A stretch of 64,000 nucleotides of DNA, from positions 62,001 through 126,000 of the forward strand of contig JAQWFQ010000026.1 of NCBI GenBank assembly GCA_029238665.1. The letters are read 5' to 3'. This document shows positions 1 through 64,000 of the stretch, piece by piece. The stretch is from Crocinitomicaceae bacterium. GTDB lineage: Bacteria; Bacteroidota; Bacteroidia; Flavobacteriales_D; Crocinitomicaceae. The translations under genes were made by a program, and so were the position numbers. The notes under the pieces were generated by a model. It had not been told where the DNA came from, ran no database searches, and saw only the letters and a list, made by a program, of their open reading frames with translations. How positions within the stretch are numbered: the first letter of the stretch is position 1; each line of letters opens with the position of its first letter.

Positions 1-701
1 ACTTGACGAACGTATTCAATGATGCCTCCTTCGAGTTGAAAAACATTCTTAAATCCTTTGTGTTTATAGTAAGCACTTGCTTTTTCACAACGAATACCTC
101 CAGTACAGTACATGACTAAGTTTTTATCCTCTTTATGCTCTTTTAAATCTTCTTCAATGATGTCTAGTGAATCTCTAAACGTATCAACGTCTGGGGTAAT
201 CGCTCCTTCAAAATGACCAATTTCACTTTCGTAGTGATTTCGCATATCAACAAGAACCGTATTTTCTTTTGCGATGATTTCGTTAAAATCTCTTGCTTTT
301 AAGTGTGTACCTATGTCGGTTACATCAAATGTTTCGTCATTTAAACCATCTGCAACAATTTTATCCCTAACCTTCACTTTGAGTTTTAGAAATGATTTGT
401 TGTTCTGTTCAATTGCTATGTTTAGACGTACATCTTCTAAAAATGAAATTGTATCTAAATGTGATTTGAATTCTTTAAATCGAGTTGCGGAAACAGATAT
501 TTGGGCGTTGATCCCTTCATTGGACACGTAGGTTCGACCAAGAACGTCTAAATTGTTCCAAGCAATAAAAAGGGTATCTCTAAATACTTGAGGGTTTCCA
601 ATTTGATGGTACTGATAAAACGAAATTGTTAGGCGGTTTTGACCTGCTTCATCAATTAATTTCGCTCTTTCATCAGCACTTAGTTTATTATACAGTTGCA
701 T
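1..701 (-). CDS. trhO: tRNA uridine(34) hydroxylase TrhO (rhodanese family), 3' part outside window
   Basis: Read from the minus strand starting at the ATG at 701 and running off the left edge, so the C-terminus is missing. The visible protein (about 233 residues) has the N-terminal acylphosphatase-like region of the YceA/TrhO family and a rhodanese domain whose active-site loop CTGGIRCEKA is visible near the end, with the catalytic Cys at about residue 200. Known members hydroxylate U34 of certain tRNAs with O2 and prephenate-derived cofactors, a step toward ho5U/mo5U. It stands alone, with its own -7-like motif at 733-740. Identification is firm; the exact substrate tRNAs are inferred from the family. 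Confidence 0.9.
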   Translation of the reverse strand, partial: MQLYNKLSADERAKLIDEAGQNRLTISFYQYHQIGNPQVFRDTLFIAWNNLDVLGRTYVSNEGINAQISVSATRFKEFKSHLDTISFLEDVRLNIAIEQNNKSFLKLKVKVRDKIVADGLNDETFDVTDIGTHLKARDFNEIIAKENTVLVDMRNHYESEIGHFEGAITPDVDTFRDSLDIIEEDLKEHKEDKNLVMYCTGGIRCEKASAYYKHKGFKNVFQLEGGIIEYVRQ

Positions 702-732
702 GCTATATATGTTTTAAGTGTAATAATTAAGG

Positions 733-740
733 CAAAGATA
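733..740 (-). promoter_or_regulatory. Candidate Bacteroidota -7 element upstream of trhO
   Basis: On the minus strand this reads TATCTTTG, a full match to TAnnTTTG, 32 bases upstream of the trhO ATG. There is no TTG at the ideal 19-base distance, so only the -7 half is supported. Confidence 0.4.
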
Positions 741-763
741 GGAAGAAAAATCAGAAGGATTAT

Positions 764-1315
764 TTACCGAAATACAACCTTTCTAAAAACGATGGTAATA
801 AATATGCTATTCATTGTTGTTAATAATAACATTGCTAACATGGATACAGTCATTGTTGAAAGTGGACTGTAGAACCCACGTGGACCTTGAATCAGTTGAC
901 TATAGATCTCATCTTTCGTCATTACCTCAAAGGCCTCATTTGATTTTTTCACCTTGGCGAAATCAATTGGATTATCGATCATTTTTTGAATACCAACTTC
1001 TGCTTCTGCAATTTGGTGTTCATTAAAACCAGGATCAATTTGAGCGTAGTAAAAGAAGATGAAAATACTAACCAGTACAGCGTAAGGAACTCCAGCCGAC
1101 ATTGCATTTTTAATGTCTCGAAGTGCATTTCCAACTTCAGTGTCTTGAAGTTTTTGTTTGTACAAACCTATGGTTATAGCCAATAGTAAACAGAATATGT
1201 TAACCATTACAGCGGGAACCACATTGTATGGAAAAGCTTCTGTGAAAAAGAAAATCATTTTAATGATCATCCAAATTAGCGCAAAAAATATTCCTGTTTT
1301 AATTGTAACCTTCAT
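764..1315 (-). CDS. DUF4199 family membrane protein
   Basis: 183 residues with hydrophobic segments near residues 5-25, 33-52, 75-93 and 155-178, and a charged loop between the third and fourth. The overall pattern (TM hairpin, third TM, an extracytoplasmic loop rich in Glu/Lys, last TM) matches the DUF4199 family, which is common in Bacteroidota and has no established function. It lies 9 bases downstream of rho on the same strand and may be co-transcribed with it. It could be misassigned to another small membrane family, but the membrane topology itself is clear. Confidence 0.75.
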   Translation of the reverse strand: MKVTIKTGIFFALIWMIIKMIFFFTEAFPYNVVPAVMVNIFCLLLAITIGLYKQKLQDTEVGNALRDIKNAMSAGVPYAVLVSIFIFFYYAQIDPGFNEHQIAEAEVGIQKMIDNPIDFAKVKKSNEAFEVMTKDEIYSQLIQGPRGFYSPLSTMTVSMLAMLLLTTMNSIFITIVFRKVVFR

Positions 1316-1324
1316 GGTCTAGCT

Positions 1325-2995
1325 TTAGCTATTCATTGTGATAAGAAACTCTTCATTTGATTCCGTACTGCTCATACGGTCTTTAATAAATTCCATGGCT
1401 TCAACTGGGTTCATGTCTGCAATAAACTTACGCAATACCCATATTCGTTGAAGTATATCTTTATTCATTAATAAATCTTCTCTACGTGTCCCTGATGATG
1501 TGATGTCAATTGCAGGGTAAATTCTACGATTAGAAATTTTACGATCGAGTTGAAGTTCCATATTACCTGTTCCTTTGAATTCCTCAAAAATAACCTCATC
1601 CATTTTAGATCCTGTTTCGGTTAATGCAGTAGCGATTATTGAGAGAGAACCTCCATTCTCAATTTTACGAGCAGCTCCAAAGAAACGTTTTGGTTTATGT
1701 AGTGCGTTTGCATCTACACCACCAGATAATACTTTCCCAGATGCTGGAGAAACAGTGTTGTATGCTCTTGCTAAACGTGTAATCGAATCAAGCAATACAC
1801 AGACATCATGACCACATTCAACCATGCGTTTTGCTTTTTCAAGCACCATGTTTGCTACTTTAACGTGTCTGTCAGCAGGTTCATCAAATGTAGAAGCAAT
1901 TACTTCAGCGTTTACAGAGCGTGCCATGTCTGTAACCTCTTCAGGGCGTTCGTCAATTAGAAGTACAATTAAATATGTTTCAGGATGATTTGCGGCAATG
2001 GCATTTGCAACATCTTTAAGTAACATTGTTTTTCCCGTCTTTGGTTGGGCTACAATCATACCACGTTGCCCTTTACCAATAGGGGCGAATAAGTCCATTA
2101 CACGTGTAGACAAAGTCTCTTGCGCATGGCCTGTTAATTTGAATTTTTCATCTGGGAAAAGCGGTGTCAAATATTGGAAAGGAACACGATCTCTAATGTA
2201 TGAAGGTGGCCTCCCGTTAATTGATTCAACTTTTACTAGTGGGAAAAATTTCTCTCCCTCACGAGGAGGGCGAATTGTTCCGACGACTGTATCTCCTGTT
2301 TTTAGTCCAAATAGTTTAACTTGACTTTGAGATACGTAGATGTCATCAGGAGAAGAAAGGTAGTTGTAATCAGATGATCTTAAAAAACCATAACCATCTT
2401 GCATTACTTCTAAAACTCCTTCGGCGGTAACAATACCGACCAAGTTGTACATTTCCTCTTCTTCTTTTGTTGGGCGTCTATCGTTTTGATTTCTATTCGA
2501 GTTTTTATTCCCGTTGTTTCGATTGTTATTGTTGTTTCGGTTGTTGTTCCGATTATTGTTGTTATTTCGGTTATTGTTATGATTCCGTGCCTCTTTATCT
2601 TTTACGGGTGCTTGCGTCGTTTTTGAATCGTTTGAATCGTTTACATTTTTTTCAATGCTTTTCGATGGTGCATTTTCTTCACTTACCTTTTTAGCGGAAA
2701 CCTCTTGCAATGTCTCTGTTTTATCGATCGTAGTTTTTGCTTCGATAACCTTGGTTTCTGGTGTGGCTTCTACTTTTTCTTCAGGTTGAGGGGCGTCAGC
2801 CGTTGCCATAACTTTTTTGCGTGTTCTTTTACGCTTAGGTTTGTTATCATCATCATTGTTTTCAGATGTTGATTCGTTTGAAAGTGAAGCGACTAAGTCT
2901 GCTTTTTTCATTGATTGAAACCCCTCAACTCCTGAGGATTTTGCAATATCTTTAAGCTCAGCAATTTTCTTGCTTTCTAGTTCGTTTTTATCCAT
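1325..2995 (-). CDS. rho: Transcription termination factor Rho with Asn/Arg-rich insert
   Basis: 556 residues, against about 420 in E. coli. Order: Rho_N (SAP-like) domain at about 4-40; an acidic/basic disordered stretch; a run almost wholly of Asn and Arg at about 140-170; the cold-shock RNA-binding domain at about 185-265 ([13 protein letters not shown]); and the RecA-type ATPase core with Walker A (QPKTGKTML) and Walker B ([16 protein letters not shown]). Rho loads on nascent RNA and terminates transcription as a hexameric ATPase. Long disordered inserts are typical of Bacteroidota Rho; in Bacteroides thetaiotaomicron such a region has been linked to phase separation. The gene is followed closely by a DUF4199 gene. 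Confidence 0.97.
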
Positions 2996-3204
2996 TGATA
3001 AAGTCTAAAAAAAATATTCTGATATATAAATGTCATTAGGGAAATTTCGCGAAATGCGATCGAAGCGTGATTCGATATGCAATATTAATAAATTTCTTTA
3101 AACTCACAAATATCAAATCTGTATTGTTTTTAACATACGCCTGTTTGTTATGGTTGGCTATCTTTTAGTTGTTCTTTTTTTGATTGAATTGTTATCTTCA
3201 CAAC
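2996..3204. other. Divergent intergenic region between rho and the GltP-type symporter
   Basis: 209 bases, strongly AT-rich, holding the starts of two divergent genes. TATCTTTT at about 3160 and TATCTTCA just before the symporter ATG are weak -7-like sequences for the plus strand. No hairpin, ORF or repeat was seen. Confidence 0.4.
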
Positions 3205-4608
3205 ATGGGAAAACTAGCTTTACATTGGAAAATACTTATAGCAATGGCTTTGGGTGTTATTTGGTCTTTGATTTCAGGCGCTTATGGCTTGAATGGTTTT
3301 ACGTCAGATTGGATTGATCCTTTTGGGACGATCTTCATTAACATCTTAAAGTTTATAGCCATACCATTGGTTTTGTTTTCTATTGTTACCGGTGTTTCGG
3401 GGTTAGGAGACCCTTCTCAGTTAGGGAGAATGGGGGCTAAGACATTAGGGCTTTACCTCATAACTACCGTGTTTTCTGTCTCAATGGGGCTAGTTATTGT
3501 AAACGTTTTTGTTCCTGGGGCAAATTCAAATAAGGATACGAAAATTACGCACCGTTTAGAGTATGAAGTGTGGGCGCATGACAACAATATTGAAGTAAAA
3601 GATGGTCGGAATGTAATGGCTACTGTTGGTGAAAAAGAATTGGCTGAAATTCGCGTTAAGTTGAACTCTGATATGGATACCGAGGCATATCAGAAAATGT
3701 CTCAGAAGAATACCCAGAAGAATGCCAATAAGAGTCAAGGTCCTTTGCAGCCTTTGGTAGATATGGTTCCAAGTAACCTTGTTCAGGCATTGGGGAATGG
3801 AAAGCTTATGCTTCAGGTAATCTTTTTCGCCTTGTTTTTTGGTGTTGCAATAATAATGATGCCTAAAGATAAAACAGCGTCTGTTCGTGGTTTTTTTGAC
3901 GACATGAATGAAGTTTTTGTTAAAATGGTTCACATTGTAATGAATTTTGCTCCATTCTTTGTCTTTTGTTTAATGGCCGGTGTGTTAGCTAAATCTGCTG
4001 ATACACTTAGTGAATTGATGGATATTTTTATTCAGTTAGGTTTTTATGCATTAATTGTTTTTGGAGGTTTAATGGCGATGCTTTTTGGGTTTTATCCGCT
4101 GTTACTTAAGGTTTTTGGTGTTAAAATTGGTTACCGTGAGTTTTTTAGAGGAATGAGCGCCGCTCAGTTTCTTGCTTTTTCCACAAGTTCATCTGCAGCA
4201 ACATTACCTGTAACAATAGAGTGTGTCAATGAGAATTTAAAGGTTCCGGAAAAGGTGAGTGATTTTGTACTGCCTATTGGTGCTACGGTAAATATGGATG
4301 GTACGTCCTTGTATCAAGCCGTTGCTGTGATCTTCTTGGCTCAATACCATGATGTTGATTTAAGTATGATGCAACAGCTGGGAATTGTCGCAACGGCTAC
4401 TTTGGCTTCAATTGGAGCGGCAGCAGTACCCAGTGCGGGGTTAATTATGCTTATGATTGTCTTGGATTCGATTGGCTTAAACCCGCTTTGGGTGGCAATT
4501 GTATTTCCAGTTGATCGAATCTTAGATATGTGTAGAACAGTAATTAATGTTACAAGTGATGCTACCGTATCGGCGATTATAGCAAAGAGTGAAAAGTTGA
4601 TGGATTAA
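3205..4608 (+). CDS. Dicarboxylate/amino acid:cation symporter (DAACS family, GltP-like)
   Basis: 467 residues from the ATG at 3205; a TTG seven codons upstream is possible but adds nothing recognisable. Features of the GltPh/EAAT fold are visible: about eight membrane helices, the Ser-rich HP1 hairpin (FSTSSSAATLP), the NMDGT motif of TM7, HP2 (GAAAVPSAGLIML), and the TM8 segment with MCRTVINVTSDA carrying the conserved Asp/Arg/Asn. The family imports glutamate, aspartate or C4-dicarboxylates with Na+ or H+. A hydrophilic insert of roughly 80 residues sits after the third TM (about residues 100-185), larger than in many homologues. The stop overlaps the stop of the convergent TonB receptor pseudogene by four bases. 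Confidence 0.92.
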   Translation: MGKLALHWKILIAMALGVIWSLISGAYGLNGFTSDWIDPFGTIFINILKFIAIPLVLFSIVTGVSGLGDPSQLGRMGAKTLGLYLITTVFSVSMGLVIVNVFVPGANSNKDTKITHRLEYEVWAHDNNIEVKDGRNVMATVGEKELAEIRVKLNSDMDTEAYQKMSQKNTQKNANKSQGPLQPLVDMVPSNLVQALGNGKLMLQVIFFALFFGVAIIMMPKDKTASVRGFFDDMNEVFVKMVHIVMNFAPFFVFCLMAGVLAKSADTLSELMDIFIQLGFYALIVFGGLMAMLFGFYPLLLKVFGVKIGYREFFRGMSAAQFLAFSTSSSAATLPVTIECVNENLKVPEKVSDFVLPIGATVNMDGTSLYQAVAVIFLAQYHDVDLSMMQQLGIVATATLASIGAAAVPSAGLIMLMIVLDSIGLNPLWVAIVFPVDRILDMCRTVINVTSDATVSAIIAKSEKLMD

Positions 4609-7008
4609 AATAGAATTCGATATTGAACCAGGGGTAAAAATCCCGTTTGATAGATGGTTAATATTTCACCTGTTTTTTCATTGTATTTTTGCTGAAATAC
4701 ATTTTTTTGACTGGTTACATTTTGAAAATCCATTGCAAGTTCTTGCGTCATTTTAGATTGAATTATTTTTAATGCTAATCGTGTGTTGAGCTTTGTGTAT
4801 GGTTTAAATTGCCCTTCATTTACGTTGTTTAAATCCCTTACTTCTTCACCTGTGATAATGGATTCGTTGAGTAGGATAGGGGTGTACCTTCCTCCACCAT
4901 TCATTACAAATTTCACATCTGCAGCAATAGCAATAATGGGCTTAGCTTTCCCTTTTTTAGTTAACGGTTTTTTTGCTTTGAATCGGTATTCATAACCTGC
5001 GAGAACATTTGATGTGAAATTTCCGTTAAAGCTAGAGTTTCGCTCAATTCCGTCACTGCCCTTGTACTTTGATTCAAAGAGTGAGCCATTGAACATAAAA
5101 TAAAGTCCTTTGTCCATTCGCTTTTCAATTGTTAGTTCTACACCATAGTTAGTTCCTGAACCTTCGTTGACTAGTGAGTCTGGTATTGCTGAATAATACT
5201 CAGCACCAAAATTTAATGTAGAGTATGCGGAAGCAAAGCGTTGAACAGGAACATTGTGTATTAGCTGGCCATAAAGTTCTGTTTTAAAATGAATGCCATT
5301 ATTGAAGTAAAGATCATAGCCGATTACACCGTGTTGACTTTTGGTAAATTCTAGCTTGTTGTTCGATAAGATCGACTGATTAGGAACGATTTGGTTTTCT
5401 TGGTAGTAAACCTCTAAGGGTTGCATTTGACTGTGGTAGCCATAAGAGGCAGATATACGGTTGTTTTTATTGATGTTCCATGCTATTCCAAGACGAGGTT
5501 CTATGTTGTTTTGGTTGTCGATGAGTAGTTGTTGGTAGTGCAAACCTCCATTCAGTGTTATGTTGTCTGTGATTTTATACTGATAAGAGATGTAGGGTCT
5601 TAGTAGTCCTGTGTTTCCTTTTGTGTCATGTACTTTAATAAAGGTGTTTAGGTCTTGGTGATAAATACTATCGGTTAATGTGAAGAAGAATAAGTCAAAA
5701 AAGACCCCTGCTTTTATGTAGTGCTTGGAATTTAATTTGTTTGTGTAATGTACAGCTGTAGTTTGTCTTCCTTGCAGTCCATTTTTCATGTAGTTTGTGA
5801 ATGGGTTTTGTAGGTTGTGGTCTAAAGTGTCATTTTGTAACCTGTTTGTTGCGGCTTGAACTGCAACGGTAAGTTTTAAAAAGCTCTTCGTATTAAGTCG
5901 TTTTTTTATGATTTACACCAATAAACCCGGTGTGTCCTGAAAAATAAGTGTCGTCGCTTCCGTTGGCATAAAGGTCTTCTCCTTGAATTGTGTTTTAGGC
6001 TAAAAGCTCAACCTCACTTATGCCCCCAAGTCCAAAAATCGTTGTTAAACTATTTTTTGTTGGAATGTTTATTTTGAATGTTGCATCTTGGTGTTTTGGT
6101 ATAGACGATGATCCAAATTTGATTCCCATCAGGCTTAGCAATTTTAAAGCTGAATAACGATAGTTAATAGCAAAGGACGCCTTTGAGTTTTGAGAAAAAG
6201 GGCCCTCTACCATTCCTTCAAAACCATTAAATCCCATTTGAGCCAAAAATTCATACTTCTGGTTGTTCCCATTGCGTAAGTGTAGGTCAAAGACACCTGC
6301 ATTTGCATTGCCATATTCTGCAGGGAACGCACCTGTAAGAAAGTCTGATTTAGCTAACATGTTTGGGTTAATCATACTTACGGGGCCTCCGGTTGTACCA
6401 AAATTTGCAAAATGATTTGGATTAGGAATGTCTACACCTTCTAAACGGTATAGTACCCCCGTTGGTGAGTTGCCCCTCACAATAATATCATTCCTGGAAT
6501 CATCAGCCCCTTGAACTCCTGCAAAGTTTTGTGCCATTCTAGCAACATCCCCAAGGCTTCCTGCATAACGTTGCGATTCTTCAATAGAGAATGATCTTGA
6601 GCTGTTTGTTACAAGGTCGTTTACGAGTTTGTCTTGTTTACTTGCTTTTACATTTATTGCACCTAGGTTCTTAACGTAGTCAACCATTTTAACTTCAAGG
6701 TTAAGTTCTTTGGTTAATACTTCTAAGTTTGAAATAATAATTGGTTTGTAGCCGTAGTATGTGACCTGAATAGAATGTCGACCAACAGGGATGTTAGCTA
6801 GTTTAAACTGACCATCGTAATCAGTTAAAACCCTCTTTAGAGGATTGGTGTTTAAAAGAACCACTTTTGCACCTATTATTGGCTCTTCAGAGAGTTCGTC
6901 AATTACAGATCCGCGAATCGTTCCCGTTATTTCTTGACTGTAAGCTGAAGTGATAAATAATATTGAAAAACAGAGGAGAAACAGTTTCATGCATTTGATT
7001 TTCATCAA
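4605..7008 (-). pseudogene. TonB-dependent receptor, broken by a nonsense codon and a frameshift
   Basis: The N-terminal piece (7008-5995) has a signal peptide, a CarboxypepD_reg-like domain (about 27-105) and a TonB plug (about 125-230), then stops at TAA (5997-5995). The same frame continues past that stop for 33 more codons (NTIQGEDLYANGSDD...) to a run of seven A on the coding strand (plus 5901-5907). Removing one A joins this to the frame of the C-terminal beta-barrel piece (NTKSFLKLTVAVQAATNRL..., open to 4605). The whole span is 2404 bases, one more than 801 codons, which fits a single-base insertion. Intact relatives import large ligands across the outer membrane. Two separate lesions suggest a real pseudogene; the homopolymer alone could be a sequencing error, but the TAA could not easily be. 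Confidence 0.85.
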
Positions 7009-7059
7009 AAGTATTGATTATTCCTCTTGAAGCTTTTTCATTGGTAGATTTTATTTAGC

Positions 7060-9837
7060 CTAAAATTTTTCTTTTAGGTGTTTCCCAGTGAAACTCTCCT
7101 TGCAGTTTACAAGATCTTCTGGACTTCCTTCGAATAGAATTGTCCCTCCTTTTACTCCTCCTTCAGGCCCTATGTCGATAACATGATCAGCACATTTGAT
7201 AACGTCCAGATTGTGTTCTATAATGATGATTGAATGACCTACTTGGATTAACTCGTTAAAGGCTATTAGCAGTTTATTTACATCGTGAAAGTGTAGTCCT
7301 GTTGTAGGTTCATCAAAGATAAATAGAGTAGGTTTACTTCTAGTACCTTTCGCTAAGAATGACGCTAGTTTTATTCGTTGGGATTCACCGCCACTTAATG
7401 TGCTTGAAGATTGCCCAAGTTTTAAGTACCCCAGGCCAACGTTAACTAAAGGTGTTATTTTAGAAACAATCTTTTCTTCAGTTTTACCTGGTTTTGATTG
7501 GAAAAAATCCAACGCAGTTTGAATGTCCATATTGAGAATGTCGGATATGGATTGATTGTGAAACTGAATGTCAAGTGTTTCTGATTTGTAGCGTGTTCCG
7601 TTACATTGTTTACAGCTTAAGTGAACATCTGCCATAAATTGCATACCAACAGTAATTACACCATCGCCTTCGCAGACTTCACAACGACCACCATCTACAT
7701 TGTAGCTAAAAAAACCAGGTTTATACCCTCTAGTTTTAGCTAAAGGAAGGCGCGCAAATAAATCCCGGATATCATCAAATGCTTTAACGTAAGTAGCAGG
7801 ATTACTTCGAGATGATTTTCCTATCGGGTTTTGATCAACAAATTCAACGAGTTGAACGTGTTGCATGTCTCCTGAAAACGAGTTGAATTCACCTTGTTTG
7901 TCTCCATAGATCTCTAATGCTTTCTTAACACAGGGCAGTAGTATTTCTTTTACTAAGGTTGATTTCCCAGACCCACTAACGCCTGTTACGCAAACAAGGC
8001 TGTGTAATGGGAAGTTTACATCAATGTTTTTTAAATTATTTTGTCTTGCCCCCGTAATGGTGAGTTTGTTTTTTGACACTCTTCTTCGCTTCGGGACAGG
8101 AATGACTGTTTTGCCATTTAAATAGTCAGCTGTTAGGCTGTTTGTTGCTTTAATTAATTTTTTGTGATCACCTTGAAAAACAATCTCACCACCAAACACT
8201 CCTGCCATTGGACCAATGTCTAAAATTTCATCAGCTGCTTCCATTATGTCTTGTTCATGTTCTACAACAATCACCGTGTTTCCAACATCACGTAACGATT
8301 TTAGTACAGAAATTAATCGTTTGGTGTCTTTGGGGTGCAGTCCAATTGAAGGTTCGTCTAATATATACATAGACCCGACCAAACTACTCCCAAGTGAGGT
8401 AGCTAAGTGGATTCGTTGAGATTCTCCTCCAGATAAAGAGTTTGAGTGTCTGTTTAATGTAAGGTAGCCAAGTCCAACCTCTTTTAGAAAATGTAAGCGG
8501 TTGGTTATTTCTGGAAGAATACGCTTCGTTATTTGCCTGTCGTGTTTATTGGGTTTTAAATTTTCAAAAAAATGAAGAGCATCTTCAATTGGCATTAAAA
8601 CGATGTCCGAAATACACTTGTTTTCAATTTTCACGTAGTTGGTGTCTTTGCGTAGTCGTGTGCCTCTACAGTCGTGACATTCTGTTTTTCCACGATAACG
8701 AGAAAGCATTACACGGTATTGGATCTTGTATGATTTTTTTTCTACAAAATCAAAAAACTGACGGATCCCTTTTACCTGTTTGTTGCCATTCCATAGTAAG
8801 TCTAGTTCGATGTCGGTAAGATTGTTAATGGGCCTGTGGATAGGGAAGTCATAGTCTACAGCTTTGTCTATGAATTTGTGCATGTGTGCACTCATTTTTT
8901 CTCCTTTCCAAGGTGTAACAGCACCTTCAAATACGCTGATATTTTTGTTGGGGATGACTAAGTTTGGGTCAACTCCGATAACCATCCCAAACCCTTCACA
9001 TTTTTTACATGCCCCAAAAGGGTTGTTGAAGGTAAAGAAGTGCTCGTTCGGTTCTTGAAAGGACATACCATCCAATTCAAATTTATTTGAGAAATCATAT
9101 GTTGTTTTAGATGAAACTACATGTATTAGACATGTTCCATTTCCCTCTATGAATGCAAGGTTGATAGAATCTCCATACCTCGATACATTATCTTCATCAC
9201 TAAAATTTGTACTTATTCTATCAATAATTAGGTGTGCTTTTTCAATCCCTTTTGGTGTCTCTTTGATAAGGTCTTCTATTAGGTGTGTTTCGTTGTTTAA
9301 AAACATACGTACATACCCTTGTTGCTTTAAAAGCTCAAGTTTTCGTTCAACCCCATAGTTTTTTAAATCTGAAAGGGGGGATAGGATTAAACACTTGTTG
9401 CCTGTATCAAGTTTTCGCAGTAAATTTATTACGTCTGTGACAGAATGTTTTAAAACCTCATTTCCTGATATTGGGGATATTGTTTTACCGATACGTGAAA
9501 ATAGAACCTTTAAATAGTCATAGATTTCAGTGCTTGTACCAACGGTTGATCGTGGGTTGTTTGATGTGACTTTTTGTTCAATGGCAATTGCCGGAACAAT
9601 CCCTTTTATGTAGTCGGCTTCAGGTTTGTTTAGTTTTCCAAGAAATTGCCGCGCATAAGAAGATAGGCTTTCTATGTAGCGTCGCTGACCTTCTGCAAAC
9701 AAGGTGTCAAAAGCAAGCGATGACTTCCCCGAACCTGACAAGCCTGTAATGACCGTGAATTTCCCGTGAGGTATCTTTACGTCGATTTTTTTTAGGTTGT
9801 GCATTCTTGCACCTTTTATTTCGATATGCTTTTGCAT
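7060..9837 (-). CDS. uvrA: Excinuclease ABC subunit A
   Basis: 925 residues, normal for UvrA. Two ABC ATPase halves are visible: Walker A GLSGSGKSS at about 32-40 and GVSGSGKST at about 625, and two LSGGESQRI signatures. The zinc modules (CKKC...CHDC in the first half, CEVC...CKQC in the second) are present. The small N-terminal zinc site of proteobacterial UvrA is replaced here by an ISPISGNEV segment. UvrA scans DNA for helix distortions and loads UvrB in nucleotide excision repair. It is a single gene facing away from the sigma factor gene; no uvrB or uvrC is in the window. Confidence 0.97.
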   Translation of the reverse strand: MQKHIEIKGARMHNLKKIDVKIPHGKFTVITGLSGSGKSSLAFDTLFAEGQRRYIESLSSYARQFLGKLNKPEADYIKGIVPAIAIEQKVTSNNPRSTVGTSTEIYDYLKVLFSRIGKTISPISGNEVLKHSVTDVINLLRKLDTGNKCLILSPLSDLKNYGVERKLELLKQQGYVRMFLNNETHLIEDLIKETPKGIEKAHLIIDRISTNFSDEDNVSRYGDSINLAFIEGNGTCLIHVVSSKTTYDFSNKFELDGMSFQEPNEHFFTFNNPFGACKKCEGFGMVIGVDPNLVIPNKNISVFEGAVTPWKGEKMSAHMHKFIDKAVDYDFPIHRPINNLTDIELDLLWNGNKQVKGIRQFFDFVEKKSYKIQYRVMLSRYRGKTECHDCRGTRLRKDTNYVKIENKCISDIVLMPIEDALHFFENLKPNKHDRQITKRILPEITNRLHFLKEVGLGYLTLNRHSNSLSGGESQRIHLATSLGSSLVGSMYILDEPSIGLHPKDTKRLISVLKSLRDVGNTVIVVEHEQDIMEAADEILDIGPMAGVFGGEIVFQGDHKKLIKATNSLTADYLNGKTVIPVPKRRRVSKNKLTITGARQNNLKNIDVNFPLHSLVCVTGVSGSGKSTLVKEILLPCVKKALEIYGDKQGEFNSFSGDMQHVQLVEFVDQNPIGKSSRSNPATYVKAFDDIRDLFARLPLAKTRGYKPGFFSYNVDGGRCEVCEGDGVITVGMQFMADVHLSCKQCNGTRYKSETLDIQFHNQSISDILNMDIQTALDFFQSKPGKTEEKIVSKITPLVNVGLGYLKLGQSSSTLSGGESQRIKLASFLAKGTRSKPTLFIFDEPTTGLHFHDVNKLLIAFNELIQVGHSIIIIEHNLDVIKCADHVIDIGPEGGVKGGTILFEGSPEDLVNCKESFTGKHLKEKF

Positions 9838-10091
9838 AAATATCCTTTAGTGTGTAGAAATAGTCAGTTAAAATTAATCAATAATTGAAAAAGACAGCTG
9901 CTTTTTTAACCTTTGTTTTGCTCGAATGTATTGCGGGTTTAGGTTGATTTTACGTGATTGAAATTTGGAATCCCAGATAGAAATTGTATATTGCCATTAG
10001 TTATTCATTTAAACACGCGGTGCCTATAGCATAAATTTACTTTTAAACACAGTTTGATTTAATTACAATTCAACTATTTAAATAGTAAGTT
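9838..10091. other. Divergent intergenic region between uvrA and the ECF sigma gene
   Basis: 254 AT-rich bases. A TTTG (about 10050) followed after about 18 bases by TATTTAAA is a weak promoter candidate for the sigma factor gene. No ORF, hairpin terminator or repeat was found. Confidence 0.35.
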
Positions 10092-10694
10092 ATGGCTATA
10101 GTGATGAAAAAACTCGAAGACCGCGAGTTAGTCAGTTTATACATTAATGGAAGTGAAAAAGCTTTTGAGACCTTGTTATTGCGTCACAAAGAAAAAATCT
10201 ACCGTTTTGTATATATGAAAGTAAGAGACGGTGCTTTGGCACAGGATATTTTTCAAGATACATTTATAAAAATTGTGAATACGCTTAAGGCGGGTTCGTA
10301 TAATGAAGAAGGTAAGTTTTTACCCTGGGCAATGCGAATAGCGCATAACTTGGTAATTGATTACTTTAGGAAGGCGAATAAGGTTCGGTTAATTTCAGAG
10401 TCTTCCAGTCAACGCGATGACTTTAATATTTTCCACACCCTTAAATTGGACGATGAAAGCGTGTCGGAGGTAATGATGCGTGAGGAGTTAGAAGGGCAAA
10501 TGGTTGATCTGGTTGATTATTTACCTGAATCACAACGTGACATTTTGAAAATGAGAATATTTAAAGAGATGTCGTTTAAAGATATTGCAGATTTTGAAGA
10601 AATCAGTATTAATACTGCGCTTGGAAGAATGCGATACGCACTAATTAACTTAAGGAAAATGATTAAAAAACACGAGTTGGTTGTTCATTATTAG
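10092..10694 (+). CDS. ECF-type RNA polymerase sigma factor
   Basis: 200 residues. Sigma-70 region 2 is at about 20-95 (DGALAQDIFQDTFIKI, then FLPWAMRIAHNLVIDYFRK, the -10 recognition helix). A linker follows, then region 4 at about 130-185 with the helix-turn-helix MSFKDIADFEEISINTALG. There is no sigma region 1.1 or 3, so it is an ECF sigma. No anti-sigma gene follows; instead a strong hairpin terminator ends the transcript, so it is monocistronic. This organism also carries porX, and in Porphyromonas an ECF sigma (SigP) works with PorX, but nothing in the sequence ties this gene to that role. An ATG eight codons in (10110) is an alternative start. Confidence 0.93.
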   Translation: MAIVMKKLEDRELVSLYINGSEKAFETLLLRHKEKIYRFVYMKVRDGALAQDIFQDTFIKIVNTLKAGSYNEEGKFLPWAMRIAHNLVIDYFRKANKVRLISESSSQRDDFNIFHTLKLDDESVSEVMMREELEGQMVDLVDYLPESQRDILKMRIFKEMSFKDIADFEEISINTALGRMRYALINLRKMIKKHELVVHY

Positions 10695-10714
10695 AAGGAG
10701 AATGGTTTTTGTTA

Positions 10715-10751
10715 AAGCTGAACAACGCACCCGTTGTTCAGCTTTTTTTTT
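10715..10751 (+). terminator. Rho-independent terminator after the ECF sigma gene
   Basis: A perfect stem of about 13 bp (AAGCTGAACAACG paired with CGTTGTTCAGCTT) with a four-base loop, followed directly by nine T. Confidence 0.93.
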
Positions 10752-10823
10752 GTTATATTTAGGAGGTGTGTATAAAGCACACTAGCACGCTTTATTGACT
10801 TGTTCTCATTCATAATAACTCAA

Positions 10824-11297
10824 ATGAAAATTTCAATCAGGAAATCTGTAAAATCAGACTTGGAATTGTTTTACCAAAATCAAGCTGATGAAGAAGCTAA
10901 TTTTATGGCTGCATTCACTTCAAAGAACCCTTTGGACAAAGATGCTTACATTAATAAATGGACAAAATTATTGACAGTTGATTCTGTTCATATGCAATCT
11001 ATTCTATTGGATGGTGCCGTTGTAGGTTGTGTCGTGAAATTTGTAATGGGAGGAGATTCAGATATTACATATGCCTTAAATAAAAAGCATTGGGGAAAGG
11101 GAGTCACCTCTAAAGCGGTAAAGCTATTTCTGGATATTGAATTAACTCGACCACTTTTTGGTAGAGTGGCGAACGATAACCATGGGTCCAGAAAAATATT
11201 AGAAAAGTCTGGTTTCCTGAAAGTTGGAACGAATACGGGTTTTGCAAATGCAAGGGGTAAGGAGATTGAAGAATATATATACAGATTAGATAATTAA
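10824..11297 (+). CDS. GNAT family N-acetyltransferase
   Basis: 157 residues from the ATG at 10824 (the frame stays open to a TTG at 10800). The N-terminus begins with MKISIRKSVKSDLE, the usual first GNAT strand. The acetyl-CoA-binding motif region is KKHWGKGVTSKAVKLFL, followed by RVANDNHGSRKILEKSGF, where the N-x-x-S-x-x-x-x-E-K-x-G-F pattern is characteristic of RimJ/RimL-like members. Such enzymes acetylate proteins or small amines; the substrate cannot be told from sequence. It lies alone after the sigma terminator. Confidence 0.85.
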   Translation: MKISIRKSVKSDLELFYQNQADEEANFMAAFTSKNPLDKDAYINKWTKLLTVDSVHMQSILLDGAVVGCVVKFVMGGDSDITYALNKKHWGKGVTSKAVKLFLDIELTRPLFGRVANDNHGSRKILEKSGFLKVGTNTGFANARGKEIEEYIYRLDN

Positions 11298-11434
11298 ACG
11301 AATGTCAATAAAAGCTAAGATGTTGGTAAGTACTCTTTGCGTCACGAAATTGAGAGTGATTTCTACCGATAACGTAAAAGCTGTTAAGGATTTATAAAAG
11401 AATGAGCTTAGTCAGAATTAAAATTATAAAAGAG

Positions 11435-12811
11435 ATGAGAATTACTGTGTTAAAATTCATTTTGATCCTTTGTTGTACAATGAGCATAGGAGCTTTGTCT
11501 GCACAAATGATAAAGACTGAAACACCAGAGCGTCCTAGAGGGCAAAAAGATGTAATACAAATGACCTGTAAGGCAATACCAAAAGTAAGAATTGCTTTTA
11601 TTGGCTTAGGAATGCGTGGCTCAGACGCAGTAACAAGGATGACCAATATTGAAGGAATTGAAGTTGTTGCATTGTGTGATATGCTTGAAGAGAGAACAAA
11701 ACGATCTAATAAAAAACTTATTGAGCTAGGTTTTCCGAAAGCACAAGAGTTTTTTGGCGAAGATTCTTGGCGACAAGTTACAGCACTGCCAAATGTTGAT
11801 TTAATTTATGTAGCAACAGATTGGTTAAACCATGCAAATATTGGGGTTCAGGCTATGAAAGACGGTAAGCATGTTGCCATTGAAGTACCTGGGGCTTTAA
11901 CAATGGAAGAAATTTGGGATTTAATAAATACTTCTGAAAAAACACGAAAACATTGTATGCAGCTTGAAAATTGCGTTTATGATTTCTTTGAATTAACAAC
12001 CTTGAATATGGCACAAAAAGGATTGTTTGGAGAAATACTTCATGCCGAAGGGTCATATATCCATAACCTTGAGCCATATTGGGGAGAGTATTGGAATAAT
12101 TGGAGGTTGGATTATAATCAAAAACATAGAGGAGATATCTATCCAACTCATGGTATGGGACCAGCATGCTTAGCTTTGAATATTCACCGTGGAGACAAAA
12201 TGAATTATTTAGTCTCTATGGATACTAAGGCGGTGTCCATCCCAACCTTTGTTAAAGAACAGACAGGGGAGGAATTAGTGAACTTTAAAAATGGAGATCA
12301 TACAACAACAATGATTCGAACAGAGCGAGGGAAAACAATTGAAATTCAACACAATGTTGCTACACCAAGGCCATATACACGAATGTATCAATTAACAGGG
12401 ACGAAAGGTTTTGCAAATAAATATCCTTTTGAAGGGTATGCATTAGATTCAAAATTGGTAGGGCAAGATATAAATGTTAAAAACGAAAAATTCACTGCGC
12501 ACCGTTATGTTTCGGAACAAATGAAAAAGGCATTAATGCAAAAATATAAACACCCAATAATTCTTGATATTGAGCAAAAAGCGAAAGAGGTAGGGGGGCA
12601 TGGTGGTATGGATTTTATTATGGATTATCGATTAATTTATTGCCTTCAAAACGGACTACCGTTAGATATGGATGTTTATGATTTAGCAGAATGGAGTTGT
12701 TTAGGCCCTCTGTCAGAAATTTCATTGAATAACAATTCGACTCCAGTTGAAATACCCGATTTTACAAGAGGTTCTTGGGGTAAAATGAAATTGGTTCAGT
12801 TTGCGAAATAA
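11435..12811 (+). CDS. GH109-type NAD-dependent glycosidase (Gfo/Idh/MocA fold), secreted
   Basis: 458 residues from the ATG at 11435, which begins a good signal peptide ending near ALSAQ; an ATG 11 codons upstream at 11402 would precede it with a charged tail. After residue 50 comes a Rossmann fold (RIAFIGLGMRGSDAV) and the Gfo/Idh/MocA catalytic half. Stretches such as VAIEVPGALTMEE, HRGDIYPTHGMGP and NIHRGDKMNYLVSMD match glycosyl hydrolase family 109, whose studied member is an alpha-N-acetylgalactosaminidase using NAD+. The signal peptide is usual for the family and suggests periplasmic or lipoprotein-like location with tightly bound cofactor. Substrate is inferred; it could act on another GalNAc-like glycan. 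Confidence 0.85.
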   Translation: MRITVLKFILILCCTMSIGALSAQMIKTETPERPRGQKDVIQMTCKAIPKVRIAFIGLGMRGSDAVTRMTNIEGIEVVALCDMLEERTKRSNKKLIELGFPKAQEFFGEDSWRQVTALPNVDLIYVATDWLNHANIGVQAMKDGKHVAIEVPGALTMEEIWDLINTSEKTRKHCMQLENCVYDFFELTTLNMAQKGLFGEILHAEGSYIHNLEPYWGEYWNNWRLDYNQKHRGDIYPTHGMGPACLALNIHRGDKMNYLVSMDTKAVSIPTFVKEQTGEELVNFKNGDHTTTMIRTERGKTIEIQHNVATPRPYTRMYQLTGTKGFANKYPFEGYALDSKLVGQDINVKNEKFTAHRYVSEQMKKALMQKYKHPIILDIEQKAKEVGGHGGMDFIMDYRLIYCLQNGLPLDMDVYDLAEWSCLGPLSEISLNNNSTPVEIPDFTRGSWGKMKLVQFAK

Positions 12812-12915
12812 AAACTTACCAATATAATTTAATGGTGAAAAAAACAACGATTTGGCAACAGACACAACACAAAGCTTTGTTTAATGCATTAAACGTTAAA
12901 ACCAACAATAATAAA

Positions 12916-13710
12916 ATGAAACACCAAGAAATAACAGATGCACGGGTGGGTTGTAGATCCTCAAGGAGCATTCTTGATGTAAATACTCAGCTGGAACACT
13001 TTGCTATTATTAGTTATAAGGTGCCTGTTGAAAAAGTTGAGGGTTTAATTCCTAAACCGTTTAAACTTTGGACATTTAAAGAGTCAGGAAAAGAGTATGC
13101 TTTAGTAAGTGCAGTGCCATTCAAGGACAAGGATTTCTCATTTCATAGAATATCAAAATTGTTTAAGTTTAATTTCTTTCAAACTAATTTTAGAACATAT
13201 ATAATTGATGAACGTGATAATAGCCATTCTGCTTGGTTTTTCGGGACAACTTTAGGTTCTGTAGCAGCAATAATCCCTAAGAAAATATGGAGAATGCCTT
13301 GGGAGTATGGAAGCTATAAATTCAGCTTTAAAAGAAGTAATGACCTTTATTCTAGCTATAATATGGAGTTTAAATCGAAGTTAGGAAACGGTTTGATTGA
13401 AATTAAAAGTACAGGGAATGATATGGGTTTATTAAATGGCTTCAAAAATCTTGATGAACAAGTTCATGTATTAACCCATCCTGTAATTGGTTATTACGGT
13501 TTGTCTAAAAACCAACTAGGGACTTATGAAATTTGGCACCCAAAAATAGATTTAAAAGAAGGGGAAGGTAATAAGCTATATTTTGAATTGTTTGAAAAAC
13601 TAGGTTTTCTTACAAGGGCAGAAATGAATAAGCCACATTCTGTGTTAATTACTTCTGAGGTTGAATTTGATATTTTGCTTCCTCCTAGAAAAATAAGGGT
13701 AAAACTGTAA
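12916..13710 (+). CDS. DUF2071/YqjF-like protein (acetoacetate decarboxylase-like fold)
   Basis: 264 residues from the ATG at 12916; the frame is open to an earlier ATG at 12832, which would add 28 mostly polar residues. The region from about 25 on (ISYKVPVEKVEGLIPKPFKL, then alternating strands) resembles DUF2071 proteins, which share the acetoacetate-decarboxylase-like barrel and have no agreed function. No catalytic lysine equivalent can be assigned with confidence. It follows the GH109 gene by about 100 bases on the same strand and ends convergent to the acyltransferase pair. Confidence 0.6.
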   Translation: MKHQEITDARVGCRSSRSILDVNTQLEHFAIISYKVPVEKVEGLIPKPFKLWTFKESGKEYALVSAVPFKDKDFSFHRISKLFKFNFFQTNFRTYIIDERDNSHSAWFFGTTLGSVAAIIPKKIWRMPWEYGSYKFSFKRSNDLYSSYNMEFKSKLGNGLIEIKSTGNDMGLLNGFKNLDEQVHVLTHPVIGYYGLSKNQLGTYEIWHPKIDLKEGEGNKLYFELFEKLGFLTRAEMNKPHSVLITSEVEFDILLPPRKIRVKL

Positions 13711-13794
13711 GTGTGGTTAAGTATTCTGCCAAAAATTAGCACGCCTTTAATCCATTATTTTTCTTGCAATCACTAGTAAAAAAGTCAATCGCCT

Positions 13795-14709
13795 TTAAAA
13801 TGTCATGTAGCGGTCCTTTTTTTCTTGGTGTATGTCATCAATACTTACTAAGATTGCCGTCTCCTCTACATCTCCAAGTTCTGCATTCACTGCAGTTCCA
13901 AATGTTTTCATGGTAGAGGACAGGTTCATGTAAATATTTACAAGTGGCGGAACAAATTCTCCTCGCTCTTTTGCAAAGCTATTTAAAACCCTAAATCCTT
14001 CTTTAAAGTCCAGACCTTCAATCATACTGTCGTAATTCACCTTGTCGTAATCTTGAACGAGTGGGTGATGTGGCTCGATGAGTTGTTCTTTATCTGGAAA
14101 GTAATTATGCATGAAATTCAGTAGAAAATCACGTGCTTCAATGTTGTAGGTAGGGTACATTGTAACCTTCCCGAAAAAATACTTTATTTCAGGATGGTGA
14201 AGTACAACGGCTCCAAGGCCGTCCCAGATATTATCTAGTGCAAATAGCCCTTTTCGAGGATCTACAGAAGGTTGATAGTTTGGTTGAACCCAGCTTCTCC
14301 CTAGCTCTATTGTTTTGGGTAGATAGTTTTGAATAAATTGATCTGTGAACTTGAAGTAGTGACTTGTGCTTAGTTCAATGTTGCCTGTGTTTTGAATCGC
14401 GTTTTTGCATAAGATATATCGGTACCCTCCAACTATTTCTTGTTCTTTAGGTGACCATACAATTAATTGCTGGTAACAGTTCTCTGATGTATCGAAGTTG
14501 TCAATGTCAACTTCAAGCCCTGTTCCTCCTCCAGAATGTCTAAAAGTAACCTCGCGTAAACGTCCGATTTCTTTCAGAACGTTTGGTGCGTTGTGAATGT
14601 TTACAGTATAAATCTCATTTCCGCCTTTGCGAGTGTGTCTTAAAAAACAAGCTTGAGTAAGCTCACTGCTTAATATGGATCGGTCTATAGGTTCAATAAT
14701 TTGTTTCAT
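13795..14709 (-). CDS. OlsB/GlsB-like N-acyltransferase (aminolipid synthesis)
   Basis: 304 residues from the ATG at 14709, one base after the stop of the upstream acyltransferase gene; a start eight codons earlier (14733) would overlap it. The protein has the GNAT-like acyltransferase fold of the OlsB/hemolysin family: IGRLREVTFRHSGGGTGLEVD and FDTSENCYQQLIVW..IVGGYRY, then ELGRSWVQPNYQ. Family members transfer a 3-hydroxyacyl chain from ACP to the amino group of glycine or ornithine. The partner gene just upstream encodes a PlsC-type O-acyltransferase, the same pairing as glsB-glsA for glycine lipids in Bacteroides thetaiotaomicron. Whether the product here is a glycine, serine-glycine or ornithine lipid cannot be seen. 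Confidence 0.8.
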   Translation of the reverse strand: MKQIIEPIDRSILSSELTQACFLRHTRKGGNEIYTVNIHNAPNVLKEIGRLREVTFRHSGGGTGLEVDIDNFDTSENCYQQLIVWSPKEQEIVGGYRYILCKNAIQNTGNIELSTSHYFKFTDQFIQNYLPKTIELGRSWVQPNYQPSVDPRKGLFALDNIWDGLGAVVLHHPEIKYFFGKVTMYPTYNIEARDFLLNFMHNYFPDKEQLIEPHHPLVQDYDKVNYDSMIEGLDFKEGFRVLNSFAKERGEFVPPLVNIYMNLSSTMKTFGTAVNAELGDVEETAILVSIDDIHQEKKDRYMTF

Positions 14710-14710
14710 T

Positions 14711-15562
14711 TTAGAATTCGTTTTGAAGCTCATAGAGCTGTTCTTTTATTTGTTTTGCTAGTTCGTGATCATTTTTATTATCCATTAAAAAAGACCTCTC
14801 TACAGGTTTTCCTACAACAAACTTTATATGCTTGTTTCGTTGTTTAAATAATTCATTGGAAAGGTATAGCATTTCAATGTTTGCTTTGATTCCAATGAAT
14901 TTACGGAATTTTGCCAGTCGGTAGAAAAAGTTAGATAGCCCACCCTCAATATATATAGGGACAATTGTGCGGTTGAATTCTTTGGAGTAGGATACAAATG
15001 TTTTTTTCCAGGTGAGGTCTCTGATTTCCCCTTTTTCCTTTCTACTTACCAGTCCTGCAGGGAATATACATACAGCACCTTCAGATTGAAATAATTCAGA
15101 TATTTTACCTCTAGTTGACCCCTTATTTTTCCCGTGTTTATTTACTCCTACAAGCATTTCTTGCATGCTTTCGAGTCCGAGCAATAAGTCGTTGGCAATA
15201 AACTTGAGGTCTTCACGATGTCCGCGTAATGCAGATACGAGTATCATGGCGTCCATTCCTCCAAGTGGGTGGTTCATGGCAAGAACTACCTTGCCTTTTT
15301 TGGGAATGTTTTCTAAGTTTTTTACTTCGACGGTAATCCCCATGTATTCAACAACAGCCTGACACCAGTCGCCATTTTTCTTGTCTTTATTTGCATGTAT
15401 GAATGCGTTGATCTCATCTTGATTCAATATGCGTTTCAGGTATTTGATTAAGAATCGTGGCATGCGTTTAAGTGCCTTGGGATTCTTGCTCGATATTATT
15501 TTTTCAATATCGATTAGTTTTTCGTCTTTCATAGCTCTTACGAAATTACGCTTATTTGACAT
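14711..15562 (-). CDS. PlsC-type O-acyltransferase, GlsA-like
   Basis: 283 residues (an internal ATG at 15532 is an alternative start). The acyltransferase H-x4-D motif is NHPLGGMD at about residue 94-101, followed by the block IFPAGLVSRK, and then VPIYIEGGLSNFFYRLA. These are hallmarks of the LPLAT/PlsC superfamily. The N-terminal 60 residues (KRMPRFLIKYLKRILNQDEINAF) match the subgroup fused or paired with OlsB-like enzymes. It is the first gene of a two-gene operon with the N-acyltransferase, and the pair is likely to make a diacylated amino-acid lipid of the outer membrane. Confidence 0.82.
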   Translation of the reverse strand: MSNKRNFVRAMKDEKLIDIEKIISSKNPKALKRMPRFLIKYLKRILNQDEINAFIHANKDKKNGDWCQAVVEYMGITVEVKNLENIPKKGKVVLAMNHPLGGMDAMILVSALRGHREDLKFIANDLLLGLESMQEMLVGVNKHGKNKGSTRGKISELFQSEGAVCIFPAGLVSRKEKGEIRDLTWKKTFVSYSKEFNRTIVPIYIEGGLSNFFYRLAKFRKFIGIKANIEMLYLSNELFKQRNKHIKFVVGKPVERSFLMDNKNDHELAKQIKEQLYELQNEF

Positions 15563-15659
15563 CTTATCTCACTTTATATCTTTAATTTATACACAATGTT
15601 CTTTTGAAATAAAGCTTTATTTTAAACTATCCTATGGGTTCTTTTTTAGTCTTTATCCT

Positions 15660-15667
15660 TATGTTTG
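15660..15667 (+). promoter_or_regulatory. Candidate -7 element upstream of the aminotransferase operon
   Basis: TATGTTTG matches TAnnTTTG 26 bases before the aminotransferase ATG. The -33 element is unclear (a TTC-like sequence near 15639). Confidence 0.45.
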
Positions 15668-15693
15668 TATTTTAAATTATCATTATCAATATT

Positions 15694-16887
15694 ATGATTG
15701 AATTATCAGACAGGTTAAATGCAATGGAGGAGTCTGCAACTATTGCAATGTCAAGAAAAAGTAGGGAGCTACGGGCTGAAGGGAAAGATGTAATTTCTTT
15801 AAGTCTAGGAGAGCCTGATTTTGACACTCCTGATTTTATAAAGGACGCTGCTGTACAGGCGATGAAGGATAATTTCACTACGTATACGCCAGTGCCTGGG
15901 TATGAAGATTTAAGGCAGGCAATCTCTAATAAATTTAAGCGTGATAATGGTTTGAATTACGAGCCAAATCAAATTGTTGTTTCAACAGGTGCTAAGCAAT
16001 CATTGGCAAATATTGTTTTGAGTGTTGTTAATAATGGAGATGAGGTTATTATCCCTGCTCCATACTGGGTATCTTACCTTGAAATTGTAAAGGTTTCAGA
16101 AGGTGTTCCTGTTATTGTTAACGCTGGAATTGAGAATGATTTTAAAATAACGCCTGCACAATTAGAAGCTGCTATTACACCGAAAACAAAGTTGATGATG
16201 TTTTCTACGCCTTGTAATCCGACAGGTTCGGTTTATAGTAAGGAAGAGTTGAGAGCGTTGGCAGACGTGATTAAAAAATACCCAAACCTTGTTGTAATTA
16301 GCGATGAAATTTATGAGCATATTAACTTCACATCAAAACATTCTAGCTTAGCACAGTTTGAAGATGTTTACGAGCAAATTGTTACTGTAAACGGTGTTTC
16401 TAAGGCATGGGCTATGACGGGTTGGCGCCTTGGTTATATTGGAGCGAGTAAGCAAATAGCTGATGCTTGCACTAAAATTCAAGGCCAGTTTACATCGGGA
16501 ACATGTTCAATTACACAAAAAGCTGCAATTGCTGCAATGGACGCAGACCCAGTAGTATTGAAAGATATGATTGGAGCATTTGAAAGTAGAAGATTACTCG
16601 TGCTTAATGCCCTTGAAAAGATTGAAGGGGTTAAGACAAATATTCCGGAGGGCGCTTTTTATGTCTTTCCTGATATTTCGTATTTTATAGGGAAAAGTGT
16701 GAATGGCAAGGTTATGAATACAGGAAGTGATCTTTGTATGTACCTTTTGGAACATGCGAATGTAGCTTTGGTTACAGGAGAAGCTTTTGGAGATTCAAAT
16801 TGCATTCGAATTTCTTATGCGGCTTCGGAAGAGACACTTACTGAAGCAATGTCTAGAATAAAAGGTGCCTTAGAAAAATTAAAATAA
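15694..16887 (+). CDS. Class I/II PLP-dependent aminotransferase (aspartate aminotransferase-like)
   Basis: 397 residues, normal for the I-gamma aspartate aminotransferase group. Visible markers: the N-terminal SLSLGEPDFDTP substrate loop, the PxNPTG-like MFSTPCNPTGSVYS, the PLP phosphate/pyridine region VISDEIYEHINF, the PLP lysine within NGVSKAWAMTGWRLGY, and the C-terminal substrate Arg in CIRISYA. It likely converts aspartate plus 2-oxoglutarate to oxaloacetate plus glutamate; a broader amino acid range (or prephenate) is possible. It starts a forward run; the next gene starts immediately after its stop codon. Confidence 0.93.
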   Translation: MIELSDRLNAMEESATIAMSRKSRELRAEGKDVISLSLGEPDFDTPDFIKDAAVQAMKDNFTTYTPVPGYEDLRQAISNKFKRDNGLNYEPNQIVVSTGAKQSLANIVLSVVNNGDEVIIPAPYWVSYLEIVKVSEGVPVIVNAGIENDFKITPAQLEAAITPKTKLMMFSTPCNPTGSVYSKEELRALADVIKKYPNLVVISDEIYEHINFTSKHSSLAQFEDVYEQIVTVNGVSKAWAMTGWRLGYIGASKQIADACTKIQGQFTSGTCSITQKAAIAAMDADPVVLKDMIGAFESRRLLVLNALEKIEGVKTNIPEGAFYVFPDISYFIGKSVNGKVMNTGSDLCMYLLEHANVALVTGEAFGDSNCIRISYAASEETLTEAMSRIKGALEKLK

Positions 16888-17874
16888 ATGACGGCAGAAG
16901 CAATATTTAAAGCGTTTACAAAGAAGCGTATCCTAGTGATAGGAGATGTGATGATTGATGCTTACTTAAGAGGTAATGTTACACGTGTTAGCCCAGAGGC
17001 TCCGGTACCAATTATCAATTTAGAAGAAAGTGAAGATCGACTTGGTGGTGCGGCAAATGTTGCGTTGAATTTATTAGCCTTAGGTGCAGAGCCAGTACTT
17101 TGTTCCATTGTCGGAGATGACTATGGGGCCGATAAATTTTACAGTTTACTCGCTAAACGCGAACTTTCGAGTGAAGGAATAATCAGAAGTAGTAATAGAA
17201 AAACTACTATAAAAACGCGTGTGATTGGTAACAATCAACAGTTGTTAAGGGTTGATGAGGAGTCAGTTTTATTGTTGAGTAAACAAGAGGAAGACACCTT
17301 TATTGAGCATGTTGGTGCAATTTTAAGCTTGAACATTGACGCTGTTATTTTTGAAGACTACAATAAAGGTCTGTTAACCGAACGCGTTATTGGAGAGGTT
17401 ATAGGTTTGTGTAACGATAAGGATATTATTGTTACAGTTGACCCTAAAAAAGATCAGTTTTTTTCATATGAAAATGTAACATTGTTTAAGCCTAATTTGA
17501 AAGAATTGAAGGAAGGTTTGAATGTTGACTTTGAAAACAAGGATAGGCCGGCATTTGAGAAAGTAATTGATTTACTCGAGCAAAAATTAAAGAACAAGAT
17601 CAGTTTTGTAACCCTTTCGGAACAAGGTGTTTTTGTGAAAGAAGGATCTAAAAAAGATTATATACCAGCTCATATTCGTAACGTGTCTGATGTTAGTGGT
17701 GCGGGGGATACTGTTATTTCTTTAGCAACATTGTGTTTGACTGTAGGTTTGACACCTTGCTTAATGGCTGAAATTGCAAATATTGCAGGGGGGTTGGTTT
17801 GTGAAAAGAGCGGTGTTGTTCCAATTGACAAGGAGCTCTTGAAAGCGGAAATTCGAAAATTAGTTCTTGCATGA
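16888..17874 (+). CDS. PfkB-family heptose-7-phosphate kinase (RfaE1/HldE N-domain)
   Basis: 328 residues of ribokinase fold. The N-terminal VIGDVMIDAYLRGNVTRVSPEAP pattern (shown here in parts), GGAANVALNLLALG, and the C-terminal anion hole and catalytic base DVSGAGDTVIS identify the D-glycero-beta-D-manno-heptose-7-phosphate kinase group. The kinase makes the 1,7-bisphosphate intermediate for ADP-heptose in LPS core synthesis. The adenylyltransferase half found in fused HldE is absent, so the kinase is a separate protein; the other half is not in this window. It begins directly after the aminotransferase stop and overlaps the TrkH gene by four bases (ATGA). Confidence 0.88.
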   Translation: MTAEAIFKAFTKKRILVIGDVMIDAYLRGNVTRVSPEAPVPIINLEESEDRLGGAANVALNLLALGAEPVLCSIVGDDYGADKFYSLLAKRELSSEGIIRSSNRKTTIKTRVIGNNQQLLRVDEESVLLLSKQEEDTFIEHVGAILSLNIDAVIFEDYNKGLLTERVIGEVIGLCNDKDIIVTVDPKKDQFFSYENVTLFKPNLKELKEGLNVDFENKDRPAFEKVIDLLEQKLKNKISFVTLSEQGVFVKEGSKKDYIPAHIRNVSDVSGAGDTVISLATLCLTVGLTPCLMAEIANIAGGLVCEKSGVVPIDKELLKAEIRKLVLA

Positions 17875-19700
17875 ACATAAAAGCGTTTAGGGAAAAGGTT
17901 AATCTGTTCATCTACGATGCAAAACCAAAGGTGTTAGCCGTATTAACGGTGATGAATATACTCGTTTCTCTTACCGCGATTAGTACACTTGTCTATTATT
18001 ATGGATTTAAACTTACAGACTTTTCTGAGTATGTCTGCTTTACAATTTTAGAGCTTAGTTTTGGTTTTTATATTTTTCGATATTTCATAAAGTTATTTTT
18101 TGATTTTCACCCTCCTACGTTCATTCGAAATAATTGGTTTGAAGGTATAATATCACTTCTCCTTTTAGTTGAAGGTGTGTCGTATAACTTTCGGGGTTCC
18201 ATGATTATAGAGCCTTTGTTTTTCTCCATGGGGTTCCAGGATTTTGGAACTTTTTCAATGATTTTCGTTCAGCTTTTTGTGTTTATTATTCTCTTGAATA
18301 ATTTATTTAAACAACACAATTTTAAACCCTGGATGAAGATTCATCCAGGCTGGTTGTTTACCATTTCCATTGGTTTAATGACGCTGCTAGGAGGGCTTCT
18401 TTTGATGCTTCCTGAAATGTCAAGTGTTGAAAATGGAATGGGGTTCATAGACTCACTATTCTTGTCAATGTCGTCGGTTAGTGTAACAGGGTTGTCTACG
18501 GTAGATGTGGCAAATACGCTTACATTTAAAGGGCAGATTATTGTATTGATTTTGATAAAACTAGGCGGGCTGAACACAATCGCTTTTGGTGCTTTAATGC
18601 TTGTTATAGCCAAGTTTGGGGTTGGGATTAAGTACCATGAGGTGATTGAAGACTTTGTAAATAGCGATTCGATTCTAAAGGCAGGAAATATGCTTGCTAA
18701 AATTGTTCTTTGGGCCACAACGATAGAGGTTATTGGAATCGCCTTATTGTTTATTGGCTTTGGTAATGAGGGGGTTTTTGCAGATACGGGGGATCGTTTC
18801 TTTCAGGCGGTATTTCATGGGGTTTCTGGCTTTAATAATGCCGGTTTATCAACGTTAGAAGGAGGTTTGATGCACCCTGAATTAATCAGCAATACCTTTG
18901 TGCATACAATTATGTTAATACTCTTCTTTTTTGGAGGATTTGGGATGATTTATATGTTTGATTTATTTGAAATAAAAAGACTGCGTGAGCGTATGAAAAC
19001 TCCTTGGAAAACAATTGAGTTTGGCACTAAAATATCGTTGTATTTTACCTTGGGGCTGTTGGTTTTTGGAGCGGTTATATTTCTAATTTTTGAGTGGAAT
19101 AATGGATTGTCAGAGAAAGGTGTATTGGGAGCTGTGGTCACAGCACTGTTTGAGTCAATGACAACTAGAAATGCGGGGTTTAATGTTGTAGATACATCAG
19201 CTTTATCAATGCCTGTGGTAATTATCTTTTTGTTCTTGATGTTTATTGGAGCCTCTTCAGGATCTGCGGGTGGTGGTATTCGTACGTCTACTTTTGCAAT
19301 TATGTGGGCGGCATTAATCTCTACAATTAAAGGGAAATCAAATACGGAGTTATTTAAAAGAACGATATCCAATGATACAGTGCTCAAAGCTTATGCGATA
19401 TTTTTATTTTTCATTTTAGGAAACATTATTGGCCCCTTTGTACTGGCTATATCCGAAGCTGATTTGTTAGCAAGTGGCAAGTATGATTTTATGGACCTTG
19501 TTTTTGAGCATGTCTCTGCATTGAGTACGGTTGGTTTATCAACGGGGATGACAGCTGAAATGAGTAGTGTAGGTAAGGTTGTGTTAATTGTCGCGATGTT
19601 TATTGGTCGTGTTGGTACCTTGACACTGGCTTATCTGGTTGGAAAAAGAGTCATAAGTAAGAATTATAAATACCCTAAAGGCCATACAATGGTTGGTTAA
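17871..19700 (+). CDS. trkH: TrkH/KtrB-family potassium transporter
   Basis: 609 residues, longer than usual because of an N-terminal membrane extension of about 130 residues with some four extra helices. The four pore loops of the superfamily are visible: SSVSVTGLSTVD, HGVSGFNNAGLST, SMTTRNAGFNVVD and HVSALSTVGLSTG, each with the selectivity-filter glycine. It moves K+ (with Na+ or H+) across the inner membrane. A regulatory TrkA/KtrA subunit is expected but not present here. Translational coupling with the heptose kinase is suggested by the ATGA overlap. ubiE follows after three bases. Confidence 0.92.
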   Translation: MNIKAFREKVNLFIYDAKPKVLAVLTVMNILVSLTAISTLVYYYGFKLTDFSEYVCFTILELSFGFYIFRYFIKLFFDFHPPTFIRNNWFEGIISLLLLVEGVSYNFRGSMIIEPLFFSMGFQDFGTFSMIFVQLFVFIILLNNLFKQHNFKPWMKIHPGWLFTISIGLMTLLGGLLLMLPEMSSVENGMGFIDSLFLSMSSVSVTGLSTVDVANTLTFKGQIIVLILIKLGGLNTIAFGALMLVIAKFGVGIKYHEVIEDFVNSDSILKAGNMLAKIVLWATTIEVIGIALLFIGFGNEGVFADTGDRFFQAVFHGVSGFNNAGLSTLEGGLMHPELISNTFVHTIMLILFFFGGFGMIYMFDLFEIKRLRERMKTPWKTIEFGTKISLYFTLGLLVFGAVIFLIFEWNNGLSEKGVLGAVVTALFESMTTRNAGFNVVDTSALSMPVVIIFLFLMFIGASSGSAGGGIRTSTFAIMWAALISTIKGKSNTELFKRTISNDTVLKAYAIFLFFILGNIIGPFVLAISEADLLASGKYDFMDLVFEHVSALSTVGLSTGMTAEMSSVGKVVLIVAMFIGRVGTLTLAYLVGKRVISKNYKYPKGHTMVG

Positions 19701-19703
19701 GAT

Positions 19704-20438
19704 ATGTCAGAACAAAAAGTAGTAAAACCTTATAACAACGAATCATCTTCTAAAAAAGAAGAGGTTGCTGAAATGTTTAATAATATTTCTAAGCGCTATG
19801 ATTTTTTGAATCATTTATTGTCCTTAGGGATAGATAAAATTTGGAGAAAAAAAGCAATTCGAATATTGGGTGAGGTAGCCCCGAAAAAGATTCTAGATAT
19901 TGCTACGGGAACAGGGGACTTTGCAATTGCCGCTTTAAAATTGAATCCTGATTCGGTTATTGGAGTTGATATTTCGAAAGGAATGCTTGATGTAGGAAAG
20001 GCGAAAATGAAGAAGAAAGGAGTTGATGACGTTATTGAGATGCACCTTGGAGATTCTGAAGAACTCCCGTTTGATCAAGCTTCTTTTGACGGTTTGACGG
20101 TTGGTTTTGGAGTGCGTAATTATCAAAATCTTGAAAAAGGACTGACAGATATGTTACGTGTATTAAAGCCTGAAGGGAAAGCTGTAATATTAGAGTTCTC
20201 AAAACCTAAAACATTTCCGGTAAAACAATTGTTTGGGTTTTATTCAAGGTATTTGATTCCATTTTTAGGGAAGTTCATCTCTAAAGATAAGCGCGCATAC
20301 GAATACTTGCCTGAATCTGTTGCTGCTTTTCCAGAGGGGCAAGAGTTTGTAGATATTATGAAAAAAGTGGGGTATAAAAATATTGAACGTAAGTTGGTTT
20401 CGTTTGGAATTGCAACCATCTATTCAGGAATCAAATAG
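19704..20438 (+). CDS. ubiE: Demethylmenaquinone methyltransferase
   Basis: 244 residues of class I SAM methyltransferase. The MenG/UbiE signature [17 protein letters not shown] is visible near residue 33, the SAM loop is [16 protein letters not shown], and [22 protein letters not shown] and LEFSKP complete the family motifs. It converts demethylmenaquinol to menaquinol, the respiratory quinone of Bacteroidota. It sits between trkH and porT; the ubiE-porT adjacency is common in flavobacteria. Confidence 0.96.
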
Positions 20439-20489
20439 TCTATTTTTAAGTTAATGCAATATCACATTTCACATAGCGTTTTTAAGAAT

Positions 20490-21200
20490 ATGAAGTTAAT
20501 TGGCTTTTTTATATTTTTTATCGCGTTTACTGGTTTTTCTCAACGAGAAAAACCTAAGAATTATGGGCGTTTTGATGAAAGGTTGATTCATTTTGGGTTT
20601 ATGCTTGGGGCAAATTCCTCGAGCTTTTCAGTGTATCAAAAACCAGATGCTTATGCACAATATGGGTTAAAATCTTTGCGAATAAAATCATCTGCAGGTG
20701 GTCAAGTAGGGATTGTTTCAACCTTAAAGTTGGGTACGCCTGTGGTTAGGTTGAGGCTGATTCCAACCTTGTCTTTTCAAGAACGTGTGCTAAGTTATCA
20801 GTTCGAAGACCCCGATAATTTAGAGCAGGATGATTTTAATGAAGAGCGAATTAACTCAACAAATCTTGACTTTCCTTTGATGTTTCAATTTAGAACATTG
20901 CGTGTGAATAATTTTGCTGCTTACGCCTTGATAGGAGCACAGTACTCCTCAGATTTACAGTCTCAAGAAAAAGCGTCTCAAGACTTTAGCGATCCTTTCA
21001 TAAAGATAAAACAACACGATTTTCAAGGTCAAATTGGTGGAGGAGTTGAGTTTTTTGCACCCTATTTTAAATTTGGAATGGAGATTAAATATTCCCATGG
21101 TTTTATTAATTCATTTGTTCCAGAGAATACATTTATAGCCAGACCTATACAGTCAACATATAATCGTGTTTGGTGGTTCTCAATAATATTTGAAGGTTAA
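20490..21200 (+). CDS. porT: PorT family outer-membrane protein (type IX secretion/gliding)
   Basis: 236 residues from the ATG at 20490, which starts a signal peptide ending near TGFSQ (the frame is open to an ATG at 20454). The mature part begins KPKNYGRFDERLIHFGFMLG and contains alternating amphipathic strands of a small eight-stranded barrel, with a final aromatic strand (RVWWFSIIF). Size, the HFGFMLGAN start of the barrel, and its place directly after ubiE match PorT/SprT, an outer-membrane component needed for type IX secretion. The FAD-dehydrogenase gene starts on the last base of its stop codon. Confidence 0.85.
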   Translation: MKLIGFFIFFIAFTGFSQREKPKNYGRFDERLIHFGFMLGANSSSFSVYQKPDAYAQYGLKSLRIKSSAGGQVGIVSTLKLGTPVVRLRLIPTLSFQERVLSYQFEDPDNLEQDDFNEERINSTNLDFPLMFQFRTLRVNNFAAYALIGAQYSSDLQSQEKASQDFSDPFIKIKQHDFQGQIGGGVEFFAPYFKFGMEIKYSHGFINSFVPENTFIARPIQSTYNRVWWFSIIFEG

Positions 21201-22747
21201 TGTCTCAACAGGTACAGTTTCAGTGCACTCCGGAGCAAGCAAAGGATGATGCTTATTTAAGAAATCGAATAAAAAACGAGCTTGAACTGGGTGATATTCC
21301 TTTTGAGTTTAAATGGCGTAGAAGGTCTATAGATGCCCGTAAAAGGCAGTTGAAGTTGAATTGTAGTTTTAATGTATACATGAATGGTGAAGCGGTTGAA
21401 GCATTGGGTGCATTTGTACCTACGAATGTTAAAGATGCAAAATCCATTGCCATTGTTGGCTCAGGTCCTGCTGGGTTGTTTGCTGCATTGCGCGCATTGG
21501 AGTTGGGGCTGAAACCTGTGATCTATGAACGTGGAAAGGATGTACGGTCTCGTAGAAGGGATTTAGCAACCTTAAACAAAGCATGTATCGTTAACCCTGA
21601 ATCAAACTATTGTTTTGGAGAAGGTGGTGCGGGTACATATTCGGATGGTAAGTTATATACACGTTCTAAGAAGCGTGGTGATGTAAAGCGTGCATTGGAA
21701 TGGTTTGTTCAATTTGGAGCTACTGAAGACATTCTGGTGGATGCTCACCCCCATATTGGAACAAATAAATTACCGCAGATTATTGTGGCAATGCGCGAAC
21801 TTATTCTTGAATGCGGAGGAGAGGTTCATTTTAACTCAAAGGTTACTGATATTGCTGCAGATCAAGGTAAGGTTACGGGTTTAGAGATTAATGGTAACGA
21901 ATTTGTGAAGTTTGATCATGTTGTTTTAGCAACAGGTCACTCTGCTAGGGATATTTTTGAGTTATTAACGAATAAAGGATGGCGATTAGAAGCTAAGGCA
22001 TTCGCTTTGGGCGTTCGCGTAGAGCATCCTCAAGATTTAATCGATAAAATACAATACCACGGAAGGTTGAACGATGAATTTGTTCCTCCAGCCTCATACA
22101 GCCTTGTTGCTCAAGTGAAAGGGCGAGGTGTGTATTCTTTTTGCATGTGTCCAGGAGGTATTGTAGCACCTTGTGCAACTGCTCAAGAAGAGGTTGTTAC
22201 GAATGGCTGGTCTCCATCAAAAAGAAACAATCCATATTCTAATTCAGGTATTGTTGTTTCAGTTTCTCCCACTGATTTTAAAGGAAGAGAGAATGACCCA
22301 ATGGTTTGCTTGGATTTTCAAAAAAGTGTAGAGAAAAAATGTTGGGAAGCTGGAGGTTCTACTCAAAAGGTTCCAGCACAACGCTTAATTGATTTTTTAG
22401 ATGGTAAGGTTTCTAAGAATTTACCAAATACATCATACCAGCCAGGGTTGGTAAGTGCAGATTTAAACAAAGTGCTTCCAGCGTTTATTAGTGATAGTTT
22501 GCGTGGTGCCTTTAAAGAGTTTGGTCAAAAAATGAATGGATTTATTACAAATGATGCTGTTTTACACGCACCTGAATCTAGAACATCATCTCCAGTTCAA
22601 ATCCCAAGAAATGAATTTCTTCAACATCCAGATGTCAAAGGTTTATTTCCATGTGCTGAAGGTGCAGGTTATGCGGGGGGGATTATTTCAGCTGCAATTG
22701 ACGGAATGAAATGTGTTGATCAGATTAATGCAGAATTGAACACTTAG
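21200..22747 (+). CDS. FAD-dependent dehydrogenase (COG2509 family)
   Basis: 515 residues. A short N-terminal alpha/beta domain (about 1-85, rich in basic residues: FEFKWRRRSIDARKRQ) precedes the dinucleotide-binding fold IAIVGSGPAGLFAALRA. Then come FGEGGAGTYSDGKLYTR and, at the C-terminus, PCAEGAGYAGGIISAAIDG, all typical of the large uncharacterised FAD-dehydrogenase family. The reaction is unknown. It is translationally coupled to porT (TAATG) and its stop overlaps that of the opposite rRNA methyltransferase gene by four bases. Confidence 0.88.
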   Translation: MSQQVQFQCTPEQAKDDAYLRNRIKNELELGDIPFEFKWRRRSIDARKRQLKLNCSFNVYMNGEAVEALGAFVPTNVKDAKSIAIVGSGPAGLFAALRALELGLKPVIYERGKDVRSRRRDLATLNKACIVNPESNYCFGEGGAGTYSDGKLYTRSKKRGDVKRALEWFVQFGATEDILVDAHPHIGTNKLPQIIVAMRELILECGGEVHFNSKVTDIAADQGKVTGLEINGNEFVKFDHVVLATGHSARDIFELLTNKGWRLEAKAFALGVRVEHPQDLIDKIQYHGRLNDEFVPPASYSLVAQVKGRGVYSFCMCPGGIVAPCATAQEEVVTNGWSPSKRNNPYSNSGIVVSVSPTDFKGRENDPMVCLDFQKSVEKKCWEAGGSTQKVPAQRLIDFLDGKVSKNLPNTSYQPGLVSADLNKVLPAFISDSLRGAFKEFGQKMNGFITNDAVLHAPESRTSSPVQIPRNEFLQHPDVKGLFPCAEGAGYAGGIISAAIDGMKCVDQINAELNT

Positions 22748-23466
22748 TTTTCTCTACAAAACTCAGAGAGAATAATCCCCGCTGCAATAGATACATTGAG
22801 CGACTCTGCTCCTCCGAATCTAGGGATGTGTATGGCTTGTGTAATGTAGGTTTGAATTTTTTCAGAAATCCCTTTCCCTTCGTTTCCTAGTATAATAATC
22901 CCTTTTCTTTCAGTCTGTTGTTTGTAGATGTTTTCGCCCTCAAGTAAAGCACCGTAGACAGGTAGCTCTGTATCCTCTAGGAAAACTGACAGGTCACAAT
23001 ACGTTACGGGAGTCCTAAAAATAGACCCCATACTTGATTGAATTACTTTTGTGTTAAAAACATCTACTGTATTTGTAGAGCATACAATTTGATCAACGTT
23101 GAACCAATCGCATGTTCTTAAGATGGTCCCCATATTCCCAGGGTCTTGAATATCATCTAATACAACAATAAAAGAAGCCTCTTGTTTTAGTTTAAGTTGT
23201 GGCTTTTTTACAACAGCTAATAATTTATTGGGCGTTTTTAAAGAGCTTATGCTTCTCATGGTCTTTTCGTCTGTTGTATAAGACGGTAGTTTCGTTGAGA
23301 AGTTAAGGTCTGTAGTGCAAATTAACTCAATGTTTTTTGGCCAAAGATCAATGAGCTCAAGAACCATTTTTTCACCTTCAACGATGAATAGGTTTTCAGC
23401 ATCACGATTTTTTTTAAGTCCTAAAGACCTAATCCATTTTATCTTATTTTTAGAGAGACTTTCCAC
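22744..23466 (-). CDS. SpoU/TrmH-family RNA 2'-O-methyltransferase (RlmB-like)
   Basis: 240 residues from a GTG at 23466, the start that gives the family's usual N-terminus (SKNKIKWIRSLGLKKNRDAE); the frame is open upstream to 23607, but that part would overlap the tamL start. The substrate-binding domain spans about 5-90. The knotted SPOUT domain has motif 1 DIQDPGNMGTILRTCDW, motif 2 IILGNEGKGIS and motif 3 IPRFGGAESLNVSIAAG. It methylates ribose in rRNA or tRNA with SAM; the target nucleotide is unknown. tamL lies head-to-head with a gap of about 34 bases if both chosen starts are right. Confidence 0.88.
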   Translation of the reverse strand: MESLSKNKIKWIRSLGLKKNRDAENLFIVEGEKMVLELIDLWPKNIELICTTDLNFSTKLPSYTTDEKTMRSISSLKTPNKLLAVVKKPQLKLKQEASFIVVLDDIQDPGNMGTILRTCDWFNVDQIVCSTNTVDVFNTKVIQSSMGSIFRTPVTYCDLSVFLEDTELPVYGALLEGENIYKQQTERKGIIILGNEGKGISEKIQTYITQAIHIPRFGGAESLNVSIAAGIILSEFCREN

Positions 23467-23500
23467 CGTTGCTTTTATTACTTTTGATAAAAAAAGATAT

Positions 23501-26155
23501 TTGAAATTCAAACATACATATATTCTTTTAATTGCCACAACCTTCATTTTAGGATGTAGGCAAACTAAGTATGTTCCGGAGGGGGAGTATTTGTTGAAAA
23601 AAAACATTATTTCTGAATCGGGAGGTGGTTTAGATAAGGCAGACTTAAGTTCAATTATTCGCCAGCAGCCGAATTATAAGCGTGTTGGTGTTAAATGGAA
23701 GCTGATGGCTTTTAATTTGGTTGATTCTTCTAAAGTGGCAGAAAAAAGGCTTATCAAGAATGAGAAAATAGCCTTGATTAATAAGGGGAGAATTATTCGT
23801 CAAGAGAAAATTAATTCTAAAAGGAGGGATAAGGCGCGTAACAAAGGCCGCTCTCATTATACAGAACGTATCATTTTATTGAAAGATACCCTTGAGTATC
23901 GAATGTTTTTTAGAGAATGGTATAAGTATAAGATAGGTCATGCGCCTGTTGTTTTTGATAGTATCCTGTTTAATAAATCGATTGAGCAACTGAGTGCTTA
24001 TATGAAGCGTAAAGGATATTATGATGGGGTTGTAAAAGCATCGGTCGATTATCATGAAAATAAAAAATGTGTTGTTTCATATGATTTAACAACTGGATTG
24101 CAGTTCAAGATTGACAGTGTATATGTTGTTGGAGACAACCCTGTTGTGTTAGATCGATACCATGCCTTTTTGAAGCAAAAAGATGACCACAGATTGTTTG
24201 GGAAACCATTTGACAGTGAGCTGTTGGATGACCACCGTTCTCAAGTTTCAGAATATATGAGAGACAAAGGTGTTTATGGCTTTAGTGTAAATCACATTTC
24301 ATTTACAGCTGACACAATAAAAGAAACAATGTCGGTGAGCTTGGGGGTACATTTAGGAGATCGATTGGTAAAGTCTTCTGAGCATCGAGATTCAGTAGAT
24401 CATGTTCCGCACCAAAAAACGTTTATAAATAAAGTGTATTACCACATTGCTGATACACTTAATTTTCCGGGTTCTTTCAGTGCTTATATGAAATCAAAAG
24501 GATTAGAGCAGTTTGATGGGCAGTTTTTAAAAACAGTGGACACAACATTTTACACCAAAGTGTTAGACAAAAAAACGAATTCAATAGATGTTTCTCGCGT
24601 AGCCATTTTTACACACAATGGGCCGTTATTTATAAATCCAAGGGTGTTAGAGGTTCAGAATTATTTAGAGGTCGATAAAATGTATTCTGAAAAAAAATTA
24701 GAAAAGACCTATTTAAGTTTGTTGCAGTTAGACTTGTTTCAATCGGTAAAAATAGTTCTGCTTGAGGTTGATGGTCCTGGGTGTATAGATGCTCATTATT
24801 ATTTAGTTCCGAGAAAAAAACAACGTTTTAGTTTTGCCCCTATAGCAACAAACTCAAATGGTTACCTTGGTGTTGCGGCGACGGCTAACTATACCAATCA
24901 AAATTTATTTAAGGGTGCCGAAAAGTTGACCGTTTCGCTTTCGGGTGGGTTTGAATCACAGCCACCGATTTTTGATGAGACAATAGATGGAGATAAAATA
25001 CAGACTGCCGCACGAAGTTTTAATACGTTTGAAATAGGACCAAGTGTAAAGTTGGAAATACCAGGACTTTTTCCTTTTAGAGTGAATGACCAAGCTAAAA
25101 AAATGAGGCCGAAAACAATCGTTTCTACGGCTTATAATTTTCAGAAAAGAACCGATTTTTCTCAAGGAACTTTTCAGATGAATTATTTGTGGCAGTTCTT
25201 TGCTAAAAAAACAATGATTTTTCAGAGTGGATTTCCTTTGGGGTCTGTTATCAAATATGTGAATATTGAAAAGAGTAATGCTTTTGAAGAAAAGTTAAAT
25301 CAAATTAATGACTTGTTTTTATTAAATGCATATAGCGACCAACTTGTGTGGCAAGATTGGAAGTTTACATTCGAATACAACATTAATGAGAAAAAGAATC
25401 GAAAGGGAAATGCTCAATTGAATTTTAAATCTTCTTTTGACCCCGCTGGAAATTTATTGTCTTTGTTTAAAAAACATCAAGATACGATTGATGGGCAGCA
25501 CACTGTTTTTGGGATAGGCTACGCGCAATTTGCAAGGTTAGATAATAATGTTGTCTATTCTAAACCCATAAGAAAAGATCAAAGCCTCAATTTTAGATTG
25601 ACTGCCGGAGGAGGGATGCCGTATGGTAATTCAAAAGCATCACTTCCATATGATTATAGCTTTTTTGCCGGAGGAGCAAATGACAATCGTGGGTGGAGGA
25701 CACGTGCATTAGGGCCGGGTTCTTATAAGTATTACTTAGATACAAACCGTACCGCAACTCAAATTGGGGATATACGTTTTGGTGCATCAGCAGAGTTTCG
25801 ATTTTCTTTTAATTCATTGTTTAAAGGAGCTTTGTTTGTTGATGCTGGGAATATTTGGACAATTGAGGAAGATGTAAACCGAATTGGAGGACAATTTTCT
25901 TCAAATTGGTATAAAGAAATAGCTATAGCAGGTGGCTTTGGGTTAAGGATGGACTTGGAGTATTTTATTATTCGAGTGGATTTAGGTTTTCCAATAATGA
26001 ACCCTGCCTTGCCTGAGGGATCTAAGTGGATTTTTCAATCACGTGATAATTATTACCAAGAGGGGATTGATGCGTTTGGTGAAGACAATTATCAATCGTA
26101 CTTACCTTTGCCTTTTATCCCAACATTTCACTTTGGAATCGGGTATCCGTTCTAG
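23501..26155 (+). CDS. tamL: TamL: BamA/TamA-family outer-membrane lipoprotein
   Basis: 884 residues if translation starts at the TTG at 23501, giving KFKHTYILLIATTFILGC, a lipoprotein signal with Cys at about 19. No ATG fits the lipoprotein reading, and the open frame continues upstream without a recognisable domain. After RQTKYVPEGEYLL come several POTRA-like units (to about residue 470) and a C-terminal Omp85 barrel ending HFGIGYPF, with FVDAGNIW in the barrel. A lipidated TamA homologue next to a SpoU methyltransferase is typical of Bacteroidota TamL. It probably inserts or assembles outer-membrane proteins or moves lipids together with a TamB, which is not in the window. Confidence 0.85.
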   Translation: MKFKHTYILLIATTFILGCRQTKYVPEGEYLLKKNIISESGGGLDKADLSSIIRQQPNYKRVGVKWKLMAFNLVDSSKVAEKRLIKNEKIALINKGRIIRQEKINSKRRDKARNKGRSHYTERIILLKDTLEYRMFFREWYKYKIGHAPVVFDSILFNKSIEQLSAYMKRKGYYDGVVKASVDYHENKKCVVSYDLTTGLQFKIDSVYVVGDNPVVLDRYHAFLKQKDDHRLFGKPFDSELLDDHRSQVSEYMRDKGVYGFSVNHISFTADTIKETMSVSLGVHLGDRLVKSSEHRDSVDHVPHQKTFINKVYYHIADTLNFPGSFSAYMKSKGLEQFDGQFLKTVDTTFYTKVLDKKTNSIDVSRVAIFTHNGPLFINPRVLEVQNYLEVDKMYSEKKLEKTYLSLLQLDLFQSVKIVLLEVDGPGCIDAHYYLVPRKKQRFSFAPIATNSNGYLGVAATANYTNQNLFKGAEKLTVSLSGGFESQPPIFDETIDGDKIQTAARSFNTFEIGPSVKLEIPGLFPFRVNDQAKKMRPKTIVSTAYNFQKRTDFSQGTFQMNYLWQFFAKKTMIFQSGFPLGSVIKYVNIEKSNAFEEKLNQINDLFLLNAYSDQLVWQDWKFTFEYNINEKKNRKGNAQLNFKSSFDPAGNLLSLFKKHQDTIDGQHTVFGIGYAQFARLDNNVVYSKPIRKDQSLNFRLTAGGGMPYGNSKASLPYDYSFFAGGANDNRGWRTRALGPGSYKYYLDTNRTATQIGDIRFGASAEFRFSFNSLFKGALFVDAGNIWTIEEDVNRIGGQFSSNWYKEIAIAGGFGLRMDLEYFIIRVDLGFPIMNPALPEGSKWIFQSRDNYYQEGIDAFGEDNYQSYLPLPFIPTFHFGIGYPF

Positions 26156-26161
26156 ACTATT

Positions 26162-28441
26162 TTATAAGTCAATTACCTTTAAGTTTGCAAAACGCAAGAG
26201 TACTGTTTTTGCGCCATGTCTCGGGAAAAAGATGGTTGCTTTCCGATCTGCTCCTGCACCTTCAAGGTGTGTTATTTTACCTTTGCCAAAACGATTGTGT
26301 TCAACATTGTACCCAACTTTTAGGTTAAGGCTTTCAGAACCTTTAACATTCGATTCTGTACTTATTTTGTTTATAGGTTTTAACGAGGTTGATGTAAACG
26401 ACTTGTTTAATCCACCTTGGTAAGGTTGGCTGGTAGTAGAAGTTCTTCCAGACAAGGATCTTCCAGCAGCACGGGGAGGTGTTTCATGGTTTAGGTATAC
26501 AGGATCAATTTCTTTTATAAAACGGCTCGGTTCGGCTGTTATTAAATTTCCCCATTGGAAACGGGATGTTGCATAAGATAAGGTACAGTTTGTTTTTGCA
26601 CGGGTTACTGCCACGTAAAACAATCTTCGTTCTTCTTCGAGGTCTGTACGGGAGCTTAGTGACATTTGAGAAGGGAAGAGATTTTCTTCCAGTCCAACTA
26701 GGTAAACATTTGGAAATTCCAGCCCTTTACTTGAGTGAATAGTCATTAAGGTAACGTGATTCTTATCTTCGTCTTTGTCTGAGTCAGCATCGGTTAATAG
26801 AGCAACGTCAAGCATGAATTCACTCAATGATTTAGATGCTGTTTTTCCTTGCGATTCAACAAATGATTTTATCCCAGATAAGAGCTCTTCAATGTTTTGG
26901 TAACGCTCAATATCTTCGGGCCCTTTGTCTTTGTCGGTATGAAGCTCTTTTAGTATTCCGGATGAACGTGCAATTTCCTGAGCAAGTGTATAGGCATCAA
27001 GTGTGTCTATTTGAGCGTTGAAGCTTTTGATCATGGTGGCAAAATTTGCCATTTTCTTTTTAGCCCCGGAATTTATAGTGACAGGGTATTGGGTAAAGTT
27101 TGAAATAATATCCCAAGCGCTAACTCCATATTGATTTGCAGCAACGATAACATTTTCTAGGGATGTCTTTCCGATTCCTCTTTTGGGGTAGTTGATTACA
27201 CGTTTGAAAGCCTCCTCATCGTTTTGATTGGCTGTCAATCGAAAGTAGGCCAGCAAATCCTTAACCTCTTTACGCTGGTAGAATGAAAGTCCACCGTAAA
27301 TTTTATAGGGAATATTTAGTTTTCGCAACGATTCCTCAAAAGAACGAGACTGCTTATTTGTACGGTATAAGATTGCAAAATCGTTAAACGATAACCCTCC
27401 AGCTTTTATACTATCATAGATTTTGTTGGTAATTACTTTCCCTTCTTCGTTGTCAGTTAAGGTTCGAACTACATTAATTTTATCCCCCTCATCATTTGCG
27501 GTCCAAACAGTTTTCTTTATTTGATCTTTGTTACGTGCAATAACACCATTAGCAGCCTCTACAATGTTTTTTGTGCTTCGGTAGTTTTGCTCTAGCTTGA
27601 AAAGCTTGAAGTCAGGGTAGTCCTTTTTGAAATTTAAGATGTTTTGAATATTTGCTCCTCGAAACGAGTAAATACTTTGTGCATCATCACCAACAACACA
27701 AATGTTTTCGTATACCGCTGCAAGTTTTTTTACAATGAGGTATTGAGCATAGTTTGTATCTTGATACTCGTCAACAAGGATGTATTTAAATTTTTGTTGA
27801 TAGTAGTTCAGTACGTCAGGGAAGTCACGGAGCAATACGTTTGTTTTAAATAATAGATCGTCAAAATCCATTGCGCCTGCATTGAAACAGCGGTTGGCAT
27901 ATGTTTTATATATACGCGCCATTTCAGGTCGTTTAGCCATATTATCCTCAGTCTGAATATTAGCGTTTTGTGCGTAAGCATCAGGCGAAATTAAATTGTT
28001 TTTTGCGGATGATATCCTACCTAGAACATTGCCTGGTTTATAAGCTTTGTCATCTAGTTTAAACCCTTTAATAATGTCTTTTAGCAGGCTTTTAGAATCT
28101 TGCGTGTCGTAAATTGTGAAATTGCTTGGATAGCCCAATCTGTCTGCATTTATCCGAAGTATTCTTGAAAAAACAGAGTGAAAGGTACCCATTGTAATGT
28201 TGCGCGCTTCACCATTTCCAATTATATCATCAATTCGCTCTGTCATTTCTCGAGCGGCTTTATTTGTAAACGTTAGTGCCATGATGTTGAATGGGTCAAC
28301 ACCTTGCTCAATCATATGGGCGATTCGAAATGTGAGTACACGTGTTTTTCCTGATCCTGCTCCAGCAATAACCATGGTTGGCCCCTTAATGTTCTTTACA
28401 GCAACCGATTGACTTTCATTTAATTCGTCTATATATCCCAT
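26162..28441 (-). CDS. UvrD/PcrA-type superfamily 1 DNA helicase
   Basis: 759 residues. Helicase motifs in order: Q motif ELNESQSVAV, Walker A AGAGSGKTRV, Ia TFTNKAAREM, II VDEYQDTNYAQY, III GDDAQSIYSFRGA, IV ILYRTNKQSR, V TIHSSKGLEF and VI RRLFYVAVTRAK. The C-terminal about 120 residues include a linker and a small KOW-like segment (VGYNVEHNRFGKGKITHLEG) that PcrA/UvrD use to bind RNA polymerase. It unwinds DNA 3'-5' in repair and in conflicts with transcription. The stop lies six bases from the convergent tamL stop. Confidence 0.95.
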   Translation of the reverse strand: MGYIDELNESQSVAVKNIKGPTMVIAGAGSGKTRVLTFRIAHMIEQGVDPFNIMALTFTNKAAREMTERIDDIIGNGEARNITMGTFHSVFSRILRINADRLGYPSNFTIYDTQDSKSLLKDIIKGFKLDDKAYKPGNVLGRISSAKNNLISPDAYAQNANIQTEDNMAKRPEMARIYKTYANRCFNAGAMDFDDLLFKTNVLLRDFPDVLNYYQQKFKYILVDEYQDTNYAQYLIVKKLAAVYENICVVGDDAQSIYSFRGANIQNILNFKKDYPDFKLFKLEQNYRSTKNIVEAANGVIARNKDQIKKTVWTANDEGDKINVVRTLTDNEEGKVITNKIYDSIKAGGLSFNDFAILYRTNKQSRSFEESLRKLNIPYKIYGGLSFYQRKEVKDLLAYFRLTANQNDEEAFKRVINYPKRGIGKTSLENVIVAANQYGVSAWDIISNFTQYPVTINSGAKKKMANFATMIKSFNAQIDTLDAYTLAQEIARSSGILKELHTDKDKGPEDIERYQNIEELLSGIKSFVESQGKTASKSLSEFMLDVALLTDADSDKDEDKNHVTLMTIHSSKGLEFPNVYLVGLEENLFPSQMSLSSRTDLEEERRLFYVAVTRAKTNCTLSYATSRFQWGNLITAEPSRFIKEIDPVYLNHETPPRAAGRSLSGRTSTTSQPYQGGLNKSFTSTSLKPINKISTESNVKGSESLNLKVGYNVEHNRFGKGKITHLEGAGADRKATIFFPRHGAKTVLLRFANLKVIDL

Positions 28442-28489
28442 GTGATGCCTGTTGTGTGTGCAGAAAAAGTGTGAAAATTATACTAGATA

Positions 28490-28497
28490 CAAATGTA
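28490..28497 (-). promoter_or_regulatory. Candidate -7 element upstream of the helicase gene
   Basis: TACATTTG on the minus strand matches TAnnTTTG about 50 bases before the ATG. No TTG is present at the ideal -33 spacing. Confidence 0.35.
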
Positions 28498-28652
28498 GAA
28501 AATTAAGCATTCAGATTACTTCGATTCAAGCCCTAAGTAGATTAAATTATTAACATAGTTGCATGTGTTTATGTGTAATTCTTTATTTCTGAAATGAGAT
28601 TTTAGGATAGATTTACTTAACTTCGCAGACTGAATTTTATAATTGTAGAATA

Positions 28653-29720
28653 ATGAGTCACGGAATTAAGCCAGGAGTAGTAACAGGAGACGATGTTCAA
28701 AAAGTATTTGCGTATGCAAAGGAGAAGGGATTTGCACTGCCTGCGGTAAATGTATCAAGCACGAGTACTGTAAATGCAGTGATGGAAACAGCAGCAAAGT
28801 TAAATTCACCTGTAATAATTCAGTTTTCAAACGGAGGGGCACAGTTTTATGCTGGGAAAGGACTTTCGAATGAGAACCATAAAGCTGGAATTGCAGGAGC
28901 TATCTCTGGGGCAAAGCATGTTCATGACATGGCTGAATTGTATGGAGCAACTGTAATTCTACACACGGATCATGCTGCAATGAAATTGTTGCCTTGGATT
29001 GATGGTTTGTTAGATGCTTCCGAAGCCTTTTTTAAAGAAACAGGAAAATCGTTGTACAGTTCACATATGATTGATCTTTCAGAAGAACCTATTGAAGAAA
29101 ATATTGGTATTTGTAAAAAGTACCTTGAGCGTATGAGCAAGATTGGAATGACGCTTGAAATTGAGTTGGGTATTACAGGAGGTGAAGAAGACGGGGTAGA
29201 CAATACGGATATTGATTCGTCTAAATTGTACACACAGCCTGAAGAGGTGGCGTATGCGTATGAAGAGTTAATGAAAGTGAGTCCAAGGTTTACGATTGCT
29301 GCATCTTTTGGAAATGTTCATGGTGTTTATAAGCCAGGAAACGTTCAGTTGACACCTAAGATTCTTTTAAATTCTCAAAACCACATTCAGGAAAAATACG
29401 CTGCTGGAACAAATCCGGTAGATTTTGTTTTTCACGGTGGTTCTGGTTCTACTTTAGAAGAGATTCGAGAGGCAATTGGTTATGGTGTCATAAAGATGAA
29501 TATTGATACTGACCTTCAATTTGCATTTACGGAGGGTTCAAGGGATTATGTTGAAACGAATCTTGAGTTTTTAAGAACGCAGATTGGAAACCCAGACGGC
29601 GCAGATTTACCAAATAAAAAATATTACGATCCACGTAAGTGGATGCGAGCAGGAGAGTTAACATTTGTTACGCGTTTAGAGCGTTCATTTGCTGATTTGA
29701 ATAACGTTAATACACTTTAA
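28653..29720 (+). CDS. fbaA: Class II fructose-1,6-bisphosphate aldolase
   Basis: 355 residues, the E. coli FbaA size class. Visible: ALPAVNVSSTSTVNAVMETA near the N-terminus, the zinc/catalytic segment ATVILHTDHAAM with Asp and His, the Glu-rich ELGITGGEEDGVD, the zinc His in FGNVHGVYKPGNV, FHGGSGSTLEEI (phosphate binding) and GVIKMNIDTDLQ. It splits fructose-1,6-bisphosphate into glyceraldehyde-3-phosphate and DHAP using Zn2+. accD follows 33 bases downstream. Confidence 0.97.
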   Translation: MSHGIKPGVVTGDDVQKVFAYAKEKGFALPAVNVSSTSTVNAVMETAAKLNSPVIIQFSNGGAQFYAGKGLSNENHKAGIAGAISGAKHVHDMAELYGATVILHTDHAAMKLLPWIDGLLDASEAFFKETGKSLYSSHMIDLSEEPIEENIGICKKYLERMSKIGMTLEIELGITGGEEDGVDNTDIDSSKLYTQPEEVAYAYEELMKVSPRFTIAASFGNVHGVYKPGNVQLTPKILLNSQNHIQEKYAAGTNPVDFVFHGGSGSTLEEIREAIGYGVIKMNIDTDLQFAFTEGSRDYVETNLEFLRTQIGNPDGADLPNKKYYDPRKWMRAGELTFVTRLERSFADLNNVNTL

Positions 29721-29753
29721 TTTAGGTCTTTGACCTGACAATAAATAGTATAC

Positions 29754-30599
29754 ATGAGTTGGTTTAAGAGAAGTAAGGAAGGAATTACAACTTCAACGAA
29801 AGAGAAAAAGGAAACGCCAGAAGGATTGTGGGAAAAATGCTCTAATTGTAAGACTATTTTTGCTGCAGATGATTTAGCGAAAAATGCGTATGTATGTGAT
29901 CGCTGTAATCACCATGAAAGAATTGGGTCTAGGGAGTATTTCGAGATTTTATTCGATGAAGGTAAGTTTAAAGAGTTAGATAAGGACTTGACTTCGGGGG
30001 ATCCGTTGAAGTTTGAGGATACAAAGAAATATACAGACCGTGTAAAAGCAACCCAGAGTAAGTCTGGACTTACAGATGCAATTAGAACTGCTAAAGGAAA
30101 ATTAGCTGGTGAAACACTCGTTATTGCGGCAATGGATTTTGCTTTTATTGGAGGCTCTATGGGTTCTGTTATGGGAGAAAAAATTGCTCGAGCAATTGAT
30201 GAGGCCATTAAGTCAAAATGTCCATTCATGATTATTTCTAAGTCGGGTGGAGCAAGAATGATGGAGGCTGGACTTTCATTGATGCAAATGGCGAAGGTTT
30301 CAGGAAAGCTAGGTCAGTTATCTGAAGCTAAGTTACCTTACGTTTCATTTTTAACAGATCCTACTACTGGAGGGGTTACAGCTTCGTTTGCAATGTTAGG
30401 AGATTTAAATATTGCTGAACCAGATGCTTTAATTGCATTTGCAGGTCCTCGTGTTGTTCGAGAAACAATAGGGAGAGATTTACCAGATGGATTCCAGAAA
30501 TCAGAATTTGTATTGGAGCATGGTTTCTTAGATTATATCGTAGAGCGAGCTGATCTTAAAAAGACCTTAGCACTTTCATTAAAAATGTTTAAAAACTAA
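29754..30599 (+). CDS. accD: Acetyl-CoA carboxylase carboxyltransferase subunit beta
   Basis: 281 residues. The N-terminal zinc ribbon CSNC...CDRC is at about residues 30-52. The crotonase-fold carboxyltransferase domain follows, with [38 protein letters not shown] and [14 protein letters not shown] (oxyanion glycines). With AccA, not in this window, it transfers the carboxyl from biotin to acetyl-CoA to start fatty acid synthesis. It probably shares a transcript with fbaA and the small lipoprotein gene that follows by three bases. Confidence 0.97.
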
Positions 30600-30602
30600 A
30601 GC

Positions 30603-30821
30603 ATGAAAAAGAGTATTTTAATTATCGTTTTGGGGTCAATTGTATTGATCTCGTGTAAAAAGAAAAGAACTTGCCAGTGTGAGATTCATACATTTAATGG
30701 CCCGGTTATTACACATACTGTTCTTGAAGGAACGCTATCAGATACAAAAGTGGAGTGTGATGCGATTAAAGTAAATTTACAGGTTGGAACATCTGATTAT
30801 GTTGAATGTGGTATTCAATAG
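30603..30821 (+). CDS. Small lipoprotein of unknown function
   Basis: 72 residues. MKKSILIIVLGSIVLISC is a clear lipoprotein signal with the lipid-acceptor Cys at 18, followed by KKKR and a Thr/Cys-containing mature part (CQCEIHTFNG...VECDAIK...YVECGIQ) with four further cysteines that could form disulfides. No family was recognised. It lies three bases after accD and could be read with it. Confidence 0.75.
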   Translation: MKKSILIIVLGSIVLISCKKKRTCQCEIHTFNGPVITHTVLEGTLSDTKVECDAIKVNLQVGTSDYVECGIQ

Positions 30822-30876
30822 TAATGAAGAAATGATAATTTCATTAGAATTATCATCGCTTTACAGATAACATTGC

Positions 30877-30884
30877 TATCTTTG
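30877..30884 (+). promoter_or_regulatory. Candidate -7 element of the rpsO promoter
   Basis: TATCTTTG followed by CCCC, 47 bases before the rpsO ATG. The same TATCTTTGCCC sequence precedes the tRNA-His gene, which supports it as a promoter for a highly expressed gene. The -33 region is not clear. Confidence 0.55.
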
Positions 30885-30930
30885 CCCCGTCGAAGAGCGA
30901 CTACATAATAATTATTTAAACAATATTGGA

Positions 30931-31200
30931 ATGTATTTAGATACAAAAGAAAAGAAAGAGATTTTCAAAAAACACGGTGGTTCAGAAACGAACACAGGTT
31001 CAGCAGAAGGTCAAGTTGCATTATTCTCATACAGAATATCGCATTTAACAGAGCACTTAAAAAAGAATCGTAAAGATTACGGTACACAAAGATCGCTTCA
31101 ATTATTAGTTGGTAAACGTAGAAGTTTATTGGATTACTTGAAAGCTAAGGATATTGAGAGATACCGTGCTATCGTTAAAAAATTAGGCTTACGTCGTTAA
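30931..31200 (+). CDS. rpsO: 30S ribosomal protein S15
   Basis: 89 residues, the universal length. GSAEGQVALFSYRISHLTEHLKKNRKDYG and the C-terminal RRSLLDYLKAKDIERYRAIVKKLGLRR regions are S15 hallmarks. S15 binds 16S rRNA helices 20-22 early in 30S assembly. It is followed by a strong terminator and then pnp, the classic rpsO-pnp order, but here each gene seems separately transcribed. Confidence 0.98.
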   Translation: MYLDTKEKKEIFKKHGGSETNTGSAEGQVALFSYRISHLTEHLKKNRKDYGTQRSLQLLVGKRRSLLDYLKAKDIERYRAIVKKLGLRR

Positions 31201-31227
31201 TATTCTTTGATATATTATAATAGTGTT

Positions 31228-31263
31228 GGGTATTCGAGTAGGTTCGAATACCCTTCTTTTTTA
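31228..31263 (+). terminator. Rho-independent terminator after rpsO
   Basis: Stem GGGTATTCGA paired with TCGAATACCC, four-to-six-base loop, then TTCTTTTTT. Confidence 0.92.
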
Positions 31264-31341
31264 TATATCAAATATAGCTTTTTATAAGTGTAAACGAAAT
31301 TGGCAAATGCCAGTTTTAATAAAATAAGTAAATAAATAAAT

Positions 31342-33468
31342 ATGAATATAGGAACAACAAAGTCCATCACTATCGGAGGTAAAGAGATTTCGATCGAGAC
31401 TGGAAAGTTAGCGAAACAAGCTGACGGATCCGTAGTGTTACGAATGGGCGACACAATGATTCTTGCAACGGTTGTTGCAGGTAAAACCGCTAGAGAAGGC
31501 GTAGATTTTTTACCATTAACGGTAGATTACAAAGAGAAATTTGCTGCTGACGGAAGAATCCCAGGTGGTTTTTTCAGAAGAGAAGCTAGACCATCAGAAA
31601 GAGAGATCTTAGTGATGAGAATTGTCGATAGAGCGTTAAGACCTCTATTTCCAGATGATTTTCATGCTGAAGTTCAATGTATGATGCAACTAATTGCTTA
31701 TGATGGTGTAAACAGTCCTGATGCTTTAGTTGGATTTGCTGCATCAACTGCAATTGCAGTTTCTGACATTCCTTTTAATGGACCAATGTCTGAGGTGCGT
31801 GTAGGTAGAATTGACGGAGAGTTTATCATTAATCCAACATTGGAAGAAATGGAAGCCTCTGATATCGATTGTATGATTGCTGGTACTATTGACAACATCG
31901 TAATGGTGGAAGGTGAGATGAAAGAGATTCAGGAAGCTGAAATGGTAGAGATAATTAAGGTTGCTCACGAATCAATTAAATTGCAATGTCAGTTCCAATT
32001 AGATTTGGCTGCTGAAATTCCAGGAACATCTCCAAAGAGAACATACTTACACGAAGATCACAATGACGATGTTCGTGCTAAAGTAATGGACGCATGTTAT
32101 GATAAGTGTAAAGCTGTAGCGGTACAAGGTTTAGCATCTAAAGAAAAAAGAGCTGAATTATTTGGAGCAATTAAAGAAGAATACATCGCATCGCTTTCTG
32201 AAGAAGAGTTGGCGTTAGAAGAAAAATACATTTCTGTATACTACAAAGCTGCAATGAAAAAAGCAGTTAGAGATACCATGTTAAATGATAACGTCCGTTT
32301 GGATGGTCGTAAGTTTGATGAAATTCGTCCAATTTGGGCAGAGGTAGATTACTTACCAAGAGCTCACGGTTCTGCTGTGTTTACTCGTGGTGAAACTCAA
32401 TCATTGACTACATTAACGTTAGGTGGTAAGATGGATGAGCAACGAATTGATGACGTTACATTTACAGGTACTGTTCCATTTATGTTGCACTACAACTTTC
32501 CTCCATTCTCTACTGGAGAGGCGAGAATGTTGAGAGGTACATCTCGTCGTGAGGTTGGACATGGAAACTTGGCTCTTAGAGCTTTGAAGCCAGTTCTTCC
32601 AGCTGATAATGCTTATACAATTCGTTTGGTGTCAGAGATTTTAGAATCGAACGGTTCTTCATCAATGGCAACTGTTTGTGCTGGTACGTTAGCGTTAATG
32701 GATGGAGGTGTTCAGATTAAAGCACCTGTATCGGGTATTGCTATGGGCTTAGTTGCAGAAGGTGGTAAGTTTGCTGTATTGTCTGATATCTTAGGTGATG
32801 AAGATCACTTGGGAGATATGGATTTCAAAATTACAGGTACTGCTGAAGGAATTACAGCTTGTCAAATGGACATCAAGGTTGATGGTCTTCCTTACGAAGT
32901 GTTGATTCAAGCTTTAAACCAAGCAAAAGCAGGTCGTTTACACATCTTAAATAAGATTATTGAAACGATTGCTGTTCCAAATCCAGATTTCAAACCTCAG
33001 ACTCCTCGTATTGAAGCGTTTAACGTTCCTAACGATATGATTGGTGCGATCATCGGACCTGGTGGAAAAATCATTCAACAGTTACAGAAAGATACAAACA
33101 CTACAATTACAATTGAAGAATTGGAAACTGGTGAGGGTCGTGTTCAAATTATGTCAAACAATGCAGATGACATGAACAACGCGATAAAAACAATTAAACA
33201 AATTGCTTTCCCTCCAGTAGTGGAAGAAGGAGCAACGTATGAAGGAAAAATCAAGTCTTTACAGGCTTACGGAGTATTCGTTGAGATTTTACCTGGTACA
33301 GATGGTTTAATTCATATTTCTGAATTCTCTCACGAGCGTGTTACTAAAATGGAAGACGTTTGTAAAGAGGGTGATGTTGTTAAGTTTAAGGTTGTTGGTA
33401 GAGATCCAAAATCTAAAAAGTTTAAACTTTCTAGAAAGGTTCTTCTTGCAAAGCCAGAGGCTGAATAA
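31342..33468 (+). CDS. pnp: Polynucleotide phosphorylase
   Basis: 708 residues. Two RNase PH-like cores (the second with [16 protein letters not shown] and the catalytic region [16 protein letters not shown]), a KH domain ([17 protein letters not shown], about 560-615) and a C-terminal S1 domain ([20 protein letters not shown], about 630-700). It degrades RNA 3'-5' with phosphate to give nucleoside diphosphates. It lies between two strong terminators and is probably transcribed alone. Confidence 0.98.
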
Positions 33469-33487
33469 GTAAAATTATAACTATATT

Positions 33488-33527
33488 AAGGGCTAATCGT
33501 TTATTCGGTTAGCCCTTTTTTGTTTTT
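33488..33527 (+). terminator. Rho-independent terminator after pnp
   Basis: A 12-bp stem (AAGGGCTAATCG with CGGTTAGCCCTT, one G-U pair), six-base loop, then T-rich TTTTGTTTTT. Confidence 0.93.
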
Positions 33528-33539
33528 AATAGTTTCACT

Positions 33540-34880
33540 ATGAGGTTACTGAGTTTAATTGCCGTATTTCTACTTTACTCTATGTCTGTTTTTACACAGA
33601 GTATTAACGTTTCCATTCGCGATATAAATAACAATCCAATTGCTGCTGTAGATATTCTCAATAAGGATAAGGAGATAGTAGGAGAGTCTAATGAATTTGG
33701 TCAGTTTGTAGTTGATAAAAATGAAAATACGATTATCGGACTTTCTAAAAGAGGTTTTGCTGACAGGTGGTTAAAGCTTGCGTCGTTTAACGGAAGTGAA
33801 ATAACCATAACCATGACGTATTATTATCAAGAGTTGAATGCTGTTGATGTGGTTATGGAAAAACCTGAAAACGCACTGGATATTGATGCGGTTAATATTA
33901 TTGATTACTTCCCATTTGAATCGTCAATTTTAACGCTGAAAAACCGTCGGAATAAGTATTACATTGGGGTCGATAGCATTGGGCTTGAGGGGCCGAAATA
34001 TCGATTCGATATTGACCGGCCAAAAAGACTTTTTATTGACTGTTTGGGAAATATGCATGTTGTTTGCTCTGAAAAGGTTTACCAGATCGCAATATCAAAA
34101 GACACGTTAATCATTGTTGACCAGATATCAAAAGACTATTTTAACCTCTTGCTTAAACCATGCGTAGCAAAATTTGGAGATGATTATGTATTAAAAAGAC
34201 TTACATCAAATAACCAGGCATATAGCCTGACGCTTTATGATAAGTACGAAGACCCAAAAACATTCTATTACTACATTGATGAGGTTAGCGCTAGAGTTTC
34301 GGCAGTTGAAGCAATTAAAATGGAGTTTTCTATTCGAGAACAATTTTACAATGATTCGCTAAGTGCCCATGCGTTAGATTTAAGAGCATATTTGCGTCAA
34401 ACTCAAAATGGAGAAAACCCCGATATTAATCTTGATTTCTTGAAAAAATCAATTACTGGGAGGGGAGGAAATACGCGTTGGACAGAGCGTTATGCGCTGT
34501 TTGCTAATTTGACTTACCCAGTCAATGTTAGGTCGTTTCAGGTGGGGGATAACGTGGCTGTTATAAATTATGAAATTGATTCCCTTTCGTTATATAATAC
34601 CCAAGGACAGAGGCACACTCACCTTCCTTTTGCTGTTGCTAGTGACATTAAGGAGGTTTGGCAAGATTTATCAAATGATAACCTTTATTTCTATACCCGA
34701 AAGAGTGGAAATCACCTTCTTTACCATTTAGATGATCTTACCGGAAAAACAACTTTCTTGAAAAGTATGCGAGAAATTGGAGCTTCTAAACGACACCGGG
34801 TTTATAAAGGATATCTTTATTACTTAGAGATTGACAATGGTTTCTACAGAATTAAGCGAAGTCGATTGCCAAATCATTGA
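33540..34880 (+). CDS. Secreted protein with N-terminal CarboxypepD_reg-like domain, function unknown
   Basis: 446 residues. A signal peptide ends near VFTQS. Residues about 22-95 look like a carboxypeptidase-regulatory-like beta-sandwich (INVSIRDINNNPIAAVDILNKD...ESNEFGQFVV). The remainder has repeated short strand pairs, for example RFDIDRPKRLFIDCLGNMHVV and DIKEVWQDLSNDNLYFYTR, suggesting a beta-propeller-like sensor, but no family was recognised. Such proteins in Bacteroidota sit in the periplasm or at the outer membrane. It stands alone between the pnp terminator and the 85-residue gene. Confidence 0.7.
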   Translation: MRLLSLIAVFLLYSMSVFTQSINVSIRDINNNPIAAVDILNKDKEIVGESNEFGQFVVDKNENTIIGLSKRGFADRWLKLASFNGSEITITMTYYYQELNAVDVVMEKPENALDIDAVNIIDYFPFESSILTLKNRRNKYYIGVDSIGLEGPKYRFDIDRPKRLFIDCLGNMHVVCSEKVYQIAISKDTLIIVDQISKDYFNLLLKPCVAKFGDDYVLKRLTSNNQAYSLTLYDKYEDPKTFYYYIDEVSARVSAVEAIKMEFSIREQFYNDSLSAHALDLRAYLRQTQNGENPDINLDFLKKSITGRGGNTRWTERYALFANLTYPVNVRSFQVGDNVAVINYEIDSLSLYNTQGQRHTHLPFAVASDIKEVWQDLSNDNLYFYTRKSGNHLLYHLDDLTGKTTFLKSMREIGASKRHRVYKGYLYYLEIDNGFYRIKRSRLPNH

Positions 34881-34911
34881 TTGATTAGACTTAATTAATA
34901 CGATTTATACT

Positions 34912-34919
34912 TATCTTTA
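34912..34919 (+). promoter_or_regulatory. Candidate -7 element upstream of the 85-residue gene
   Basis: TATCTTTA, one mismatch from TAnnTTTG, 25 bases before the ATG. -33 element not clear. Confidence 0.35.
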
Positions 34920-34943
34920 CATCAAAATTGAAATACGTACACA

Positions 34944-35201
34944 ATGGCAAGTAAGAAAAATATTAAGAAAGACGTAAAACAAATGGTTTATGATATCATG
35001 GACGATTGTGATTATGTTGTAGTTTCTGGAGGTAAAGGAGCAGATAAGGCTTCTAAGCTAATGGACGATGCGGTTGCATTTTATGAAACAATGATTCCTA
35101 AAATTAATGCAGCTAAAAACAATGCGGATTTCAAAAGCGTTCGTGCTGAAATAGAAGAAAAAGCAATTGGATTTGTTACTGAGATGAATAAACTTGGTTA
35201 A
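34944..35201 (+). CDS. Conserved-looking small helical protein, function unknown
   Basis: 85 residues, no signal peptide, rich in Lys, Asp, Glu and Ala; likely all alpha-helical (KKDVKQMVYDIMDDCDYVVV, KASKLMDDAVAFYETMIPKI). It has its own -7-like element and a strong terminator, so it is a free-standing transcript, which argues for a real gene. No family recognised. Confidence 0.75.
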   Translation: MASKKNIKKDVKQMVYDIMDDCDYVVVSGGKGADKASKLMDDAVAFYETMIPKINAAKNNADFKSVRAEIEEKAIGFVTEMNKLG

Positions 35202-35219
35202 TTAAAAATCTTAATTTAG

Positions 35220-35250
35220 AGCGTCTATCTTTGATAGGCGCTTTTTTTTT
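35220..35250 (+). terminator. Rho-independent terminator after the 85-residue gene
   Basis: A 10-bp stem (AGCGTCTATC with GATAGGCGCT, one G-U pair), three-base loop and nine T. Confidence 0.93.
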
Positions 35251-35270
35251 GAATTTATATTAAAGTCATT

Positions 35271-36650
35271 ATGCAAATTAAACAATTGATTACAGCTTTA
35301 GGTTTGCTCTTATTTCTTGTGGTGCTGTTGTTTACCCCAAAAGGAGATTCTAGTTTAGAAACATTTTGGTATGCGATTGCTTTGGCAGGGTTAATGGTTG
35401 TTTTTTGGTTGTTTGAGGTTGTTCCTATTTATGTTACAGCATTATTCCCAGTCGTATTAGGGATTCCTTTGGGTTTGATGAATGCATCAGATTTAACGGC
35501 TTCTTATGGTCATAAATATATTTACCTGTTTATGGGCGGTTTTATTCTTTCTATAGCACTTGAAAAATGGGAGGCTCATAAACAAATTGCAGAGAGTATA
35601 ATCCGAACTGTAGGGAATTCTAAGTCGCGAATATTACTTGGTTTTTTATTGAGTACAGGTTTGTTGAGTATGTGGATTTCTAATACAGCTACAGCATTAA
35701 TGATGCTTCCAATGGCTATGGCTATTCTAGCAAACATCAAAGAAGATGGGGAGTCTAAATTTTCTAAGTTATTACTGTTGTCTGTGGCTTACGGGGCCAG
35801 TATAGGTGGTATGGCAACATTGGTCGGTTCTCCTCCTAACATATTAATGGCTGGGCTTTTAGAAGATAGTTTTGGGGTTAAAGTTGATTTTTTTGATTGG
35901 ATGATTGTGGGCTTGCCACTATCATTTGTGTTGTTGTCGGTGGTATTTATTTTTTTCTACCTGTTGTTAGGTAAAGAAAGAAAAGAGCAGGTGCATGAAG
36001 TTTATGCGGATAAAAAGAAATGGACAACAAATCAGATTCGTGTAGTTGTTTTGTTTTTCGTGATTGTTCTTTTGTGGTCGTTTAGAACTCCTTTAACAGG
36101 TTTAACAGGAATAGTCTATACAGATGAAGGTGTGGCTATTTTAGGTGCTGTAATGCTCTTCTTTTTACCTGGAAGTAAAAAAGGAGATCGCTTGTTGGTT
36201 TGGGAGGATACTCAAAAATTACCTTGGGGAATTTTGATTTTATTTGGAGGCGGTATGGCGCTTGCTAAAATGCTTGAAATAAACGGGGTTATTGATGAAT
36301 TGGCACTTGTATTTACGGACTATGCAGGTGCACCTTTAGCTATTTTATTATTAATACTCGTTGCTATAGCCATTTTTGGAACAGAAATAATGTCAAATAT
36401 GGCGCTTGTTTCTGTCTTTATTCCTTTGGTTGCTGAGTTTGCTTTAGGTACAGACTATTCTATTATACAGTTGTGTATGCCTGTTACGCTTGCGGCAAGT
36501 TGTGCATTTATGCTACCTGTAGGAACACCACCAAATGCTATTGTTTTCTCTTCAGGACAGCTAAAGATTAGTCAAATGGCAAAAACAGGATTTGTGTTAA
36601 ATTTAGTTGGGGTGTTTGTTGTTGTCCTTTTTTCACTATTCTTTATTTAG
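35271..36650 (+). CDS. SLC13/DASS family sodium-coupled anion symporter
   Basis: 459 residues with about 11 membrane helices. The first SNT motif is intact (ISNTATALMMLPM) and the second is SNM (MSNMALVSVFIPL); the family signature CAFMLPVGTPPNAIVFSSG is near the C-terminus. Substrates in the family are C4-dicarboxylates, citrate or sulfate with Na+; the changed second SNT motif makes the exact substrate uncertain. It is followed by yaaA after nine bases. Confidence 0.9.
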   Translation: MQIKQLITALGLLLFLVVLLFTPKGDSSLETFWYAIALAGLMVVFWLFEVVPIYVTALFPVVLGIPLGLMNASDLTASYGHKYIYLFMGGFILSIALEKWEAHKQIAESIIRTVGNSKSRILLGFLLSTGLLSMWISNTATALMMLPMAMAILANIKEDGESKFSKLLLLSVAYGASIGGMATLVGSPPNILMAGLLEDSFGVKVDFFDWMIVGLPLSFVLLSVVFIFFYLLLGKERKEQVHEVYADKKKWTTNQIRVVVLFFVIVLLWSFRTPLTGLTGIVYTDEGVAILGAVMLFFLPGSKKGDRLLVWEDTQKLPWGILILFGGGMALAKMLEINGVIDELALVFTDYAGAPLAILLLILVAIAIFGTEIMSNMALVSVFIPLVAEFALGTDYSIIQLCMPVTLAASCAFMLPVGTPPNAIVFSSGQLKISQMAKTGFVLNLVGVFVVVLFSLFFI

Positions 36651-36659
36651 ATTTCACGT

Positions 36660-37421
36660 ATGAAAGTATTACTCTCTCCAGCAAAGGCTATTGATATTAC
36701 AAAAACACTGCAAACGGATTCACTATCGTCTCCTGTATTTATAGAGGAAGCATCTTCGTTGGTTAAAAAACTTCAAAAAATGTCTTCTACTAAACTGGGG
36801 GGAATGATGCATCTTTCAAAGGAGTTGGCAGACTTAAATTATCAACGTTATCAAGAGTGGAATACGAGTTCAGTTAAAGATGAGAAGAACTCTGCAGTAG
36901 CTGCAGCTTTTAATGGGGAAGTGTTTAAGGGCTTAGATGCTCCTTCAATGTGCCCTGACCAGTTGGTTGTTGCACAAGACAAGTTGAGAATTTTATCTGG
37001 AGTATATGGTGTCTTGAAACCATTGGATGTTATTTATCCATATCGTTTAGAAATGGGAACGAAATGGAAGGTTACGCCTTTGAAAACAAACTTATATAAA
37101 TTTTGGGGAGCTAAAATTGCAAACGTGCTGAACCAAGAGAATGAAAGTGGTGTTACAGTTAACTTGGCATCTACAGAGTATTTTAAGGCTGTAGATAAAA
37201 AGGTATTGTTGGGTAGAATTGTTACACCAACATTTAAGGAATTTAAAAATGGTGATTATAAAGTGATCATGGTTTTTGCGAAAAGAGCAAGAGGTTTGAT
37301 GGCCAGATACATCGTGGATAATAACATTTCAAACCCTGAAGACCTTAAGCTTTTTGATGTAGATGGATATTCATTTAACGTGAACATGTCTACTGAAGAT
37401 GACTGGGTTTTTACCAGGTAG
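36660..37421 (+). CDS. yaaA: YaaA family peroxide-stress protein (DUF328)
   Basis: 253 residues. Begins MKVLLSPAKAID, the invariant start of the family; LYKFWGAKIANVLN and VVNLAS/EYFKAVD-type blocks follow, and KVIMVFAKRARGLMARYI near the C-terminus is the other conserved patch. In E. coli YaaA lowers free intracellular iron under H2O2 stress; it binds DNA in vitro. It ends convergent with efp, separated by a long inverted repeat. Confidence 0.93.
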   Translation: MKVLLSPAKAIDITKTLQTDSLSSPVFIEEASSLVKKLQKMSSTKLGGMMHLSKELADLNYQRYQEWNTSSVKDEKNSAVAAAFNGEVFKGLDAPSMCPDQLVVAQDKLRILSGVYGVLKPLDVIYPYRLEMGTKWKVTPLKTNLYKFWGAKIANVLNQENESGVTVNLASTEYFKAVDKKVLLGRIVTPTFKEFKNGDYKVIMVFAKRARGLMARYIVDNNISNPEDLKLFDVDGYSFNVNMSTEDDWVFTR

Positions 37422-37429
37422 CTAGAGTA

Positions 37430-37484
37430 AACACTATTTGAAGAGCAGTTTTACCCTTCAAATAGTGTTAAATGTTTATTTTTT
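37430..37484 (+). terminator. Long hairpin terminator between yaaA and efp
   Basis: A perfect 14-bp stem (AACACTATTTGAAG with CTTCAAATAGTGTT), 12-base loop, then AAATGTTTATTTTTTT on the plus strand. The T-run begins five bases after the stem and overlaps the efp stop, so it is a fair terminator for yaaA. No T-run follows on the minus side. Confidence 0.65.
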
Positions 37485-38042
37485 TACACGTTCAATATAA
37501 ACGCCAGTTCGAGTGTCAATTTTAATGGTCTCACCAGTATCAATAAATAAAGGTACTCTTACTTCTGCGCCAGATTCAATTGTTGCAGGTTTCATTGTGT
37601 TTGTTGCGGTGTCTCCCTTAACTCCAGGTTCAGTATAAGTGACTTTAGAAATAAGGTGCATAGGAAGCTCAAGCACTAACGGTAATTCTTCTTCAGCGTG
37701 AAAAAGAATGTTACACATCATTTCTTCTTGAAGAAATTCTGGTTTATCAACCATTGTTGCTTCAATGTTTACTTGCTCATAGTTTTGACTATTCATGAAA
37801 ACGTATGTGTCACCTTCTTTGTATAAGTATTGATATTCTCTATTTTCAATACGAACAATTTCAATTTTGTGCCCTGCCGAAAATGTAAAGTCAATAATTT
37901 TACCACTTTCAATTTGGCGCATTTTTGTTCTTACAAATGCAGGTCCCTTTCCAGGTTTTACGTGTTGAAACTCTATGATTTGGGATAGTTTGTTATTGTG
38001 ATTAATACAAAGCCCATTTTTTATATCTGATGTATTTGCCAT
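37476..38042 (-). CDS. efp: Translation elongation factor P
   Basis: 188 residues, standard length, three beta-barrel domains. Domain I has the loop FQHVKPGKGPAFVRTK with the lysine at about residue 33 that is modified in many bacteria. Domain II contains YLYKEGDTYVFMNSQNYEQ and domain III contains KPATIESGAEVRVPLFIDTGE. EF-P relieves ribosome stalling at polyproline. No epmA/epmB-type modification gene is in the window. Confidence 0.97.
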   Translation of the reverse strand: MANTSDIKNGLCINHNNKLSQIIEFQHVKPGKGPAFVRTKMRQIESGKIIDFTFSAGHKIEIVRIENREYQYLYKEGDTYVFMNSQNYEQVNIEATMVDKPEFLQEEMMCNILFHAEEELPLVLELPMHLISKVTYTEPGVKGDTATNTMKPATIESGAEVRVPLFIDTGETIKIDTRTGVYIERVKK

Positions 38043-38127
38043 ATGTTATATTTAATGATGCCGAATATAAGGAATATTATTTATCTATTTCCTTTCAATT
38101 GGGCGTTAATAATGACATCTTTGTCTT

Positions 38128-38997
38128 ATGACATGGGAAGACTTTCTTAATTATGAGCTATTCGAATTGGGTGAATTTGCATTGCTTACAGGCAATCTGT
38201 TTGCGGGTGTAATTATTCTTGTTGGTACATGGCTGTTGGTTGTGATGCTAAGAAAAGGGATCATGAAACCTCGATTCATCATTGATAAGATTGAAAGTAA
38301 GCGACGTATGTCGATGTTTTTAATCATGAAATACTTCATTTGGGTCATTTGTTTTGCAGTTGTACTCGAAGTTTTAGGGGTTGATATTACTGTTTTCTTA
38401 TTTGGTTCAACGGCGCTGTTGGTTGGGCTTGGGCTTGGGCTTCAAAATGTTTTTAAAGATTTAATTTCAGGGCTTTTTCTTCTTTTTGAGGGTACCATTA
38501 AGTTGGGAGACATTATTGAAGTTGATCAAATAATAGGAAAGGTGACGGAGATTAATCTTCGAAGCTCCCAAGTCTTAACTCGGGAAGATGTGATTTTTAT
38601 TATCCCGAATTCAAAGTTTATATCTGAAAAAGTGATTAATTGGACACATAACGATGAATATATTCGCTTTAGTGTTTTTGTTAATGTTGCTTATGGTTCA
38701 GATGTTGAATTGGTTTATACCTGCTTAGAACAGGCGATGAAAGAAAATAAATCAATTCGAAATAAACCAAAATCATTTGTTCGATTTGTTGATTTTGGAG
38801 AATCAGCACTGAAGTTTGAGATGGTTTTTTGGTCGAAAGAAATGTTCTCGATAGAAAACATTAAATCTGAGTTAAGAAGGACTGTTTACATTAAGCTAGC
38901 AGAAAACAAGTTAGAAATCCCTTTCCCTCAAAGAGATGTTCATATAAAAGGGGTAGAACAGGTGGTAACACTTAATCCTAACGAAAAAAACAACTAA
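38128..38997 (+). CDS. MscS-family mechanosensitive channel
   Basis: 289 residues. An N-terminal membrane anchor and two helices precede the pore helix TM3 (GSTALLVGLGLGLQNVFKD), which carries the Ala/Gly packing pattern. The beta domain (FLLFEGTIKLGDIIEVD, then TREDVIFIIPNSKFI) and the alpha-beta C-terminal part (AENKLEIPFPQRDVH) are typical of MscS. It opens under membrane tension to release solutes. It is divergent from efp and the gene ends at a 300-base gap holding a structured RNA candidate. Confidence 0.94.
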   Translation: MTWEDFLNYELFELGEFALLTGNLFAGVIILVGTWLLVVMLRKGIMKPRFIIDKIESKRRMSMFLIMKYFIWVICFAVVLEVLGVDITVFLFGSTALLVGLGLGLQNVFKDLISGLFLLFEGTIKLGDIIEVDQIIGKVTEINLRSSQVLTREDVIFIIPNSKFISEKVINWTHNDEYIRFSVFVNVAYGSDVELVYTCLEQAMKENKSIRNKPKSFVRFVDFGESALKFEMVFWSKEMFSIENIKSELRRTVYIKLAENKLEIPFPQRDVHIKGVEQVVTLNPNEKNN

Positions 38998-39105
38998 GAT
39001 TCATATTTCTTGAATCGATTTCTTTTCTGTAACATAATTATAGTTTATTTTTGTTGTACAATGCCACCAACAGAGTTTGGATAGTGCGTTTACTTCGAAA
39101 GAAGG

Positions 39106-39277
39106 CCCCATGCGGATACAATGAAGCTTAAAATTTTGTAATCAGGAGAGACTCAGAAGTAGAATGTCAGGCCGTAACGTTATGCGTAGGAAGTGATTTC
39201 TCAGCGGAACACAGATCATTTCAGCAATCCTAATCGTGTTATCTGAAGCTTCAGTTAACTCACCGCATGGGTTTTTT
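39106..39277 (+). ncRNA. Candidate structured RNA with terminator-like end, possibly 6S-like
   Basis: No ORF explains this stretch. CCCATGCGG (39107-39115) pairs perfectly with CCGCATGGG (39263-39271), followed at once by six T. Inside, TGAAGCTT (39122-39129) pairs with AAGCTTCA (39246-39253). Near the middle, GAAGTGAT (39190-39197) pairs with ATCATTTC (39215-39222, one G-U), and AGGA (39144-39147) can pair with TCCT (39228-39231). The result is a long rod with a closed base, a large central bubble and an apical hairpin, the architecture of 6S RNA; a 6S-Flavo class is known in flavobacteria, but membership was not tested. Direction is set by the T-run. The 5' end may lie upstream: TTTTTG at 39048 and AGAGTTTG at about 39072 form a weak promoter. 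Confidence 0.7.
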
Positions 39278-39297
39278 ATTACTATTTGGTTTGAGGT

Positions 39298-40251
39298 TTA
39301 CAATAGCTCTTCAATGATTCGATCCATTGAGTAACCCTCAGCTTCAGCGCGGTAGTTTTTAACGAGTCGGTGCCTTAGAATAGGTTTAGCAACAGCTTTA
39401 ACATCTTCAATGTCAGGAGAGTATTTACCATTAATAGCTGCGTGGCATTTTGCGCCAATAATTAAATATTGCGAAGCTCTAGGGCCAGCGCCCCAAGTGA
39501 TAAAGTCTTTTGTTAATTGAGGTGCTGTATTATCGTTAGCACGTGTTTTACCAACTAATTTTACGGCGTATTCAAGTACGTTATCTGCTACTGGGATTCG
39601 GCGAATTAGTTCCTGGTATTTAGTGATTGATTCGGCATTTAACATCTGGTTTAGCGAAACAGTCGAATCGTTCGTTGTTGACTTTACAATAGCCAATTCC
39701 TCTTCGTATTTAGGATAATCAACCCAAACATTAAACATGAATCGGTCAAGTTGTGCTTCAGGAAGAGGGTAGGTACCTTCTTGTTCAATTGGGTTTTGCG
39801 TTGCTAAAACAAAAAATGGTTTTGGTAATGAATATGTTGTTCCTGCAGCAGTAACACATTTTTCCTGCATTGCTTCTAGAAGAGCTGCTTGTGTTTTGGG
39901 AGGGGTACGGTTAATTTCATCGGCTAAAATGATGTTTGAAAATAAGGGACCTTTTAAGAATTTGAAGGTTCTATTTTCATCTAGAATCTCAGATCCTACA
40001 ATGTCAGAAGGCATTAGGTCAGGTGTAAACTGAACACGGTTAAATTGAAGCCCTAGGCAATCAGATATGGTGTTTACCAAAAGTGTTTTTGCTAAACCTG
40101 GCACACCAACTAACAGACAGTGCCCGCGTGAAAAAATAGAAATTAAAACTTGATCTACGACGTCCTCTTGCCCAACGATTACTTTATGAATCTCTGTTTT
40201 TAGTTTGTTGTAGTCTTGTACTAATTGATCTAATTCTGCTTTGTCAGACAT
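39298..40251 (-). CDS. MoxR family AAA+ ATPase
   Basis: 317 residues. Walker A GVPGLAKTLL, Walker B NIILADEINRTPPK, sensor 1 FVLATQNPIEQEGTYPLPEAQ and the arginine-rich sensor 2 region in the C-terminal lid (WGAGPRASQYLI) are the MoxR signature. MoxR proteins act as chaperones for metal-centre or membrane complexes, usually with DUF58 and vWA-domain partners. None of those partners is in the window; instead the gene is the last of an operon with three periplasmic folding factors. Confidence 0.95.
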   Translation of the reverse strand: MSDKAELDQLVQDYNKLKTEIHKVIVGQEDVVDQVLISIFSRGHCLLVGVPGLAKTLLVNTISDCLGLQFNRVQFTPDLMPSDIVGSEILDENRTFKFLKGPLFSNIILADEINRTPPKTQAALLEAMQEKCVTAAGTTYSLPKPFFVLATQNPIEQEGTYPLPEAQLDRFMFNVWVDYPKYEEELAIVKSTTNDSTVSLNQMLNAESITKYQELIRRIPVADNVLEYAVKLVGKTRANDNTAPQLTKDFITWGAGPRASQYLIIGAKCHAAINGKYSPDIEDVKAVAKPILRHRLVKNYRAEAEGYSMDRIIEELL

Positions 40252-40283
40252 AGGTGTCGGGTTTTTTTTAAGCTAATATAATG

Positions 40284-41633
40284 TTATTGTGGTAACCATG
40301 GATTTTTGAAATCGCAATTTTTATATGCATCATCAATTCGAATGTAAGCATTCGATATTTTTGACGTAATCCATTTATTCATTGATTTTTGTTTCTTGTC
40401 GTTTTCTGCAGCTCTTTTAATTAAGGAGTAGTCATCTTTTAGATTTGCCCTGTGCGGCGTTGTTCTCTCCATTAGCCGAACAATACGTACACCTTGTTTT
40501 CTATCGAATAAATTTGCGTATAGATTTGGTTGAGAGATTTCCCCTTTTTCCATTTGATCTGTTAGTAGGTATATTTGCTGGTCAACTTTGTTTAAGTCTT
40601 CCATATCCCATGTTTGTTCACCTGTAATTGGGTTTGTGATAATTCCTTTGTTTTGCATTGTTGCTTCATCATTGGAGTACTTTTTAACAGCGTCATTCCA
40701 TGTTATTTCTCCTGCTTTAATTTGCTTGTAGCAAGAGTCAAGTTTTAATGCAGAGGCCTCTAGTGCGTCATTTGCAAACTCTGCAATAATTAAAATGTGT
40801 TGACATGTATAGTCGTCCCCTTTACGTTCAATTAGCTTAACAATGTGATACCCGTAAATGGATTCAAACACTTCAGATATTCCTCCGGGTGAGAGGTTGA
40901 ATACTGCCGCTTCAAATTGTGGTACCATCATACCGCGCGTTGCTTCAATTTTACCCCCTTCTTTAGCGCTTCCAGGATCCATGGAGTGGATTCTTGCCTG
41001 TGTCGAAAATGACTTTCCGTGATCTATAATGTTTTTTCTGATTTCTTTAAGCTTATCAGAAGCTCTCAATTTATCATTCAGTGTAATTTCAGGATAATGT
41101 ACAATTTGTTGAAAGCTCAATTGTGTATTGATTAAAGGAATACTATCTAAAGGAATGGTTTTGTAGAATTTATCAACCTCTCTAGGTGTTACGGTAATTC
41201 CTAAAGCAATTTGACGTTCCATCTCTTGAGCAAGGAGTTGGTCTTTGATGATTGGACGAAATTCTTTTTTTATTTGAGTTACTGATTTCCCGTAAAATGT
41301 TTCCATTTCTTGGCGCCCTCCAATTTGATTTTCGATAACACGTAATCTGTTTTCCATTTCAGCATCAACTTGTGAGTCATTGACGTCAATGCTATCTAGT
41401 TTTGCTTGGTTCAATAAAAGGTATTGAAACATAATTTCTTCAAGAATTTGACAATCAATTTCAGGAGTTACTTTCATTCCGGCTTGAATTGCTTGCAATT
41501 TTTGAGCTTGAATTTCAGAAAGCAAAATCACATTATCTCCTACTTGAGCTACCACTTTATCTATGAGCGTACCTTGGCTAAGAGAGGTGTTAGCCATTAA
41601 TAAGGTGATGCTAAATGCTAATAATAATTTCAT
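40284..41633 (-). CDS. SurA-like periplasmic peptidyl-prolyl isomerase
   Basis: 449 residues. A signal peptide ends near NTSLSQG, the SurA N-terminal chaperone segment is at about 22-165 (LIDKVVAQVGDNVILLSEIQ), a PpiC/parvulin domain is at about 175-280 (LSFQQIVHYPEI...GGKIEATRGMMVPQFEAAVF...IYGYHIVKLIER), and a second, more diverged one is at about 285-390 (YTCQHILIIAEF). It escorts outer-membrane proteins through the periplasm. The start overlaps the end of the upstream lipoprotein gene, and moxR follows after 32 bases. Confidence 0.92.
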   Translation of the reverse strand: MKLLLAFSITLLMANTSLSQGTLIDKVVAQVGDNVILLSEIQAQKLQAIQAGMKVTPEIDCQILEEIMFQYLLLNQAKLDSIDVNDSQVDAEMENRLRVIENQIGGRQEMETFYGKSVTQIKKEFRPIIKDQLLAQEMERQIALGITVTPREVDKFYKTIPLDSIPLINTQLSFQQIVHYPEITLNDKLRASDKLKEIRKNIIDHGKSFSTQARIHSMDPGSAKEGGKIEATRGMMVPQFEAAVFNLSPGGISEVFESIYGYHIVKLIERKGDDYTCQHILIIAEFANDALEASALKLDSCYKQIKAGEITWNDAVKKYSNDEATMQNKGIITNPITGEQTWDMEDLNKVDQQIYLLTDQMEKGEISQPNLYANLFDRKQGVRIVRLMERTTPHRANLKDDYSLIKRAAENDKKQKSMNKWITSKISNAYIRIDDAYKNCDFKNPWLPQ

Positions 41634-42474
41634 GTTTCTTTTTTATACGTTGAATCAACTTAGATTCATTTTTTTCTTTAAGTTCTTGTAGTCTATTGGC
41701 TACTATTCTGCTTTTAATTTCATTCGAAAGAAAGTCTACAGGTGGAACTTCATCTTTAAGTTTGTAGTCAATGATGTTTAAAAAATAGGTGAAGTTTTCA
41801 TCTGAAAAATATGTTTTTGTCCTATTTAAAACGATGTTGTCAATGTTAAATTTTCCTACAGGTATATCTTTGGTAACTTCTTCAAAATAAATCCACGTTG
41901 AATCATTGAAATAATAATTCTCCGCATAAAGTTTAGCATAAGAATTCAGTTCTGTAAGATCTTTATCATTTTTTAACAGGTAGTTTACATGAACGTCTTC
42001 TGACTTGAAGTCAAGTTCTTTAGGTATTTTTAGGTACAGTGCCTTAACAATGTAGTCGTGAAGAATGAATTCCTCCTTGTGTGAGTTGTAATAAGTGTCA
42101 ATTTCTTGTTTCTTAGCAATTGTGTCTAGTTTCTTTTTTAACTCAAGCTCTTCAAGATAATATTCTGCTAAATCACTCGCAAATGATTGTGCTCTCAATT
42201 CGGTTAGTTTCCATTTTTCTGGAAACTCGTGTTTAAGTTCTGCTTTAAATGTTTCTCTTGTGCACCAGTCGGTTATGAAGTTACTGAGTTGAATGGAGTC
42301 AATGGGGTTCAGCCCTAAATGTGACATGATTATGTATGCGTCACTTTCAGTTAGTTCCACATCATCTACCGAAGCAACTACCTTTTTGTTGTTACAACTA
42401 TGTAGTAATGTAAAACAAAACAGGCCGGCAATAATGCCAGCCTGCTTAAATGATATGAATAGGCTACTTACCAA
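41611..42474 (-). CDS. Lipoprotein related to SurA/PpiC folding factors, no clear catalytic domain
   Basis: 287 residues. A lipoprotein signal ends in LLHSC (Cys at about 27), followed by NNKKVVASVDDVELTESDAYI, which looks like the SurA_N segment (a valid beta-hairpin plus helix). The following 250 residues are helical and charged, and the blocks typical of a parvulin domain are not visible, so it is probably a chaperone without isomerase activity. It sits between the two-domain PPIase and the SurA-like gene, overlapping both (11 and 23 bases), so all three are co-translated. Confidence 0.75.
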   Translation of the reverse strand: MVSSLFISFKQAGIIAGLFCFTLLHSCNNKKVVASVDDVELTESDAYIIMSHLGLNPIDSIQLSNFITDWCTRETFKAELKHEFPEKWKLTELRAQSFASDLAEYYLEELELKKKLDTIAKKQEIDTYYNSHKEEFILHDYIVKALYLKIPKELDFKSEDVHVNYLLKNDKDLTELNSYAKLYAENYYFNDSTWIYFEEVTKDIPVGKFNIDNIVLNRTKTYFSDENFTYFLNIIDYKLKDEVPPVDFLSNEIKSRIVANRLQELKEKNESKLIQRIKKKHEIIISI

Positions 42475-44425
42475 TTGAGTAAAGTTCTTGGGTATTTACC
42501 TTAATGGAGTGCTTTTTATTTAATTCATCCAGCCAATTCTTTTCTAAGAAATTTTGGTAGTTAGAAGTAATTGCACCTTTGGCTTCTGAAAATTCTTTTT
42601 GAGCTGGCTCTAAAGTTTCACTAACCACTACGATGTAGTATTTACCATCAAGTTCATAAACACTGTTTAATCCATCATTTAATTCTCTAGATGATAGGTG
42701 TTGCGTTTTATTTAAATCAAACTTTCCATTTCTGTGACGGATGTTTAATTCTGACTCACCATTTATTAACTGTACTACTTGTACGGGAGATAAGGTGTCT
42801 GTTTTTAACAAGTCATATACTTTGTTTGCAGATGCTAGCGTATAGCACTCATAGACATCTCCATTGATACGAGTTCCCCAAAAGTAGTCTGATTTGTTAT
42901 TGTTGTAGTATGTTTTAAGGCCTGTAGTATCTTTCATAGCCTTGTTCCAGACAATGTCAGACATGATTTCGTATAAGAGTATACCGTCATGGTATTCGGT
43001 GATTAAGGCTTTAAAGGCAGGGTATTTTGTCGCCAACTTAGACTCTTCATAGTTTAAGATAGCTTCTTTTTCCCATTTAGAATATTTCGCATCAACCACA
43101 TTTGATAAAGAACCATCTGTAGATATGATAGCTCCTCTGTAGTTTGATTTTAGATATTGAGCAAAATCTTGTTGATAGAACTTCTTGTTGTCAATTTTGA
43201 ATAATGTTTTGTTTTTTGAGAGGGTAGAAGGGTCAAACTGGCCTTTTGAGTATGTTGAGTCTAAATTTTTGTAAAACCATTTAAGCCCTTTTTCGCTATA
43301 GCTCTTGAAGTTGTATTCTTTTTTAAGTTTAGCAACAAAAGAGTCTTGCGTTGTTTTAGATCGTTCGTCTTTTGCAACCTTACTTTTCAATGTTTTCTTC
43401 ATTGTTTCGTACGAAGCTAAATTGGTTAGTTTCAGTCGCTTTACAATGTGAAAACCATAATTTGTTCGAATAGGTTTACTATACTCACCATCATTTTTTA
43501 AGGTAAAAGCAGCTTCTTCAAACTCAGTAACCATTCTTGTTGTTGTTCCTGTTCCAAAAGGAGGTAAAACTCCATTCTTCTTGTTCGAAGAAGGATCGTC
43601 TGAATATTTAGCTACAAGTTCTTCAAAATTACCACCGTTTTCAAGTAATTCATAGATTTCATTGATTTTTGCTGTTGCATTTTCTACTTCGTCTTGACTT
43701 GCACTTATTTTTGCAGCAACCATTATATGTGCTGTTTCAATAGTACCACGTGCAGGCCTTTTGTCAGTGACTTGAAGTATGTGGTATCCGAATCGAGTTC
43801 TAAAAGGGTCTGAAACCTTATCCAATTCTGTTGTGTATGCTTTTTCTTCAAATGGATAGACCATTTGAAAAGCAGAAAAGAAGTTTAAATCTCCACCATT
43901 TTTTGCTACAGAAGGGTCTTCAGATCCTCCTTTTCCTTGAGCAACATCTTTAAATGAAAGTCCGTCATTAATACGGTCTTTTAGGCGCATTATTCGGTTG
44001 TATGCAGCAAGTGTGTCTGCAGGAGACGCTTTTTCAGATACTTTAATTAAAATATGTGAAACTCGAACTTCTTCTTTAGTTCTTAGGTAGGCCTCTTTGA
44101 TAAGGGACTCGTTTTTAGCAGAGTCAATAAGGTAAGGTAGGGCCAGTTGTTTTCGGTATCCGCCAAGCTCTTTCACTAATTTTGGAATTGTGTCATAGCC
44201 CAAAGCTTCTGCCTCAGCAACTTTTAGTTTAAACTTTTTGAATAACTCCATGTATTCATCAAGCGATACTTTATCATACTGGGGGTCGTTGTTGTTCTTT
44301 AAATAAATTTGTAGAAATTCAGACTTAGTAATCTCTTGGTCATTTATTGTCATGATGACAGGGTCCTGAGCAAAAGAGCTTAAACTTAATGTAAGTGTTA
44401 AAGCAATTAACAATAATTTATTCAT
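42464..44425 (-). CDS. Periplasmic peptidyl-prolyl isomerase with two PpiC domains
   Basis: 653 residues with a signal peptide ending near LSSFAQD. Helical N-terminal chaperone part (about 22-115), first parvulin domain (about 118-222, EVRVSHILIKVSE...FRTRFGYHILQVTDKR), second (about 225-332, TIETAHIMVAAKIS...IRTNYGFHIVKRLK), then a long C-terminal helical region of about 320 residues without recognisable enzyme motifs. It resembles SurA/PpiD foldases. First gene of the folding operon; an operon-style -7 element lies at 44449-44456. Confidence 0.92.
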   Translation of the reverse strand: MNKLLLIALTLTLSLSSFAQDPVIMTINDQEITKSEFLQIYLKNNNDPQYDKVSLDEYMELFKKFKLKVAEAEALGYDTIPKLVKELGGYRKQLALPYLIDSAKNESLIKEAYLRTKEEVRVSHILIKVSEKASPADTLAAYNRIMRLKDRINDGLSFKDVAQGKGGSEDPSVAKNGGDLNFFSAFQMVYPFEEKAYTTELDKVSDPFRTRFGYHILQVTDKRPARGTIETAHIMVAAKISASQDEVENATAKINEIYELLENGGNFEELVAKYSDDPSSNKKNGVLPPFGTGTTTRMVTEFEEAAFTLKNDGEYSKPIRTNYGFHIVKRLKLTNLASYETMKKTLKSKVAKDERSKTTQDSFVAKLKKEYNFKSYSEKGLKWFYKNLDSTYSKGQFDPSTLSKNKTLFKIDNKKFYQQDFAQYLKSNYRGAIISTDGSLSNVVDAKYSKWEKEAILNYEESKLATKYPAFKALITEYHDGILLYEIMSDIVWNKAMKDTTGLKTYYNNNKSDYFWGTRINGDVYECYTLASANKVYDLLKTDTLSPVQVVQLINGESELNIRHRNGKFDLNKTQHLSSRELNDGLNSVYELDGKYYIVVVSETLEPAQKEFSEAKGAITSNYQNFLEKNWLDELNKKHSIKVNTQELYSIGK

Positions 44426-44448
44426 AGTTTTTTTTGGTTTAGTATTCT

Positions 44449-44456
44449 CAAATATA
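44449..44456 (-). promoter_or_regulatory. Candidate -7 element of the folding-factor operon
   Basis: TATATTTG on the minus strand, full match to TAnnTTTG, 23 bases before the ATG of the first PPIase gene. The -33 element is not clear. Confidence 0.4.
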
Positions 44457-44486
44457 ATTAATCTTTCAATTTAAACGATTAATGTT

Positions 44487-45959
44487 TTATTTTATACTGT
44501 AGTTTGGTGCTTCACGTGTAATCGTTACGTCATGGGGATGGCTTTCTAAAAATCCTGCACTTGTTATTCGTACAAAATTTGAGCCTTGTAGGTTTTGGAT
44601 GCTAGCAGCACCGCAATATCCCATTCCAGATCTCAGACCTCCGATTATTTGATACATAACCTCATTCAGTTTTCCTTTAAATGGAACACGACCTGAAATT
44701 CCTTCAGGGACTAGTTTCTTAACATCGTCTTCAGCAGATTGAAAGTAGCGATCCTTTGATCCTTTTTGCATTGCCTCAATCGATCCCATTCCGCGATACG
44801 TTTTGAACTTTCGACCTTGATAAATAATTGTTTCACCAGGTGATTCTTCAACTCCAGCAAACATTGAGCCAACCATTACAACGTCAGCTCCAGCAGCAAG
44901 TGCTTTTACAATGTCTCCCGTATAGCGAATACCACCATCAGCAATAACAGGAACACCAGTTCCTTCTAGGGCAAGTGCAACATCGTTTACGGCAGTTAAT
45001 TGAGGAACACCTACACCTGCAATAACACGTGTTGTACAAATTGATCCCGGACCAATTCCAACTTTAACTGCATCTGCTCCAGCTTCAACTAGAAATTTAG
45101 CCGCTTCTGGAGTGGCAATGTTACCTGCGATAACATCTAAGTCAGGAAAGGCAGTTTTAACTTCTCTTAATTTTTCTCCAAATGATTTGGTGTGTCCGTG
45201 TGCCGTGTCAATAACAATGGCGTCAACTCCTGCATCAAAAAGAGCAGAGACGCGCTCTATTGTATCGTGAGTTACACCAACAGCTGCAGCAACACGAAGG
45301 CGTCCAAATGAATCTTTACATGAATTTGGATGCTCTTTTACTTTTATGATGTCTCTAAATGTAATTAAACCGATTAATTTATTTTCAGCATCAATTACAG
45401 GTAATTTTTCAATTTTATTTGCTTGAAGGATTTGCTCCGCTGTTGCTAGGTCAGTGTCCTCAGATGTTGTAACGATATTTTCAGAGGTCATTACCTCTGT
45501 AATAGCACGCGAGTGATTTTTCTCAAATCGTAAATCCCTATTTGTTACAATTCCAATTAAGGTGTTGCTGTCGTCAATTACAGGAATACCTCCAATCTTG
45601 TTTTCTTGCATTAAATTTAATGCATCAAGTACGGTTGCTTCTTGTGTAATTGTTACAGGATCTAAAATCATTCCGCTTTCTGAGCGTTTCACCTTGCGAA
45701 CTTCCATTGCTTGTGCTGCGATAGACATGTTTTTGTGAACAACACCAATTCCACCTTGTTGCGCTATAGCTATAGCTAAACTTGATTCTGTCACAGTGTC
45801 CATTGCTGCTGAAACAATAGGTGTGTTTACTGAAATGTTACGGGATACTTTACTTTTTAAGCTTACTTCATATGGAAGTACTTCTGAGAAAGCTGGAGTT
45901 AAAAGAACATCGTCGTATGTTAGACCTTCTTTAATTTCATTTAGATTTGAAATAGACAT
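44487..45959 (-). CDS. guaB: Inosine-5'-monophosphate dehydrogenase
   Basis: 490 residues. TIM barrel interrupted by two CBS domains (about 95-210). The catalytic Cys loop is [11 protein letters not shown], and the flap/IMP contacts are [11 protein letters not shown] and [10 protein letters not shown]; the C-terminal region has [10 protein letters not shown]. It oxidises IMP to XMP with NAD+, the first step of GMP synthesis. A single gene upstream of the folding operon on the same strand. Confidence 0.98.
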
Positions 45960-45993
45960 ATGTTGAACTTATTTTTTAATAAATAAATTCTTG

Positions 45994-46001
45994 CAAAAGT
46001 A
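45994..46001 (-). promoter_or_regulatory. Candidate guaB promoter (-7 element)
   Basis: TACTTTTG on the minus strand, 34 bases before the guaB ATG. At exactly 19 bases upstream stands CTG, one mismatch from the expected TTG. Confidence 0.5.
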
Positions 46002-46123
46002 CGTATTATTATCAAATAATCAGGGAGAGATTGGATTATAAATTTGTTAAAGAATTGCAAATTCTATATAATGATTGATAAAATTTACTACACTTGTTTT
46101 AACCACATGAAAAAATAGCGTTT

Positions 46124-46762
46124 ATGAAAGTAGTTTTAAGTCTACTGTTTTGTTTTTTAGTTTCAATTTCTTTTAGTCAAAAGGAGCAAGTTGAAAGTGT
46201 TGATGAAAAATTAATTCAATTGTCAGGTGTTGTAATCTCTGAGGAAACCTTAGAGCCTCTTCCGTATACTACAGTGTATGACAAGACGCAGCGTAGAGGT
46301 GTTATTGCTGATTATTATGGATTCTTTTCTTTAGTAGCTATACCTGGTGATACCTTGTTGTTTTCTTTTTATGGACATAAAACATCGTCTTACATTGTGC
46401 CTGATTCATTAAATGACGATCGTTATTCAATGATTCATATGGTGCAAAGAGACACCTTGAATTTACCTGAAGTTGATGTGTATCCTTGGCCTTCTCGGGA
46501 AGATTTTGCAAGGGCTTTTGTTGATATGGTTCCTTATGACGATGCGTTAAGACGGGCGCAACAACAATTATCAGGTGAAAGCCTTGCTTTTATCGCAGCC
46601 CGACTAGAGGGTGATGCATCGTTGAGTTATACGGCTACTCAAAATGCGTACAGTACAAAGTTGTATACCAATGGTCAGCTTCCGGGAAACAATTTACTGA
46701 ACCCTTATGCCTGGTCTAAGTTGATTCAAGACTGGAAAGAGGGTAAGTTGAGTCGTCAGTAG
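46124..46762 (+). CDS. Secreted CarboxypepD_reg-like domain protein
   Basis: 212 residues with a signal peptide ending near ISFSQK. Residues 30-110 form a CarboxypepD_reg-like fold (LSGVVISEETLEPLPYTTVYDK...GVIADYYGFFSLV). The C-terminal part (LPEVDVYPWPSREDFARAFV...) is charged and ends in KEGKLSRQ. Small proteins of this type are common in Bacteroidota envelopes, usually without known function. It ends four bases from the convergent HD gene. Confidence 0.7.
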   Translation: MKVVLSLLFCFLVSISFSQKEQVESVDEKLIQLSGVVISEETLEPLPYTTVYDKTQRRGVIADYYGFFSLVAIPGDTLLFSFYGHKTSSYIVPDSLNDDRYSMIHMVQRDTLNLPEVDVYPWPSREDFARAFVDMVPYDDALRRAQQQLSGESLAFIAARLEGDASLSYTATQNAYSTKLYTNGQLPGNNLLNPYAWSKLIQDWKEGKLSRQ

Positions 46763-46766
46763 TGGA

Positions 46767-48020
46767 TTATTTGAATGTAGGGTAGCTTAAAAAGTATTTT
46801 TCAACTGGCGTTGAAAGTGCAGAGATGTTTAGGTTGTCTGAAGCCTTTGATAAGTCAATAATCTCCCCAGATTTCATTAATAGATTTATGTTTTGTTTAT
46901 CTTCGTTGTAAGCGTTATTCTTTAAGGTGTTTGTGTATACAAAATGATCAACTTCGTTATCACTTAAGTTTAGTTTTGCTTTTACGTTTTCACGAATTGC
47001 ATCAATCGTTTCTTTTTGAAATTTTTCTTTAGAGATTTCAATTTTGAATAGGTCACGATTAACGATACGACGAGCTAATTCCGAGAGAACTTTGTCGTCA
47101 TGATGTTGCCAGACCTTTATCGCCCCAAAAATATCAAAGTCATCTAGCATGGAGAATTGTTCCAATACATTTGGATCATTTTTGAAGTCTGTTGCGCTGC
47201 TGTTGTTCTTCATGAAATAGAGTAGAGCTGGACTTCCGTAGAGCTCTGTTCCAGATTGAATTAATTCTTTTGCATACCTTAAAATATGAATGAGCATGAA
47301 CTCACAGGCAACAACAGTTTTGTGCATGTATACTTGCCAGTACATGACCCTGCGCGCAACAATAAACTTTTCTATGGAGTAGATTCCTTTTTCTTCGAGT
47401 ACTAAGTTACCATCTACAATATCAATCATTTCTATGATTCTATCGCTTCCGATTTTCCCTTCACTTACTCCTGTGTAAAAGCTATCTCTGTTTAGGTAGT
47501 CCATGCGGTCCATGTCGAGTTGACTAGACACCAATTGGTAAAGAAACTTCTTTTCATGTTGATTGCGGAAAACACGTAGAGCTAGATCTAATTTACCGTC
47601 AAAATCAGCACTTAAGCGCTCGATAAAGAATTCTGAAATTGATTCATGGCTTACGCCACATACAATGTCGTGTTCTAATGCATGGCTAAATGGTCCGTGT
47701 CCAATGTCATGAAGTAAGATGGCAAGTAGAACGGCCTGTTCTTCTTCTGTTGTTATTTCGTGTCCTTTTCTGCGAATTGTAGCTACGGCTTTACCCATAA
47801 GATGCATGGCGCCAATAACGTGGTGGAAACGAGTGTGTAGCGCCCCGGGATAAACCATGTGCGTTAAGCCCAATTGTTTGATTCTCCGAAGTCGTTGAAA
47901 ATAAGGATGTTCTATGACGTCGAAAATTATCTCCATCGGAATTGAAATAAAACCGTAAACTGGATCGTTAAAGATTTTCTTTTTGTTGTTAATTGTGTTG
48001 ACTTTCGATTGCAATTGCAT
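46767..48020 (-). CDS. HD-domain phosphohydrolase (dNTPase-like, COG1078)
   Basis: 417 residues from the ATG at 48020; the open frame runs to 48113 but that would overlap porX. The metal site is visible as RFHHVIGAMHL, LLHDIGHGPFSHALEHD and QLDMDRMDYLNRDS, the last being typical of the dGTPase-like HD family. The N-terminus begins KKIFNDPVYGFISIP. Members hydrolyse dNTPs or nucleotides; the substrate is not determinable. Divergent from porX with a gap of about 40 bases. Confidence 0.9.
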   Translation of the reverse strand: MQLQSKVNTINNKKKIFNDPVYGFISIPMEIIFDVIEHPYFQRLRRIKQLGLTHMVYPGALHTRFHHVIGAMHLMGKAVATIRRKGHEITTEEEQAVLLAILLHDIGHGPFSHALEHDIVCGVSHESISEFFIERLSADFDGKLDLALRVFRNQHEKKFLYQLVSSQLDMDRMDYLNRDSFYTGVSEGKIGSDRIIEMIDIVDGNLVLEEKGIYSIEKFIVARRVMYWQVYMHKTVVACEFMLIHILRYAKELIQSGTELYGSPALLYFMKNNSSATDFKNDPNVLEQFSMLDDFDIFGAIKVWQHHDDKVLSELARRIVNRDLFKIEISKEKFQKETIDAIRENVKAKLNLSDNEVDHFVYTNTLKNNAYNEDKQNINLLMKSGEIIDLSKASDNLNISALSTPVEKYFLSYPTFK

Positions 48021-48061
48021 ACTTTTAAAACGTATACGTAAAACTATAAAATATTGAGCAC

Positions 48062-49606
48062 ATGCAGATAAAAATCCTTTGGGCAGATGATGAAATTGAT
48101 TTATTAAAGCCACACATTTTATTTTTAGAGTCGAAGGGATATGAAGTTGTATCAGTAAACAATGGTGCTTCAGCTGTTGAGTTGAGTGATGAGCAAGATT
48201 TTGACATTATTTTTTTAGATGAGAATATGCCAGGGATATCTGGATTAGAAGCCTTGACTCGCATTAAAAAGACAAAACAACACGTTCCAGTGGTTATGAT
48301 CACTAAGAGTGAAGAGGAATATATTATGGAGGAGGCAATAGGAAGTGACATTGCTGATTACCTAATAAAACCTGTTAACCCAAACCAAATACTATTATCG
48401 ATAAAGAAAAACTTAGATTCAAGTAAATTGGTTTCTCAGAAAACAAATTCAAACTATCAGCAAGAGTTCCGGGAATTAGGGATGCAGTTGAATAGCCGTT
48501 TAGATTTAGATGAATGGTCTGAATTGTATAAGAGTTTAGTTTATTGGGAATTGAAGCTTGCGGACATTGAAGATAATGGAATGCAAGAGGTTTTAAATAT
48601 GCAAAAGAAAGAAGCGAATACGCAGTTTTGTAAATTTATAGAAAGCAACTATCTTGATTGGTTAAACGGAGTAGAGGAAGGGCCTCAGATGGTTCATGAC
48701 CTATTCAAAAACAAGATTAACCCAAAGCTTGATGAGGGAGGTGTTTTTGTTTTGGTTATTGATAACCTTCGCTTTGATCAATGGAAGGTATTGAGTCCGA
48801 TTTTTAAGAAATACTATAGCATTAAGGAGGAAGAACTTGTCTATTCTATTCTTCCAACGGCTACTCAATATGCTCGAAATTCATTTTTTGCAGGTTTGAT
48901 GCCTACGGAAATTGCAAAAAAACATCCTGAGTTTTGGAAAGGAGAAGAAGATGAAGGCGGTAAGAATATGCATGAAGCAGAATTACTTGAAGCTAATTTG
49001 AAGCGATTGGGACGAAACGTGAAGTGGTCTTATAATAAAATCACAAACTTAAACGCAGGTAAAAAATTAGTCGATAATTTTAACCAATTACTGGAAAATG
49101 ATCTGAATGCAATCGTATATAATTTTGTGGATATGCTTTCTCATGCACGAACAGAAATGGAGGTTATTCGTGAGCTGGCAGATGATGAGCAAGCGTATAG
49201 GTCGTTAACACTTTCTTGGTTTGAGCACTCTGCTTTACACGATATTGTTAAAAAATGTGCTGAATCAGGACGTAAATTGATTGTTACAACAGATCATGGG
49301 ACAGTACGTGTAACAAACCCGGTAAAAATTGTGGGTGAACGAAGTACAAATTCCAACTTACGATATAAAACTGGGAGAAACCTTTCTTACAAAGAAAAAC
49401 AGGTGTTTGAGGTGAAAAATCCAGAAGATGGGTTCTTACCTAGAGGGCGAATTTCTTCGGCATTTGTTTTTACACGAGAGCAAGATTATTTTGTGTATCC
49501 AAACAATTATAATCATTTTGTAAATTATTATAACAATACCTTTCAGCATGGAGGGATTTCACTCGAAGAGATGTTGATTCCTTATGTTGAATTAGAACCA
49601 AAATAA
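48062..49606 (+). CDS. porX: PorX: response regulator with PglZ domain (type IX secretion control)
   Basis: 514 residues. N-terminal receiver domain (1-120) with the acid pair at D9/D10, phospho-acceptor D53 in FLDENMPGISG, T/S switch and K in DYLIKPVN. After a helical linker comes a C-terminal PglZ domain (about 205-500) of the alkaline-phosphatase superfamily with metal-binding VLVIDNLRFDQW, ATQYARNSFFAGLMP and VTTDHGTVRV. PorX with its histidine kinase PorY governs type IX secretion genes in Porphyromonas, and the PglZ domain can hydrolyse cyclic or linear oligonucleotides. No porY gene is nearby, as is usual. tsaE begins at the next base. Confidence 0.94.
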   Translation: MQIKILWADDEIDLLKPHILFLESKGYEVVSVNNGASAVELSDEQDFDIIFLDENMPGISGLEALTRIKKTKQHVPVVMITKSEEEYIMEEAIGSDIADYLIKPVNPNQILLSIKKNLDSSKLVSQKTNSNYQQEFRELGMQLNSRLDLDEWSELYKSLVYWELKLADIEDNGMQEVLNMQKKEANTQFCKFIESNYLDWLNGVEEGPQMVHDLFKNKINPKLDEGGVFVLVIDNLRFDQWKVLSPIFKKYYSIKEEELVYSILPTATQYARNSFFAGLMPTEIAKKHPEFWKGEEDEGGKNMHEAELLEANLKRLGRNVKWSYNKITNLNAGKKLVDNFNQLLENDLNAIVYNFVDMLSHARTEMEVIRELADDEQAYRSLTLSWFEHSALHDIVKKCAESGRKLIVTTDHGTVRVTNPVKIVGERSTNSNLRYKTGRNLSYKEKQVFEVKNPEDGFLPRGRISSAFVFTREQDYFVYPNNYNHFVNYYNNTFQHGGISLEEMLIPYVELEPK

Positions 49607-50023
49607 ATGGAAATAAAGATTGACTCATTGGAAGATTTACCAAGAGCAGCAACGGAGTTTATTGAAGCGGTAGGGCATCGAAAAGTGTTTGCTTTTAATG
49701 CAGATATGGGGGCGGGTAAAACAACCTTTATTACCGCTGTTTTACAAGCGATGGGTGTTGATAGTCTTGAAGGGTCACCTACATACTCACTGGTTAATGT
49801 TTATGATAGTCAAATGTTTGGGAGGTTAAATCATTTTGACTTTTATCGCATTAACGACGAAACTGAAGCGCTTGATATTGGGATCGAAGAAATGCTTTAT
49901 TCTGATGATATGTGTTTTATTGAGTGGCCAGAAAAAATTCAAAATCTTTTGCCAGACAACGTGATTTGGTCGTATATTCGTGTTAATGAAGATAATTCAC
50001 GAACGCTAACAGTTGAGACATGA
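49607..50023 (+). CDS. tsaE: tRNA threonylcarbamoyladenosine biosynthesis ATPase TsaE
   Basis: 138 residues. Walker A ADMGAGKTTFI, the GSPTYSLVNVY switch, HFDFYRI and FIEWPEKIQ are the TsaE signature. With TsaB, TsaC and TsaD it makes t6A37 in ANN-decoding tRNAs. It starts right after the porX stop and its stop overlaps the ald start by four bases, so the trio is one operon. Confidence 0.96.
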   Translation: MEIKIDSLEDLPRAATEFIEAVGHRKVFAFNADMGAGKTTFITAVLQAMGVDSLEGSPTYSLVNVYDSQMFGRLNHFDFYRINDETEALDIGIEEMLYSDDMCFIEWPEKIQNLLPDNVIWSYIRVNEDNSRTLTVET

Positions 50024-51243
50024 TTACGGATCCAGAGATATTAAAGCACTTAATGCGACAAGGAAGTTTACTTCCCAAAGAAGAAATGCTAGAGATAGCA
50101 CGTGAAAAAGGAAGCTTATTTATTGGAATTCCTAAAGAAACTTCATTTCAAGAACGCAGGGTAGCTTTGGTTCCAGAAACCGTTTCGGTTTTAGTTGCTA
50201 ATGGTCACCGTGTTAAAGTTGAATCTAAAAGTGGCGAGGCTTCAAGTTTTTCTGATACAGATTATAGTGAGGCTGGAGCTGAAATTTGTTATGATAAAAA
50301 AGAAATATTTTCATGTGACTTGATTTTTAAAGTTGCACCATTAGCAGAATCAGAAGTCGAAATGATGCCAGGAAATCAAACCTTAATTTCGGCGTTACAA
50401 ATTTCGGTTCAACCCAAGGTTATTCTTCAGAAGTTAATGGAGAAAAAAATTACTGCAATTGCTTGGGATTACATTCGTGATGATAGCGGTGTTTTTCCTG
50501 TTGTACGTACAATGGGCGAAATTGCGGGAACGACATCTATTTTAATTGCAGGAGAGTTGCTTTCATCCTTTAGTAAGGGGAAGGGGGTTATGCTTGGAGG
50601 AATCGCTGGTGTTCAGCCAACGGAGGTTGTGGTTATTGGGGCAGGAACTGTTGGTGAGTATGCTACGAAAGCCGCCTTGGGCTTGGGTGCTTCAGTTAAA
50701 GTGTTTGATAATTCACTTTCGAAGCTAAGGCGTCTCCAGAATGATTTGGGAACGCGTGTTTTCACCTCTGTAATTCAACCAAAGGTATTGGCAAAGTCAC
50801 TTATGAGGGCCGATGTTGTTATTGGTGCGTTAAGAGCCCCATTGGGGCGTACTCCTTGTGTTGTTTCTGAGGAGATGGTTCAAAATATGAAGCCAGGCTC
50901 TGTTGTTGTTGATGTGAGTATAGACCAAGGGGGGTGTTTTGAAACATCGCACGTTACCTCTCACGACAATCCTACATTTGAAGCGCATGAAGTCATTCAT
51001 TATTGTGTTCCAAATATCGCATCCCGTGTTTCTCGAACAGCATCATTTGCACTTTCAAATATATTTTCCCCAATTCTTGTAGATATGGGGAGTAAAGGAG
51101 GGTGTAAAGATTTAATTTCTCACGACCCAGGTTTTAGAGGAGGAGTTTATATTTATAAAGGTGTGTTAACAAGCGAGGTTCTTGGGGAAGTGTTTGATTT
51201 GAAGTATAAGGACATTGAGCTTCTTTTAATGGGGATGAAATAA
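50020..51243 (+). CDS. ald: Alanine dehydrogenase
   Basis: 407 residues, slightly longer than usual because of an N-terminal helix (KHLMRQGSLLPKEEMLEIA). The substrate domain has GIPKETSFQERRVALVPETV and the NAD-binding half VVVIGAGTVGEYATKAALGLGA. It interconverts L-alanine and pyruvate plus ammonia with NAD+. Overlaps tsaE by ATGA. Confidence 0.93.
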   Translation: MITDPEILKHLMRQGSLLPKEEMLEIAREKGSLFIGIPKETSFQERRVALVPETVSVLVANGHRVKVESKSGEASSFSDTDYSEAGAEICYDKKEIFSCDLIFKVAPLAESEVEMMPGNQTLISALQISVQPKVILQKLMEKKITAIAWDYIRDDSGVFPVVRTMGEIAGTTSILIAGELLSSFSKGKGVMLGGIAGVQPTEVVVIGAGTVGEYATKAALGLGASVKVFDNSLSKLRRLQNDLGTRVFTSVIQPKVLAKSLMRADVVIGALRAPLGRTPCVVSEEMVQNMKPGSVVVDVSIDQGGCFETSHVTSHDNPTFEAHEVIHYCVPNIASRVSRTASFALSNIFSPILVDMGSKGGCKDLISHDPGFRGGVYIYKGVLTSEVLGEVFDLKYKDIELLLMGMK

Positions 51244-51696
51244 GTGATTACGCCATTAACGTTACCAAAGGCTAATCTTCGCCTACAAAAGATAAAAGGA
51301 GTTGTACATGTTAGGTGTATTGTTCGAAAAAAAGACCTTGTCTGTACCTCTGAGGAGTGGGTGCGTCAACATTTTATTCATTATTTAATTAACGACAGAA
51401 AAATCCCTTTGGGGTTGATAGCCTCGGAGTATCCGTTAACCTATAATGGCCGTGTGAAGCGTGCAGATATTGTTGTTTTTAATAAGCATCAAATACCTGT
51501 ATTGATTGTTGAGTGTAAGGCCCCTAAGATTACCTTAAATGAAGAAACGCTTTTTCAGATAGCGCAGTACAACTTTGATTTAGATGTTGACTACTTGTGC
51601 TTGACCAATGGAATTGATCATGTGTATTCTGAAATAAACCGTGAAAATGGAAATCTTCGTTATTTGACAGAAATACCTATGGGTATTACTGATTAA
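51244..51696 (+). CDS. HsdR_N (type I restriction R-subunit N-terminal) domain protein, orphan
   Basis: 150 residues starting at a GTG directly after the ald stop. The fold of the HSDR_N nuclease domain is visible: [22 protein letters not shown] (split: D...V-E-C-K) is the PD-(D/E)xK-like active site, with the upstream [14 protein letters not shown]. No helicase, HsdM or HsdS part is present, so it is not a restriction system as such; this free-standing version is common in Bacteroidota. It stops four bases inside the convergent prfC stop. Confidence 0.85.
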
Positions 51697-53285
51697 GCGT
51701 CTAGCTTGAACTCTGAAGTTTTATGGAATTTAATGTCTGGATAGTCTTGTTCTGCCATTGTCAGTAAGAATGGTGTTTCAGCCAAGAAAACCAAGTTCTC
51801 ATCTTTATCTAAGGCGATGTATCTTGTTTTAGATCGTTTGAATGTTGCTAATTGCTCGCTGTTATCAGAGGTAATCCAACAGGCTTTAAAGTAGTTTTTA
51901 GGTGTAAACCTACATTTAGCACCATATTCATGCTCTAAACGGTAGCTAATTACTTCAAATTGAAGCTGACCAACGGTACCAATAATTTTTCGACTACCAG
52001 GCTGTTGGATAAACAGTTGTGCAACCCCTTCATCCATAAGTTGACGGATTCCTTTATCCAATTGCTTAGACTTCATAGGGTCTAAGTTTTCGAGCTCCAT
52101 AAATATTTCAGGAGAAAAACTAGGAATACCTTTAAACATAAAGTTTTCACCCTGATTTAAGGTGTCTCCAATTTTAAAGTTTCCAGAATCATAAAGTCCA
52201 ATAACATCGCCTGGATACGCTTCGTCAATAACGCTTTTATCTTGTGCAAGAAAAGATGTTGGATTGGCGAATTTTATTTTCTTTTTTAATCGAACGTGGT
52301 TGTAAAAAGTATTGCGTTCAAATTTTCCGGAAACGATACGGAGAAATGCAATTCTATCTCGGTGTTTTGGGTCTAAATTTGCATGAATTTTAAATATAAA
52401 CCCTGAAAATTTAGGGTCGGCAGGTTCAATCGCTTTTAGGTCAGTGTTTCTACCTCTTGGAGAAGGAGAAATTTCACAAAAGGCATTTAAGAGTTCTTGT
52501 ACACCAAAATTATTCACGGCTGAACCGAAGAATACAGGGGCAACATCACCTTTTAAGTAAGCTTCACGATCAAAATGATCATAAACACCATCAATCATTT
52601 CAATTTCTTCTCTTAATTCATCTGCTTCGGTTTCTCCAATAATTTCATTTAGACTCGGGTCGTTCAGGTCGCTAATTGAAGAGATGTCATCAGAAATACC
52701 TGTTTTATTAGGAGAAAATAAATTCAAGCTCTTTTTGTAGATGTTATATACACCTTTAAAACGATCTCCCATTCCAATTGGCCAAGATAGTGGTGTAACT
52801 CGAATGTCTAATTTCTCTTCGAGTTCATCAAGTAGGTCAAAAGATTCTTTACCATCCCGATCTAGTTTATTGATAAAGATGATTACCGGAGTTTTTCGCA
52901 TGCGACAAACTTCCATTAATCGCTCAGTTTGAGCCTCGACACCGCTAGCAACATCAATAACAAGGATAACACTATCGACTGCTGTTAGTGTTCTGAATGT
53001 GTCTTCAGCAAAGTCCTTGTGGCCGGGGGTATCTAATATATTGATTTGTTTGTTGTTATAATTAAATGCCATTACAGAGGTGGCAACAGAAATTCCCCTC
53101 TGTTTTTCAATTTCCATGAAATCTGAGGTTGCTGTCTTTTTAATTTTACTGTTTTTTACTGCACCTGCAGATTGAATAGCACCTCCAAAAAGCAACAGTT
53201 TTTCAGTCAATGTAGTTTTACCAGCATCAGGGTGAGAAATAATACCAAAGGTTCTTCTTTTCTCAATTTCTACAGTGTTACTCAT
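51693..53285 (-). CDS. prfC: Peptide chain release factor 3
   Basis: 530 residues. GTPase G1 [10 protein letters not shown]3 DTPGHKDF, G4 INKLDRDG and a following beta-barrel domain II and III (ending [23 protein letters not shown]) identify RF3. It recycles RF1/RF2 from the ribosome after termination using GTP. Single gene with a strong consensus promoter upstream (53308-53337). Confidence 0.97.
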
Positions 53286-53307
53286 GGTGTTGAATTATTT
53301 TCGAATG

Positions 53308-53337
53308 CAAAGTTACGCAATAAAGAAAATGGAACAA
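53308..53337 (-). promoter_or_regulatory. prfC promoter, consensus TTG-N19-TAnnTTTG
   Basis: On the minus strand TTG at 53337-53335, exactly 19 bases, then TAACTTTG at 53315-53308, 22 bases before the prfC ATG. This is the full Bacteroidota sigma-A (SigABfr) consensus. Confidence 0.8.
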
Positions 53338-53362
53338 GTTAAAACTAAAAAATAGCGTAGAA

Positions 53363-53926
53363 TTATTTTTTCACGTACTTCGTTAGAATTACAATTTTTA
53401 CACCTTCTACGCGACCCTCAATGTGCTCTGCATTATCAAAAACTAAAGATATGTTACGAACAGCAGTTCCTCTCTTGGCGGTAAAATTCCCTCCTCCTTT
53501 AACTTTAAGGTCTTGAGTTAGTACTACAGTGTCTCCTTGAGATAATTGCGCACCATTGCTGTCACGATGAATCAGGGCATCTTCAGATGGAATTCCATCT
53601 TTTGCCCACTTTTTAGTATCCTCTTCCATGTAAAACATCTCAATCAAGTCATTTGGCCAACCTTCAGCTTTTAATTGGTGTAGAATACGGTAAGCTACTA
53701 CTTTTACAGCGTTCACTTCGCTCCACATAGAGTCGTTGATACACCGCCAATGGTTTGGGTTCATTTCCGTTGTTTCGGTCAGTTGGTCGTTACAGGTGTT
53801 GCAAATGTGTACGCACTCATCGCTATTTTGTCCAGTTTTAGGAGTAACTATAAAAATAGTTAAGTCTTCTGCTGCACTACATAGTTCGCAGTTTCCGTTG
53901 CTTCTTGCCGTTAGTTCTTTTTGCAT
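53363..53926 (-). CDS. PhnA-domain protein (YjdM-like)
   Basis: 187 residues. An N-terminal zinc-ribbon with CELC (13-16) and, later, CNTC (about 42-45), then HWRCINDSMWSEV. The C-terminal PhnA domain is LSQGDTVVLTQDLKVKGGGNFTAKRGT. Despite its name PhnA is not a proven phosphonate enzyme; the role is unclear. Lies 11 bases downstream of the PlsC-like gene on the same strand. Confidence 0.9.
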   Translation of the reverse strand: MQKELTARSNGNCELCSAAEDLTIFIVTPKTGQNSDECVHICNTCNDQLTETTEMNPNHWRCINDSMWSEVNAVKVVAYRILHQLKAEGWPNDLIEMFYMEEDTKKWAKDGIPSEDALIHRDSNGAQLSQGDTVVLTQDLKVKGGGNFTAKRGTAVRNISLVFDNAEHIEGRVEGVKIVILTKYVKK

Positions 53927-53937
53927 AATGGACTATT

Positions 53938-55101
53938 TTACTTGAGCTTGTTTAGGTTTAATTTGCTTCGTACAGGGTTTGCATACATTGCTAGAAACAC
54001 AGGTTGATATTTTTGATCAATCAAGTCAAGTCTAGCTTCAAAGTTGTCCCGATCTTCTTGTAGAATTGCAACTTCGCTTGTTAACTCTTCTAATTTTGGT
54101 CCAATGGAGTCGTCTAGTGTTTGGAGTTTTTCGTAAGCAATGTAGTTGGGTGCTTGAAGTAAGTAATTTTCAATAATTTGATTGTCAATTTCCAGTGCTA
54201 TTTCAGTAGCATTTTCTTTGGTTGTGGTTATTTTTTTTCCAAATGAAATGTGAATGTTTCCTTTCGGGTTCAAAAGACCTGTAACAATGCTTTTTTGATC
54301 GGTGTTATCATCTTTTGTGTAGGTTTCATTATTCATATTCATATAGACTTCTTTGGCTTTCATTGAATCGCAAGGGTCTAGTTCGTATGAAATTGAAATG
54401 GGAATGATATTAAGTGAGTTGATAGCATCGCTTAGTTTCGTTTTTGCATCGTTTTTGTGCCCTCCTAACTGAAGCATTTTAATAATTGCAGGTTCTGTAA
54501 AATCGATACCGTCTTTTGCGCGTCCTTCTTTTTGCGCAATCCAAATGCTGTGTCCTGATTTTATTTGATGATGAATGTAGCGGGATAAGTGTTTTAAGGC
54601 AAATAGTTTTTCTCGTCCAATCAAGGATCGCTTAACAATGAAGCTTTTGTTTAACCTCATTAAATCTGCAATGTATTTTTTCTTTAGTAAGTTGTCGCCG
54701 ATAGCAATTTCTACCGTGTTGTGGTTTGCTTTGTGGAGTAGGTAACTTACCAGTGCGGGGTCCATTGATATGTCTCGGTGATTTCCTATGAACAAATAAG
54801 CATCCTCTTTGTTTAGCCTGTCTAATCCGGAGATGGTAACTTTTTTTGCTGTTTTATTTAAAATGGCATTGAGTTCTTCTCCAACAATATGTTGAATGTC
54901 CAGTATTGTTTTGATTGACTTTAACTTGTGTTTAATAACTATTCGAACAACAGCTTTAGTAATAGTTGGGCTATATTTAAACAGTTTAGGGAAGCGAAAC
55001 TTTGCCATGCCGATGATTAACTCATCTTGTTGGTGTAAGGTTTTAATTACTGCTTCAACTTCATGGTCTCGATAAGGTCTAATGTCTTCAAACTCATCCA
55101 T
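53938..55101 (-). CDS. PlsC-like acyltransferase with N- and C-terminal extensions
   Basis: 387 residues. The acyltransferase core has the NHRDISMD motif (H-x4-D, about residue 107-114) and EGRAKDG and KEVYM-containing blocks. About 90 extra residues at the N-terminus (FRFPKLFKYSPTITKAVVRI) and about 110 at the C-terminus lie outside the usual PlsC fold; the latter has a helical part (SEVAILQEDRDNFEARLD). Acyl-CoA/ACP-dependent glycerol- or lysophospholipid acylation is likely, but the acceptor is not shown by sequence. The tandem structured repeats and the tRNA-His gene lie upstream. Confidence 0.85.
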   Translation of the reverse strand: MDEFEDIRPYRDHEVEAVIKTLHQQDELIIGMAKFRFPKLFKYSPTITKAVVRIVIKHKLKSIKTILDIQHIVGEELNAILNKTAKKVTISGLDRLNKEDAYLFIGNHRDISMDPALVSYLLHKANHNTVEIAIGDNLLKKKYIADLMRLNKSFIVKRSLIGREKLFALKHLSRYIHHQIKSGHSIWIAQKEGRAKDGIDFTEPAIIKMLQLGGHKNDAKTKLSDAINSLNIIPISISYELDPCDSMKAKEVYMNMNNETYTKDDNTDQKSIVTGLLNPKGNIHISFGKKITTTKENATEIALEIDNQIIENYLLQAPNYIAYEKLQTLDDSIGPKLEELTSEVAILQEDRDNFEARLDLIDQKYQPVFLAMYANPVRSKLNLNKLK

Positions 55102-55152
55102 TAATAATATGGTCTATTTATCTTTGTTTCAAATGTACCAAAAATAAGAACA

Positions 55153-55205
55153 TGCGTAAGCATGTGAAGACTATGGCTTGGACGGGAAGTCCAAAAAGAC
55201 AGAGG
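55153..55205. repeat. Structured tandem repeat, copy 1
   Basis: 53 bases. First part: hairpin CATGC-GTAA-GCATG (55151-55164) with a GNRA tetraloop. Second part: TTGGAC (55178-55183) pairs with GTCCAA (55189-55194) around a GGGAA loop. Spaced 57 bases from copy 2. See copy 2 for the compensating changes. Confidence 0.8.
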
Positions 55206-55209
55206 AAAG

Positions 55210-55262
55210 TGCGTAAGCATGTGAAGACGAAGGCTCGACCGGGAAGGTCGAATAGCCAGAGG
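55210..55262. repeat. Structured tandem repeat, copy 2
   Basis: 53 bases aligned without gaps to copy 1; the first 19 bases are identical. The second hairpin is TCGACC (55235-55240) with GGTCGA (55246-55251) around the same GGGAA loop. Against copy 1 three of its pairs change on both sides at once (T-A to C-G, G-C to A-T, A-T to C-G), so pairing is kept while the sequence is not. A further GGCT/AGCC pairing (55232-55235 with 55254-55257) encloses it. Confidence 0.8.
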
Positions 55263-55286
55263 TACGACCCTCGGTGCCGAGTAAAC

Positions 55287-55316
55287 AAAAAAAAGGCCTT
55301 GATTTCTCAAGACCTT
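55287..55316 (-). terminator. Rho-independent terminator of the tRNA-His transcript
   Basis: On the minus strand AAGGTCTTGA, loop GAAA, TCAAGGCCTT (one G-U pair), followed by a run of eight T. It begins ten bases after the end of the tRNA. Confidence 0.92.
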
Positions 55317-55325
55317 AATAAAATG

Positions 55326-55400
55326 GGTGGAAGATGGGGCTCGAACCCACGACCCTCGGTACCACAAACCGATGCTCTAACCAACTGAGCTACAACCACC
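55326..55400 (-). tRNA. tRNA-His (anticodon GTG)
   Basis: Cloverleaf read on the minus strand: D-arm TAGCTCAGTTGGTTAGAGC, anticodon loop TTGTGGT with GTG, T-arm GTGGG-TTCGAGC-CCCAT. The extra G at -1 and C73, identity elements of tRNA-His, are present. No CCA is encoded. The acceptor stem has T-T at 5:68 and 6:67 (5' GTGGTTG, 3' CTTCCAC), so it has two mismatches. A TATCTTTG promoter element lies just upstream and a terminator just downstream. Confidence 0.95.
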
Positions 55401-55411
55401 ATTTGTGCGGG

Positions 55412-55419
55412 CAAAGATA
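55412..55419 (-). promoter_or_regulatory. tRNA-His promoter -7 element
   Basis: TATCTTTG on the minus strand, 12 bases before the tRNA 5' end, followed by CCC as at the rpsO promoter. Confidence 0.6.
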
Positions 55420-55589
55420 TGTAATTCTTCAAATATATAGCTAGAGTTTATGTGTTTTTTTTAATTAAAAATTAATAAGAGCTAATAGAGGCCTTTTACA
55501 CACGTGTTTAGCCAATGGCTTAGATTCTATTAACGTTAAGTATGTTGATAAAGTTTGATTAGATTAAGCAAACTATATCAAGACTGTGC

Positions 55590-55597
55590 TACTTTTG
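55590..55597 (+). promoter_or_regulatory. Candidate -7 element upstream of the oxidoreductase gene
   Basis: TACTTTTG matches TAnnTTTG 16 bases before the ATG. No TTG at the ideal -33 position. Confidence 0.4.
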
Positions 55598-55613
55598 TTT
55601 TAAATCATTTTTT

Positions 55614-56612
55614 ATGTTAAAGATAGGTGTACTTGGTGCAGGACATTTGGGTAAGATTCACATTCGAATTTTATTAGAATTAAGTGAAGAGTTTGAGCTT
55701 ATAGGTTTCTTTGATCCCAGTGATGACAATGCCAATTCGGCAATTGAGGCGTTCAATATAAAGCGTTTTGATACGATTGATGCTCTAATAGATGCTGTAG
55801 ATTGTGTAGATGTAGTTTCGCCTACTTTAACACACTTTGACTGCGCCTCAAAAGTACTTAGAAAAAGCAAGCATGTTTTTATAGAGAAACCAGTAACTGA
55901 AACTGTAGATGAAGCTAAGGTGTTAATTGAATTGGCTCATGAGGCTGGAGTAAAAGCCCAGGTTGGTCATGTTGAGCGATTTAACCCTGCGTTTCAGGCA
56001 GCATTGTCTTATTTTGAAAGTCCTATGTTTATTGAGGCGCACCGTTTAGCTCAATTTAACCCACGTGGAACGGATGTTCCTGTTGTGCTGGATTTAATGA
56101 TTCATGATCTAGATGCTATACTGAGTGTTGTTAAGTCAGGTGTTAAGAGAATATCTGCATCAGGTGTTGCTGTAGTTAGTGATACACCAGATATTGCAAA
56201 TGCGCGAATTGAATTTGATAATGGTTGTGTTGCAAACCTTACAGCAAGTAGAATTTCAATGAAAAATATGCGTAAATCCCGATTTTTTCAAAAGGATGCT
56301 TATATCAGTGTTGATTTTTTAGAGAAAGAGATGGAGGTTGTACGTATGCAAGACCTTGAATCTGAACCAGGTCCATTTGATATGGTGTTTGATATGGGTG
56401 AGGGTAAGCCAGTAAAAAAAATCATTTTTGATAAGCCAGACATTGAACCTGTCAACGCAATCAAAGAAGAGTTGTCTACTTTTTATCAAGCTATAGTGAA
56501 TGACACTGAACCTGTTGTACCTATAGAAGATGGGTATTTAGCTTTAGATATAGCGCAAAAAATAGTTGCTAAACTCAAGTCCTCATCTTTACAAACATTA
56601 AGCAATAAGTAA
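55614..56612 (+). CDS. Gfo/Idh/MocA family oxidoreductase
   Basis: 332 residues. Nucleotide-binding fold GVLGAGHLGKIHIRIL, the dehydrogenase motif FIEKPVTETVDEA (E-K-P), then the GFO/IDH catalytic half with QVGHVERFNPAFQA and VVLDLMIHDLDAI. No signal peptide, unlike the GH109 protein. Family members oxidise sugars or amino sugars with NAD(P). In Bacteroidota a close group of this family is often near lipoprotein or glycan genes; here a lipoprotein and a sugar-phosphate transferase follow on the same strand. Confidence 0.9.
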   Translation: MLKIGVLGAGHLGKIHIRILLELSEEFELIGFFDPSDDNANSAIEAFNIKRFDTIDALIDAVDCVDVVSPTLTHFDCASKVLRKSKHVFIEKPVTETVDEAKVLIELAHEAGVKAQVGHVERFNPAFQAALSYFESPMFIEAHRLAQFNPRGTDVPVVLDLMIHDLDAILSVVKSGVKRISASGVAVVSDTPDIANARIEFDNGCVANLTASRISMKNMRKSRFFQKDAYISVDFLEKEMEVVRMQDLESEPGPFDMVFDMGEGKPVKKIIFDKPDIEPVNAIKEELSTFYQAIVNDTEPVVPIEDGYLALDIAQKIVAKLKSSSLQTLSNK

Positions 56613-56647
56613 GCATTTTTATCGTTTTGTTTTTTTACCGAAAAAAT

Positions 56648-57547
56648 ATGAGAGTAGTAATATCATTTGTAGTTGTTTTTGTTTTAGCTGGAGCGTGTAT
56701 AAAAAACAATCCTGACCCAGTTTGGATTGAAGTTACAGCATGGGACCTTGTTAATAATCCTGATGAAAACCCAGCAGATAAATATAAGCCGGGAGTTTTA
56801 ACTCATGCCATTAAGGATGTTTGGCTGTATGTAGATAATTCTCTTATTGGTGTTTTTGAGGTTCCTTTTAAAGTGCCTGTGTTGTCTGAGGGAGTAAAAG
56901 AAATTAGAATGATTGCAGGTGTACATAACAACGGTATTTCCGCAACCAAGGTTAAGTATCCTTTCTTCGAGCCCTATGTAGTAACACTTGATTTGGTTAA
57001 GAATGAAACCTATCATATTGACCCTGTAACAATGTATGCAACATCAACAGAGTTCTGGATTGAAGACTTTGAGAACTCTTCCAATGCTTTTGTTGATGGG
57101 AATGCGACACTCTCATCACTCGTGCCATCAAATGATCCTGCTGTTTTTAATTCAGAGATTAATGGAGCGCAGTTTGGGCGTATATCGTTAAATAACACGG
57201 ATAATTTATACGTTGGATCAACGGATGTTTTAGGTATTTCGGGTATTCCTATTGGTCTTCCTAAGGGAATAGACTGCTATTTAGAGATAGACTATCACAA
57301 TACAGCAGACCTTACTACAGGTTTATTGGCGCTAAGTACAACTGATGGCTTACTGAATCCTCTGGTTAGGCTAAACAAACAATTTGAAAGTGAAGTGGAG
57401 TGGAAAAAAATATACATTGATTTGAGGGAGGTTGTTTCAGGTTCTACTTCAGCAGACTACTTTGAATTTACCTTAGATGCATTACTGCCTAGTGGTGTTA
57501 ATTCAGCAGAAATAAACATAGACAATTTTAAAGCAGTACACTTTTAG
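56648..57547 (+). CDS. Lipoprotein of unknown function
   Basis: 299 residues from the ATG at 56648 (open upstream to a TTG at 56627). MRVVISFVVVFVLAGAC is a lipobox with Cys at 17. The mature protein begins IKNNPDPVWIEVTAWDLV and is rich in Asn, Val and Thr, with predicted beta-strands throughout, ending EINIDNFKAVHF, reminiscent of a galactose-binding-like sandwich. No family recognised. The following sugar-phosphate transferase starts at the next base after its stop. Confidence 0.75.
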   Translation: MRVVISFVVVFVLAGACIKNNPDPVWIEVTAWDLVNNPDENPADKYKPGVLTHAIKDVWLYVDNSLIGVFEVPFKVPVLSEGVKEIRMIAGVHNNGISATKVKYPFFEPYVVTLDLVKNETYHIDPVTMYATSTEFWIEDFENSSNAFVDGNATLSSLVPSNDPAVFNSEINGAQFGRISLNNTDNLYVGSTDVLGISGIPIGLPKGIDCYLEIDYHNTADLTTGLLALSTTDGLLNPLVRLNKQFESEVEWKKIYIDLREVVSGSTSADYFEFTLDALLPSGVNSAEINIDNFKAVHF

Positions 57548-58942
57548 ATGAATTCAAGACTTTTAACCTTTATTCTTATTGTTTTAGATTGGCTGTCGGC
57601 TTTAGTGGCGTGGTCGTTATTCTATTATTTACGAAAAGCAAACATTGAAAACGTTGAGTTTACGGTGAATAATACCTTTTACATGGGGATAGCATTGTTT
57701 CCTATTGCTTGGTTGCTTCTTTACCTGTTGCAAGGAACGTATCAGGACGCAAGACGTTTACACAGATTGAAAATATTGGGTATCACGTTTTCTGCAACAC
57801 TAATGGGGGTTATTGGAATTTTCTTCTTATTTCTTTTGGACGATGAAATCAATAGGTATGAGCAGTACTATTACTCTGTGTTATTACTGTTTGGTGTACA
57901 TTTTACAATCACATTTGTCCCACGATTTGTTTTGGTGAGTTACATCGTAAAGCAAATCCATAACCGAAAATCAGGGTTCAAAACCTTAATTGTTGGAGGG
58001 AGTGATAAGGCAGTTGATATTTTTGAAGAAATCAATGGGTTGCCAATAGGAACTGGGCATCAATTTGTAGGGTTTATTAACCTTAATGGAGTCGATAAGC
58101 TGTTGAGCGATGATTTACCTTACTTAGGTCATATAGATCAAGTGGAATCTGTTTTGCGTGAACATGAAATTGAAGAGGTTATTATTGCTTTAGAAAGTGT
58201 TGAGCACGATCGACTTAAAAAAATTATTTCCCGATTAGAAGGCGGAGATGTTCGAATAAAAATACTTCCAGATATGTATGACATTTTATCTGGGATTGTT
58301 GAGATGAATAATATATTTGGCGCACTTTTAATTGAGGTGAAATCTGAAGTAATGCCCGTGTGGCAACGTACATTTAAACGTCTTTTTGATATTGTATCTT
58401 CTGTGATTTCTTTGGTGTTATTAAGTCCTTTGTTTGTTGTGCTTGCTTTCTTGGTTAAAGCATCTTCTCCAGGACCAATATTGTTTAAGCAAGATCGAAT
58501 TGGGAAAAATGGGTCGGTATTCAAGATCATTAAATTTAGAACCATGTTTGTTGGTTCTGAAAAAAATGGGCCTCAGTTGTCTTCATCAAGTGACCCGCGC
58601 ATCACTGCTATTGGTCGCTTTATGCGTAAGTTTAGGTTGGATGAGTTTCTGCAGTTTTACAATGTTTTAATAGGGGACATGTCGCTTGTTGGTCCAAGGC
58701 CTGAGCGACAGTTTTATATTGATCAAATTGTTGAGCGTGAACCTCAGTTTTTAGAATTAACAAAAGTACGTCCGGGAATCACATCTTGGGGACAGGTTAA
58801 ATATGGCTATGCTGAAAATGTCGATCAGATGCTCGATCGAATGAAGTATGACTTGTTGTATCTTAAAAACAGAACCTTATCCTTAGATTTTAAAATAATG
58901 CTCTACACGGTGCTTATTATTTTTAAGGGGGCAGGGAAGTAA
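57548..58942 (+). CDS. Polyprenyl-phosphate sugar-1-phosphate transferase (WcaJ-like)
   Basis: 464 residues. Four or five N-terminal membrane helices (about 1-135), a CoA-binding-like Rossmann domain (about 140-260), a re-entrant helix, and the catalytic bacterial-sugar-transferase domain (about 275-464) with KRLFDIVSSVISLVLLSPL, FKQDRIGKNG, IKFRTMFVGSEKN, the Asp-Glu pair in RKFRLDEFLQFYNVL, and SLVGPRPERQFY. It transfers a hexose-1-phosphate to undecaprenyl phosphate to start an exopolysaccharide or O-antigen repeat. The sugar is unknown. Confidence 0.93.
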   Translation: MNSRLLTFILIVLDWLSALVAWSLFYYLRKANIENVEFTVNNTFYMGIALFPIAWLLLYLLQGTYQDARRLHRLKILGITFSATLMGVIGIFFLFLLDDEINRYEQYYYSVLLLFGVHFTITFVPRFVLVSYIVKQIHNRKSGFKTLIVGGSDKAVDIFEEINGLPIGTGHQFVGFINLNGVDKLLSDDLPYLGHIDQVESVLREHEIEEVIIALESVEHDRLKKIISRLEGGDVRIKILPDMYDILSGIVEMNNIFGALLIEVKSEVMPVWQRTFKRLFDIVSSVISLVLLSPLFVVLAFLVKASSPGPILFKQDRIGKNGSVFKIIKFRTMFVGSEKNGPQLSSSSDPRITAIGRFMRKFRLDEFLQFYNVLIGDMSLVGPRPERQFYIDQIVEREPQFLELTKVRPGITSWGQVKYGYAENVDQMLDRMKYDLLYLKNRTLSLDFKIMLYTVLIIFKGAGK

Positions 58943-59554
58943 TTACTTTATTTTTACATTAAAGAGTTCTCTATCACCAATTTCTCCAACAAGTTCATCA
59001 CCAATAGCAATTGGCCCGACGCCTTCAGGGGTACCGGTATAAATCAAGTCGCCTTTTTTTAAGGTCATAAACTGTGAAATGTAAGCGATTAAAGAATCTA
59101 TTTTGAAAATCATGTCCGTTGTATTTCCTTCTTGGACAAGCTTACCATTTTGTTTTAGTGTAAAACTCAGGTTGTCTAAGTCTAATTCTTCTTTTGGGAT
59201 AAATTCTTTTGAAATAGGTGCGCTGCCTTCGAATGCTTTTGCGATTTCCCAAGGGTGGCCATTTTTTTTACATGTTTGTTGTAAATCTCGAGCTGTAAAG
59301 TCTATGCCCAGGCCAATTTCTGAGTAGTATTTGTGTGCAAACTTCTCGGCAATATTTTTCCCTACACGATTAATCTTTACAACTAATTCACATTCAAAGT
59401 GAATGTCTTTTGAGAATTTAGGGTAAAAGAAAGGTGTGCCAGGGCGTAGCAATGCAATGTCTGGTTTCATGAAAAACATGGGTGTCGTAGGAATTTCAGC
59501 ATTCATCTCTTTGGCATGCTTGGCGTAGTTTCTTCCGATACAAATTATTTTCAT
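58943..59554 (-). CDS. Fumarylacetoacetate hydrolase family protein
   Basis: 203 residues, the small FAHD1/2-like class. Metal-binding ECELVVKINRVGKNI and GIDFTARDLQQTCKKNG, and IYTGTPEGVGPIAIGD are the usual motifs. Members are hydrolases, decarboxylases or isomerases of 2,4-diketo acids, often oxaloacetate decarboxylase. Its ATG directly follows the exonuclease stop codon (TAGATG), so the two are co-transcribed. Confidence 0.93.
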   Translation of the reverse strand: MKIICIGRNYAKHAKEMNAEIPTTPMFFMKPDIALLRPGTPFFYPKFSKDIHFECELVVKINRVGKNIAEKFAHKYYSEIGLGIDFTARDLQQTCKKNGHPWEIAKAFEGSAPISKEFIPKEELDLDNLSFTLKQNGKLVQEGNTTDMIFKIDSLIAYISQFMTLKKGDLIYTGTPEGVGPIAIGDELVGEIGDRELFNVKIK

Positions 59555-60394
59555 CTAGTTAAATTTATTCTTTAAAGCATTGAGTTTATCGTCGAATGTT
59601 TCTGCGTTAGCTTTGTTTTTTTGAGCTGCTTTTACTTTATCCATTGCTTTTTTAAGGCACTGTTTAGTGTAGCGAGGAAAGTCAGCATCCATCATCCAGC
59701 CGTAGTAACCAGGCTCAGCTATTGAAACATCTTTAATGGTTTTTCCTTTATGTTTACCAAAATTGTAGATTTCAACCCCTTCTTTATTTAGTGCTAGTCT
59801 GCCTGCAAAATCTAAACGAGAGACATTTCCATAGCTTGAAAAATTAGCTAAAAAAGGAACGTCATCTTGAATTTCGTCATACTTAGAAATTTGAGCATCT
59901 AAAACTTCCCATGTAGCATCAGCATCAGCCATTGCAGAGTGAGCATTTTTAAGGTCTTTGTTGCAGTAAAAAGCGTAGGCAGCAATCAGTGTACGCTGTT
60001 CCATTTTATGAAAAATATTCTGAACGTCGATGTGATTTTTGGTTGATAAATCAATTTCACTTCCTGCACGAAGTAGCTCTTCTGCTAGCATTGGCAAGTC
60101 GAATTTATTTGAATTATAACCAGCAATGTCTGTATTCTCAATAAAGGCCTCAAGTTCAGGTATAATTTGCTTGAATGTAGGAGCGTCTTTTATGTCTTCA
60201 TCATAAATACCGTGAATTTCACTTACTTCTTTCGGAATGGCTTGTTCAGGATTTAATCGCTTGTGAAACTCAGATCGTTTACCATCTGGTGCAATTTTAA
60301 CAATTGCAATTTCAACAATTCGATCATTTGTAACACTTAATCCTGTTGCTTCAAGATCAAAGATAGCAAGGGATTTTTTTAGTTTGATGTTCAT
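59555..60394 (-). CDS. 3'-5' exonuclease (DEDDh, DnaQ-like)
   Basis: 279 residues. Exo I FDLEATGLS with D13 and E15, Exo II AGYNSNKFDLPML, and Exo III HSAMADADATWEVLD give the DEDDh set. The C-terminal 90 residues (EIYNFGKHKGKTIKDVSIAEPGYYGWMMD) form the small domain found in several Bacteroidota exonucleases of this type. It removes nucleotides from DNA or RNA 3' ends; it resembles the epsilon-like subunit but is not fused to a polymerase. Confidence 0.93.
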   Translation of the reverse strand: MNIKLKKSLAIFDLEATGLSVTNDRIVEIAIVKIAPDGKRSEFHKRLNPEQAIPKEVSEIHGIYDEDIKDAPTFKQIIPELEAFIENTDIAGYNSNKFDLPMLAEELLRAGSEIDLSTKNHIDVQNIFHKMEQRTLIAAYAFYCNKDLKNAHSAMADADATWEVLDAQISKYDEIQDDVPFLANFSSYGNVSRLDFAGRLALNKEGVEIYNFGKHKGKTIKDVSIAEPGYYGWMMDADFPRYTKQCLKKAMDKVKAAQKNKANAETFDDKLNALKNKFN

Positions 60395-60433
60395 AGGGTA
60401 AATATAAGAATAGGAAAGTAGAGCACAAAAAAA

Positions 60434-60457
60434 AGTCCGGCATAACCGGACTTTTTT
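60434..60457 (-). terminator. Terminator after the E2 gene (works in both directions)
   Basis: A seven-bp GC-rich stem (AGTCCGG with CCGGACT), five-base loop, flanked by A-runs and T-runs. On the minus strand it ends the E2 transcript. Confidence 0.88.
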
Positions 60458-60472
60458 GTATGATTTTGTGTG

Positions 60473-61813
60473 TTAGAATTCACGATTCATATCAAATGCT
60501 TCAAGGTATTCAGCAACACGTTTTACAAAACGTCCTCCCAGCGCACCGTCAACAACTCTATGGTCGTATGAGTGAGATAAGAACATTTTTTGTCTTATTC
60601 CTATAAAATCACCCTCTGGTGTTTCAATAACAGCGGGAACTTTTCGTATTGCTCCTAAGGCTAGTATTGCTACTTGTGGTTGGTTGATAATAGGTGTCCC
60701 CATCACATTTCCAAATGTCCCCACATTTGTTACAGTGTAAGTTCCTCCTTGGATTTCTTCTGGTTTTAATGCATTGTTACGTGCACTGTTTGCTAATTGA
60801 TTTACAGACTTTGTCAAACCTGTAAGGTTTAAACGGTCTGCATTCTTGATTACAGGAACGATTAAGTTTCCTGAAGGAAGAGCAGTGGCCATTCCTAAGT
60901 TGATGTTGTTTCGTTTGATAATTTGATTTCCTGAAACAGAAACATTAACCATAGGGAAGTCTTTAATTGCTTTAACAATCGCCTCCATGATTATTGGTGT
61001 GAAAGTGATGTTTTCTCCTTCACGTTCGCTAAATCCTTTTTTAACTTTATTTCTCCAGTTTACAAGGTTTGTTACATCTGCCTCAACATAACTTGTTACG
61101 TGTGGAGAAACATGTGTAGACATGATCATATGATCAGCAATGATCTTACGCATACGGTCCATTTCGATGATTTCATCATCTGGTCCAGGAATCACGATTG
61201 GTTCTTTAATGTTGGCTAAAAATCCGCCGCCATTATTAGCAGGAGCCGCTGCTTGCTTTGTAGCAACAGGAGCCGGAGCCGCTGCAGGAGTAGTTGTATT
61301 TTTTCTACCACCATCAATGTATCCAAGAATGTCTTTTTTAGTTACTCTTCCACCTTGACCAGATCCAGAAACAGCTTCTAATTCTGCCATAGAAATGCCT
61401 TCTTTTTCAGCAATACTTCTTACGAGTGGAGAATAGAATTTTCCAGAAGGGCTGTTTTTAGCTAGTGCGTCTGAGTTGTTCGCTGAAACAGCCTCAACAG
61501 CAGCGCTTACTTGCTCTTCAATTACAGCTACTGGAGTTTCTGCTTTTGCAGGTGAGTCAGTAGGAGCAGAACCATCTGTAGATATTATAGCGATAACATC
61601 GCCAACTTGTGCAACGTCATTTTCTTCAAAAAGAATTTTAACTAAAGTACCTTCAGCTTCAGAAGGAAGCTCGTTATCAACTTTGTCTGTTGCAACTTCA
61701 ACTAAAGGTTCGTCCATTTCAACTGTATCACCAACATTTTTTAACCAATTGGTAATTGTTGCTTCTGTTACACTTTCTCCCATTTTAGGAAGTCTAATCT
61801 CTATCTGTGACAT
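60473..61813 (-). CDS. 2-oxo acid dehydrogenase dihydrolipoamide acyltransferase (E2)
   Basis: 446 residues. Lipoyl domain 1-78 with the lipoylated lysine K44 in EVATDKVDNE, an Ala/Pro linker, the E1/E3-binding domain (about 128-168, YSPLVRSIAEKEGI), a second Ala-rich linker, and the catalytic domain (about 215-446) with the active-site pair SYDHRVVDGALGG. The DKVDNE form of the lipoyl site is frequent in branched-chain or 2-oxoglutarate E2, so the exact complex is uncertain; E1 and E3 are not in the window. Confidence 0.93.
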   Translation of the reverse strand: MSQIEIRLPKMGESVTEATITNWLKNVGDTVEMDEPLVEVATDKVDNELPSEAEGTLVKILFEENDVAQVGDVIAIISTDGSAPTDSPAKAETPVAVIEEQVSAAVEAVSANNSDALAKNSPSGKFYSPLVRSIAEKEGISMAELEAVSGSGQGGRVTKKDILGYIDGGRKNTTTPAAAPAPVATKQAAAPANNGGGFLANIKEPIVIPGPDDEIIEMDRMRKIIADHMIMSTHVSPHVTSYVEADVTNLVNWRNKVKKGFSEREGENITFTPIIMEAIVKAIKDFPMVNVSVSGNQIIKRNNINLGMATALPSGNLIVPVIKNADRLNLTGLTKSVNQLANSARNNALKPEEIQGGTYTVTNVGTFGNVMGTPIINQPQVAILALGAIRKVPAVIETPEGDFIGIRQKMFLSHSYDHRVVDGALGGRFVKRVAEYLEAFDMNREF

Positions 61814-61845
61814 ATGTAGTAGTAAATCGTCCGTTTATATGAGTA

Positions 61846-61875
61846 CAAAAATAGTCGAAATTTCCTCTTTGACAA
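61846..61875 (-). promoter_or_regulatory. E2-gene promoter, consensus TTG-N19-TAnnTTTG
   Basis: On the minus strand TTG at 61875-61873, 19 bases, then TATTTTTG at 61853-61846, 32 bases before the ATG. Exact Bacteroidota spacing. Confidence 0.75.
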
Positions 61876-61892
61876 TAGAAGAGCGGAAGGTT

Positions 61893-63812
61893 TTATGTAT
61901 CAAGTTTTTTCCAGGCTTTTAATACGATGGAAAAATCCTTTCTCATGGAGTAATCCCTAGCGTATAGCAAGTTTAATTTTTCATTGATTTTTGAATCGTC
62001 TAAGCCCATTAAGTCTGCTGGTACAAGTATTCCAGGTTTTATTTTGGGTAAACGAACGTCTTTTTTTGAAACGTCCTCAGAAAACCCAATAAACGAACGG
62101 TTTCCAAGAAGAATGGAAATCATGTTTTTCACAAACGACAATTTGTTTTCAAAGTTCCACACAGAAAAAGGTGTGAGTAGTATTGCGCTGAATGAGAATA
62201 ATACATCGAACAATCGTTTTTTACGTTTGTTTTCGTTTGAAACCAGTGCGTTTAGGTTTAGGATGTAAAGTTCTCCAGGTGTGTCAATTGAATTGCTTCC
62301 AATCAAATAGTTTTCAGAATCGGGTGCAATTTTATAGTCTGTTTGGTCTAAGTTAAGTTCAGACATCCAGTTAATAATCTCTTTATAGCTGTAGTTTTTT
62401 GCGCTAAAGATGATTTCGTTGTAGGTGCCATTTTCAATTGTGTTAATGGCATCTGGATTTATTTGGTTGATTGTTGATATGTTGTTGTTCGTTTGTCTAA
62501 TTAGCTCTTCTATTCTGCGGGTTTCAGAATCATCATTGTTGATTATACCAAAAGAGCTTGAGCCTTTAGTGCGTAGTTTGTAATGTTTCCCAATTGTAAA
62601 GTGTAGGAAGTTTCTTGAGATGTAGAAATAAGTCATTGCCCACCCAGCACCTACAAAAATGAATAATCTCGAAAACTGCCAAGACTTAGGGAGTACAGCA
62701 TAGGCTAAAAGAATAATGAGTGTCCCAATAAAGATCCCTTTTAAGGTTTTTGAGAGTTTCAGTGGGGTGTCGTATCCGCCATTAAAAAAACAGGTGTAAA
62801 TCCAGATTAAAGAATAGGTTGGAATGGAATATTTAATTAGCTCCATGGGGAACTCTATGTTTGACATTTTCCAGTAATTCGTCAATGCATATAGCCCTAC
62901 AGTAACATAAATAAAGTCAATGGTTGGTAGAAATGACCGTTTCAATACCCGAAGTGAAATAGCCATAAACGCCCTGAAATAGATGGCGAGGTTAATTAAG
63001 ATTGAAAATAATTTTGCGTTGTTGCCGGACAGGTGTTTTTGTGCAAATATGATCATTGCTCGATAGAATACGAAAACGTAATTTACGGAGCTCTTTTTTG
63101 TGCTTTCACCTTTATAGTGAATAATTTTAGTATCGGAGCAGTAGTAGTTTTTATATCCTCCCAATGTAATTCGATAGGATAGATCAATGTCTTCTCCGTA
63201 CATGAAAAAGGACTCGTCTAACAAGCCAACTTTATCGAGGGTCGATTTCCGCATTAACATGTAGGCTCCGCTTAAAACATCAATCTGGTGGTTCTCAAAT
63301 TCGGAAAGATGCCCTAGGTGATATTGTCCAAATCGTTTTGATTTAGGGAAAAGGCTAGATAGACCGAAAATTTTATAAAAAGCAACAAGTGGTGTAGGCA
63401 GCCCTCTTTTAGATTCAGGTAAGAAGATTCCTTTTCCGTCAATCATTCGTACTCCAAGCCCTCCAGAGTCTGGTCTTTCATCCATGAAACGTACCGTTTT
63501 GCTAAAGGTGTCTTCTTCAACAACGGTATCAGGGTTTAGTAATAGAATGTATTCCCCGCTAGCTTGTCTTATGGCCTGATTATTTGCCCTAGAAAACCCA
63601 ACGTTATCTTTGTTTTCAATTAGTGTAAATTCAGGGTATTTGGATTTAACCATCTCAATAGATCCATCTACAGAGCAATTGTCTACGATAAAAACTTCAG
63701 CTGAAATATCCTTGATTCCCTTACGGACAGAGTCTAGGCATTGATCTAAGAAGTATTCTACATTGTAGTTTACAATGACAATACTGATTTTATATTTAAG
63801 GTTGGAATCCAA
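61893..63812 (-). CDS. GT2 glycosyltransferase fused to membrane part and degenerate sugar-phosphate transferase tail
   Basis: 639 residues. GT2 domain (about 8-235): IVIVNYNVEYFLDQCL, NVGFSRANNQAIR, LLLNPDTVVEE and GEDIDLSYR. Then about four membrane helices (about 270-395). A middle domain (about 400-525) follows. The last 114 residues (526-639) align with the sugar-transferase domain of the WcaJ-like protein encoded at 57548-58942 in this window: KKRLFDVLFSF with KRLFDIVSSV, LGNRSFIGF with IGDMSLVGP, LPKIKPGI with LTKVRPGI. The catalytic middle (KFRTM and the Asp-Glu pair) is missing. It probably adds a sugar to a lipid-linked glycan, with an inactive tail serving as scaffold or membrane anchor. 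It begins eight bases after the ridA stop. Confidence 0.85.
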   Translation of the reverse strand: MDSNLKYKISIVIVNYNVEYFLDQCLDSVRKGIKDISAEVFIVDNCSVDGSIEMVKSKYPEFTLIENKDNVGFSRANNQAIRQASGEYILLLNPDTVVEEDTFSKTVRFMDERPDSGGLGVRMIDGKGIFLPESKRGLPTPLVAFYKIFGLSSLFPKSKRFGQYHLGHLSEFENHQIDVLSGAYMLMRKSTLDKVGLLDESFFMYGEDIDLSYRITLGGYKNYYCSDTKIIHYKGESTKKSSVNYVFVFYRAMIIFAQKHLSGNNAKLFSILINLAIYFRAFMAISLRVLKRSFLPTIDFIYVTVGLYALTNYWKMSNIEFPMELIKYSIPTYSLIWIYTCFFNGGYDTPLKLSKTLKGIFIGTLIILLAYAVLPKSWQFSRLFIFVGAGWAMTYFYISRNFLHFTIGKHYKLRTKGSSSFGIINNDDSETRRIEELIRQTNNNISTINQINPDAINTIENGTYNEIIFSAKNYSYKEIINWMSELNLDQTDYKIAPDSENYLIGSNSIDTPGELYILNLNALVSNENKRKKRLFDVLFSFSAILLTPFSVWNFENKLSFVKNMISILLGNRSFIGFSEDVSKKDVRLPKIKPGILVPADLMGLDDSKINEKLNLLYARDYSMRKDFSIVLKAWKKLDT

Positions 63813-63820
63813 GTGTTGTT

Positions 63821-64000
63821 TTAGTCAATTACAGCAATGCACGAAATTTCAATGTCAACATTCATCGGAAGTTTTGACACTTGAACTGTTTCTCTTGCTG
63901 GTGGAAGTGAACGAAAATATTCGGCATATATTTGATTTACTTTCGAAAAGCTGTCCATGTCTTTCAAAAAGATACTACACTTAACAATATTTTCAATGGT
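63821..64000 (-). CDS. ridA: RidA/YjgF-family protein, 5' part outside window
   Basis: Only the C-terminal 59 residues are visible (TIENIVKCSIFLKDM... to AVID) and the start lies beyond the right edge. SIFLKDMDSFRKVNQIYAEYF, then LPPARETVQVSKLPMNVDIEIS with the family Arg at the active site, are characteristic. RidA hydrolyses reactive enamine/imine intermediates (2-aminoacrylate) made by PLP enzymes. Confidence 0.93.
   Translation of the reverse strand, partial: TIENIVKCSIFLKDMDSFSKVNQIYAEYFRSLPPARETVQVSKLPMNVDIEISCIAVID

Follow-up and report, generated by a model that had tools for sequence, protein, structure and literature searches.

We conclude with high confidence, from sequence comparison, that the gap between an mscS-like gene and moxR in a Crocinitomicaceae genome encodes a divergent 6S RNA, and this RNA is very likely to be functional. 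6S RNAs are widespread global regulators of transcription, which block the main transcription enzyme by mimicking an open promoter. Bacteroidota promoters are unlike those of E. coli, and the 6S RNAs of Bacteroidota are poorly studied. The kind of RNA described here is known, and the new part is the variant together with a hypothesis for how it is released from RNA polymerase.

Structure and extent of the RNA gene

The stretch of DNA analysed (64,000 nucleotides, hereafter the window) carries the mscS-like gene (38128-38997, + strand; Pfam MS_channel) upstream of the gap and moxR (39298-40251, - strand; Pfam AAA_3) downstream of it. The original prediction described a gap lacking a credible open reading frame and holding a structured RNA, possibly of 6S type, at positions 39106-39277. 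Indeed, no open reading frame of at least 60 amino acids was found in the gap. Elsewhere in the window are an S15-Flavobacteria ribosomal protein leader (RF03161; 30877-30933, + strand), whose 60.9 bits exceed the cut-off, and a tRNA gene (RF00005; 55326-55399, - strand; 58.5 bits).

The predicted closing stem, in which CCCATGCGG (39107-39115) forms 9 bp with CCGCATGGG (39263-39271) across 147 nt, is real and is directly followed by the T-run TTTTTT (39272-39277), which is conserved in homologs and is the probable point of termination. (All features of the RNA lie on the + strand.) This arrangement had been judged too unusual to arise by chance, and the counts agree: a 9-bp stem with arms 100-200 nt apart and an immediate run of five T residues occurs once in the window when both strands are searched, and Markov simulations of the gap produced it in 13 of 20,000 runs. 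The folding energy as a whole is not exceptional (z -0.95; 39 of 200 shuffles are equally or more stable), and thermodynamic stability was consequently rejected as proof of a structured RNA. Folding of the single sequence therefore could not decide the matter, whereas covariation does.

An alignment of 39 homologous sequences (A1) yields a consensus fold of 53 pairs in nine helices. The rod pairing is present in 93.2% of alignment cells, as compared with 31-50% for slid controls, and 37 of the 53 pairs have changed on both sides. Covariation among relatives is strong, and it is this comparison of homologs that confirms the structured RNA. Closing stem P1 (39105-39115 with 39263-39273) is 98.1% paired, with changes on both sides in 8 of its 11 pairs. 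The second stem that was predicted, an 8-bp pairing of TGAAGCTT (39122-39129) with AAGCTTCA (39246-39253), also stands as part of helix P2 (39121-39129 with 39246-39254; 98% paired), which covaries between families (GAAGCTT/AAGCTTC versus GAAACTC/GAGTTTC), but the 3′ half of the RNA has a second conserved pairing that excludes this stem. Beyond P2 lie the A/T-rich 5′ side of a central bubble (39130-39143), unpaired in the consensus fold, and an apical arm with internal loops (39144-39231) that comprises helices 6-9. The core of this arm is shared with Bacteroidales-1 RNAs (ATGGCGGGC...GGATTACA in relatives).

A -7 promoter box, TATTTTTG (39046-39053; Bacteroidetes consensus TAnnTTTG), precedes the RNA. 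The sequence TAnnTT occurs ~12 nt upstream of the start of the RNA model in 38 of the 39 homologs, as compared with 27% of shuffled 20-mers that carry it at any position. At transcription start sites of Flavobacterium psychrophilum, the TAnnTTTG box spans -12 to -5 (PMC9723704), and we therefore place the start of the RNA at 39058. The predicted transcript thus is ~220 nt long (39058-39277), sharing the 3′ end first proposed for it but beginning ~48 nt further upstream. Within this corrected extent, two covarying hairpins lie 5′ of the closing stem. The first (39060-39090) pairs 39060-39063 with 39087-39090 and 39067-39070 with 39077-39080, and is 89-93% paired in A1 with changes on both sides in all eight pairs; the second (39093-39104; CTTC-GAAA-GAAG) is 80% paired with such changes in all four.

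The fixed offset of the box supports transcription of the RNA gene from its own conserved promoter. Since the RNA begins 60 nt past the mscS stop codon on the same strand and its folding energy is ordinary, the region might instead be viewed as an mscS terminator or 3′ UTR, or as a chance fold. However, neither an mscS tail nor chance fits well with a promoter box held at one offset in 38 of 39 homologs, or with strong covariation across 220 nt, which already refutes a chance fold. Furthermore, although the flanks are partly conserved in relatives, with EF-P and mscS on the upstream side and either moxR or a gene of the OmpA family on the downstream side, in several of them a methyltransferase gene rather than mscS immediately precedes the RNA gene. 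An origin of this sort is therefore extremely unlikely.

Relationship to known 6S RNA families

When positions 38800-39500 (701 nt) were compared with Rfam by using cmscan, both Bacteroidetes 6S families matched the gap, but each fell below its gathering score. Bacteroidales-1 (RF01693) aligns over its full length (1-179) to 39104-39278 with 25.2 of the 60 bits required (E 0.043 in 701 nt), and 6S-Flavo (RF01685) gives a weaker and shorter match at 39126-39251 with 26.4 of 85 bits (E 0.17). Direct assignment to either family was rejected because these scores are so far below the thresholds, yet the full-length match places the RNA nearer to Bacteroidales-1 than to 6S-Flavo. Two other names scored weakly in the region, GAIT and mir-684, are eukaryotic families with chance scores.

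A search of the whole genome with RF01693 places its best site in the gap (E 0.03; next best E 1.9). In the same genome, RF01685 gives no match at E <= 0.001 and RF00013 (6S) gives none at E up to 10, which leaves the RNA outside RF00013, and searches with the three models found no second 6S gene. Same-family relatives reach up to 58.3 bits with RF01693 at identical boundaries. Among 99 relatives, one passes the Rfam cut-off for Bacteroidales-1 and none that for 6S-Flavo.

The connection to recognized families is made by R1, a covariance model built from A1. R1 has a single, full-length match in its own genome (203.5 bits) and matches in 65 of the 99 relatives, where a DNA search likewise detected clear homologs, covering most genomes of the same genus and several of the same family. 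Of the 31 genomes that R1 and RF01693 both match, 30 have the two matches at one site, which in one case lies above the Rfam cut-off (G081, 61.7 bits), and all three weak 6S-Flavo matches in relatives fall within R1 matches. In a class-wide sample of 198 genomes, five Bacteroidales-1 sites exceed the cut-off, of which R1 recovers four, and the sole above-cut-off 6S-Flavo site (G396, 96.8 bits) is matched by both R1 and RF01693. Altogether, the above-cut-off Bacteroidales-1 sites found by R1 are those of G081, G306, G340, G371 and G266 (61.7 to 184 bits). An alignment of 15 sequences from the three families is 88.4% paired, and both sides have changed in 47 of its 53 pairs; these values are biased towards the model because the alignment was fitted to it.

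Because R1 matches above-cut-off members of both families, the RNA is shown by homology to belong to the 6S superfamily, even though its direct matches are sub-cut-off. The proposed 6S-type identity is thus supported by the location of the Rfam matches, by covariation and by the link through R1. It could still be argued that this member of the Bacteroidales-1 superfamily is a conserved regulatory RNA with a function other than that of 6S RNA, given that Rfam describes RF01693 only as ‘6S-Bacteroidales RNA suggested’ and that direct polymerase-binding data for RF01693 were not found in the literature examined. We consider this very unlikely. R1 joins Bacteroidales-1 with 6S-Flavo, which its discoverers list as a 6S RNA (PMC2864571), and Bacteroides thetaiotaomicron is reported to make a 6S RNA along with product RNAs (PMC7366714). 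The size (220 nt, for a class with rods of ~200 nt), the closing stem, central bubble and interrupted apical arm, and the single gene with its own promoter (one R1 match, conserved -7 box) all suit a 6S RNA, and the genome searches revealed no other candidate for this role.

When named genomes were scanned by pattern, most of the carriers proved to be Crocinitomicaceae, Fluviicola or unclassified Flavobacteriales MAGs. In Yeosuana marina (L073) and UBA6231 (L062) the pattern was matched in part, and these cases were dismissed as chance (R1 E 0.14-0.32). Five contigs (L054, L038, L048, L064 and L071) carry the Crocinitomicaceae type of 6S RNA under labels that include Candidatus Planktophila, Chryseobacterium gleum and Chitinophaga pinensis; all are MAGs and are probably mislabelled or contaminating. 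R1 finds no match in the same-genus genomes G001, G003, G004, G005 and G032, most of which are incomplete drafts. G001 is 99% complete, and nearly all of its relatives have a match, so its gene is either lost or located in an assembly gap.

Broken or partial copies of the gene were encountered in two relatives. In the same-genus genome G019, the gene is interrupted at GCAAT, close to the 3′ bubble: its 5′ part and promoter lie at the end of one contig (L140:2072-2260; G019:C55), and its 3′ part (L141:13688-13745; G019:C60) adjoins two tandem tyrosine recombinase genes (L141:13890-15744). This one genome suggests that a recombinase-bearing integrative element may use the 6S gene as its integration site. 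In G034:C1, an exact 108-nt copy of the gene interior (TTTGAAGC...GCAGTAAA) is located 2.1 kb from the complete gene (copy and gene at L142:4054-4234 and 6145-6364). The end of the copy nearly coincides with the G019 break, and no recombinase was found nearby.

Existing Rfam models miss most of the Crocinitomicaceae 6S family, a gap that A1 fills. The alignment also suggests a single clan for 6S-Flavo and Bacteroidales-1, and it offers a release mechanism that can be tested.

A candidate release switch and comparison with other 6S RNAs

The second pairing available to the 3′ strand of P2 is a hairpin of 9 bp, GTTATCTGA-AGCT-TCAGTTAAC (39238-39259; 39238-39246 with 39251-39259). The sequence in the window itself forms eight of the nine pairs, with one T-T mismatch. 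Across A1, the hairpin is 94.9% paired (slid controls 20-57%) with changes on both sides in four of nine pairs. P2 and this hairpin are mutually exclusive, and since both pairings are conserved, both states appear to have been selected. They are also closely balanced, as evident by near-equal consensus energies (-85.1 and -83.6 for the two pairings) and by free folds of the 39 single sequences, which split 19 to 18 between them. When a 14-nt template on the 5′ strand of P2 is masked, the alternative hairpin is favored in 34 of the 39 sequences. This modeling outcome is consistent with product-RNA templating and release, and the masked segment (39116-39129), which comprises the 5′ strand of P2 and the preceding loop, is our proposed template.

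A precedent is provided by E. coli 6S RNA, in which P2 unwinds as the product RNA is made, allowing a 9-bp hairpin to form in the 3′ bubble and drive release (PMC8876501). By analogy, the alternative hairpin, which likewise has 9 bp and excludes P2, probably acts as a release switch, a proposal that we hold with moderate confidence. Transcription of the 6S RNA would start at a sigma-A-type promoter of its own, located between mscS and moxR, and end at the T-run after the closing stem. The rod would then mimic an open promoter and occupy the RNA polymerase that carries the primary sigma factor. When nucleotides return, the polymerase would use the 5′ strand of P2 as the template for a short product RNA, freeing the 3′ strand to snap into the hairpin at 39238-39259, and formation of this hairpin would help eject the 6S RNA from the polymerase.

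Polymerase recognition may involve the 3′ side of the central bubble, where CCTAATCGTGTT (39229-39240) is near-invariant in the 39 sequences and is unpaired from 39232 on. Its consensus, CCTAA[A/T]C[G/T]TGTT, agrees with the Bacteroidetes -7 box TAnnTTTG at four of six fixed positions. This partial resemblance is suggestive only, but 6S biology would have the motif substitute for the -7 element, and the 3′ bubble of E. coli 6S RNA holds a -10-like recognition element (PMC8876501).

The hairpin might also serve a true 6S RNA as part of its terminator or as an RNA-stabilizing element, with no role as a switch. Such an explanation would account for a hairpin that ends 12 nt before the T-run, and would agree with the fact that Bacteroidales members manage without one. 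However, between the hairpin and the T-run lies the 3′ arm of the closing stem, which in nearly all members runs straight into the T-run. Conservation of the excluded P2 pairing, which suggests selection of both states, likewise speaks against this explanation. We regard this explanation as tenable but somewhat improbable, and favor the release switch.

In sampled above-cut-off Bacteroidales 6S loci, which have the standard fold, the alternative hairpin is absent. Its status as a general feature of Bacteroidota was thus rejected, and it must be unnecessary for 6S function generally. The combined reading is that the 6S RNA of this lineage possesses a release switch in the style of E. coli, with a 9-bp hairpin in evolved balance with P2, and a bubble motif tuned to TAnnTTTG. 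Within this reading, the Bacteroidales loci without the hairpin imply that release hairpins were gained or lost more than once. We give the combination as a whole an even chance of being correct.

Among named systems, Bacteroidales-1 is aligned colinearly over its full length, including the closing stem that runs into the T-run, P2, the apical core and a bubble motif AAxCxTGT. It differs in that its sampled members lack the 3′-bubble hairpin, and the Rfam model omits the two 5′ hairpins. With 6S-Flavo, the bubble and apical core align. The 6S-1 RNA of B. subtilis shares the overall rod and central bubble, but employs a central-bubble collapse helix in place of an extended 3′ hairpin, and both B. 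subtilis and Aquifex 6S RNAs are without a 3′-bubble hairpin of this kind (PMC8876501). E. coli 6S RNA (ssrS, RF00013) has no detectable sequence match to the RNA in the gap, whose host uses promoters of the TAnnTTTG type. Nevertheless, the two have in common the rod, closing stem, central bubble and apical arm, as well as a 9-bp 3′-bubble hairpin that competes with a downstream helix (PMC8876501).

Follow-up and report, generated by a model that had tools for sequence, protein, structure and literature searches.

Two tandem copies of a short hairpin-forming unit lie between an acyltransferase-like gene and tRNA-His in the window, the whole 64,000-nt stretch of Crocinitomicaceae DNA analyzed here. 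With a probability of roughly three in four, they represent a two-hairpin DNA repeat of Crocinitomicaceae that is dispersed and non-autonomous and works much as REPs and Rickettsia palindromic elements (RPEs) do. This explanation claims no function for the cell. Points that weigh against it, each detailed below, are the lack of Y1 transposase genes in the window's genome and of any association between such genes and the repeat, the replacement seen at a topoisomerase site, the small number of sites with gene sequence on both sides of the unit, the missing tRNA match in the left flank of the window pair, and the G·T preference of hairpin 1. Since sharp-ended copies are dispersed over many contexts and vary in presence and absence, the unit spreads; since it carries no gene, it depends on an enzyme supplied in trans or spreads by recombination. 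We infer that the unit would move, or be copied, as a folded single DNA strand acted on by an enzyme in trans, and that it would settle at harmless places such as spare gene 3′ ends, protein linkers, and cassette spacers. Unequal exchange could multiply it in tandem, and its pairs would be kept by the need to fold during movement or copying, with help from template switching. The features of the locus are given below, where R1 denotes a covariance model built from seven copies.

53938-55101, minus strand: acyltransferase-like gene (named by eye)
55147-55204, plus strand: copy 1 of the repeat unit (repeat search; R1 match of 69.3 bits, E 5.3e-14 in its own genome)
55147-55149, plus strand: AGA of copy 1 (read from the sequence)
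55150-55165, plus strand: hairpin 1 of copy 1, loop GTAA (read from the sequence)
55166-55171, plus strand: GAAGAC of copy 1 (read from the sequence)
55178-55194, plus strand: inner stem-loop of hairpin 2 of copy 1, loop GGGAA (read from the sequence)
55205-55266, plus strand: copy 2 of the repeat unit (repeat search; R1 match at 55209-55266, 71.8 bits)
55209-55220, plus strand: hairpin 1 of copy 2
55223-55228, plus strand: GAAGAC of copy 2
about 55232-55257, plus strand: hairpin 2 of copy 2, with tail GAGGT
55264-55278, plus strand: 15-nt copy of the tRNA-His interior, ACGACCCTCGGTGCC (repeat family at 93%), abutting copy 2 on the right
55270-55281, plus strand: third hairpin, CTCGG-TG-CCGAG (from the sequence), a snapback in which a tRNA-like piece precedes its reverse complement
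55287-55316, minus strand: terminator-like hairpin with a T-run, 3′ of tRNA-His (from sequence and folds)
55325-55399, minus strand: intact tRNA-His (GTG)

The repeat search delimits the tandem copies at 55148-55204 and 55205-55261, with a spacing of 57 nt and 79% identity. The initial annotation had correctly reported a tandem pair but gave its unit as 53 nt instead of 57 nt. Each copy consists of one hairpin with a GTAA loop and one with a GGGAA loop, with GAAGAC between them, and 12 differences separate the two copies. Compared between copies, the six inner pairs of hairpin 2 read TA/TA, TA/CG, GC/GC, GC/AT, AT/CG, and CG/CG; three of the six are changed on both sides with pairing intact. 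When the 12 differences were scattered randomly, 20 of 1,000,000 runs kept all six pairs and also produced three or more double changes, which supports the earlier claim that the GGGAA-loop hairpin is kept by three compensatory changes. In the outer stem, as read from the sequence, copy 1 has one broken pair (GGCT/AGAC) where copy 2 has GGCT/AGCC, a break that the initial annotation had overlooked. Both strands fold better than shuffled sequence (plus strand, 55125-55325, z −4.20; minus strand, 55100-55330, z −4.87), each folded stretch including the tRNA terminator hairpin. To the right of the pair, the ACGACCCTCGGTGCC copy corresponds to tRNA-His bases 25-39 counted from the gene 3′ end, and the score of this flank against tRNA-His (25) was reached by none of 200 shuffles; no match to tRNA-His was found in the left flank. 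The ACGACCCTCGGTGCC copy is followed by GAG, closing the CTCGG/CCGAG hairpin. A 78-aa frame over the repeat was rejected as coding: by eye, the copies differ mostly at amino-acid-changing sites, and the frame is therefore not kept as protein here.

Across the family, the unit reads AGA–hairpin 1–GAAGAC–nGA–hairpin 2–GAAGGA/GAGGTA over about 62 nt. With this layout, ending in GAAGGA, the complementary strand has CTTC directly 5′ of each hairpin foot. Among 189 units, the AGA start is conserved at 0.96/0.87/0.94, GAAGAC is present in 171, and the ends are sharp: outside AGA and the tail, no flank column exceeds about 0.6 bit. Where units form tandem arrays, the period is 57-60 nt. The two loop types singled out in the initial annotation, GNRA and GGGAA, are present in the window copies but are not family features. 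The loop of hairpin 1 usually has three bases (GAA, ACT, GCA, or GTA); a 4-nt GNRA loop was recognized there in 5 of 181 distinct units, by a rule that returned no loop for 27 of them, and GGGAA loops occur in 38 of the 181. Terminal inverted repeats of the MITE kind were not found, the ends AGA and GAAGGA/GAGGTA not being inverted copies of each other. A short form of the unit comprises hairpin 1 and GAAGAC without hairpin 2. Short-form repeats in other Flavobacteriia/Fluviicola records (L143, 690-870; L203, 6400-6520; L184, 5040-5070) continue after GAAGAC with CGAACG(T/A)TAGTGAAGGG- or CGAAGGGA-like sequence, and often lie inside a C- or G-rich outer stem. No Rfam 15 family matched the repeat at or above its gathering score; the unit was accordingly rejected as a known RNA. 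The Rfam scans gave only tRNA, rRNA, SRP, S15 leader, and weak or chance matches. The S15-Flavobacteria ribosomal protein leader (RF03161, 60.9 bits) is located at 30877-30933 on the plus strand of the window.

The repeat extends well beyond this locus, through genomes of a family of water bacteria. A DNA search of 40 related genomes gave partial relatives in three others (G004, G008, and G009), its remaining matches being the tRNA terminator. At E ≤ 0.1, R1 matched 25 of 34 same-genus genomes and 16 of the 22 genus genomes with at least 90% completeness and at most 5% contamination; match numbers were 11 in the window's own genome and 42 in G046. At E ≤ 1e-4 and under stricter filters, R1 matched 41 of 150 sampled family genomes in 8 of 24 genera, and 24 of 249 genomes in an order-wide sample, all 24 within the window's family. 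A pattern scan of named genomes returned mostly Fluviicola, Crocinitomicaceae, and other Flavobacteriales/Flavobacteriia records, together with some chance-like matches in other phyla. Phages and plasmids searched for the unit gave no match, and one viral-contig pattern match looked chance-like by eye; a phage or plasmid origin was rejected on these grounds. The family is also carried by CP034120.1 (L131, L152, L163, L190, and L202), a record labeled Glaciecola amylolytica. The genome search puts G137 in genus g24 of the window's family, and the species label on CP034120.1 is probably wrong.

Copies occur in several kinds of location, among them protein genes. The unit lies in frame in proteins at L145, L197, L173, L175, and, in two copies, L190, each time read on the element strand in one peptide frame with a KTE core. 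This is the RPE-like pattern of in-frame insertion in unrelated protein genes with a single peptide frame. For the topoisomerase gene at L197, 14 genomes of that genus were compared: the insert is present in 2, absent in 11, and not parsed in 1, and the 11 genes without it have a shorter, unrelated linker. The topoisomerase comparison gave no clean pair of empty and filled sites but a replacement of 27 nt, which speaks against clean insertion with target duplication there. The unit also comes after the C-terminal end of prfA (named by eye) in G000 and G016, where it provides the stop codon. G046 carries arrays of one-strand genes with units in the spacers, which start near TAACAGC and end near AAACGTTATA. 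We take these spacers to resemble integron cassette (attC-like) sites. No integron integrase scored over the TIGR02249 cutoff in the 34 genus genomes. The G046 arrays (L076, 2000-14100; L077, 3300-8700) contain many small genes, several of them lipoprotein-like.

Stable RNA genes account for 47 of the 107 first-set matches, which lie within 700 nt of genes for tRNA-His, Gln, Lys, Pro, Arg, Met, Asn, Val, Leu, and Ser, 5S, SRP, or tmRNA (one 5S gene, at a contig end, was recognized by eye); the other 60 lie elsewhere, many of them in the G046 arrays. Orientation is strongly biased, with 42 of the 47 located 3′ and antisense, 4 located 3′ on the same strand, and 1 located 5′. In the window's genome, eight of the 11 matches are at RNA genes (two at tRNA-His, three at tRNA-Gln, three at 5S) and three at the prfA end. 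Whether copies flank tRNA genes had been posed as a check, and they do. The antisense units usually abut or split a partial copy of the neighboring RNA gene. These 42 units come from 22 loci. In 25 of them, the sequence to the left copies the gene 3′ end and stops 0-1 nt before AGA; in 13, the gene continues in the right flank; and in 4, by a strict rule, the gene is found on both sides. Either flank matches the adjacent gene in 34 of 42 units, vs 4 of 42 for a random gene of another kind. Counted from the gene 3′ end, the pieces to the left and right of the unit are bases 1-23 and 25-39 for His (left from L016, right from the window), 11-26 and 29-44 for 5S, 1-23 and 26-36 for Leu, and 1-12 and 16-24 for Arg. 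By general tRNA position numbering, the split points in tRNAs fall in the T-arm. Inspection by eye at sites of tRNA-His, Gln, Arg, Lys, and 5S often shows that the reverse complement of the resumed piece comes next. We favor an origin of the split copies by insertion into a duplicated gene with subsequent loss of the 5′ half over the alternative that the gene end was copied together with the unit. In the literature searched, this pattern of split RNA gene copies as targets was not found. Downstream of the SRP RNA gene of G044 (L087), long GAGTGTGAGTGTGAG-type purine-rich repeats surround the units, and GTGAGTGTGAG tracts resembling them occur near units in L132, L156, and L183. An unlikely extension is that this is a new mobile repeat which targets the folded 3′ ends of stable RNA genes by recognizing fold or RNA rather than sequence. 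If so, tRNAs would be split at the T-arm and 5S at the matching place, on one fixed strand; a partial gene 3′-end copy and a snapback hairpin would be left behind; and the same property would be used for entering cassette-site hairpins.

RPEs are described in passages of PMC10969869 and PMC3733652 as short structured repeats that sit between genes and in frame in unrelated proteins and encode a conserved peptide on one strand, and the present unit shares both placements and the single peptide strand. RPEs, compared here by description, measure about 150 bp according to part of a review, whereas the present unit has 62 nt and two hairpins, belongs to another phylum, and is linked to stable RNA gene 3′ ends. 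With GTAG-/CGTC-tagged REPs, including a CGTC-tagged family reported in Bacteroidetes, it has in common short hairpins, alternative complementary stem bases, tandem groups, and a short constant tag by the hairpin foot, as far as sections of PMC3733652 describe them. Unlike these REPs, it has the tag GTCTTC/CTTC on the complementary strand, its hairpins come in fixed unlike pairs, and it showed no RAYT association. Like an integron attC site, the unit in G046 sits between genes of cassette-like arrays, but it lies within a longer spacer and is itself without core recombination motifs. That longer spacer, as we take it, is itself attC-like. The two-hairpin repeat is a new family within the palindromic repeats of the REP/RPE kind, with an unusual tie to the 3′ ends of stable RNA genes; no description of it in Fluviicola or Crocinitomicaceae was found in the literature searched. 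It adds a Bacteroidota two-hairpin palindromic family that alters proteins in frame and resides in split RNA gene copies, and annotators are best advised to mark the stretch as a repeat rather than a new RNA gene.

Base pairing is conserved throughout the family. In alignments fitted to the model, whose pairing and G·T/A·C counts lean towards it for that reason, 96.0% of pair cells pair among 102 distinct units (shuffled mean 70.5%), with double changes at 15 of 15 pairs and a covariation score of 0.615 vs 0.187; shifting the partner by one to three columns lowers pairing to 19-37%. A second set of 82 distinct units, which overlaps the first and has some loci in common with it, gave 96.7% pairing and double changes at 14 of 15 pairs. 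Without the model, the unconstrained second pair of hairpin 1 is Watson–Crick in 86 of 91 pattern matches. A further model-free check used a sequence pattern only (hairpin 1 half-fixed, hairpin 2 free) and single-base shuffles; of 88 distinct contexts, 49 had z below −1 over the 44 nt that follow GAAGAC (median −1.2), many of the other contexts being short forms without hairpin 2 and some of them chance matches in unrelated phyla. In hairpin 1, G·T outnumbers A·C by 60 to 6, and by 16 to 2 at the outermost pair in the pattern-found set, so one strand may need folding there. Hairpin 2, with 30 G·T and 31 A·C over both stems (15 to 11 in the inner stem), has no such excess and therefore looks maintained at the DNA level.

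The initial annotation had read the compensatory changes as the mark of selection on an RNA structure. The structure is indeed conserved far past this pair of copies, but RNA selection is not a necessary reading: the unit is dispersed and lies in frame in proteins, G·T and A·C are about equal in hairpin 2, and template switching is a published route to compensatory pairs in RNA hairpins without selection (PMC8794818, in part). Since such pairs can arise by mutation, RNA selection is not proved. In a serious contender, which we place somewhat below even odds, mutation rather than selection is the main cause of the conserved pairing: during replication, template switching or quasipalindrome correction would copy one stem arm from the other, so that both changes of a pair arise in a single event. 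Snapback hairpins near the units suggest that DNA template switching may restore pairs, TCAAACC-TT-GGTTTGA at the Arg site and CTCGG-TG-CCGAG in the window each being local gene sequence plus its reverse complement, and hairpin 2, with few wobble pairs and no excess of G·T over A·C, fits this view. Against it, hairpin 1 favors G·T as if one strand must fold, and the constant GAAGAC linker needs a separate explanation. The hairpin-1 preference would also fit selection on RNA; together with the strong covariation and the good plus-strand fold, it is the evidence for a plus-strand transcript acting as a structured RNA under selection. We nevertheless judge such an RNA quite improbable, given that the unit is multi-copy, recurs in frame in proteins and inside cassette spacers, matches no Rfam family, and combines variable loops with sharp ends amid unrelated contexts. 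Dozens of copies drifting within the same genomes offer a clean data set on selection versus template switching in hairpins.

The RNA-gene-linked arrays might instead be scars of tyrosine-recombinase elements in tRNA T-arms, each leaving a 3′-end copy. The break in the T-arm and the tandem recurrence of 3′-end copies agree with this, as does the partial plus complete gene copy left by known tRNA integration (described in part of PMC9897764). Such an origin is nonetheless very doubtful, because the unit is also found at 5S, SRP, and tmRNA sites with different sequences and in protein linkers and cassette spacers, and because several sites have the gene resuming past the unit (13 of 42 right flanks). 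Less remote, though still not probable, is that the unit serves as REP to a Bacteroidetes RAYT (TnpA-REP subclass 2.6), which would move it in trans by cutting at the CTTC beside each hairpin foot. This complementary-strand CTTC resembles REP tags. Relatives encode proteins that bear NHLH, WQ, and YIHNNP, motifs tabulated for subclass 2.6, and atypical flanking secondary structures are also reported for this subclass (both in sections of PMC6006769). A Y1 gene with the subclass-2.6 motifs in G104 (L270) has about 2.5 copies ~100 nt upstream, and at L222 the unit interrupts a Y1 gene. A search for a RAYT-type gene had been proposed in the initial annotation; such Y1 genes do occur in relatives (12 of 34 genus genomes), but none was found in the window's genome, and they do not track the repeat, being present in 9 of 25 genomes with matches and 3 of 9 without. 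A cognate Y1 gene flanked by the repeat, as expected of a RAYT-type REP, was not found; in two sets of Y1 loci, R1 detects the unit at one locus out of 21 and one out of 18 (E < 0.01), and a different hairpin repeat lies on either side of the L270 gene. The canonical GTAG/GTGG tag is also absent, the complementary strand reading nGTCTTC at the hairpin-1 foot. A CGTC tag results when the base after GAAGAC is G, which holds for 51 of 173 GAAGAC sites, and window copy 2 shows CGTCTTC on the complementary strand. At L270 itself, the hairpin repeat lies near GCTGGATCTCCTGATCCTG on both sides of the Y1 transposase gene (1356-1382 and 2072-2097), and this is likely a REP-transposase locus with its own, different repeat.
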